From Saprospiraceae bacterium (GTDB taxonomy: Bacteria > Bacteroidota > Bacteroidia > Chitinophagales > Saprospiraceae): 33,599 nucleotides of DNA. A program made the position numbers and the translations under genes. The notes under the pieces are model-generated. The model searched no databases and was not told the DNA's origin. It worked only from the letters and a program-made list of their open reading frames with translations. Location: NCBI GenBank assembly GCA_023300665.1, contig JALZUU010000457.1, positions 1 through 33,599 on the forward strand, in the 5' to 3' direction. Shown here piece by piece: positions 1 through 33,599 of the stretch (its first letter is position 1; each line of letters starts with the position of its first letter).

Positions 1-200
1 TATATATAATAAAGGGGTTTTCGTTTCGATAGCAAAAGAACACATTCATCAGAGATGATAAACTTAGTAGAATGTTAATTCTGGTTAAGAATTGGTTAAG
101 GGCTGCTTATCTAAACTTCTAGAAACGCCTAAAAAAGAATCTGCTCTTATTATCGGGGTTACGACAACGGCAAGGCATCATTTTTGCTTAAATTTGTATT

Positions 201-377
201 ATGACTTTATTAAAAAGAATCATTGGGATACCATTATCCATTATTATGGTCTACAGTATGTGGAGTAAACTACAGAATGGTCTGTATGGAATGGAAAATC
301 AGGGTGCATTAGCAGCTCTGATTCTAATCTTTATCTGTATGATCTTATTGGTAGTTCGCCGAGTGATTACTTACTAA
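201..377 (+). CDS. Small two-helix membrane protein (58 aa), unknown function
   Basis: An ATG-initiated frame of 58 codons ends in TAA at 375-377. The product has a short basic start (MTLLKR), a hydrophobic stretch at about residues 7-20, a polar loop (residues 21-35) and a strongly hydrophobic stretch at about residues 37-52, followed by a basic RR tail. This suggests a small inner-membrane protein with two helices. A perfect TAnnTTTG match (TAAATTTG, 189-196) lies just 4 nt before the ATG. If it were the promoter, the start of transcription would fall inside the frame, so either it is chance or translation starts later. I do not recognise a family. The coding call rests on composition and the intact frame only. 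Confidence 0.45.
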   Translation: MTLLKRIIGIPLSIIMVYSMWSKLQNGLYGMENQGALAALILIFICMILLVVRRVITY

Positions 378-547
378 GTACTTGCTATTAGCCTTACTCA
401 AAGGCATTTTGACACCTTTTTTCTCCTACCATCTTAATATTTTAAATCCATCGACAAGCCTGTCTGTACTACGCTAATCGGTCATCAATATTGATTGTAC
501 AACTTTTAGATTTCTCCTTTGTTATTAGTTTTCAAAATAGAAATATT

Positions 548-1492
548 ATGTTTGAGTCATATCATGCTGGACAGTTAGCAATCCAAAAAAAAACTGGAGA
601 AGAGGAAATAGCCAATAGAAGGCTTCCTAAATTCCAATCTACACTTCATGAAAGATCCGTACGGTTTATAGAACGTCAGGTACTCGCTTTTCTTGGGAGT
701 GAAGACGCTAGTGGAGATATTTGGATATCCTTATTGGTAGGTGAAAGAGGATTTATTCATATTCCTTCCTTAAAAGAAGTAAAGTTTGATTTATCCAAAG
801 TGATCAGTAATCAATCGGATATTTTCTTTAAAAACATTGAAACCAATCCAATAGTAGGGTTACTATTTCATGAAGCAGCAAAAAGGTCTCGATATAAAGC
901 TTGGGGAATTGCTCGTAAAGAGGAAGACCAAGTTAGTTTTGATATTACGATGGGATATAAAAGTTGTCCTAAATTTATACAACGAGAAAAAATAGAAGTA
1001 CCAGAAGATTCAAAATCCGTTTCTCCAGCCTATCAAAATGGAACTACACTAGGTACATCAGAGCGAGAATGGATTAGCAGTGCACATACTTTTTTCATAG
1101 CGACACAAACGAAAAAGGGAGAAATTGAAACATCCCATAAAGGTGGGAATCCTGGTTTTATTGAAATCCAAGAAAATGGTGTTTTACGAATACCTGATTA
1201 TTTTGGAAACAGTATTTATAATACTTTGGGAAATATTTACGAAAATCCTAAGGCGGCACTGCTTTTTGTAGATTATAAAAGAGGAGAAACACTACAAATC
1301 ACGGGTAAAGCAGCATTAGAATTTGATCAAAATTCAGCGGACGATCTTCACAAGTCTGGTGACACTGGTAGATTTTTAACATTCGAAACAAAACAGTGGA
1401 TCAGAACAAAAGATCATCATAAAGTAAATACAAGGTTTGTTGATTTCTCAAAATTCAATATATCAACGAATGCTGAAGATAACCAAGGATGA
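548..1492 (+). CDS. PNPOx-like flavin-nucleotide-binding protein (pyridoxamine 5'-phosphate oxidase family)
   Basis: The 314-residue protein resembles the predicted flavin-nucleotide-binding proteins of the pyridoxamine 5'-phosphate oxidase-like split-barrel fold. The family signature is the stretch SSAHTFFIATQTKKGEIETS followed by HKGGNPGFIEI, then an IPDYFGNSIYNTLGNI block and a YENPKAALLFVDY block, typical of FMN-binding split barrels. The N-terminal half (YHAGQLAIQKKTG, then a region around residues 50-110) looks like a second related unit. The frame extends 19 codons upstream to an ATG at 491. I chose the ATG at 548 because MFESYHAGQ is where family-like sequence begins. The reaction is unknown; members are often annotated as oxidoreductases or reductase partners. 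The gene converges on radA with a 10-nt gap. Confidence 0.8.
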   Translation: MFESYHAGQLAIQKKTGEEEIANRRLPKFQSTLHERSVRFIERQVLAFLGSEDASGDIWISLLVGERGFIHIPSLKEVKFDLSKVISNQSDIFFKNIETNPIVGLLFHEAAKRSRYKAWGIARKEEDQVSFDITMGYKSCPKFIQREKIEVPEDSKSVSPAYQNGTTLGTSEREWISSAHTFFIATQTKKGEIETSHKGGNPGFIEIQENGVLRIPDYFGNSIYNTLGNIYENPKAALLFVDYKRGETLQITGKAALEFDQNSADDLHKSGDTGRFLTFETKQWIRTKDHHKVNTRFVDFSKFNISTNAEDNQG

Positions 1493-1502
1493 TCATCCAC
1501 TA

Positions 1503-2888
1503 TTAATCTTCAAACAAAATACGATAGAGTTCTTCAATCTTCCCTACTGTTTGAATTTTAATTTTATAGCGTTTGGCGTCCAAGCCTTTGGTATTGTATT
1601 TTGAAATAAAGATACGACCAAATCCTAATCTATCTGCTTCTTGTATTCGTTGGTCTACGCGACTAACTGCTCGTATTTCTCCAGACAAGCCAACTTCTCC
1701 TGCAAAGCAGACATCACCAGGAACCGAAATATCTTGCAAAGAAGAGATCAAAGCACATAAAATCGCCAGATCAATTGCTGGATCATCTACTCGTATTCCT
1801 CCCGCAATATTTAAAAACACATCCATCTGTCCAAACTGAAATCCACATCTCTTTTCCAAGACTGCCAAAATCATACTCAACCGTCGCAGGTCAAATCCTG
1901 TAGCAGAACGTTGTGGTGTTCCATAAACAGCTGTACTCACCAGCGCTTGGGTTTCAATCAGCATCGGCCGCATTCCCTCCATGGTAGCACTTACAGTGAT
2001 ACCGCTCAGTTCTTCTTCATTTTGTGATAATAATAGTTCAGAAGGATTAGAAACCTCTCGCAATCCGGTAGCCTGCATTTCGTAGATTCCCATTTCATCG
2101 GTAGATCCAAAACGATTTTTGATGGTTCTTAAAATACGATAGGTATAATTACGGTCTCCCTCAAATTGTAAAACACAATCTACAATATGTTCTAATAGCT
2201 TAGGGCCAGCGATGGCGCCATCTTTAGTGATATGCCCGATAACAATAACTGGAATTCCTGTCTCTTTCGCAAAACGTTGTAATTCTCCAGCACAATCTCT
2301 TACCTGCGAGATACTTCCCGGCGTAGAATCGAGATGTGGAGAAGATAATGTTTGGATAGAATCTACGATTAGAATATCTGGTTGCAGTTGTTGTGCTTGT
2401 GCGAGAATTTTTCCGGTATTCGTTTCTGTATAGATAAAACAATTAGAAATAGCTTCCCCGATTCGGTCTGCTCGCATTTTTATCTGTTCTTCACTTTCTT
2501 CACCTGATACATATAATACCTTGGCATCGATATTTAATGCTAACTGTAACATCAAGGTTGATTTACCAATTCCGGGCTGTCCTCCAATCAAAGTGATAGA
2601 TCCGGCTACAATACCACCTCCGAGCACTCGATCCAATTCACCATCTCCAGCAGAGAGTCGTTGGGTGTTACCCGATTTCACTTCTTTGAGCGCGACAGGT
2701 TTTATGGTAGCGATACTTGTAGAGCCTTCGGTCTTCCAAGCTCGTTTTTTTACCTCTTGCTTTGTCTCTTTAACCAGCACTTCTTCCTGATAAGTATTCC
2801 ATTCATCGCAAGACTGACACTTTCCAACCCACTTAGGAGAGGTAGCACCACAATTGGTGCAAGCAAATATTTTTTTGATTTTAGCCAC
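1503..2888 (-). CDS. radA: DNA repair protein RadA
   Basis: RadA is a RecA-like, DnaB-type ATPase that promotes branch migration during recombination. All hallmarks are visible in 461 residues: an N-terminal C4 zinc finger (C10, C13, C24, C27), Walker A GGQPGIGKST (102-111), Walker B ILIVDSIQ (172-179), the RadA-specific KNRFG motif (257-261), and a C-terminal Lon-protease-like domain from about residue 290 (FLNIAGGIRVDDPAIDLAIL, FAGEVGLSGEIR). The length is normal for the family. The start is GTG at 2888, directly before the AKIKKIFACTNCG beginning expected of RadA, and no better ATG is nearby. It is a single gene, convergent with the upstream flavin protein, with a long AT-rich region behind its start. 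Confidence 0.97.
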   Translation of the reverse strand: MAKIKKIFACTNCGATSPKWVGKCQSCDEWNTYQEEVLVKETKQEVKKRAWKTEGSTSIATIKPVALKEVKSGNTQRLSAGDGELDRVLGGGIVAGSITLIGGQPGIGKSTLMLQLALNIDAKVLYVSGEESEEQIKMRADRIGEAISNCFIYTETNTGKILAQAQQLQPDILIVDSIQTLSSPHLDSTPGSISQVRDCAGELQRFAKETGIPVIVIGHITKDGAIAGPKLLEHIVDCVLQFEGDRNYTYRILRTIKNRFGSTDEMGIYEMQATGLREVSNPSELLLSQNEEELSGITVSATMEGMRPMLIETQALVSTAVYGTPQRSATGFDLRRLSMILAVLEKRCGFQFGQMDVFLNIAGGIRVDDPAIDLAILCALISSLQDISVPGDVCFAGEVGLSGEIRAVSRVDQRIQEADRLGFGRIFISKYNTKGLDAKRYKIKIQTVGKIEELYRILFED

Positions 2889-3445
2889 AGGTTATTTTTT
2901 TAACAAAACCCTAAGGATTTTAACACTTTTTTAAAGAAAAACAAATGTCCACAAATATCGACAGATTATCAACATTTTTTAAAATAAAATGTTTTAAAAT
3001 TGATATTTATTTTTTCCTCTTACAAAATTTTATTTTACATAAATATCATAAAGCACAATAAATCAAACATTTATACATTTTTTTATTGTTTTCATGTAAT
3101 TCCTTTCAATATCTGAACGATCAGGCCTTTTTTCTAAAACTATCTAAGAATAAGAAAAGAAATATTTCTTTTATCTGATTTGTGACTTTCTAATCGAACC
3201 TCGTCAAAACATCGAAATCAACGCAAGTGAATTGATTGAATTGAAAAAAAAGCGAAGGTTTCCAAAATAAAAAAAAGAGCAGAACGCTGCTTAAGAAATA
3301 TTTTATATCTCCTTTTCGGAGGAGGTATGTAGATTGTTTTCATTTGGTTTTTTGGGGTTATACAGGGTGCGACGTATTAATTTACGTTTGTACCCTGTTT
3401 TTTTTTACCTTAAAAATATTGAATCTATTCAATTGCCATTCCTCT
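2889..3445. other. AT-rich intergenic region between radA and the DksA-like gene
   Basis: No gene is supported in these 557 bases. They must hold the radA promoter, reading left. Visible structure: an inverted repeat AACATTTT/AAAATGTT (2971-2978 and 2986-2993), a short CTGA-ACGA-TCAG hairpin (3113-3124) followed by a T run, a CTCC-TTTTC-GGAG hairpin around 3309-3322, and a strong plus-strand terminator at 3362-3406 that is listed separately. The base composition is much more A/T than the flanking genes. Confidence 0.6.
3362..3406 (+). terminator. Rho-independent terminator with no coding gene upstream
   Basis: The stem ACAGGGT (3362-3368) pairs with ACCCTGT (3392-3398). An inner ACGT/ACGT pair (3372-3375 and 3384-3387) extends it, and a run of nine T follows (3398-3406). 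The T run is on the plus-strand side only, so this does not serve the minus-strand DksA-like gene that ends at 3446. The nearest plus-strand coding sequence upstream ends at 1492, beyond radA, so a non-coding transcript from within 2889-3360 is the simplest candidate client. Confidence 0.6.
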
Positions 3446-3781
3446 CTAGCGATCTGCACAACGAACACACCGACTGCTTTCAGGCATATACATAAGACGA
3501 GCGGGCTGGATTGGATTTTTACAAAAAGCACAATTTCCAAAATCATCATTATCTACCCGCGATAGTGCTACTTTTAGCTTGCTTAGTTTCTGACGGGTAC
3601 TCCGCAAACTTGCTTCCGCAACACTTTTGTTATTAATCGCATCCATTCGACTTACTCGTCCAATTGAATTTTCAGGTGAGATCGGCTTGGTCAATTCTTC
3701 CAAACTTTCAATTTTTTCTTGGGTAGAACTAATTGCTGCTACAATTTTTGATTTTAATTCCTTTCTGGCAGAGGGTGTCAT
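3446..3781 (-). CDS. DksA/TraR-family C4 zinc-finger protein
   Basis: This 111-residue protein has the two-part DksA/TraR layout: an N-terminal helical region likely to form a coiled coil (residues 5-75, rich in K, E, S and L) and a C-terminal zinc finger with C84, C87, C105 and C108 (CAFCKNPIQPARLMYMPESS, then RCVRC). Proteins of this family bind the RNA polymerase secondary channel and modulate initiation, often with ppGpp. The DxxDxA motif of true DksA at the coiled-coil tip is not obvious; the equivalent region reads RMDAINNKSVAEA. It is better called DksA-like than DksA. The ATG at 3781 fits, and the gene appears monocistronic. Confidence 0.88.
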   Translation of the reverse strand: MTPSARKELKSKIVAAISSTQEKIESLEELTKPISPENSIGRVSRMDAINNKSVAEASLRSTRQKLSKLKVALSRVDNDDFGNCAFCKNPIQPARLMYMPESSRCVRCADR

Positions 3782-3874
3782 ATGTGAAATTTATTTTGTA
3801 AATTACTAAAGGAGATATTAGGCTTAATTTCTCGACTTAAGGCCTTTCTAAGTAAGAGAAGTTGTTTAAAAACT

Positions 3875-3990
3875 CCCAAATTAGGACTGTACTACTAAGT
3901 GTGTCATTTTGCAGCCCGCGTCCCGGCAGTACCGCCGGGAAAGGCCAACCCGCTGACACACTTTAACCGAATAGTCTCCCCAAATTAGGA
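3875..3990. repeat. GC-rich palindromic element flanked by 12-bp direct repeats (MITE-like)
   Basis: The direct repeat CCCAAATTAGGA occurs at 3875-3886 and again at 3979-3990. Between the copies lies a perfect 10-bp inverted repeat, AAGTGTGTCA (3897-3906) and TGACACACTT (3954-3963), enclosing a second perfect stem TCCCGGC (3921-3927) / GCCGGGA (3934-3940). The core is strikingly GC-rich in an AT-rich intergenic region. The arrangement resembles a short non-autonomous insertion with a target-site duplication, or a structured RNA or REP-like element. The remainder of 3782-4147 shows no gene; it holds the two divergent promoter regions. Confidence 0.55.
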
Positions 3991-4147
3991 TAAATTGAGG
4001 CGTACTTTTCATATAAAAATAGCCTAATTTGTTACATTTTTACGCTTCTACGTTATATTTATTGGACTTATGAGGAAGATTTTTTATTTCTTGTATGATA
4101 TTTGTAATGAATATGTAAGATCTTAAATTGAATATAAAAACATTATA

Positions 4148-5044
4148 GTGAATCAACTCAGCTGGACTTATTTAGCGGATGACGGAAAACAGCACTTTGT
4201 TGGGCTTGCACATGGTGCGGAGAGTGGTCATTTGGTAGTACACTGTAATTCAAAGGTGGTTTTGATTGATTTTAAGGTTTTTGATAATGCCTCTTATTCA
4301 ATTTTTATTGATGAGCAGCTCTGTGAAATCGCTATTGAGAAACAAGAAGGGCAATATTTTTATAGTTTTGAAATAGATAATCAAGCCGATACCCCCCGTA
4401 ATCGAGCTCGTAAAAAGCTTGAAAAACAACATTTGTTACAAAGCATCGCTTTTCTTGGCACCTTGGTATTAATTGTCAGTATCGCCATCTTCAGTATTAC
4501 TCGATGGACTTCTAAACAAGATCAAAGAAATATTGCAACAAAATTAAAAGGTACAGGTCAACAGATCAGTGCTAAAATTCTAGTTCCAAAAGAAGCGTCT
4601 GTGGATTATGCTAGTTATTATTTTGTGGTTAATGGAAAATCTTATGCCTCTTCGACTACCTACTCCAACAAACTTACAGAACTATTACCCAACGGGATGC
4701 CGTTAGAGGAAGGTGACGAGTTTTTAGTCACCTATGTTCCTAGTAATCCTTCTTTAAACGAAATAGACTACGGAAAACCTACTCAATTTCAAATCAACCG
4801 ATATAGAGATCGAGTCTTAAACCGATTGTTCGAAAATAATCCTAAGATCACTAAGGAGTCTTTAACCTGCTTTTTCGATCAAATCTACAAAGAGAAAGGT
4901 ATAGAAGGCGTCGCTCAACTATATTTTCAGAAAACCACCTCTTCTAAAAATTCTCGACATAATCGCCAAACCTTTGAACGATTATTACAAGAATCTAATT
5001 TGAAAGAAACAATTCAAAAGACCTGTGGAAAGATTTCTTTCTAA
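4148..5044 (+). CDS. Single-pass membrane protein with DUF3592-like outer domain
   Basis: The 298-residue protein has an N-terminal soluble domain (about residues 1-90, beginning with NQLSWTYLADDGKQHFVGLAHG), a positively charged stretch NRARKKLEKQ, one transmembrane helix (about residues 98-116) and a C-terminal domain. The part around residues 130-205 (YYFVVNGKSYASSTTY, then a P-G-DEFLVTYVPSNPSLN stretch) resembles the DUF3592 pattern of membrane proteins of unknown role. The positive-inside rule puts the first domain in the cytoplasm and the second in the periplasm. Translation starts at GTG (4148); no upstream in-frame ATG was seen. The function is unknown. It stands alone, 133 nt ahead of scpB. 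Confidence 0.75.
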   Translation: MNQLSWTYLADDGKQHFVGLAHGAESGHLVVHCNSKVVLIDFKVFDNASYSIFIDEQLCEIAIEKQEGQYFYSFEIDNQADTPRNRARKKLEKQHLLQSIAFLGTLVLIVSIAIFSITRWTSKQDQRNIATKLKGTGQQISAKILVPKEASVDYASYYFVVNGKSYASSTTYSNKLTELLPNGMPLEEGDEFLVTYVPSNPSLNEIDYGKPTQFQINRYRDRVLNRLFENNPKITKESLTCFFDQIYKEKGIEGVAQLYFQKTTSSKNSRHNRQTFERLLQESNLKETIQKTCGKISF

Positions 5045-5177
5045 GAAGGTTTTTTAGGAAGACTATTTATTTTCTTCTATTCAAAAAGTATTTCCTGCCA
5101 AAGACTATTCAATTCCATAGTATTGCGTAACTTCGTACTCTTGAATTATTTAGATTTATTCCTAAAATTATTACGCA

Positions 5178-6146
5178 TTGGAGTATTTAGCGCAACATAT
5201 CGAAGGCCTTATTTTTACTGCTCCTAATCCCCTGTCAGTTAAGGAGATTCAGGAATGCCTTGAGGAAACTTTTGAAACCCCTTTTCCGGATACGGATATT
5301 AAATCAGCCATCAACTCAATAAAAGATCGCTATCAAGAAAGTGATTTCTCCTTTGAGATAGTGTCTGTCAGTGGTGGTTATCAATTTATGACCAAAGGTG
5401 CTTATCATCAAACAATTGGTACGCTTCTAAAACAGACTACTAAAAAGCAGCTATCTCGTGCAGCACTAGAAACGCTCTCGATCATCGCTTATAAGCAACC
5501 CGTGATCAAAAGTGAAATCGAAAAAATTAGAGGAGTTAGTTGTGATTATGCCGTCCAAAAATTACTCGAAAAGGAGTTGGTCGATATCAATGGTCGAAGT
5601 GAAGGTCCAGGAAGACCCTTATTATATGGTACTAGTGAAAAATTTATGGACTATTTTGGCCTAGAAAGTCTCAACGAACTACCTAAACCGAAAGACTTCC
5701 GATTACCAGATAATGTGGTGGGTGAAGCAGCTCCGATTGAAGAATCTATGCTGGTAGAAGTAGATGAAGCCAATCAAGGCATCCAAATTGGCAACCTTAA
5801 CCTTGCTCCTGTTGTTGTATTAGATATGAAGGGCGAAGAGTTGGTCGTTGATCAACTCGATCCAACCCTAGAAAATGCCATTGCAGTGATTTCAACTGGT
5901 ATTGGATTATTTGATGAAGTAGATTTATCTCCACAAGTGGTCCTTCCAACTCCTGCCGCAGTAGGAACAAAAAAATCGGATGCAGAAGCAATTAGTGATA
6001 CCCTTGCAGATCCACTAATGAATGAGGTCGTAGAAACTTGTATTTCAGTGGCAGCTATTTTTGATAAAGAAAAGCCAACACCAAAAACGGTTCCACCGTT
6101 ACCTGCTGATGCTATTTTTTCAGCAGCAAAAAATGAAGAAGAATAA
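5178..6146 (+). CDS. scpB: Segregation and condensation protein ScpB with long C-terminal tail
   Basis: ScpB bridges the SMC condensin with ScpA for chromosome organisation. Residues 1-170 carry the two winged-helix domains: EYLAQHIEGLIFTAPNPLSV, then the signature RAALETLSIIAYKQPVIKSE, IEKIRGVSCDYAVQKLLEKE and GRSEGPGRPLLYGTSEKF. The start is TTG at 5178. The frame is open only back to a TAA at 5163-5165 with no ATG, and the next in-frame Met is near residue 70, inside the fold, so TTG is well supported. At 322 residues the protein is much longer than a typical ScpB of about 180-200. The extra roughly 150 residues are acidic and proline-containing and look disordered. The gene leads a two-gene operon; no scpA or smc is in the window. 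Confidence 0.92.
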   Translation: MEYLAQHIEGLIFTAPNPLSVKEIQECLEETFETPFPDTDIKSAINSIKDRYQESDFSFEIVSVSGGYQFMTKGAYHQTIGTLLKQTTKKQLSRAALETLSIIAYKQPVIKSEIEKIRGVSCDYAVQKLLEKELVDINGRSEGPGRPLLYGTSEKFMDYFGLESLNELPKPKDFRLPDNVVGEAAPIEESMLVEVDEANQGIQIGNLNLAPVVVLDMKGEELVVDQLDPTLENAIAVISTGIGLFDEVDLSPQVVLPTPAAVGTKKSDAEAISDTLADPLMNEVVETCISVAAIFDKEKPTPKTVPPLPADAIFSAAKNEEE

Positions 6147-6148
6147 AA

Positions 6149-6673
6149 ATGGATAATCATAAACCTTTAGTAAATCGCGTAGCAGCTAGTGGGCTTATCA
6201 CTATTAATCTCGAAGATTTCTTTCCGACAGAAGAAGTGGTCGTTTTTGATATAAAGGATTATTTATACATGGAGCTGATGCTCAAAGAAAAAGACTTTCG
6301 AGCAGCACTCAAAGCACATGATTGGGAACAATATAAAGGCAAACACCTCCTTGTTTATTGCTCTACTGATGCGATTGTACCTGTCTGGGCTTTTATGTTG
6401 GTGACTGCTTATGCAACTCCGCATACCACCTCGATTTTTAATGGTGAGGAAAATGCCTTTTATCAACAAGCTTTTAATACTGCTTTAGCAAACTTTAAGG
6501 CTGATCAATATGAAGGTAAACGTATCGTGATCAAAGGCTGTAGTAATAAACCTGTTCCAGTTAGTGCCTACGTTGAGCTGACTCATCTCTTACAACCCTA
6601 CGCACAAAGTATTATGTATGGTGAACCGTGTTCTACCGTTCCCATTTTTAAACGTCCTCGAAAACTGAAATAA
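6149..6673 (+). CDS. DUF2480 family protein
   Basis: This 174-residue cytoplasmic protein matches the Bacteroidota-specific DUF2480 family. The recognisable core reads VNRVAASGLITINLEDFFP near the start, then MELMLKEKDFRAALKAHDW, VYCSTDAIVPVWAFMLV and IKGCSNKPVPVSAYVELT. C107-like and C135-like cysteines sit in conserved-looking VYCS and KGCS contexts. It begins 2 nt after the scpB stop, so the two are almost certainly cotranscribed and probably translationally coupled. The family has no established function. No signal peptide or membrane helix is seen. Confidence 0.88.
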   Translation: MDNHKPLVNRVAASGLITINLEDFFPTEEVVVFDIKDYLYMELMLKEKDFRAALKAHDWEQYKGKHLLVYCSTDAIVPVWAFMLVTAYATPHTTSIFNGEENAFYQQAFNTALANFKADQYEGKRIVIKGCSNKPVPVSAYVELTHLLQPYAQSIMYGEPCSTVPIFKRPRKLK

Positions 6674-6837
6674 ATAGACTATATTATTTATCGAGTAAAA
6701 TTCGTTAATTAATAAACTCCTATTACTCGAATCAATTATCTGGTAAAATCAGTATAACTGATAAGCCGGACTAATTATCTAAGGAATGATAATCAAATAG
6801 ATTAACATTCCTAATAAACCTATATAACATTCAGGAT

Positions 6838-7776
6838 ATGAAACCTATTTCTCTATATTCAATTGTATTAGCTACTTTTTTGACTTTCGCTCTTTTTGTT
6901 TCTTATACTGAAAACGATCGTCCCCCTTCAGAAGAAGCACCTACTAGTTCGACTAATACCGTTCCTGCTGCAGTTGATTTACCACAGATCATTAAAGCAG
7001 TAACACTCAATAAAACTTTTGACTTTGGTGGAGAAGTTTTACCAACACACGAAAATTTTGATGTTCGTGAAAGACTAGATCAAGAGCTATTGCGAAACGC
7101 TTATTATCATTCTAATACGATCTTAAACATCAAAAAAGCCAATCGATACTTTCCTGTCATTGAGCCAATTCTTGCTAAGCATGGTGTACCAGACGATATG
7201 AAATATCTAGCTGTTGCGGAAAGCGATTTACGAAATGCGACTTCGCCTGCTGGTGCTAAAGGTATCTGGCAATTTATGAAAGCAACCGGTAAAGCTGCTG
7301 GCATGGAAATCAATTCAGGAATCGACGAACGATATCATATCGAAAAAGCAACCGAAGCAGCTTGTAAAAAATTAAAAAAAGATAAAAGAGAATTTGGATC
7401 ATGGACCTTGGCTGCAGCAGCTTATAATATGGGTAATACCCGACTCCGAAAAGAAATTGCAGTACAACGTACCAAGAGTTATTACGATATGAATCTCAAT
7501 CAAGAAACCATGAAGTATGTATTGAGAATCGTATCCATTAAAGAAATTCTATCTAATCCTGAGCAGTTTGGTTTTTATGTAAATCCTGAAGATAAATATG
7601 CACCGTTCGATTACGTTACAACTACTGTTACCAAGACCATTCCCAACCTTGGTGATTTTGCGATTCAGAATGGTACTACTTATCGAATGATTAAGTTATT
7701 AAATCCTTGGTTGTTGGGTAGCTCACTTCCCAATAGTTCTGGTAGAACTTATCAGGTAAAAATTCCTCGACAATAA
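6838..7776 (+). CDS. Lytic murein transglycosylase (SLT, MltD-like)
   Basis: The protein cleaves peptidoglycan glycan strands non-hydrolytically. It has an N-terminal signal or anchor helix (residues 5-21), a Ser/Thr/Pro-rich linker (25-45), and a lysozyme-like SLT domain at about 100-220. Within that domain KYLAVAESDLRNATSPAGAK holds the catalytic glutamate E128, followed by GIWQFM and the AAAAYNMG motif (192-199) typical of family 1 lytic transglycosylases. The last 50 residues (YVTTTVTKTIPNLGDFAIQN to YQVKIPRQ) resemble one divergent LysM module. At 312 residues it is shorter than E. coli MltD. It is monocistronic; a small palindrome ATCAGT-ATA-ACTGAT (6748-6762) lies in its upstream region. 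Confidence 0.93.
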   Translation: MKPISLYSIVLATFLTFALFVSYTENDRPPSEEAPTSSTNTVPAAVDLPQIIKAVTLNKTFDFGGEVLPTHENFDVRERLDQELLRNAYYHSNTILNIKKANRYFPVIEPILAKHGVPDDMKYLAVAESDLRNATSPAGAKGIWQFMKATGKAAGMEINSGIDERYHIEKATEAACKKLKKDKREFGSWTLAAAAYNMGNTRLRKEIAVQRTKSYYDMNLNQETMKYVLRIVSIKEILSNPEQFGFYVNPEDKYAPFDYVTTTVTKTIPNLGDFAIQNGTTYRMIKLLNPWLLGSSLPNSSGRTYQVKIPRQ

Positions 7777-7838
7777 AAGAAGTTTGTTTATCTTGGCCCT
7801 AGAACCATTCGCAGCATTGCGGATATAAACAAACTAAT

Positions 7839-9224
7839 ATGTTTTCTGCTAAGATTTACCGCAGTCGTCGTGCTGCCCTCACTAAAAAAATGAATAAGGG
7901 TGTTCTCCTATTTTTAGGAAATGGTTACAGCCCAATGAATTATAAAGGCAACCCTTATCACTTCCGACAAGACAGTAGTTTCCTCTATTATTTTGGATTA
8001 GATCAAGCAGGGCTTGTCGCAACAATTGATCCTGAAGAAGGTAGAACTATCATCTATGGTGATGAGCTTACCCTAGACGATGTGGTCTGGACAGGTCCTC
8101 AACCGACTATTCGCTCGCTCGCTAAAAAAGTAGGCGTCACCGAAGTAAAAACCAAAGCGGAACTCACCAAATATTTACAGACGATCAATCCCATTAATCG
8201 TCGGGTTCATTATCTTCCGCCATACCGAGGCGCCAATAAAATTAAAATTCACGAATGGCTCAATAAACCAATCGGAGCAGTTGAACGAGATTACTCTCCC
8301 AAACTCGTGGCTACCGTTGCTAAACAACGATCCATCAAGCAAGCAGAAGAAATTAAGGAAATGCACGAGGCCGTAAATCTTAGTGCTGCGATGCACCTAT
8401 CTGCGATGCGCGCAACCCGTGCTGGATTATACGAATCAGATTTAGTCGCAGTAGCTCATGGAGAAGCACTTAAGAAAAATAGCCATCCAGCATATGGGAT
8501 TATTTTAACTATTAATGGTCAGACTTTACACAATCATCACCACGATCAACGACTAAAAAAAGGACAGCTCATACTGGCCGATATGGGGGCAGAATCTTCG
8601 TTACATTATGCAGGTGATATCACACGGACTTTTCCAGTATCTCGAAAATTTTCAAAAAAACAAAAAGAGATTTATCAGATTGTATTGGATGCCCAACTAG
8701 CGGTACTCGATGCCTTAAAACCGGGTGTTAGTTATCGATCTATGCATTTACTTGCTGCTAAAGTAAAAGTAAAAGGATTGAAAAAATTAGGTCTAATGAA
8801 AGGTGATGTAGCTAAAGCAGTAGCAGCTGGTGCACATGCGCTTTTTTTTCCACATGGTCTGGGACATTTGATTGGACTAGATGTACATGATATGGAAGAT
8901 TTGGGAGAAGACATGGTAGGTTACGATAAAGAAACCACTCGTAGTGATCAGTTTGGCTTAGCTTATTTACGTTTAGGAAAAAAACTAAAAAAAGGCTACG
9001 CAATTACAGTTGAACCTGGTATTTATTTTATTCCTGAACTAATGGATCAATGGAAAAAAGAAGGTAAATTTTTGGATTATATTAATTATAAAAAGGTCAA
9101 TGAATATCGTGATTTTGGTGGAATTCGAATCGAAGACAACGTAGTCATTACCGCAAAGGGTTACCAATTATTAGGAGATCCTATTCCAAAAACAATTGCT
9201 GAAATTGAAAAGGTGATGAAATAG
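7839..9224 (+). CDS. pepP: Xaa-Pro aminopeptidase P-like metallopeptidase (M24B)
   Basis: It releases N-terminal residues preceding proline, in the cytoplasm. Residues 1-165 form the creatinase N-like domain (FLGNGYSPMNYKGNPYHFRQ, then SSFLYYFG). The pita-bread catalytic domain follows with all five expected metal ligands: D248 and D260 (ILADMGAESSLHYAGDITRT), H343 (GLGHLIGLDVHD), E392 (VEPGIYF) and E432 (RIEDNVVI). The D-to-D spacing is one residue longer than in E. coli PepP. The length of 461 is usual for the family. It lies 62 nt downstream of the transglycosylase, and a strong hairpin terminator follows the stop. Confidence 0.95.
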   Translation: MFSAKIYRSRRAALTKKMNKGVLLFLGNGYSPMNYKGNPYHFRQDSSFLYYFGLDQAGLVATIDPEEGRTIIYGDELTLDDVVWTGPQPTIRSLAKKVGVTEVKTKAELTKYLQTINPINRRVHYLPPYRGANKIKIHEWLNKPIGAVERDYSPKLVATVAKQRSIKQAEEIKEMHEAVNLSAAMHLSAMRATRAGLYESDLVAVAHGEALKKNSHPAYGIILTINGQTLHNHHHDQRLKKGQLILADMGAESSLHYAGDITRTFPVSRKFSKKQKEIYQIVLDAQLAVLDALKPGVSYRSMHLLAAKVKVKGLKKLGLMKGDVAKAVAAGAHALFFPHGLGHLIGLDVHDMEDLGEDMVGYDKETTRSDQFGLAYLRLGKKLKKGYAITVEPGIYFIPELMDQWKKEGKFLDYINYKKVNEYRDFGGIRIEDNVVITAKGYQLLGDPIPKTIAEIEKVMK

Positions 9225-9230
9225 TTTTTT

Positions 9231-9302
9231 TAGCTATTGGCTATTGGCCCTCTTCTATGGCGATAGCGTGAAGCAAATAGCCAAAAGCCCTTTTTTTTTT
9301 AA
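9231..9302 (+). terminator. Terminator built from an interspersed intergenic repeat
   Basis: GGCTATTGGC (9239-9248) pairs with GCCAAAAGCC (9280-9289) with one mismatch, and 12 T follow from 9291. The left arm is a tandem GCTATTG word (AGCTATTGGCTATTGGCC), and the loop contains GGCGATAGCGTGAAG. The same words recur in other intergenic regions of this window (23.3, 23.5, 31.1 kb). It terminates the aminopeptidase gene; the next gene starts 12 nt beyond the T run. Confidence 0.8.
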
Positions 9303-9313
9303 GATATACTTCG

Positions 9314-10603
9314 ATGTATTATAGACTTGTTCTAATTTCTTTGGTTTTTATTTTTTTCTATGGATGTCAGCCTACGGATGACAAGGCGGTAGAGGCAACT
9401 AAAAAATTGATGGCGAATTATGCAGCAGGGTACGATACTTTAGCGATTCCTAGATTAGAACTTTCCTATCAAAACAATTTAAAAAATATGGCACTGCCGG
9501 ATACGCTGAATCGGCAGGAATCATTTTTTCAGGCATATCAAAAAGACTTGGCAAAAATTGATGCAACGTATCTTCCAGAGGATTTACTAGGAGACTATGA
9601 ACTCCTTGTCTTCGAAATTTCCTTACAACTTGAACGGATACAACTCCAACGAAATCATCAGGAAAATCATCAAAATCGGCCAATTAGTGAGAAAGGCATT
9701 TATTTTATACCCAATGGAAAAGCATGGTATCGTTACTATCTTAAGCGTTGGTTAATGGCCGATGTAGAACCGGAAGCAATGATTGAATTTGGTACTGAAA
9801 AAATTCAATCTGTCCAGCGAGATATTCAAAAGTTACAACGAGATTTAGGTTTTAGAAAAGATACGCTTGCCTTTTATGATCATTTAAACGAACCCTTATT
9901 TAAAGAAAAAAGCAAACGAAAAATACAACGATTATTTGAGGGTCGTCAAGAGATTGTGAAAAAAAATCTAGCTGTTTGCTTTGAAAATATAGCGGTCAAA
10001 TTACCGAATATTGAACGGGGAGACAATCCAGAATTAAGCGAAGTACCCGCTTATTATCGTTCCAGTACAGAGACTTTTTATTATAATGTTTTTGAACAAC
10101 CTTTTAATAAAAGGCTGACAGATTTGCTTTATCTACACGAGGCGATTCCTGGTCATCATTATCAAATGCAAATTGAAAAACTATATAAAGATTCGATTCC
10201 TGCTTTTTATCAATACCTCCCACAAAGTGTCTATCGAGAAGGCTGGGCAGCCTATGTTGAAGAGTTGGGAGAAGAGATGGGTTTGTATCGAACCTTGTAT
10301 GATTTAATGGGTAAGCACGAGTGGAATTTAGTTAGATCCGTTCGAGTGGTTTTAGATATTGGCCTAAATTATCAAGGATGGAGTGATGAAAAAGCGTTGG
10401 CATTTTGGAAAAAAAATATTAGCAATCAAGAAAATATTGCTATGCGAGAAATCAATCGAATGCGACGTTGGCCCGTACAAGTGATTACCTATAAATATGG
10501 TTCTGCTAGAATATTGGAAAAGCGTAGAAAGGCGAAACTAAAAGGAGGATTTAACTTAAAAGATTTTCATCAAGAAATTTTATCACGCGGGGCGGTGTTC
10601 TAA
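9314..10603 (+). CDS. DUF885 family lipoprotein, putative zinc metallopeptidase
   Basis: The N-terminus is a lipoprotein signal (hydrophobic residues 4-16, then FFYGC with Cys18 as the likely lipidated residue), so the protein sits in the periplasm or outer membrane. The DUF885 core is clear: AYYRSSTETFYYNVFEQPF, then the histidine motif HEAIPGHH (residues 275-282) and the downstream REGWAAYVEELG that supplies another acidic residue. DUF885 proteins resemble gluzincin-type peptidases, but most have no known substrate. At 429 residues it is shorter than the usual 550-600, with the N-terminal part reduced. Its last 21 nt overlap the 3' end of the convergent cyclase gene. Confidence 0.88.
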   Translation: MYYRLVLISLVFIFFYGCQPTDDKAVEATKKLMANYAAGYDTLAIPRLELSYQNNLKNMALPDTLNRQESFFQAYQKDLAKIDATYLPEDLLGDYELLVFEISLQLERIQLQRNHQENHQNRPISEKGIYFIPNGKAWYRYYLKRWLMADVEPEAMIEFGTEKIQSVQRDIQKLQRDLGFRKDTLAFYDHLNEPLFKEKSKRKIQRLFEGRQEIVKKNLAVCFENIAVKLPNIERGDNPELSEVPAYYRSSTETFYYNVFEQPFNKRLTDLLYLHEAIPGHHYQMQIEKLYKDSIPAFYQYLPQSVYREGWAAYVEELGEEMGLYRTLYDLMGKHEWNLVRSVRVVLDIGLNYQGWSDEKALAFWKKNISNQENIAMREINRMRRWPVQVITYKYGSARILEKRRKAKLKGGFNLKDFHQEILSRGAVF

Positions 10604-13066
10604 TTTTTCTTCCACAAAGTACATATCTACCGAACCTTTATTTTTAGCCACCACACCTCCACGATACTGACATTTGTATAAATCCTTCACGTGTTTATAA
10701 GTAGCATCTGAAATATTTATCCGACCATCTTCTCCACTACTTTCCATTCTACTGGCCAAATTAACCGTATCGCCCCAGATATCATAGGCAAATTTTTTCT
10801 TTCCAACAACTCCAGCGATTACTTCCCCTGTATGAATTCCGATGCGCATTCCCCAGTATTTTCTCCCTTCTTTTTTTCTAGTATTTCGTCTTTCCGCAAT
10901 ATAGTCTTGCATAGCTACCGCTGCATTGACCGCATTAATTGGGTTCGTTTTATTAGCTGCAGGTACTCCTCCGGCACACATATAAGAGTCACCAATCGTT
11001 TTTATTTTTTCCATATTATTTTGTTCCATGATTTCGTCAAATTTCATAAAACAAATATTAAGTTCTTCAATTAATTCATCCGGTTCCATCTCTTCGGCTG
11101 CAGAAGTAAATTCACTAAAATCAGAAAAAAGCACAGAGACCATTTCGTAATTTCGAGGAGTCGCTATACCTGTTTCTTTAAGTTCTTGAGCGATTTCTGC
11201 GGGGAGAATATTTAGGAGAATTCCTTCTGCTTTTTGCCGTTCCTCTTCTACTTGTTGATGACTATGCTCAATTTCAATTTTTTGATTTTCGATCTGTTCA
11301 TTTTGTTGAGCCAACTTTCGATTAGCGCTTCGAAAATAAAAGAGACCTGCCAAAATCATCAACAATATTAAGAGACCAATACCAGATAAGACATAAATCG
11401 TTTCCAATTCTCCTTGTCGTTTTTCTAAGTTTAAGCGATCTAACTCTTGTTGTTGTGTTAGTAAATTTTTGTCTTTAGTTAGCAAGTCTTTGTCTTTTTT
11501 TAGCACTTCATTTTCTCTAGAGATTTTTTGTTGTTTAAGTCTTTCAAGTTCTTCTTTTTGACGCAATTCACCGAGCGATCGTTCTTTCTGTTCGGTCTCT
11601 AGTCGTTGAGCGGTGAGTCGTAAAGTCTGTTCGGTACGTTCGGTTTCTAATGCTTTATTTTTTATTTCTCCTTCTTGAATAGCCCGTTCTTGTTGTAGCC
11701 GAATTAGTTCACTTTCTTTGGTTTTGTTTTCGAGTTGAAGCTTTTCAGATTCCAGAGATATTTTATCTTTTTCTAAATTAAGTTGACTAATCATCAACTT
11801 TTGAATATCCTGTTGAACCATCAAAAGTCTCATTTCTTTTTCTGATCGATTGAGTAAGAATTGTTGTTGGAGTAAATCCTGTTGACGTTTACGATCTTCT
11901 AGCAGAAAAGAATCTCGAAGGGTAAGATGGCGTTGATAATAATCAAGAGCAGCTTCATATTCGTATAATTTTTCATTAATATTTCCAGCGGTAGTATAAA
12001 TATCAATCAGTAGTTTTTGGTTATTTTTATCATTCGCAATTTGCTGTGCTTCGTCAATAGATAGCTTGGCATTATAGATATCTTCGCTATTAAAATAAAT
12101 AACCGCTAGCGAATAGACTAGGTTTGCCATTTCTTCATTAGGGTCTCCGTTTTTTCGCAGTATTTTTTTTGCTTGATTCAAATAATCAATTGCATTATTA
12201 GAACGTTTTAGGTTATGATAAGTAATACCAATGTTCGTCAATAATGCTGCTCGATCCACATAGTCTTCCTTCTTACAAAGGTCTTCTGTTTCCTCAAAAT
12301 ACATTAATGCTTCTTGGTGGTTTCCAAGTGCGCTGTGGATAAATCCAATATTATTATTAATGGTAGCACGAAGCTTTGGATCATCGTGCTTTTCAACAAT
12401 TTTCTTTATTCTTTTATTATACGCAAGTGCTTCGTTCAGAAGGCCAGCATTTTTATAAAGTGAGACAATCCGTTGATAAAGCTGCAATCGTTTTTCATCC
12501 TTTTGACTCTTTAGATATAAATCTTCCAATTCTCCAAAATAAATCATTGCACTATCTTGCTGTCCCGTTAGAAAATAATTTTCCCCAATTTTTTCATAAA
12601 GAGAAGTTCCTTCCGCAAGTTCGAAATCATCCCCAATAATTTGTATCGCTCGTTGATAATAAATCTTGGCTTGTTCGTTGAGATTTTCTAATCCATAAAT
12701 ATCTCCCATCTGAACCATCATCTCATAATGCATCATTTGATTATCTCCTTCATCTCGATTACTTTCTCGAATTACTTGCAACGCATACCTCAATGCAGTT
12801 GGTAAGTTCCCTTGTTTTTTTTCAAAATAAGAAAGCTCAGCTAAGGTACGTTGGACGGCCCAGCTATCATTAATAGAGTTCGCAATATTGTAAGCATTTT
12901 TTAAAACAGCTTGAATTGAATCTGGATCTTTTAACTTACGAGATTGATCCAATAGTTCAAAGACCGCCGTACTTTCAGAGACGCCGAATTCTAACTCTTG
13001 CGCTGTAGTTGTACAGGCAAAAAAGCAAAAAGCAAGTAATGATGTTAATTTAACAATCGTTTTCAA
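10583..13066 (-). CDS. TPR-domain transmembrane adenylate cyclase (class III)
   Basis: This 827-residue sensor-type protein has an export signal (residues 4-22), TPR-like helical repeats (about 30-390), a long coiled coil (about 395-550, many K/E/Q/L), one transmembrane helix (about 555-577), a second short coiled coil and a C-terminal class III cyclase domain (about 640-815). Metal-binding aspartates are D649 (LFSDFSEF) and D693 (TIGDSYM). K689 and D762 (in YDIWGDTVN) occupy the positions that select ATP over GTP; N769 and R773 are the transition-state residues. It should therefore make cAMP in the cytoplasm in response to something sensed by periplasmic TPRs. The start is TTG (13066), 9 nt after the receptor stop, so it is the last gene of the rof-receptor operon. 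Ligand and effector are unknown. Confidence 0.9.
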   Translation of the reverse strand: MKTIVKLTSLLAFCFFACTTTAQELEFGVSESTAVFELLDQSRKLKDPDSIQAVLKNAYNIANSINDSWAVQRTLAELSYFEKKQGNLPTALRYALQVIRESNRDEGDNQMMHYEMMVQMGDIYGLENLNEQAKIYYQRAIQIIGDDFELAEGTSLYEKIGENYFLTGQQDSAMIYFGELEDLYLKSQKDEKRLQLYQRIVSLYKNAGLLNEALAYNKRIKKIVEKHDDPKLRATINNNIGFIHSALGNHQEALMYFEETEDLCKKEDYVDRAALLTNIGITYHNLKRSNNAIDYLNQAKKILRKNGDPNEEMANLVYSLAVIYFNSEDIYNAKLSIDEAQQIANDKNNQKLLIDIYTTAGNINEKLYEYEAALDYYQRHLTLRDSFLLEDRKRQQDLLQQQFLLNRSEKEMRLLMVQQDIQKLMISQLNLEKDKISLESEKLQLENKTKESELIRLQQERAIQEGEIKNKALETERTEQTLRLTAQRLETEQKERSLGELRQKEELERLKQQKISRENEVLKKDKDLLTKDKNLLTQQQELDRLNLEKRQGELETIYVLSGIGLLILLMILAGLFYFRSANRKLAQQNEQIENQKIEIEHSHQQVEEERQKAEGILLNILPAEIAQELKETGIATPRNYEMVSVLFSDFSEFTSAAEEMEPDELIEELNICFMKFDEIMEQNNMEKIKTIGDSYMCAGGVPAANKTNPINAVNAAVAMQDYIAERRNTRKKEGRKYWGMRIGIHTGEVIAGVVGKKKFAYDIWGDTVNLASRMESSGEDGRINISDATYKHVKDLYKCQYRGGVVAKNKGSVDMYFVEEKLEHRPA

Positions 13067-13075
13067 ATTGTTTGT

Positions 13076-15361
13076 TTATTGCATTCGATAACTCATCCCC
13101 AACCAAAAGGTTCTACTTCGTTGTGGATTATAAGCCAAATCATCCAGGGTCCCTGTTGCTCCGATTCCGCCATAGTAAGTATTAAAAAAATTGTCAATTT
13201 TCCAAAAAGCATTAAAGCTACTCGATAGTTGTAATCTTCCCATAAAATCAAGATTAAAATACCTTGAGGAAGTAAATTCTCGAGTACCTTCTGCTTCAAT
13301 AAAATTTCGATTATTCCAATCATCCGAAAAGAAGCCGTTTAGATGAAGGTAAAGCCGTTTTATCAATCGAAAAGAAGTATTTATCTGTCCATAGTATAAC
13401 GGTTGCATTCTTACACTTTCAATCCTTCCTCCATCAAAAGGTAAAATTTCTCTACCTCGACTAAGGTTAAAACTTCCTCTTATTTCCAAGTCTCTATCTT
13501 CCCATAAATCATTTAGTGTGAAATTTATTTGAGAACCATAAAGTAAAGATTCAGATGCATCATCATTTGAAAATCCAGTCAAAACTTGAACTTCTTGTGG
13601 ATTAGAAAAATCAAAATTTGTGAAAGGAGAAATGATATTATTGGTACGATTAACAAAAAAATTAAAATTCACGTTGACTTTTTTATTCAATCGAAACCGA
13701 AAACCAAAGTCTGCAGACTCCGTTTCCTCCGGAAGTATAGGTAGCGGATTTGTGGTAAAATCTGTAAAACTAGTAGACCGCACCAAGTAGGTATTAGCAC
13801 CATAAAAAGGAGAAGGTGCTCGAAAAGCCGTAGCCAAAGAACCATAAGCAGAAAGACGAGGACTGATCTTGTAAAGCATCCCAATTCGTGGATTCACCGT
13901 CTTCCCAAAATTACTAAATGAATCATAACGAATCCCCGCAATGATATTTAGTTTTTTCAGCGTTAAATATAACTGTGTAAATAATCCAAGACTTGCATTA
14001 ATATCATCATCTACAAAGATGGGACCTCTCTCCTGATTTCTTGCATTAGGTGTATTTAAATAGTTTATCAGAGGTTGATTAATATCTGCTGCTAGATTTA
14101 AGCCCATGACTACCTCAAGATTCTTAATAGGCCGAATATTTAGTAATTGCTCTAGCCGAAAATCATTTGAAGAAGCATACTGATATCTACGTCCAGAAAA
14201 ATAGGTATTAAAATTTTCATTGTTAATCGTATCTCTTAATGCAGGTGCTCCACTAAAAAGTGTATTTACATAAAACTTCAATACTTTAGATAAGTTATTA
14301 TTTACATAAATAGTAGAAGAATTATTATCCATCTCATAACCAATATAATTAATGTTGATATTCATTCCCCATTTAGGTTTCTTTTTGGTAAAGCCAACAT
14401 TAAAGGTATTGATGGTCTCACCAGTAAACGTAGATGGATCAGCGTAAGAGACTGCCAATGGATTTAGACCAATTGCGCTATGATCACGACGATACATTTT
14501 ACTAAATGAAAGATTAAACGCTCGATATTTAAGGTCTACCCTCAATGACTTACTGAGATGCGGTAAGTCATTAATTACATTCTGATCAATACTGCCTACA
14601 TAATTAGGATTATCAAGATAGCTTGTATCGTTTAAATCTTGCCGATATAGCAATGGATTATAAAGCACCGCTCGATCATACTCTATATTTCGGGTATCAA
14701 ATTCCGTTGTACTTCCAGATACAGAAAATCTTAAAACACGCTTACCCTTGCCTATTTTTCCACCAAACATTACGCTGAGGTGGTTGTATTGATTACTACC
14801 AATACCAAGATCCGCTTGCGCGTAAATAGGACGTTCTGTTTGTAAAGTAATTATGTTGATGACTCCTGCTGAGGCATCGGCGCCATAGATAGAAGCACCA
14901 GGTCCAAAAATAATTTCAATTCGCTCCGCTTCTTTGATGGGAAGCTGAGCACCGATGGGCATTCCATTGACCACAAATGGTTTGACGGGCAGATCATTTA
15001 TCAAAATTTTAGTATAACCATTTCCCAATAGCCCCCGCATTACAAAGGTTTCTCCTTCTAAGGCAGATCCTGGTTGAGAAACTCTGATTCCTGGAACCGT
15101 TTTGAGAACATCAACCAACGTGTTATGGTTATTTTTAAAAATTTCTTCTCGGGTAACTACATAAATCGTGAATGGCAATTCATCGACCGATTGTAAGGTT
15201 CGACTAGCGGACAATACGCGCTGATCGTTTTCTCCGAGAGGATGAATTTTGACATCACTTTGCCCTAACCGATCAAAAGAAAGCAAATCGCTCGATGGTT
15301 CCTGAGCAGAAAGATGATTTGCAACAACTAATAAAAGTAGATATAGCCAGTGTTTTTTCAT
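13076..15361 (-). CDS. TonB-dependent outer-membrane receptor
   Basis: The roughly 761-residue protein begins with a clear signal peptide (MKKHWLYLLLLVVANHLSAQ). A frame extension upstream to 15385 exists, but the ATG at 15361 fits the signal. The plug domain spans about residues 45-165 (ELPFTIYVVTREEIFKNNHN, VDVLKTVPGIRV, FVMRGLLGNGYTKILINDLP, then RIEIIFGPGASIYGADASAG and VINIITL). A long 22-strand-type barrel follows, ending in an aromatic-rich strand (FWLGMSYRMQ). There is no N-terminal carboxypeptidase-regulatory-like domain and no SusD gene nearby, so it is not a typical SusC system; it is closer to siderophore, vitamin or metal receptors. The substrate cannot be told. It lies between the rof-like gene and the cyclase. 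Confidence 0.92.
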   Translation of the reverse strand: MKKHWLYLLLLVVANHLSAQEPSSDLLSFDRLGQSDVKIHPLGENDQRVLSASRTLQSVDELPFTIYVVTREEIFKNNHNTLVDVLKTVPGIRVSQPGSALEGETFVMRGLLGNGYTKILINDLPVKPFVVNGMPIGAQLPIKEAERIEIIFGPGASIYGADASAGVINIITLQTERPIYAQADLGIGSNQYNHLSVMFGGKIGKGKRVLRFSVSGSTTEFDTRNIEYDRAVLYNPLLYRQDLNDTSYLDNPNYVGSIDQNVINDLPHLSKSLRVDLKYRAFNLSFSKMYRRDHSAIGLNPLAVSYADPSTFTGETINTFNVGFTKKKPKWGMNININYIGYEMDNNSSTIYVNNNLSKVLKFYVNTLFSGAPALRDTINNENFNTYFSGRRYQYASSNDFRLEQLLNIRPIKNLEVVMGLNLAADINQPLINYLNTPNARNQERGPIFVDDDINASLGLFTQLYLTLKKLNIIAGIRYDSFSNFGKTVNPRIGMLYKISPRLSAYGSLATAFRAPSPFYGANTYLVRSTSFTDFTTNPLPILPEETESADFGFRFRLNKKVNVNFNFFVNRTNNIISPFTNFDFSNPQEVQVLTGFSNDDASESLLYGSQINFTLNDLWEDRDLEIRGSFNLSRGREILPFDGGRIESVRMQPLYYGQINTSFRLIKRLYLHLNGFFSDDWNNRNFIEAEGTREFTSSRYFNLDFMGRLQLSSSFNAFWKIDNFFNTYYGGIGATGTLDDLAYNPQRSRTFWLGMSYRMQ

Positions 15362-15375
15362 AGTTAAAATAAATC

Positions 15376-15624
15376 TCAAGAGCAAGATAGTATATTTTCC
15401 TTTCCATCTGCCGAAATCAGATAATCTAACCGAATAAGTTTTCCATCTAATAATTCAATATATTCTGCCTTTTCTTTGGTAAAAACATCTTTAATCATTG
15501 TCTGCTCGGTTATTTGTTCGTCTGCTTCATTTCGATAGACAATTTCACAAATTTTCTTTTGCATAACTAATAAGACTAATTCATCGTAATAATTACAATC
15601 AATTGGATGATATTTTTTTTCCAT
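15376..15624 (-). CDS. rof: Rho-binding antiterminator, Rof/YaeO-like
   Basis: This 82-residue protein starts EKKYHPIDCNYYDELVLLVM, matching the Rof pattern (Y-x-PIxCxxYDxLE). It continues with short beta-strands (ICEIVYRNEAD, AEYIELLDGKLIRLDYLISA) expected of the small Sm-like barrel. E. coli Rof binds Rho and blocks its RNA-binding site, reducing termination. It is the first gene of the minus-strand operon: its stop is 14 nt before the receptor start. Rho is encoded about 8 kb away in the same window. Sequence similarity to E. coli Rof is weak outside the N-terminal motif, so the function is probable rather than certain. Confidence 0.75.
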   Translation of the reverse strand: MEKKYHPIDCNYYDELVLLVMQKKICEIVYRNEADEQITEQTMIKDVFTKEKAEYIELLDGKLIRLDYLISADGKENILSCS

Positions 15625-15735
15625 AAACCATTCTTTTATTGATCCTTAGCATAATAATTGATAAAGAATAAGGGTATACGCCTCATTTCCATCATCGAAG
15701 TTCATAAAGACTTCATTATATAAATATATACCGTC

Positions 15736-16326
15736 ATGGGTCAATTAGCATTTTTATATACCTCTATAAATGTAGTAAAAAGAAAGCTCTTTAGTAAAAG
15801 TACATTGGTAAATGACCATCTTAAGGTAAATTCTACCCTTAAATATACGGAATGGACCGGAAAAAAAGACCATAACTGGCATGAACCAGCTAATTGGTCC
15901 AATGGATTACCTTTTCGCTATTTACATGCATTTATCCCACGAGTACCTCGAGGAAATCATTTTCCTCAAATTATTGATCCTTGCCAAATCAATTTTACGG
16001 TTAAGAATGAAGGAATTATCTCCAATCAAGGACAAATCGAAATAACTGGCCACGGATTAATGCAAAATCACGGAATTCTGAAAATTGAAAAAAAAGGAGT
16101 TCTTAATAATTTTGGTAAGCTAATCAACCACGGTACGCTTCGAAATGAAGGACACCTCAATTCTCAAAGCCTTTTCTGTAATCTGAAGGCCATCGAAAAC
16201 AATGGAACTATCACCAAAGAATCTCGTATTCTACAACTATCAGAGCTTTTAAAAGCTGAAGTAAATCCATTGGCGGTATTCGATTCTATCAAAAATCAAA
16301 CGCTTGTAACTACCCAAAAAAGCTAA
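15736..16326 (+). CDS. Hypothetical protein with NW motif and N/G-rich beta repeats
   Basis: I do not recognise a full-length family. Residues 37-60 read like the TEWTGKKDHNWHEPANWSNG motif (W-T-G...W...aNW..G..P), common in large secreted Bacteroidota proteins. Residues 91-160 contain repeated N-x-G units (NEGIISNQG, MQNHGILKI, LNNFGKLINHGTLRNEG, ENNGTI) that suggest a short right-handed beta-helix. Those relatives are normally secreted, but no signal peptide and no T9SS tail is visible here, and the protein is only 196 residues long. It could be a remnant of a larger exported protein, or it may start differently. It is divergent from the rof gene, with 111 bp between the two starts. Confidence 0.65.
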   Translation: MGQLAFLYTSINVVKRKLFSKSTLVNDHLKVNSTLKYTEWTGKKDHNWHEPANWSNGLPFRYLHAFIPRVPRGNHFPQIIDPCQINFTVKNEGIISNQGQIEITGHGLMQNHGILKIEKKGVLNNFGKLINHGTLRNEGHLNSQSLFCNLKAIENNGTITKESRILQLSELLKAEVNPLAVFDSIKNQTLVTTQKS

Positions 16327-16395
16327 CAAACACATATCAACTAAAAATATTTATAAATTATTAGTCAAAACCTGTATTTTTAAATTCATATTTTT

Positions 16396-16403
16396 TATAT
16401 TTG
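16396..16403 (+). promoter_or_regulatory. Candidate Bacteroidota -7 promoter element
   Basis: TATATTTG is an exact match to the Bacteroidota consensus TAnnTTTG, set in a T-rich stretch. No clear TTG -33 box is visible at the usual distance. If used, transcription would start near 16410 and leave a leader of about 470 nt before the glycoside hydrolase-like gene at 16879. Confidence 0.45.
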
Positions 16404-16878
16404 TGCACGGCGTTAGAATTACATTTAGCTTTTCTTCTAACAAACTTTCACAAAAAGCAAAATATAACCTACCTACAATTGTGTATTCTCAGGCATTTAT
16501 TTGCTAAGTACACAGTTTTTTTATTCCCGAAACCTGACCTATAAGCCTCAATATGAGGCTCCAATTACCGCATTTTAAACCTTAAAGACCTTTGTCTTGA
16601 GTTTTATTTTTGTTGAAAAACAATTAATAATCCTGTTGAATTGAAGCTTTTAATAAAATCAACCTTTGTGGCTGCAAACACAAAAGGCCTGATTGTTAAA
16701 ATTTATTATTGGCTTCTTACATATAACTCTGGTCGTATGACCGGGCCACACACTAATATTTTCTACAAAGTAATTATTTCCAATCTGCGAAATAATACAC
16801 TTAATCGATATTATAATAGTCGTATGTGTCCCTGTCACCTGATCAGTAAATTCACAAACCGAACTGTTAAAAACGATT
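16404..16878 (+). other. Long putative 5' leader of the GH-like gene with several hairpins
   Basis: No convincing gene occupies these 475 bases. Several stems are visible: GTTAGAA (16412-16418) with TTCTAAC (about 16435-16441), AGCCTC-AATAT-GAGGCT around 16544-16560, and GGTC-GTAT-GACC around 16732-16743. A 123-codon frame (16641-17012) runs out of frame into the following gene and has no recognisable features, so I do not call it. The region may be a structured untranslated leader or may hold a small RNA. Confidence 0.4.
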
Positions 16879-19035
16879 ATGAAAAGGATTATTACCCACT
16901 TGTGTTTGATTTTTCTCTGCCTTCAACTCAACGCCCAAACGCCCTCACTTGTTCCTTACACAGCAATGGATACGGTACCTCCGTACCAAGACTATTTTCT
17001 CTTTGGCTCTAACCTTGGATACTATTCTCCTTGGGATGATAAACAACTAGCCGATATCGCTGCAGGTGACAAAACCAAAGGCATTCCTGGTGTAGGAGTT
17101 AACTCGCTACGTCCGACTTTACCTCACATATTTTTAGAACGTTGGGGACTTGATAACAAGATTGATGAATTTGAACATTATACCAATCTAGGTATTATTA
17201 ACAATACTGTTTTTATTGGTTATCCTTCTGACGAGCAAAGAGATTGGACAGAGTATTGTCCAGATGACCCTTCGCAAGTTTTTAAAAGACTTTACCGAGA
17301 TATTTGGGATAATGGTGAAAATGGAACACCAATCAACGACGAAAATTATTATGCCGTATATCTATGGGAAATGGTCAACCTTTATAAAGATCATGTAAAA
17401 TTTTGGGAAGTTTGGAATGAACCAGATCTCGCTGAATCAGATCTTGCTTGGAGACAGCCAGGTGATCCAGAAGGTAGCTGGTGGGATACTAATCCTCAAC
17501 CTTGTGAATTTAAACTTCATGCACCGATTTTTTCTTATATCCGAATGTTACGTATCAGCTATGAAGTGATCAAATACATCGATCCGGATGCCTACATTGC
17601 AGTAGGTGGATTGGGTTATCCAAGTTTTTTAGATGCGATCATGCGGAATACTGATAATCCAAACGGTGGCGGAGTAAACCCTGACTATCCTCATCACGGA
17701 GGTGCTTACTTTGATGTGATGAGTTTTCACTCTTACCCACACATTGATGGAAGCTTACGCGACTGGAATAACGACCTTGGAGACTTCGACTATACAAGAC
17801 ATTCTGATGCTGCCGTAGATGGCCTGATTGCTAAAAAACATGAATTTGAAGCAGTTCTCCACAATTATGGATTTGATGGTCGAAATATGCCAGAAAAGGT
17901 ATTTATTACTACCGAAACAAATATTCCTAGCAAAGAATTCGATGAATACATTGGTAGCAAAAAAGCACAGCGCAATTATCTTATCAAAAGTGTTGTCGCT
18001 GCTCAGCAAAATAACATTCAGCAACTTTGTATTTATGATCTAGGAGAAAAAGAACTAGAGTCAGAAGCCAGAGGATCTTTTGATATGATGGGACTATACA
18101 AAAGTCTAGAAGATTTCGGTCCTTATCAACAAAAAGAAACAGATGGTGGTATTGCTTATAAGACAACTTCTGATCTACTTAAATTCCTACGATATGATTC
18201 TACTAGAACCAATACTTTAGCATTACCGGAAGGTGCAAGAGGTGCTGCTTTTAAAGATCCATTCACCGATAAATACACTTATGTTTTATGGGCTGAAACT
18301 AAGAATGATCGTAGCGAATGGGTAGAAGAAGTTCCATTCTTATTTCCTGAATCATTAGGACATGATGAAATACAAGTATTTGAATGGGATTATTCTCGCT
18401 CTGAGGAAATTCATACCCTTCACGCTACTAGTAGTATAGCACTTGGTGCTTCACCGATTTTCATCAAACCTAGTACACAAGTTGTCTTACCTGTCGAATT
18501 AATCGCTTTTCGTGGCTACCGCGATAACGCCGATGTGGTCTTAGAATGGGTAACCGAGTCAGAAGAAAATAATGACCACTTTATTGTCGAACACAGTATT
18601 GACGCGAGAGATTTTGAGGATATTGGTTCACTGCCTGGAGCTGGAACTACTACTGAAACTCAGTACTATACTTTAAAACATCATAGAGCAATCCGTGGAA
18701 ATAATTATTACCGCCTCAAGCAAGTAGATACCGATGGAAGCTTTGAATATAGTGAAGTAATTGTAGTAAATATTCAGTCTACTGATTTATTTACTGTTCG
18801 TCCTACTCAAGCAGACGACGAGATTCATGTAGAGTTTTATGACTTTTATGATAGAGATATTGAACTCACTATTTTTGATGTCCTCGGTCGGGTTCGAATG
18901 GATGAAATATTGCCTGCTGGACGAAACGCACTTTCTCTTGATGTTAAAAGTTTAGACGCAGGTCATTACTTTATCAGAATGAAAGTCCAAGGTGAAGATT
19001 ACTTCACCCGAAGATTTTTAAAAGTAGAATTATAA
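16879..19035 (+). CDS. Secreted clan GH-A-like glycoside hydrolase with T9SS sorting domain
   Basis: The protein has a signal peptide (residues 1-20) and a large catalytic-type domain (about 25-510). WEVWNEPDL supplies a probable acid/base glutamate E181, and FITTETNIP a probable nucleophile E346, the arrangement of TIM-barrel clan GH-A enzymes such as GH5 or GH39. FDVMSFHSYPH is also typical of the barrel. From about 536 (LPVELIAFRGYRDNADVVLE) comes the Ig-like segment that often precedes a T9SS tail, and residues about 640-718 form a type-A C-terminal sorting domain (LTIFDVLGRV, AGHYFIRM, ending RRFLKVEL). It is therefore exported by type IX secretion. The exact family and the sugar substrate are not determinable here. 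Confidence 0.75.
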   Translation: MKRIITHLCLIFLCLQLNAQTPSLVPYTAMDTVPPYQDYFLFGSNLGYYSPWDDKQLADIAAGDKTKGIPGVGVNSLRPTLPHIFLERWGLDNKIDEFEHYTNLGIINNTVFIGYPSDEQRDWTEYCPDDPSQVFKRLYRDIWDNGENGTPINDENYYAVYLWEMVNLYKDHVKFWEVWNEPDLAESDLAWRQPGDPEGSWWDTNPQPCEFKLHAPIFSYIRMLRISYEVIKYIDPDAYIAVGGLGYPSFLDAIMRNTDNPNGGGVNPDYPHHGGAYFDVMSFHSYPHIDGSLRDWNNDLGDFDYTRHSDAAVDGLIAKKHEFEAVLHNYGFDGRNMPEKVFITTETNIPSKEFDEYIGSKKAQRNYLIKSVVAAQQNNIQQLCIYDLGEKELESEARGSFDMMGLYKSLEDFGPYQQKETDGGIAYKTTSDLLKFLRYDSTRTNTLALPEGARGAAFKDPFTDKYTYVLWAETKNDRSEWVEEVPFLFPESLGHDEIQVFEWDYSRSEEIHTLHATSSIALGASPIFIKPSTQVVLPVELIAFRGYRDNADVVLEWVTESEENNDHFIVEHSIDARDFEDIGSLPGAGTTTETQYYTLKHHRAIRGNNYYRLKQVDTDGSFEYSEVIVVNIQSTDLFTVRPTQADDEIHVEFYDFYDRDIELTIFDVLGRVRMDEILPAGRNALSLDVKSLDAGHYFIRMKVQGEDYFTRRFLKVEL

Positions 19036-19079
19036 ATTACTGCTTATTTAAAAGCTATTTTTTAGTTAATGGTTATCGA

Positions 19080-19120
19080 AAATCCCTGTGTGAATTGATC
19101 ATACAGGGATTTTTATTTTT
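19080..19120 (+). terminator. Rho-independent terminator after the GH-like gene
   Basis: AAATCCCTGT (19080-19089) pairs perfectly with ACAGGGATTT (19103-19112), with a 13-nt loop and a T-rich tail (TTTATTTTT). It lies 45 nt after the stop of the secreted hydrolase gene. Confidence 0.85.
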
Positions 19121-19248
19121 ACAAAATGAGAACTTGTCTAAACTTTCATTAATTGACTGTAATTAGCAAATTTTGAGAAACGCTAAGATAGATCGCATAC
19201 TACTGGACAGATCATTCTTTCTCTTTTCATCCCTTGAGGGAATATTCG

Positions 19249-19256
19249 TATTTTTG
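19249..19256 (+). promoter_or_regulatory. Candidate -7 element for the endonuclease I gene
   Basis: TATTTTTG matches TAnnTTTG exactly and lies 20 nt upstream of the ATG at 19276, giving a leader of about 12 nt. It follows a terminator, as expected for an independent transcription unit. Confidence 0.5.
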
Positions 19257-19275
19257 TTTATAAAATATTTCCAAT

Positions 19276-20382
19276 ATGAACCGTCAAATTATCCTTCTAC
19301 TAAGTATGTTATGCTTGCCATTTATCAACCAAGCACAGATACATACTCCGCTTTTTCCTAATCTGGAAGGGGACGAATTGCTAGACGCTATTCAAGAAAA
19401 CTATTTGACTAATACGGTATTAACTTATGGGATGGCCCGCGATACCATGTTTTCTAAAATCTATAATATCAACAATAATCTAACCTGCGTTTATAGTGGT
19501 CACCAGATTTTTCTTGATCCCACAGAAGATCCTACAGAAGCAGCTTTTATGGGCGGTGCCAATAATGGGATCAATACAGAACATACTTATCCTCGATCTA
19601 AAGGAGCCGAAAATGGAAACGCGCTTAGCGATATGCACCATCTTTTTCCTACCCGTACGCCCGTCAATTCTGCTCGTGGCAGTTTTCCTTTTGCAGACAT
19701 TAATGATAATAGTACGGATGATTGGTGGCGAAATAATTCTTCTCAAAGTAGTATTCCTTCATCAAATATCATTGATGAATTTAGTGAATCTAGAAATGGT
19801 AGTTTTGAACCACGTGAAGACCATAAAGGAAATGTAGCGCGTGCCGTTTTTTATTTTTATACGATGTATCGCAATCAAGCTAATAACGCTGATCCTAGTT
19901 TTTTTGAAATACAACGAGCCACCTTATTAAGATGGCACCAAGAAGATCCAGTAGACGAAACAGAATATGATCGTACTTTTCAGATTGCCGATTATCAGGA
20001 CGACAAACCCAATCCTTTTATCCTAGATACTTTATTGGCTTATCGAATTTATTGTACTAATAATTTGGGCGTTTGTGATTTCGCTGTTCCAACTTCAAAC
20101 ATCGACTTACCTGGTTTTTCTTTAGGACAAAGTCAACCCAATCCAACTACGAGTGTTACACAAATTCCTTATACGCTTGGTACCTCCGCAAATGTTCAAT
20201 TACGCGTTTATGACTTGTTAGGAAATTTGATAAAGGTCATTATAAATGATGCTACCCAAATAGCGGGTGATTATGAAGTAGGAGTAGAATTACAGCAAGC
20301 AGGTGTTTATTTTTATGAATTAGCGGTTAGAACCGATAATGGAAATCAGCGATTTAGTCGGCGGTTGGTGGTGGGTCGATGA
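19276..20382 (+). CDS. Secreted endonuclease I family nuclease with T9SS sorting domain
   Basis: The 368-residue protein has a signal peptide (residues 1-20) and an endonuclease I (EndA/NucM-type, HNH-like) domain. The signature NTEHTYPRSKGAENGNALSD then MHHLFPT carries the catalytic histidine (H103 in EHTYPRS) and further metal-site residues; RTPVNSARGSFPF and DHKGNVARAVFYF are also family hallmarks. The C-terminal 85 residues (LGQSQPNPTTSVTQIPYTLG, LRVYDLLGNLI, AGVYFYEL, RFSRRLVVGR) form a type-A T9SS sorting domain. It probably degrades extracellular DNA for nutrients or biofilm turnover. It sits within a run of exported-protein genes. Confidence 0.92.
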   Translation: MNRQIILLLSMLCLPFINQAQIHTPLFPNLEGDELLDAIQENYLTNTVLTYGMARDTMFSKIYNINNNLTCVYSGHQIFLDPTEDPTEAAFMGGANNGINTEHTYPRSKGAENGNALSDMHHLFPTRTPVNSARGSFPFADINDNSTDDWWRNNSSQSSIPSSNIIDEFSESRNGSFEPREDHKGNVARAVFYFYTMYRNQANNADPSFFEIQRATLLRWHQEDPVDETEYDRTFQIADYQDDKPNPFILDTLLAYRIYCTNNLGVCDFAVPTSNIDLPGFSLGQSQPNPTTSVTQIPYTLGTSANVQLRVYDLLGNLIKVIINDATQIAGDYEVGVELQQAGVYFYELAVRTDNGNQRFSRRLVVGR

Positions 20383-20439
20383 TAGAAATTATTTTCCCTA
20401 TCACATAAATCTACTGTTACTACCAAGCCAAAATTATAC

Positions 20440-22644
20440 ATGTACAAGCAAATTATTTTTCTAATATTATTAAGCGCTCAATTTTCATTTGCACAAGAAA
20501 AGAAAACAGTAGATTTTAAAAAAGACTTTCAATATCATATCCGTGCGGCTACAGATGAGATAACCATCGATGGACAACTCAACGAGTCGACTTGGAATTC
20601 AGCAGAAGTAGGTGGTGATTTTTGGCAAAAAATACCTTATTTCGCGGAAGGGGCTGATCCTAGAACAGAAATTAGACTCGCCTATGATGACAAATATCTT
20701 TATGTCGCTACCAAATCTTATCAATCAGAACCTTTAACGATTACCACCCTTAAAAGAGATGTTTACTGGGACAATGATGGAATCGCTATCATCCTCGATC
20801 CACTCAACACCAAAACCAATGCTGTCCTTTTCGGGACCTCTGCCATCGGTGTTCAATATGATGCGACCAATTCGCCTAATTCTTCCACTAATTCTGATTG
20901 GAGTAATAAATGGTATGTCGAAACCCACGTCACTGACGAATATTGGTCTGCAGAATTTGCGATTCCTTTTAAGATTCTTAGATATGATCCTAGCCTCCAA
21001 GAATGGGGAATGAATTTCGTTCGAAATATTAAATACTGCAATCAATTTCATAATTGGACGGCCGTTCCTGAAGGTTTTTTTCCACCTAATCCTGCTTTCG
21101 CTGGAGCATTGATTTGGGATACACCTCCTACCAAGAAAAAAGGCAATTTTAATCTAATACCTTATGTTAGTTCCGCCGTCAATAAAAATAAAGATGAACC
21201 CACTCAGTTCGATTATAGCTTAGGACTGGATGCCAAAGTTGCGCTTACTTCTACTCTAAATCTTGACCTGACTTTCAACCCTGATTTTTCACAGGTGGAA
21301 GTAGATGAACTAGTGACTAACTTGACTAGATTTGATATCTCTCTTCCCGAAAAAAGAACTTTCTTTTTAGAAAATGCAGATGTATTTGCAGACTTTGGTA
21401 CCGGTTCGGTTCGCCCTTTCTTTTCTAGAAGAATCGGTCTAAATGCTGATTTAGAAACCGTTCCTATTTTGTATGGTGCCAGAGCTACCGGTAATATTGA
21501 TAAAAATAATAGAATTGGTGTTATGAATATTCATAGCCGATCGTCTGCTAATTCATTTGCTCAAAATCAATCTGCAGTTTCTTATAAAAGACAATTTGGT
21601 CGATCACATATCCAAGGGCTTTTTCTTAATAGACAAGCTTATGACAATACAGAATCTGTCGAAGATGATTATGGAAGAAATATAAGTGTAGAAGGTCTTT
21701 ATCAATCTAATAATGGAGAATTAAACGTTTGGGGAGGCGCACATGGTTCGATAAAAGCGGGGTTTAATGATAAGAATATGGTTTACCATGCGGGAGGAAG
21801 ATATAGAAATGCTAATTGGACTTTTGAGAATGAAGTGGTTATGTTTCAAGAAAATTATTTTGCAGATATTGGCTTTACAGCCCGGGTTAATAATTTTGAT
21901 GCAGCGCGAGATACCATCATTCGAGCAGGATTCAATTCTGAATTTGCTTATATAGAATATCAAAAAAGACCGAGATCAGGTAATATTATTAGACATCAGA
22001 TTGATATTGAAAACAACACCATCCTTAATTCAGATTGGAGTTTTAATGAAACCACCACAAATCTGCATTATGCTATGACGTTTAAGAATACTGCTCGATT
22101 TGAGGGAGAAATTTCCTATAATGATATCTCCTTACTTTTTCCATTTAGTTTTACAGATGATACGCCTTTTCCAATAGATAGATATAAAAACTTTAGCGGC
22201 GAACTATCTTTTCAATCAGATGAAAGAAAAGATTTTTCCTTCGATGGTTCTGCAAAAACAGGTGGGTTTTATAATGGGCGATTGACGTCTTTTGATGTTG
22301 GTGTCAATTATAGAATTCAACCTTGGGGAAATTTTTCAGTTGGTTATCAATGGAACGACCTAAGTTTTCCTGATCCTTTTGGACAATCAAAAATCACCGC
22401 ACTAGTTTCTAAAATAGAAATAGGATTTAATAAAAACCTCTTGTGGACTACACTTTTTCAATATGTAGATCAATCTGATTTTATGGGAATTAATAGCCGA
22501 TTACAGTGGAGGTTCTCTCCTATGTCAGATATCTTTTTAGTCTATGTAGACAATTATGATGTTGGTAGGCTTTCGCCAAACAGTAGTCGATCTTTATTCT
22601 CTAATAATCGAGCAGTTATTCTGAAAGTTAATTATTGGTATTGA
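20440..22644 (+). CDS. CBM9-like / DUF5916 outer-membrane-type protein
   Basis: The protein has a signal peptide (residues 1-19) and then a family-9 carbohydrate-binding-like beta-sandwich (about 30-200: ITIDGQLNESTWNSAEVGGD, RLAYDDKYLYVATKSY, WGMNFVR). A long C-terminal DUF5916 region with barrel-like alternating aromatic strands follows (FNPDFSQVEVDELVTNLTRF, PEKRTFFLENADVF, FSRRIG, ending AVILKVNYWY). Bacteroidota encode many such proteins; the role is unknown, although an outer-membrane beta-barrel is likely. At 734 residues it is of ordinary length. It begins 57 nt after the nuclease stop, so cotranscription is possible. Confidence 0.88.
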   Translation: MYKQIIFLILLSAQFSFAQEKKTVDFKKDFQYHIRAATDEITIDGQLNESTWNSAEVGGDFWQKIPYFAEGADPRTEIRLAYDDKYLYVATKSYQSEPLTITTLKRDVYWDNDGIAIILDPLNTKTNAVLFGTSAIGVQYDATNSPNSSTNSDWSNKWYVETHVTDEYWSAEFAIPFKILRYDPSLQEWGMNFVRNIKYCNQFHNWTAVPEGFFPPNPAFAGALIWDTPPTKKKGNFNLIPYVSSAVNKNKDEPTQFDYSLGLDAKVALTSTLNLDLTFNPDFSQVEVDELVTNLTRFDISLPEKRTFFLENADVFADFGTGSVRPFFSRRIGLNADLETVPILYGARATGNIDKNNRIGVMNIHSRSSANSFAQNQSAVSYKRQFGRSHIQGLFLNRQAYDNTESVEDDYGRNISVEGLYQSNNGELNVWGGAHGSIKAGFNDKNMVYHAGGRYRNANWTFENEVVMFQENYFADIGFTARVNNFDAARDTIIRAGFNSEFAYIEYQKRPRSGNIIRHQIDIENNTILNSDWSFNETTTNLHYAMTFKNTARFEGEISYNDISLLFPFSFTDDTPFPIDRYKNFSGELSFQSDERKDFSFDGSAKTGGFYNGRLTSFDVGVNYRIQPWGNFSVGYQWNDLSFPDPFGQSKITALVSKIEIGFNKNLLWTTLFQYVDQSDFMGINSRLQWRFSPMSDIFLVYVDNYDVGRLSPNSSRSLFSNNRAVILKVNYWY

Positions 22645-22857
22645 AGCTATTTAAGAATTGTCTATTATATGACTTAAAGCAGAAAATATTATCGTCTTTC
22701 TGACAAAAATGTTTTTCCCAAGGCTAATCGAACACATTCTATAATAGATAATGAGCAAAATGTTATATCTTGAAAATCCTAAGAACCGCATACTGAAGTT
22801 AGACTTATCACCTTTTGTATATTTTTTAAGTAACATTTTTTATAGAAAATTATCAAG

Positions 22858-23298
22858 ATGAATAAATTATTATTTTCCACCCTATTATTATTTTCTTTTA
22901 CTTTCCTTATTACTTCTTGTGATAATGACGATGAACCTGAAATAATTAATTTTGACTATAATGCACAGATCAACTCTCCAAGTACCGCTGATAAGCGTGT
23001 AGGAGAATCAATTCATATCCATGTTGATTTTGAAAGTCAGACAGAAAAAACGGTACACCACGTAAATGTCAAAATTTACAATAAAGCAGATCCAACGCAA
23101 GTAATTTACGACGCACCTGGTGATGCACACGTTCATGAAGAGGATGGATTATTTGATTACCATGATGACTTTCCTCTAACTGCTGAAAAAGGAGTTGCTG
23201 CACATACCGATTGGATTTTGGAAGCAAAAGTTTGGGCACATGAAGCTGGACTAGCAGAAACAGTAGAGTCTATTGAATTTCACGTTCATCCTGAATAA
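22858..23298 (+). CDS. Histidine-rich DUF4625-like lipoprotein
   Basis: This 146-residue lipoprotein has a signal with a lipobox ending at Cys21 (LITSC) followed by acidic DNDDEPE. The mature part reads as a single Ig-like beta-sandwich resembling DUF4625 (NSPSTADKRVGESIHIHVDF, then YDAPGDAHVHEEDGLFDYHD, ILEAKVWAHEAG). There are a dozen histidines, many in pairs with acidic residues (HIHVD, HHVN, HVHEED, HVHPE), which could bind metal. Function is not established. The gene stands alone; its 3' end leads directly into an inverted-repeat region and a terminator shared with rho. Confidence 0.7.
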   Translation: MNKLLFSTLLLFSFTFLITSCDNDDEPEIINFDYNAQINSPSTADKRVGESIHIHVDFESQTEKTVHHVNVKIYNKADPTQVIYDAPGDAHVHEEDGLFDYHDDFPLTAEKGVAAHTDWILEAKVWAHEAGLAETVESIEFHVHPE

Positions 23299-23310
23299 TC
23301 CAGCCTGTTG

Positions 23311-23528
23311 GCTATTGGCCAGTTAGCTAGTTGGCTCCCTTGATCGCGGATGCCCTTCGGGCATTTTATCGCGAATTAAACGGGACTAATAAACTAACAA
23401 AAAGCAAGTAAAAAAGGGTTGTCAACATCATGTTGACAACCCTTTTTTCAACCTATAATATACTCTTGTAACTCATCACTAAAAAGATCAAATTAGAAGA
23501 GCAGCTAACTAGCTAACAGGCCAATAGC
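23311..23528. repeat. Inverted-repeat pair bounding the space between the lipoprotein gene and rho
   Basis: The 26 bases at 23311-23336 and the reverse complement of 23503-23528 match at 24 of 26 positions (GCTATTGGCC, then GTTAGCTAGTT). The two arms lie almost against the flanking gene ends: the right arm finishes 3 nt from the rho stop. Between them is a hairpin TCGCG (23344-23348) / CGCGA (23370-23374) with an inner TGCCC/GGGCA stem, plus a long terminator. The arms belong to the same word family as the terminator at 9231 and the repeat at 31129. Confidence 0.75.
23411..23447. terminator. Bidirectional terminator between convergent genes
   Basis: The 17-base arm AAAAAGGGTTGTCAACA (23411-23427) is perfectly complementary to 23431-23447 with a 3-nt loop. 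The A and T ends give a U-tail in both directions, so it can end transcription of both the lipoprotein gene and the convergent rho gene. Confidence 0.9.
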
Positions 23529-23531
23529 TAT

Positions 23532-25301
23532 TTAGCCATTCATAGAAGTTAAGAACTCTTCATTCGTTTGCGTATGTAGCATATGCTTACGTAAGAATTC
23601 CATCGCTTCGTCTGGCTTCATATCTGCTAAGTGCTTACGAAGGATGAACATTCGCTGTAAAGTTTCCTTATCAAATAGCAAGTCTTCTCGACGAGTACTG
23701 GATTTGGTAAGGTCGATAGCAGGGTAGAGACGTTTGTTGGCCAAAGAACGATCCAACTGTAACTCCATGTTACCTGTACCTTTAAATTCTTCGAAGATTA
23801 CTTGATCCATCTTAGAACCTGTATCAATCAAGGCAGTTGCTAAAATAGTTAGTGAACCACCTTTTTCAACGTTACGTGCTGCACCAAAGAATTTTTTCGG
23901 CTTGTGTAAAGCATTTGCTTCTACACCACCTGATAATACTTTTCCGCTAGCAGGTGCTACGGTGTTATAAGCTCGTGCCAATCGTGTAATCGAATCGAGT
24001 AGGATTACTACATCGTGACCACATTCTACCAAACGTTTGGCTTTTTCTAAGACAATGTTTGCCACTCTTACGTGGTTATCTGCTGGCTCATCAAACGTCG
24101 AAGCGACCACTTCTGCATCTACGTGACGTTTCATATCCGTTACTTCTTCTGGACGTTCATCAACTAGTAAAACTAGTAAATAACATTCAGGATGATTTTT
24201 TGCAATTGCGTTGGCAACATCTTTTAATAAGAAAGTTTTACCTGTCTTAGGTTGTGCCACGATCAAACCACGTTGTCCTTTTCCGATTGGAGAAAACAAA
24301 TCAATCATTCGCTCTCCGTAATCTTTTCCATTTCCAGTTTTATCCGTTAATTGAAATTTCTCATTAGGAAATAATGGCGTTAAATAATCGAAAGGAACTC
24401 GATCTCTTACCTGTTGTGGTTCCAAACCATTGATGTTAGAAACTCTTAATAAGGCAAAATATTTTTCTCCTTCTTTTGGTGGGCGAATCGCACCTTTGAC
24501 AGTATCTCCGGTTCTCAAACCAAATAATTTAATCTGGCTTGGAGAAACATAAATATCATCAGGAGAAGTCAAGTAATTATAGTCAGAAGAACGTAAGAAA
24601 CCATAACCATCAGGCATCATTTCTAAAATTCCTTCTCCTTCTATAATACCATCTAATTCAATATTAAATTTATCCGGATCTGGTGCTGCAGGTGCTTCAC
24701 GACTGTCTCTACGATCTCGATCATCCCGATCATCTCGGCTACGACTATCACGGCGATCATCTCTACGATCATCACGGCGGTTATCGCGGCGATCGTCTCT
24801 ACGATCATCCCGACTGTCACGGCGATCATCTCTACGATCGTCCCGGCGATCGCGGTCATCGCGGCGATCGTCTCTACGATCATCACGGCTATCGCGACGG
24901 TCATCCCGACTATCTCTACGGTCTCGATCATCCCGATCATCTCGGCTACGACTATCACGGCGATCATCTCTACGATCATCACGGCGGTTATCGCGGCGAT
25001 CATCACGACTATCGCGATCAGCAGAACGACGGGTAGTTGTTTTACGATCACCATTACTTCGGCTAGATGTTTTTTCGCTTTGCTCATCTTCCTCAGACTT
25101 TGTCGTCTTAGAAACAGGCTTGGAACGTTTTTCTTCTTTCTCCTTTTTACCACTATCTTCTTTACCTACCGCTTGTTCGTCAAGGATTTTATAGATTAGC
25201 TCTTTTTTTGTCAATTTCTTATACCCTTTTAGCTCTAGTTCTTCCGCTAGATTTTTAAGTTCAGGTACCAGCATATCATTTAGCTGCAAAATGTCGTACA
25301 T
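23532..25301 (-). CDS. rho: Transcription termination factor Rho with Arg/Asp-rich disordered insertion
   Basis: Rho is the hexameric RNA helicase that ends transcription. In 589 residues: N-terminal helical domain (1-45, [20 protein letters not shown]), a charged linker (46-95), an Arg/Asp polyampholyte tract (96-201, almost only R, D and S), the OB-fold RNA-binding domain (about 213-290, [16 protein letters not shown]), and the RecA-like ATPase with Walker A PKTGKT (351-356), Walker [11 protein letters not shown] with D436, and the RNA/ATP loop around 447-470. E. coli Rho is 419 residues; the excess is the tract. Within it a 31-residue segment (102-132) recurs identically at 171-201. Bacteroidota Rho proteins are known for such insertions; in Bacteroides thetaiotaomicron this region drives condensate formation. 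The gene is monocistronic and divergent from serS. Confidence 0.97.
24706..25001. repeat. 89-bp direct duplication within the rho Arg/Asp tract
   Basis: Bases 24706-24794 and 24913-25001 are identical except for one position (24714 A, 24921 G), offset by exactly 207 bp (69 codons). The DNA between is built of related short units (CGNCGATCRTC words), so the tract looks like a repeat array that grew by in-frame slippage or unequal recombination. Confidence 0.9.
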
Positions 25302-25592
25302 ACAAGTGTTTTTTAAGAAAAAATTTTAGTCAATTATTGTTCGGTTAGTCAAGTCTCGTGTTATTATTATTTTCACGTTATTTGATATAGTATCTTTGAT
25401 TTGATAAGTTTGTGGAAAAGTTAAGTTGCCTATTAGGCTTTCTAGATTCAATTGGAAATGTTGAATGTGGAACTGTTTATCTGCCTGTAGGTGTTATTTA
25501 TTTCAATAAAACTTCGATTTTATAAACCTTTAAACCTAATAAGAGGTATAAATAAAGAGGAACTATAAAAAGTGGGAATTAAAGGGAATACT

Positions 25593-25610
25593 GCTTAAAC
25601 ATGTTTAAGC
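25593..25610. promoter_or_regulatory. 18-bp perfect palindrome, candidate operator
   Basis: GCTTAAACATGTTTAAGC is its own reverse complement over 18 bases, sitting roughly midway between the divergent rho and serS genes. No T run follows, so it is more likely a protein-binding site for a dimeric regulator than a terminator. Confidence 0.4.
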
Positions 25611-25708
25611 TTAATAATATTCGGGAATTAATGATGAAAAAGTAAAAAACAGGCGTGATTAACTTTCTTACGGCGTAAAAATACACAATATTTTATAAAT
25701 CCAAATAT

Positions 25709-25716
25709 TATCTTTG
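25709..25716 (+). promoter_or_regulatory. Candidate -7 element for serS
   Basis: TATCTTTG matches TAnnTTTG exactly and is 75 nt upstream of the serS ATG. A clear -33 TTG box is not visible. Confidence 0.45.
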
Positions 25717-25790
25717 CAAAAAGAAACGATAATTTTTCCACAATGTTTTGCTAAAAGCCATTTTATCACAATTTATAACTAAATATTTTA

Positions 25791-27074
25791 ATGTTAACCA
25801 TAAAATTTATTAGAGAAAACCAGGAATTACTGGTTGAACGACTACAAGTTCGCAACCTAAAAGCGGAAGAAATACAGGAAAATCTTACAAAGTTGATCAC
25901 TTTAGACGACGAAAGACGAGATAATCAGACCCAAAGCGATCAAATTTTATCTGAAAATAATAAAGCAGCTAAGTTAATTGGCCAATTTTATAAAGAAGGT
26001 AAAAGAGAAGAAGCAGAAGTGCTCAAAAACGAGGTAGCAGGACGAAAAGATAAAATTAACAGATTACAAGAGCGCCAAACGTCCGTCCAGCAAGAAATGC
26101 AAACCTTGCTGCTCAATCTTCCTAATATCCCTCATCCCTCTGTTCCAGCAGGTAACACGGATGATGATAATGAACTTTTTAAGCCTTGTCCTACGGCTTT
26201 ACCCGTTTTACCGGATAATGCGGTACCACACTGGGATTTGGTTCAAAAATATAATCTAATCGACTTTGAATTGGGTGTAAAAATTACGGGTGCTGGATTT
26301 CCACTTTTTAGAGGAAAAGGTGCCCGACTCGAACGAGCCCTTATCAATATGTTCTTAGATGAAGCTGCTGATGCTGGTTTTGAAGAAATTGTTCCTCCCT
26401 TGATGGTAAATGAGGCTAGTGCTAGAGCTACTGGGCAATTACCAGATAAAGAAGGACAGATGTATTATATGGAAAAAGACGATTTATACCTTATTCCAAC
26501 TGCCGAAGTACCCATTACTAATATTTATCGTGATGTAATTTTAGATGAAAAGGATTTTCCTATCAAACTTACAGGATATACCCCTTGTTTCCGACGAGAA
26601 GCAGGTGCACACGGAAAAGATGTTAGAGGACTTAATCGAGTACATCAGTTTGACAAAGTAGAAATTGTGCAAATTGAGCACCCTGAAAAATCTTATGATA
26701 CTTTAATGGAAATGCTTAATCATGTGGAAGGATTACTCCAAAAACTAGAACTTCCTTACCGGATTTTACGTTTATGTGGAGGTGATTTAGGGTTTACTTC
26801 TGCTTTAACTTTCGATTTTGAAGTATATAGTGCTGCTCAAAAAAGATGGTTAGAAGTTAGTTCTGTTTCTAATTTTGAGACTTTCCAGTCTAATCGCTTA
26901 AAATTACGCTACCGAGACGAAAACAAAAAAATGCAACTTGCACATACGCTTAATGGTAGCGCACTAGCACTGGCGCGAATTGTGGCGGCTTTATTAGAAA
27001 ATAATCAAACCGACGAAGGCATTAAAATACCAGAAGCTTTGCAGAAATATACTGGTTTTGCGATGATCAGCTAA
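25791..27074 (+). CDS. serS: Seryl-tRNA synthetase
   Basis: The enzyme charges tRNA-Ser (and tRNA-Sec where present) with serine. Its 427 residues show the two-part family layout: an N-terminal antiparallel coiled-coil arm (about 1-110, RENQELLVERLQVRN then K/E/Q-rich helices) that grips the long variable arm of tRNA-Ser, and a class II catalytic core. The core includes YLIPTAEVPITNIYRD, motif 2 PCFRREAGAHGKDVRGLNRV followed by HQFDKVE, and motif 3 with NGSALALARIVAALLENNQ. Length and start are normal. It is followed by a gene-free gap of 153 bp and is probably monocistronic. Confidence 0.97.
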   Translation: MLTIKFIRENQELLVERLQVRNLKAEEIQENLTKLITLDDERRDNQTQSDQILSENNKAAKLIGQFYKEGKREEAEVLKNEVAGRKDKINRLQERQTSVQQEMQTLLLNLPNIPHPSVPAGNTDDDNELFKPCPTALPVLPDNAVPHWDLVQKYNLIDFELGVKITGAGFPLFRGKGARLERALINMFLDEAADAGFEEIVPPLMVNEASARATGQLPDKEGQMYYMEKDDLYLIPTAEVPITNIYRDVILDEKDFPIKLTGYTPCFRREAGAHGKDVRGLNRVHQFDKVEIVQIEHPEKSYDTLMEMLNHVEGLLQKLELPYRILRLCGGDLGFTSALTFDFEVYSAAQKRWLEVSSVSNFETFQSNRLKLRYRDENKKMQLAHTLNGSALALARIVAALLENNQTDEGIKIPEALQKYTGFAMIS

Positions 27075-27227
27075 ATTTTAGTTAAAAAAAATAACACATC
27101 AAATATGTGACTTAATAGCTGATTTATGGTCAGATTATATAGGGGATATTAGTTAATATTAATTTTCCAATGTGTTTAGGGAAAATTTTCCACAACTACG
27201 TTTTTTAAAAAAATAAAAAGATCGCTT

Positions 27228-27920
27228 ATGAATATGGATTATATGATTTATTACGCTATTGCTGGTATTATGACCATGATTGGTGCCGCAGTAAGTGGGC
27301 GTTTAAAATCAAAATTTGCTCAATACAGCAAAGTTCCTTTAAGTAAAGGACAAAGTGGAAAAGATATTGCTGCCGAAATGCTAGCGTATTATGGCATCAG
27401 TGATGTAAAAATTGTTCGAGGCCAAGGAACTTTAACTGATCACTACAATCCAGTGACAAAAACAGTTTCTTTAAGCCCAGATGTACATGATGGCCGACAC
27501 GTAGCAGCAGCAGCGGTAGCCGCACATGAGTGTGGACACGCTGTTCAGCACGCTGAAGCTTACTCGTTTTTGACGATGCGCTCTAAGCTAGTCCCTATGG
27601 TAAAAGTAGCTTCAATTGCCCAAGGATATGGATTAATGATCGCGTTAATGATGGCGGGTTCAATTCCTCAACTATTACTTGCAGTGATCGTTGCTTTTGC
27701 TGTAACTAGCTTGTTTGCTTTTATCACACTTCCAGTTGAATTTGATGCAAGTAAACGTGCATTAGTTTGGCTCGATGAAAGTGGAGCAACGGCTGGAGCG
27801 GAACAAGAAGGTGCTAAAGATGCCTTATGGTGGGCGGCGATGACTTATGTTTCTGCTGCTATGTCTTCACTAGTAATTCTTGTATACTTGCTTTTCCGTT
27901 ACGCAGGTACTAGACGATAA
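27228..27920 (+). CDS. YugP-type membrane zinc metallopeptidase
   Basis: This 230-residue integral membrane protein belongs to the neutral zinc metallopeptidase 2 family. It has an N-terminal membrane helix (residues 6-23), a soluble part, then HVAAAAVAAHECGHAVQHAE with the HExxH motif H100-E101-C102-G103-H104, and further membrane helices at about 125-140, 147-172 and 205-224. TLPVEFDASKRAL supplies the likely third ligand and is characteristic of the family. The upstream SGKDIAAEMLAYYGISDVKI and DHYNPVTKTVSLSPDV blocks also match. The substrate is unknown; YugP-like peptidases are presumed to act on membrane or misfolded proteins. A strong terminator follows. Confidence 0.93.
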   Translation: MNMDYMIYYAIAGIMTMIGAAVSGRLKSKFAQYSKVPLSKGQSGKDIAAEMLAYYGISDVKIVRGQGTLTDHYNPVTKTVSLSPDVHDGRHVAAAAVAAHECGHAVQHAEAYSFLTMRSKLVPMVKVASIAQGYGLMIALMMAGSIPQLLLAVIVAFAVTSLFAFITLPVEFDASKRALVWLDESGATAGAEQEGAKDALWWAAMTYVSAAMSSLVILVYLLFRYAGTRR

Positions 27921-27974
27921 AATATTTCCTTTGGGAGTTCTTAAATAGAATCATTTTCAGAGGTTATTAAAAAG

Positions 27975-28010
27975 CCCTAAAAACTGAATTACCAGTTTTT
28001 AGGGTTTTAT
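27975..28010 (+). terminator. Rho-independent terminator after the zinc peptidase gene
   Basis: CCCTAAAAACTG (27975-27986) and CAGTTTTTAGGG (27993-28004) form a perfect 12-bp stem with a 6-nt loop, followed by TTTTATTTTG. It lies 54 nt after the stop codon. Confidence 0.9.
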
Positions 28011-28185
28011 TTTGATCCTCGCCGATTTTAATATAACTTAGCATTCCCAAAATTGAAAAAAAATATTAGAATAATTTTATTAGACTTTATTTTAATGTAA
28101 ATAGTGGTACATTAGGAATGCTTTTTGCAAAGCCAATGACTACTAACACGAAGGAAATATTCAATTTTATAGCCTCTAAAATACT

Positions 28186-28941
28186 ATGAGTACAAAGAAA
28201 AAACGATTCGTCTTTACGGAATTTAAGACCCTGCAACACACTAGTTTTGAAAAGCTCGAAAAAGTTTGTGATAAACTTTTCGTTCTAATTAGACCAGAAG
28301 AACAACAAATTCCTTTTCCATTAGTTTTAGCCATGCAACGAATGGGAAAAAATGCAAAATGGGTCATGGCCAAATCTACGAATGCTGGTTCTCTCGAATT
28401 TCACCTTTCTTTTTTATTAGGAAAATTAGATGAAAAACTCGACGAAGAAATCGAATTCGCTATCTTATCTGGTTCTACCAATTTAGATACTGTTATTGAT
28501 TTTATCAACCAAAGCGGAAGAAGTTGCCTTAGAGTAACCGTCGAAGAGACAGAAGCAGAATACGAAACAGAAGAAATAGAAGGAAATAGTTATCTGATTA
28601 ATGAAGAAGTAGAATACGAAACAGAAACTGATCTGCAGATTGATCTTAGTGAACCTTCTAGCAGTAAAACAAAAGAAATAAATACGCAGACCACAAACCT
28701 GTCTACTACTACTTCTAATGTTATTAATAAACAAGATATTGAAACTAAAGCATTAGAAACGGTACAACGATTACAGTACACTGGGAATCGGCCTGCTGAA
28801 GTAATTTTATTAAGAGATTATATTGCGCTATTCCATCAAGGAATTGAAGACGACGACGGACAAGCAGACCAAATTATTAATAAATTGGTCGAAAACAAGC
28901 AAATTGAAGTCCGCAAAGGAATTATTAAATACAATTTTTAA
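28186..28941 (+). CDS. Degenerate PIN-like domain protein, probable nuclease relative
   Basis: Residues about 10-120 follow the pattern of the Bacteroidota PIN-like domain (PIN_7 type): KLFVLIRPEEQQIPFPLVLA, QRMGKNAKWVMAKSTNAGSL, EFHLSFLLGKLDE, FAILSGSTNLDTVIDFI. The catalytic acidic residues look eroded: the usual N-terminal L(I)DFEN aspartate is replaced around FTEFKTLQ, and the SxDxGFD motif reads SGSTNLD. Residues 120-185 are an acidic then Ser/Thr/Asn-rich linker, and 190-251 look like a winged-helix module (RPAEVILLRDYIALFHQG, DQIINKLVENKQIEVRKG). It may bind rather than cut RNA. It lies 12 nt ahead of frr, so a translation-linked role is conceivable but unproven. Confidence 0.6.
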   Translation: MSTKKKRFVFTEFKTLQHTSFEKLEKVCDKLFVLIRPEEQQIPFPLVLAMQRMGKNAKWVMAKSTNAGSLEFHLSFLLGKLDEKLDEEIEFAILSGSTNLDTVIDFINQSGRSCLRVTVEETEAEYETEEIEGNSYLINEEVEYETETDLQIDLSEPSSSKTKEINTQTTNLSTTTSNVINKQDIETKALETVQRLQYTGNRPAEVILLRDYIALFHQGIEDDDGQADQIINKLVENKQIEVRKGIIKYNF

Positions 28942-28953
28942 ATCATAACTATT

Positions 28954-29517
28954 ATGCACGAAGAAGTAATAGCAACTATCAAAAAGGCAGAAAAAGGAAT
29001 GCACGAAACAGTCGAACATCTCGAAAACGAGTTGCTCAAGGTTCGTGCAGGTAAAGCTTCGCCTTCCATGTTAAACGGTCTAATGGTCGATTATTATGGA
29101 TCGCCAACACCACTTAATCAAGTGGCAAATATCATTCTTTCTGATTCTAGAACCATCAGCATTCAACCGTGGGAAAAACCCATGATCGGCCCAATTGAGA
29201 AATCTATCTTTGAAGCTAATCTAGGAATTACGCCTCAAAACAACGGAGAAATGGTGATTCTAAATATTCCACCGTTAACGGAGGAACGAAGAAAAGATCT
29301 AGTTAAAAAATCCAAATCTTTGGGAGAAGAAGCAAAAGTTTCTATTCGTAATAACCGTCAAAAAGCAATGGACTTTATCAAACGGTCCGTAAAAGATGGA
29401 TATCCTGAAGATCAGGGTAAACGAAAAGAAAGTGAGGTGCAAGAAGAAGTAGAAAAATTCAACGCTAAGATCGCTAAGATGATCGAATCAAAAGAAAAAG
29501 ATATCATGACGATATAA
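28954..29517 (+). CDS. frr: Ribosome recycling factor
   Basis: RRF splits post-termination ribosomes together with EF-G. The 187-residue protein has the family hallmarks: the N-terminal helix with HLENELLKVRAGKASPSMLN, the beta domain (VDYYGSPTPLNQVANIILSD, RTISIQPWEKPMIGPIEKSI, NNGEMVILNIPPLTEERRKD) and the C-terminal helix (VSIRNNRQKAMDFIKRS). Length and start are normal. It is the second gene after the PIN-like protein (12-nt gap), instead of the pyrH-frr pair common in other bacteria; pyrH is not in the window. It converges with the following minus-strand gene after a 13-nt gap. Confidence 0.97.
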   Translation: MHEEVIATIKKAEKGMHETVEHLENELLKVRAGKASPSMLNGLMVDYYGSPTPLNQVANIILSDSRTISIQPWEKPMIGPIEKSIFEANLGITPQNNGEMVILNIPPLTEERRKDLVKKSKSLGEEAKVSIRNNRQKAMDFIKRSVKDGYPEDQGKRKESEVQEEVEKFNAKIAKMIESKEKDIMTI

Positions 29518-29530
29518 GAATATTTAGTCT

Positions 29531-30370
29531 TTATTTAGACTTAGTATTCATTTCAAATATTTTTAAAGAAGGACCGGTTCTCACGTAGAGTCGGTCTTTT
29601 TCTATACGTACCAATTGCTCAGAATCTAGTGGCAATCCTAAATCCATCGAACGAGTTTGAAGCGATTTTAAATTAAAGACATGGATTTGGCCATCCTGCC
29701 AATAAATCAATTGTTCATCAATCACCTGAAATTGAGTGAGACCTTTGACATCAACCGTTTTGGTATAATTACCAAATAAATCAAAAAGTAGAATTCCAAC
29801 CTCTGGATCATTGACGTACAATATATTGCTTCGCTCTAGAATGAAATTGGGAGCTAATGTTTTTCCCAACACTAGATTAATATTATTACTCTCTTCTATT
29901 ACTTTTCCATTACGATCTATCTTCTTTAAAATAAATCTTATATCATCATAAAGCCATAGATTATTATCACTAGAAATCCCCACTGCTTGCACATCAATTA
30001 CATCCAAATCAAATAAATCAAAAGCACCTGTTTCGCTCAGTGTCCTATCCAATAAAATTACCCTTCTAAAATCTGGATAAAACAATAATAAATTAAACGG
30101 ATCGGTGGCGTCAATAAAGGTGAGATTACCTAACGTATTATTATTATAACGAAATTGGATCTGCCCCGTTGGTGTATATTTAACTACTTCATTGGTATTT
30201 GTTACGGTATAAACATTCCGTAATTGATCCGTAGTAAACACCGGTGAAGTGATTTCTAAGGTATGTAGTAACGAATAATTCAACGGCTTATCTGATTGCC
30301 CCACCACCAAAAATGGCAGTAAGCACAAAATCCAAAACCCCACTATTTTATACTTTAATAATTTTTCCAT
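29531..30370 (-). CDS. Exported beta-propeller-like protein, unknown function
   Basis: The protein (279 residues from the chosen start) has a basic N-terminus (MEKLLKYK) and a hydrophobic signal segment (IVGFWILCLLPFLVVGQ), so it is exported. The rest is rich in short beta strands with repeated blade-like units of about 40 residues (VYTVTNTNEVVKYTPTGQIQ, LLLFYPDFRRVILLDRTL, LWLYDDIRFILKKIDRNGKV, ILLFDLFGNY, IYWQDGQIHVFNLKSL), resembling an NHL/six-bladed propeller. The frame extends to 30421, but I prefer the ATG at 30370, directly before the signal. The start overlaps the lpxH 3' end by 23 nt, implying translational coupling. No enzyme motif is visible. Confidence 0.75.
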   Translation of the reverse strand: MEKLLKYKIVGFWILCLLPFLVVGQSDKPLNYSLLHTLEITSPVFTTDQLRNVYTVTNTNEVVKYTPTGQIQFRYNNNTLGNLTFIDATDPFNLLLFYPDFRRVILLDRTLSETGAFDLFDLDVIDVQAVGISSDNNLWLYDDIRFILKKIDRNGKVIEESNNINLVLGKTLAPNFILERSNILYVNDPEVGILLFDLFGNYTKTVDVKGLTQFQVIDEQLIYWQDGQIHVFNLKSLQTRSMDLGLPLDSEQLVRIEKDRLYVRTGPSLKIFEMNTKSK

Positions 30371-31121
30371 GATCATTTTCAAAAAATTTAATGGTAAATT
30401 CTTTTCCATCAAATACGCCATAAGAGCAAGTATGCAACCATTCTCCTAGGTTTATATAACGTCCTGATTGCTGATTTAGCGTACAATCGATGGTCAAATG
30501 TCGATGTCCAAAAATAAAATAATCAATCGCAGGGTCCGCCTTATAGGTATTGGCAAAAATAGCCAACCATTCCTTCTCTGGCCCTTGAAAAGCAGGAATT
30601 CCATGCTCCATCTCTCGACTTTTACCGGAAGAAAACTGCATCAACCAAAGCGCAAAATTAGGGTGAAGTCGCGCATATAACCACTGGCAAAGTGGATTCG
30701 ATAGTATTTTTTTCAAAAATTTATACCCATGATCTCCTGGGCCTAATCCATCACCATGACCGATAAAAAAGTTTTTAGTCCCAAATTTTCGCGTAATCGG
30801 TGCTCGATAGATTGGAATTTCTAATTCTTTTTCAAAATAATCAAACATCCACATATCGTGATTCCCGGTAAAAAAATAAATATCGATCCCTTCATCTCGC
30901 AATTCCCGCAATTTTCCAAAAAACCGCAAATACCCTCTCGGTACGACCGTCTTATATTCGAACCAAAAGTCAAAAATATCCCCAACCAAATAAATCGCCG
31001 CTGCGTCTACTCGGATCATCTCCAACCAACGAACAATCTGCTTTTCTCTTTCTCGACTGGTTAATTTCCCATCCGAACCTAAATGAAAATCTGAGGCAAA
31101 ATATATTTTATCTTTATTCAT
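30348..31121 (-). CDS. lpxH: UDP-2,3-diacylglucosamine diphosphatase
   Basis: LpxH hydrolyses UDP-2,3-diacylglucosamine to lipid X and UMP in lipid A synthesis, at the inner membrane's cytoplasmic face. The 257-residue protein shows the calcineurin-like metallophosphoesterase motifs: DFHLG (D11, H13), VGDIFDFWFEYK (D48), GNHDMW (N87, H88), GHGDGLGPGD (H122) and FGHRH (H206, H208). The DFWFEYK insertion and the helical lid region (about 135-190) fit LpxH rather than a general phosphoesterase. It is the first gene of a two-gene unit with the beta-propeller protein. Confidence 0.9.
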   Translation of the reverse strand: MNKDKIYFASDFHLGSDGKLTSREREKQIVRWLEMIRVDAAAIYLVGDIFDFWFEYKTVVPRGYLRFFGKLRELRDEGIDIYFFTGNHDMWMFDYFEKELEIPIYRAPITRKFGTKNFFIGHGDGLGPGDHGYKFLKKILSNPLCQWLYARLHPNFALWLMQFSSGKSREMEHGIPAFQGPEKEWLAIFANTYKADPAIDYFIFGHRHLTIDCTLNQQSGRYINLGEWLHTCSYGVFDGKEFTIKFFENDHGKIIKV

Positions 31122-31128
31122 TCTTGTT

Positions 31129-31168
31129 ATTAGCTGGTTGGTCAGTTGGCTGATTAGCTAGTTGGCTT
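31129..31168. repeat. Interspersed repeat copy upstream of lpxH
   Basis: The stretch consists of TTAGCTGGTTGGTCAGTTGG words and TTAGCTAGTTGGCT (31154-31167), which is identical to 23323-23336. After TTCC follows CTATCGTGTAAA, echoing GGCGATAGCGTGAA at 9.26 kb and GCGATCGTGTAAA at 32.2 kb. It lies just upstream of the lpxH start on its 5' side. Confidence 0.6.
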
Positions 31169-31267
31169 CCATCTATCGTGTAAAAAATCTACATTTTAGG
31201 AATTTAACTAGCATTAAAGCTGTTTGTCATATGTTCAAAATTCTTTCACTTAGAACTTAATAAGCAC

Positions 31268-31275
31268 TACCTTTG
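31268..31275 (+). promoter_or_regulatory. Candidate -7 element for the SDR gene
   Basis: TACCTTTG is an exact TAnnTTTG match about 80 nt upstream of the SDR start at 31356. The -33 box is not obvious. Confidence 0.45.
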
Positions 31276-31355
31276 CTTCTAGAATTTGTTCGTAAACAAA
31301 ACTCTAAATTAGAAATAATTTATAGAAGTTGTTTAATAACCATAAAGACAAAAAA

Positions 31356-32144
31356 ATGAATTTAGATCTAACTGGAAAAAATGCCCTCGTTTGTGGTGGC
31401 AGTAAAGGAATTGGAAAGGCTACGGCCATTGAATTGGCCTTACTTGGTGCCAATGTGACCATCGTTTCTCGTACCGCTGAAACACTCAGTGATGCCGTTA
31501 ACGAATTAGCCATCGTCGCCGACAAACAAGACCATGATTTTTTGGTAGCTGACTTTACGGATCAAGCGGATTTACGTAAAAAAATCACCGGACTTCTCAC
31601 CATCAAGCCTATTCATATTCTCATCAACAATACCGGAGGGCCACCATCTGGACCGATTTTGAATGCTTCTCCAGAGGCATTTATAACGGCTTTTAATAAT
31701 CACTTGATTTGTAATCAGCTATTGGCATCTACCGTGGTTAAAGGAATGATCAAAGAAGAATATGGTAGAATTATCAATATTATTTCGACTTCTGTCAAAC
31801 AACCAATTACTGGACTCGCGGTCTCAAATACGATCCGTGGTGCCGTAGCTAACTGGTCAAAGACGCTAGCAAATGAATTAGGTCCACATGGAATTACCGT
31901 CAATAATTTACTGCCAGGCTCTACTTCTACTGGACGATTAGAGGATATCTTTAATGCTCGGGCCACAAAGAATGGAACAACTCGCGACGAAGAGGCTGCC
32001 AAAATGAAGAAGACTGTTCCTTTAGGTCGCTTTGCTACCCCTGCTGAAATTGGATCGGCCGTTGCTTTTTTGGCCAGCCCAGCCGCAGCTTATATTTCAG
32101 GGACGAACTTGGTAGTGGATGGAGGACGAACGAAATCGCTTTAG
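31356..32144 (+). CDS. SDR-family protein lacking the catalytic Tyr/Lys pair
   Basis: The 262-residue Rossmann protein has the nucleotide-binding turn GGSKGIG (14-20), the NNTGGP region (91-96), ISTSVKQP (S144/S146) and the C-terminal ISGTNLVVDGG expected of FabG-like short-chain dehydrogenases. At the YxxxK position it reads LAVSN, so Tyr is Leu154 and Lys is Asn158. This matches a known subgroup of beta-ketoacyl-reductase-like SDR proteins that lack the classical tetrad, so the reaction is uncertain. The frame runs up to a TTG at 31329; the ATG at 31356 begins directly at MNLDLTGKNALVCGG and is preferred. It is monocistronic, followed by a repeat-rich gap. Confidence 0.85.
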   Translation: MNLDLTGKNALVCGGSKGIGKATAIELALLGANVTIVSRTAETLSDAVNELAIVADKQDHDFLVADFTDQADLRKKITGLLTIKPIHILINNTGGPPSGPILNASPEAFITAFNNHLICNQLLASTVVKGMIKEEYGRIINIISTSVKQPITGLAVSNTIRGAVANWSKTLANELGPHGITVNNLLPGSTSTGRLEDIFNARATKNGTTRDEEAAKMKKTVPLGRFATPAEIGSAVAFLASPAAAYISGTNLVVDGGRTKSL

Positions 32145-32148
32145 GAGG

Positions 32149-32461
32149 ATAATGAATAATGGGTTAATGAATAATGTGGTAATGAATAATTAATAATGCC
32201 TGCGATCGTGTAAAGTGAAGAGGAGGAAATAAATTTTATTGATTGGCCTGTTTGCCATTCACTAATTATATTCCAGATACAAAAATTTGGCTCCTTATTT
32301 AAAATTACTGGCTCATTTTCTCAGCTGTAAAACTTAAAAAAATCAATCAGTTAACTAACATTTTTTTACACTTAGCAAATTTTGCAAACTTGATTCTTAA
32401 TAAAACGATCGCAGGCATTATTCATTAAAAAATTATTAATTCTTCATTATTCATCAAAAAC
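32149..32461. repeat. Repeat-bounded spacer between the SDR gene and mce
   Basis: The gap is bounded by a perfect 18-bp inverted repeat: AATAATGCCTGCGATCGT (32192-32209) against its reverse complement at 32405-32422. Outside the left arm a 15-bp tandem unit containing AATGAATAATG occurs three times (starting 32151, 32166 and 32181). Outside the right arm similar ATTATTCATT words occur on the other strand up to 32453. The central 200 bases are AT-rich and hold no supported frame. The layout is like a small non-autonomous mobile element or a very large hairpin. Confidence 0.7.
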
Positions 32462-32863
32462 ATGAAATTAGAACATATCGGAATTGCCGTCAAAGACCTA
32501 GAAGCCGCCAATGACTTATACGCACTCCTAATCGGTAAAAAACATTATAAAATTGAGACGGTTGAATCAGAACAAGTCAATACTTCTTTTTTTAAAACTG
32601 GATCTTCTAAAATAGAATTGTTAGAAGCGACTGGGCCAGAAAGTGCGATTGCTCGGCATATCGAAAAGAGGGGAGAAGGTATCCACCATATCGCATTTGA
32701 AGTCAAAGATATTTATGCAGAGATGGAGCGATTAAAAAAAGAAGGTTTTCGATTACTTAATGAAAAACCTAAACGCGGCGCGGATAATAAACTCGTCTGT
32801 TTCATCCATCCTAAATCTGCCAATAGTGTCCTAGTTGAACTCTGCCAACGAATCGTTGAATAA
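32462..32863 (+). CDS. mce: Methylmalonyl-CoA epimerase
   Basis: This enzyme interconverts (S)- and (R)-methylmalonyl-CoA, linking propionyl-CoA and succinyl-CoA metabolism. The 133-residue protein is a vicinal-oxygen-chelate (VOC) fold with two beta-alpha-beta-beta-beta units: HIGIAVKDLEAANDLY (metal ligand H5), IELLEATG, then GIHHIAFEVKDIYAEMERLK (H75/H76) and LVELCQ (E126). The FIHPKSANSVLVELCQ ending is characteristic of the epimerase rather than of glyoxalases. Length is normal. Its stop overlaps the next ATG by one base (TAATG), so it is cotranscribed with the TauE/SafE-like transporter. Confidence 0.93.
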   Translation: MKLEHIGIAVKDLEAANDLYALLIGKKHYKIETVESEQVNTSFFKTGSSKIELLEATGPESAIARHIEKRGEGIHHIAFEVKDIYAEMERLKKEGFRLLNEKPKRGADNKLVCFIHPKSANSVLVELCQRIVE

Positions 32864-33599
32864 TGGAACTTCATCATTATTTAATTGCCATCATCGGTGG
32901 TGGCATTGCTGGTGTTATTAATACACTTGCGGGCAACGGATCTGCTATTACGTTAACCATTTTGACAGAGGTCTTAGGTCTTCCGCCCAATCTTGCTAAT
33001 GGGACCAATCGCGTGGGCATATTCACTCAAACGGCAGCAGGTAGTTGGATTTTTTATAAAAACGGAAAACTCGATTTGAATCGAAGTTGGGTCTATGGTA
33101 TTCCTACGATTATTGGAGCTATCTTTGGTGTCTTGGTCGCAGTCTGGGTGAGCAATGAGCAATTTAAACAGGTTTTTAGTTTTATGATGGTGGCGATGTT
33201 TTTAGTCATCCTCGTCAAACCCAAACGTTGGCTTCGCGAAACAGACCTGACCGTCAAACGCAATTATTGGTTGATTATTCCCGCTTTTTTAGCACTTGGT
33301 TTTTATGGTGGTTTTATCCAAATGGGAATGGGTATTTTCTTTTTAGCGGTCATGGTACTTGGCGCTCGACATAGCATGACGGATGCAAACGCGCTCAAAA
33401 GTTTCGTCATTATGGCGTATACCATTTTCGTCATTGCCATCTTTCAATGGAAAGGATTGATCGACTGGAAGATGGGCGCACTGATGGCCGTAGGACAAAC
33501 GACGGGTGGCTGGTGGGCCGCCACTTTTGCTTCCAATTATAAACATGCGAACTTATGGGCATATCGCTTGTTAGTAGTTATTGTCACTTTTGCCATCAT
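32863..33599 (+). CDS. TauE/SafE family membrane transporter (3'-truncated by window end)
   Basis: An ATG frame starting in the mce stop (TAATG) stays open to the last base of the window: 245 codons, no stop. The product begins MELHHYLIAIIGGGIAGVIN and TLAGNGSAIT, the hydrophobic start typical of TauE/SafE permeases, and shows several membrane helices (about 5-22, 77-95, 105-118, 140-165, 185-200) with the second family repeat at YGGFIQMGMGIFFLAVMV. Such proteins export sulfite, sulfoacetate or other small anions, but the substrate is not predictable here. Linkage to mce is by overlap only; no metabolic reason is evident. Confidence 0.88.
   Translation, partial: MELHHYLIAIIGGGIAGVINTLAGNGSAITLTILTEVLGLPPNLANGTNRVGIFTQTAAGSWIFYKNGKLDLNRSWVYGIPTIIGAIFGVLVAVWVSNEQFKQVFSFMMVAMFLVILVKPKRWLRETDLTVKRNYWLIIPAFLALGFYGGFIQMGMGIFFLAVMVLGARHSMTDANALKSFVIMAYTIFVIAIFQWKGLIDWKMGALMAVGQTTGGWWAATFASNYKHANLWAYRLLVVIVTFAI

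Follow-up and report, generated by a model that had tools for sequence, protein, structure and literature searches.

What is the GC-rich hairpin that stands between two genes of a Saprospiraceae bacterium? The stretch of DNA analysed here (the window; 33,599 nucleotides) carries at 3883-3978 a gene-less element of 96 bp, spanned by no open reading frame of 80 aa or more. It is flanked on the left by a DksA/TraR-like gene, at 3446-3781 on the minus strand, and on the right, at 4148-5044 on the plus strand, by a gene with a match to the FAIM1 domain. The nested stems that first drew attention to the locus are real. A perfect 10-bp stem (AAGTGTGTCA at 3897-3906 with TGACACACTT at 3954-3963) encloses a perfect 7-bp stem (TCCCGGC at 3921-3927 with GCCGGGA at 3934-3940). 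The core is also, as had been claimed, far richer in GC than its surroundings (77%, compared with 55% for the whole element and 30% for the flanks). The element strand has a folding energy of -40 kcal/mol (z = -4.5), which none of 200 shuffles equalled. The original prediction left three options: a MITE, a recombination site or a structured RNA. The first is strongly supported. The high copy number, the terminal inverted repeats, the duplications that differ from copy to copy, the empty orthologous sites and the existence of insertion sequences with matching ends make it very likely that this is a non-autonomous miniature inverted-repeat transposon (MITE) of the IS256 (prokaryotic Mutator) type.

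The first line of evidence is copy number. Within the element's own genome a BLAST search retrieved about 40 copies of it, so this is not the single-copy element that would have spoken against mobility. A sequence-profile search raised the number to at least 64 dispersed copies, and in six other genomes of the genus it found at least 43, 55, 86, 5, 58 and 66. The profile was built from copies of types B and C (see below), and all of these per-genome counts are lower bounds, since no more than 150 candidates were scored in any genome. The family thus amounts to hundreds of copies genus-wide. Beyond the genus it fades: BLAST against 54 outside genomes gave no match to the element, and among 150 genomes of the family the profile found weak matches in just two outside the genus. 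Plasmid records held no match to the element, and viral contigs none to its left-half 22-mer or to a core pattern. About 40 genomic contexts of copies were inspected. No plausible gene is interrupted, the sole overlapping frame being 67 aa long, and the neighbouring genes occur in all four orientations in similar numbers. At one locus (L206; contig C219 of genome G003, 23363-23743) four copies stand in tandem at a spacing of 97 bp, joined by short junctions resembling ACGGGACGG and CCGTAACG.

Where exactly does the element end? Alignment of copies places a left terminal inverted repeat, AGGACTGTACTACTAAGTGTGTCA, at 3883-3906 and a right one, TGACACACTTTAACCGAATAGTCTC, at 3954-3978 (both plus strand). 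They are imperfect and about 24 bp long, and the left one matches the ends of congeneric IS256-family insertion sequences. The end consensus across the family is GGGACTGTwCCAyTAAGTGTGTCA. Outside these ends, the original prediction had pointed to 12-bp direct repeats as a target-site duplication. The repeats do exist (CCCAAATTAGGA at 3875-3886 and 3979-3990), but only 8 bp of them were duplicated: CCCAAATT, at 3875-3882 on the left and at 3979-3986 on the right, in the register common to the family. The remaining AGGA is a chance match. On the left it is the element's own end (family consensus GGGA), and it recurs by coincidence in the host bases that follow the right CCCAAATT. For the window copy alone, the boundary may sit 1 bp over, giving the duplication CCCAAATTA.

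The family as a whole settles the register. In aligned copies the flanks vary from copy to copy and matching bases are found only in the 8-bp register. Across 137 copies, mean flanking n-mer identity reaches 0.69 for 8-mers but only 0.31-0.44 for lengths of 5-7 and 9-12. Matches at 7 or 8 of the 8 flank bases were seen in 64 of the 137 (40 at 8/8 and 24 at 7/8), and shuffling the partners of the flanks left at most 3 copies at 7/8 or better. The duplicated sites in this set are AT-rich and their sequence differs between copies. The recombination-site option fails at this point because the copies sit at unrelated sites flanked by different 8-mers.

If the element was inserted here, then relatives might be expected to retain the site without it, and empty sites had been named as a check. 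Five congeners (G001, G002, G004, G005 and G006) indeed have both flanking genes adjacent with the element absent between them, and in all five the alignment is better with the flanks joined than with the site filled. The intergenic region has diverged, so that the precise empty site can be pinpointed in just two genomes, G002 and G006, where the surroundings of the insertion point remain alignable (GAGCTTGTCTAAACTTCCAAA versus GAGAAGTTGTTTAAAAACTCCCAAA). Relatives of the adjacent gene were found in Saprospiraceae MAGs, which places the lineage in this family.

The bases directly to the left of the MITE, including the target site, are themselves a repeat (AGAAGTTGTTTAAAAACTCC(A/C)AAATT, window 3857-3882). 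Its motif AGTTGTTTAAAAACT occurs exactly 16 times in the same genome, compared with 0 for the reversed control, and six of the occurrences continue as CCAAAATTGnnTnCGAACTGATnAAATT. Matches of 25-30 nt to this repeat are found across the genus. Because some of the copies are close to the ends of contigs, the repeat possibly marks one end of a further mobile element. Related motifs in the window are AGAACTTGTCTAAACTT (19129-19145) and AGAAGTTGTTTAATAACC (31324-31341), the latter just upstream of the start of a dehydrogenase-like ORF; the empty sites of G002 and G006 have a similar motif, GAGCTTGTCTAAACTTC. The window also contains a 23-bp inverted repeat between two genes (TAATTAATAATGCCTGCGATCGT at 32187-32209 and ACGATCGCAGGCATTATTCATTA at 32405-32427; 96% complementary, 195 nt apart). 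A reading frame of 589 aa (23532-25301) includes imperfect tandem DNA repeats (24697-25034) that encode a long stretch rich in Arg and Asp.

The link to IS256 comes from the ends. Transposases of the IS256 family (PF00872) are present in four of the six congeners. At one locus (L064) the insertion sequence is complete: it measures about 1.33 kb, encodes a transposase of 418 aa (NF033543, E = 6e-107), has the ends GGGAGTGTCCCATAAAGTGTGTCA and GAGAGTGTCCTTTCAAGTGTGTCA and is flanked by an 8-bp duplication, CATGAACC. Another locus (L058) holds an IS256-family insertion sequence with related ends and the duplication TCTATTGG. Contigs break off just inside the end GGGACTGTTCAGTAAAGTGTGTCA at six places, four of them in G004 and the other two in G003, as is expected of a collapsed multi-copy insertion sequence, and these copies of GGGACTGTTCAGTAAAGTGTGTCA adjoin sequence that reads by eye as the C-terminus of an IS256-type transposase. 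In the cleanest copies the left end of the MITE is GGGACTGTTCCATTAAGTGTGTCA, which differs from GGGACTGTTCAGTAAAGTGTGTCA at 3 of 24 bases. One point against the IS256 assignment is that the TGTAAA motif described for IS256 ends (PMC7780238) reads TGTGTCA in the MITE, as it does in the congeneric insertion sequences. A further locus, L057, was considered as the parent and rejected; its transposase belongs to a different insertion sequence beside a matching end. More than 20 copies of another repeat in G002 (e.g., at L097, L104 and L111) have one end that reads GGGAGTGTTCAGTAAAGTGTGTCA and then TCTTTGTCGTATTAGCATTGCGTAATACGA, and this is possibly a second element using IS256-type ends.

Could another DDE family (e.g., of the IS66, IS6 or ISL3 types) have driven a MITE with 8-bp duplications instead? 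Such duplications are not unique to IS256, and no matching transposase was seen in the element's own assembly. The absence of an IS256 transposase from that assembly is weak evidence, because it is 87% complete and in 796 contigs; for the same reason, a co-resident driver is something that we can only infer. Against another driver stand the 24-bp ends, only about 3 bases removed from those of congeneric IS256-family insertion sequences, and the equal duplication length. In addition, the IS256-like end pattern is found genus-wide, and its reversed control had zero matches in seven genomes. A driver other than IS256 is therefore improbable.

Most probably, a transposase of the IS256 family, whose gene lies elsewhere in the cell or lay in its ancestors, bound both ends of the MITE in trans. 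By analogy with the IS256 family, which makes 8-bp duplications and moves by copy-out/paste-in (PMC7780238), the MITE would have moved in the same way and landed in the AT-rich CCCAAATT between the DksA/TraR-like gene and the gene with the FAIM1 match. The long hairpin would then arise because the two inverted repeats face each other across a GC-rich palindromic filler. This filler probably does not derive from the insertion sequences examined: no similarity was detectable between the MITE core and their interiors, and the ends alone match. Origin by internal deletion of an insertion sequence is consequently conjectural.

Might the hairpin instead be a structured RNA or a cis-regulatory element (terminator, leader or attenuator) selected at its loci? 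The fold is strong, the copies are intergenic and, in a mutual information analysis of 93 aligned copies, one plausible core pair (profile columns 41-57) varies in a pairing-compatible manner. However, the same analysis revealed no nested ladder of covarying pairs. RNAalifold returned no pairs from the mixed-core alignment, because the centres of types A and B cannot be aligned with each other. Nothing credible for the element was found in Rfam at the gathering or a relaxed threshold, a tRNA scan found nothing, and the element gave no terminator-like signal. The structured-RNA option is thus left with no positive evidence from the Rfam, covariation and terminator tests. Genes in all four orientations, 8-bp duplications at the insertion sites and absence from five relatives also argue against it, and we regard it as highly unlikely. 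Mobilisation of a REP-type palindrome by a Y1 (RAYT-like) transposase is equally unlikely: the core is palindromic and GC-rich and Y1 transposases occur in six of the seven genus genomes, but the single-strand Y1 mechanism makes no target duplications, and the core hairpin patterns tested are absent from the four Y1 loci examined. The apical hairpin as a free REP was likewise rejected, since CTCCCTGATTCGGGAGGCAGG lies inside a MITE core in 30 of 30 loci examined.

The core of the IS256-type MITE is variable, with at least three alternative centres among the copies. The window copy belongs to type A, which has the hairpin CCCGGCAGTACCGCCGGG; its core occupies 3907-3953 (plus strand), with the apical hairpin TCCCGGC(agtacc)GCCGGGA at 3921-3940. 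Type B has CCTTGTATTCCTAAAGGAAGG instead. Type C is type B plus an extra hairpin of 22-25 bp that ends in CAGGC, at the same spot, and comes in variants (CTCCCTGATTCGGGAGGCAGGC in G001, G003 and G005; TCCGCAATACTGCGGAGCAGGCT in G002 and G006; CCCGAGACGATGCTCGGG types in G000 and G006). Hairpin tips differ even among otherwise near-identical copies. In a tree built from the arms only, core types are mixed within starred clades (read without L025). One unites L015 and L018 (A) with L032 (B), another L014 and L017 (A) with L031, L034 and L040 (B), and a further one includes L009, L010 and L012 (A), L022 (B) and L029 (C). These mixed clades suggest that the apex has been exchanged between MITE copies, short of proof because the arm alignment has only 71 columns. 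One copy in G006 (L268) has two successive palindromic core inserts (141 bp in total), of which the second is CCTGCCTGGATGACCAGTCAGACAGG.

What if the core has a history of its own? In a genome of a different genus (G009), three places match the core only, without IS256-type ends, and one of these matches lies inside a different inverted repeat (AGTTTACaAAAC...GTTTAGTAAACT). Perhaps, then, the core is an older palindromic module that was acquired by IS256-type ends. Its pattern is approximately CCCGCGCCTnnnATCCTAAAGGAAGsCnnnCsCGC. A fuller version, in which the core is an independent conserved module with interchangeable apices swapped between MITE lineages and with different transposons as vehicles, draws on few sequences, and we think it rather doubtful. 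If true, IS256-type ends would be the carriers of the core in this genus, and elsewhere in Saprospiraceae other sequence contexts would carry it.

The copies form a new family, of a kind that is well known. In the part of the literature covered, no description was found of MITEs in Saprospiraceae or of an IS256-derived MITE in Bacteroidetes, and the bacterial MITEs compared here stem from other insertion sequences. Bacteroidota thereby gain a genus-wide, high-copy MITE family of the IS256 type. With hundreds of copies, and an 8-bp duplication that can be read in many of them, it offers material for studies of target choice, and the tips that differ between near-identical copies provide a natural data set for the gain, loss and exchange of palindrome apices. 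For annotation, a conspicuous structured intergenic element is explained as a transposon.

How does it compare with known systems? IS256-family insertion sequences (e.g., ISCth4; PMC7780238) share its 8-bp target duplications, and the congeneric ones have near-identical ends, whereas the MITE has no transposase gene, is 96 bp long rather than 1.3-1.5 kb and has a core, palindromic and GC-rich, that originated separately. MITEAba12 of Acinetobacter is likewise gene-less and small (113 bp), with imperfect inverted repeats, and shares only its ends and duplication length with its proposed parent; that parent is ISAba12, however, the duplications are 9 bp and the core is AT-rich (PMC6382973). MITECca01 of Cardinium, also in Bacteroidota, is similarly high-copy, mostly intergenic and lineage-restricted, but is 240 bp long and derives from an IS982-family element (PMC9769881). 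Finally, the REP/BIME palindromes associated with RAYT transposases are short, GC-rich, intergenic and high-copy too; unlike them, the Saprospiraceae element has terminal inverted repeats of the DDE type and is flanked by 8-bp duplications (PMC2817692).
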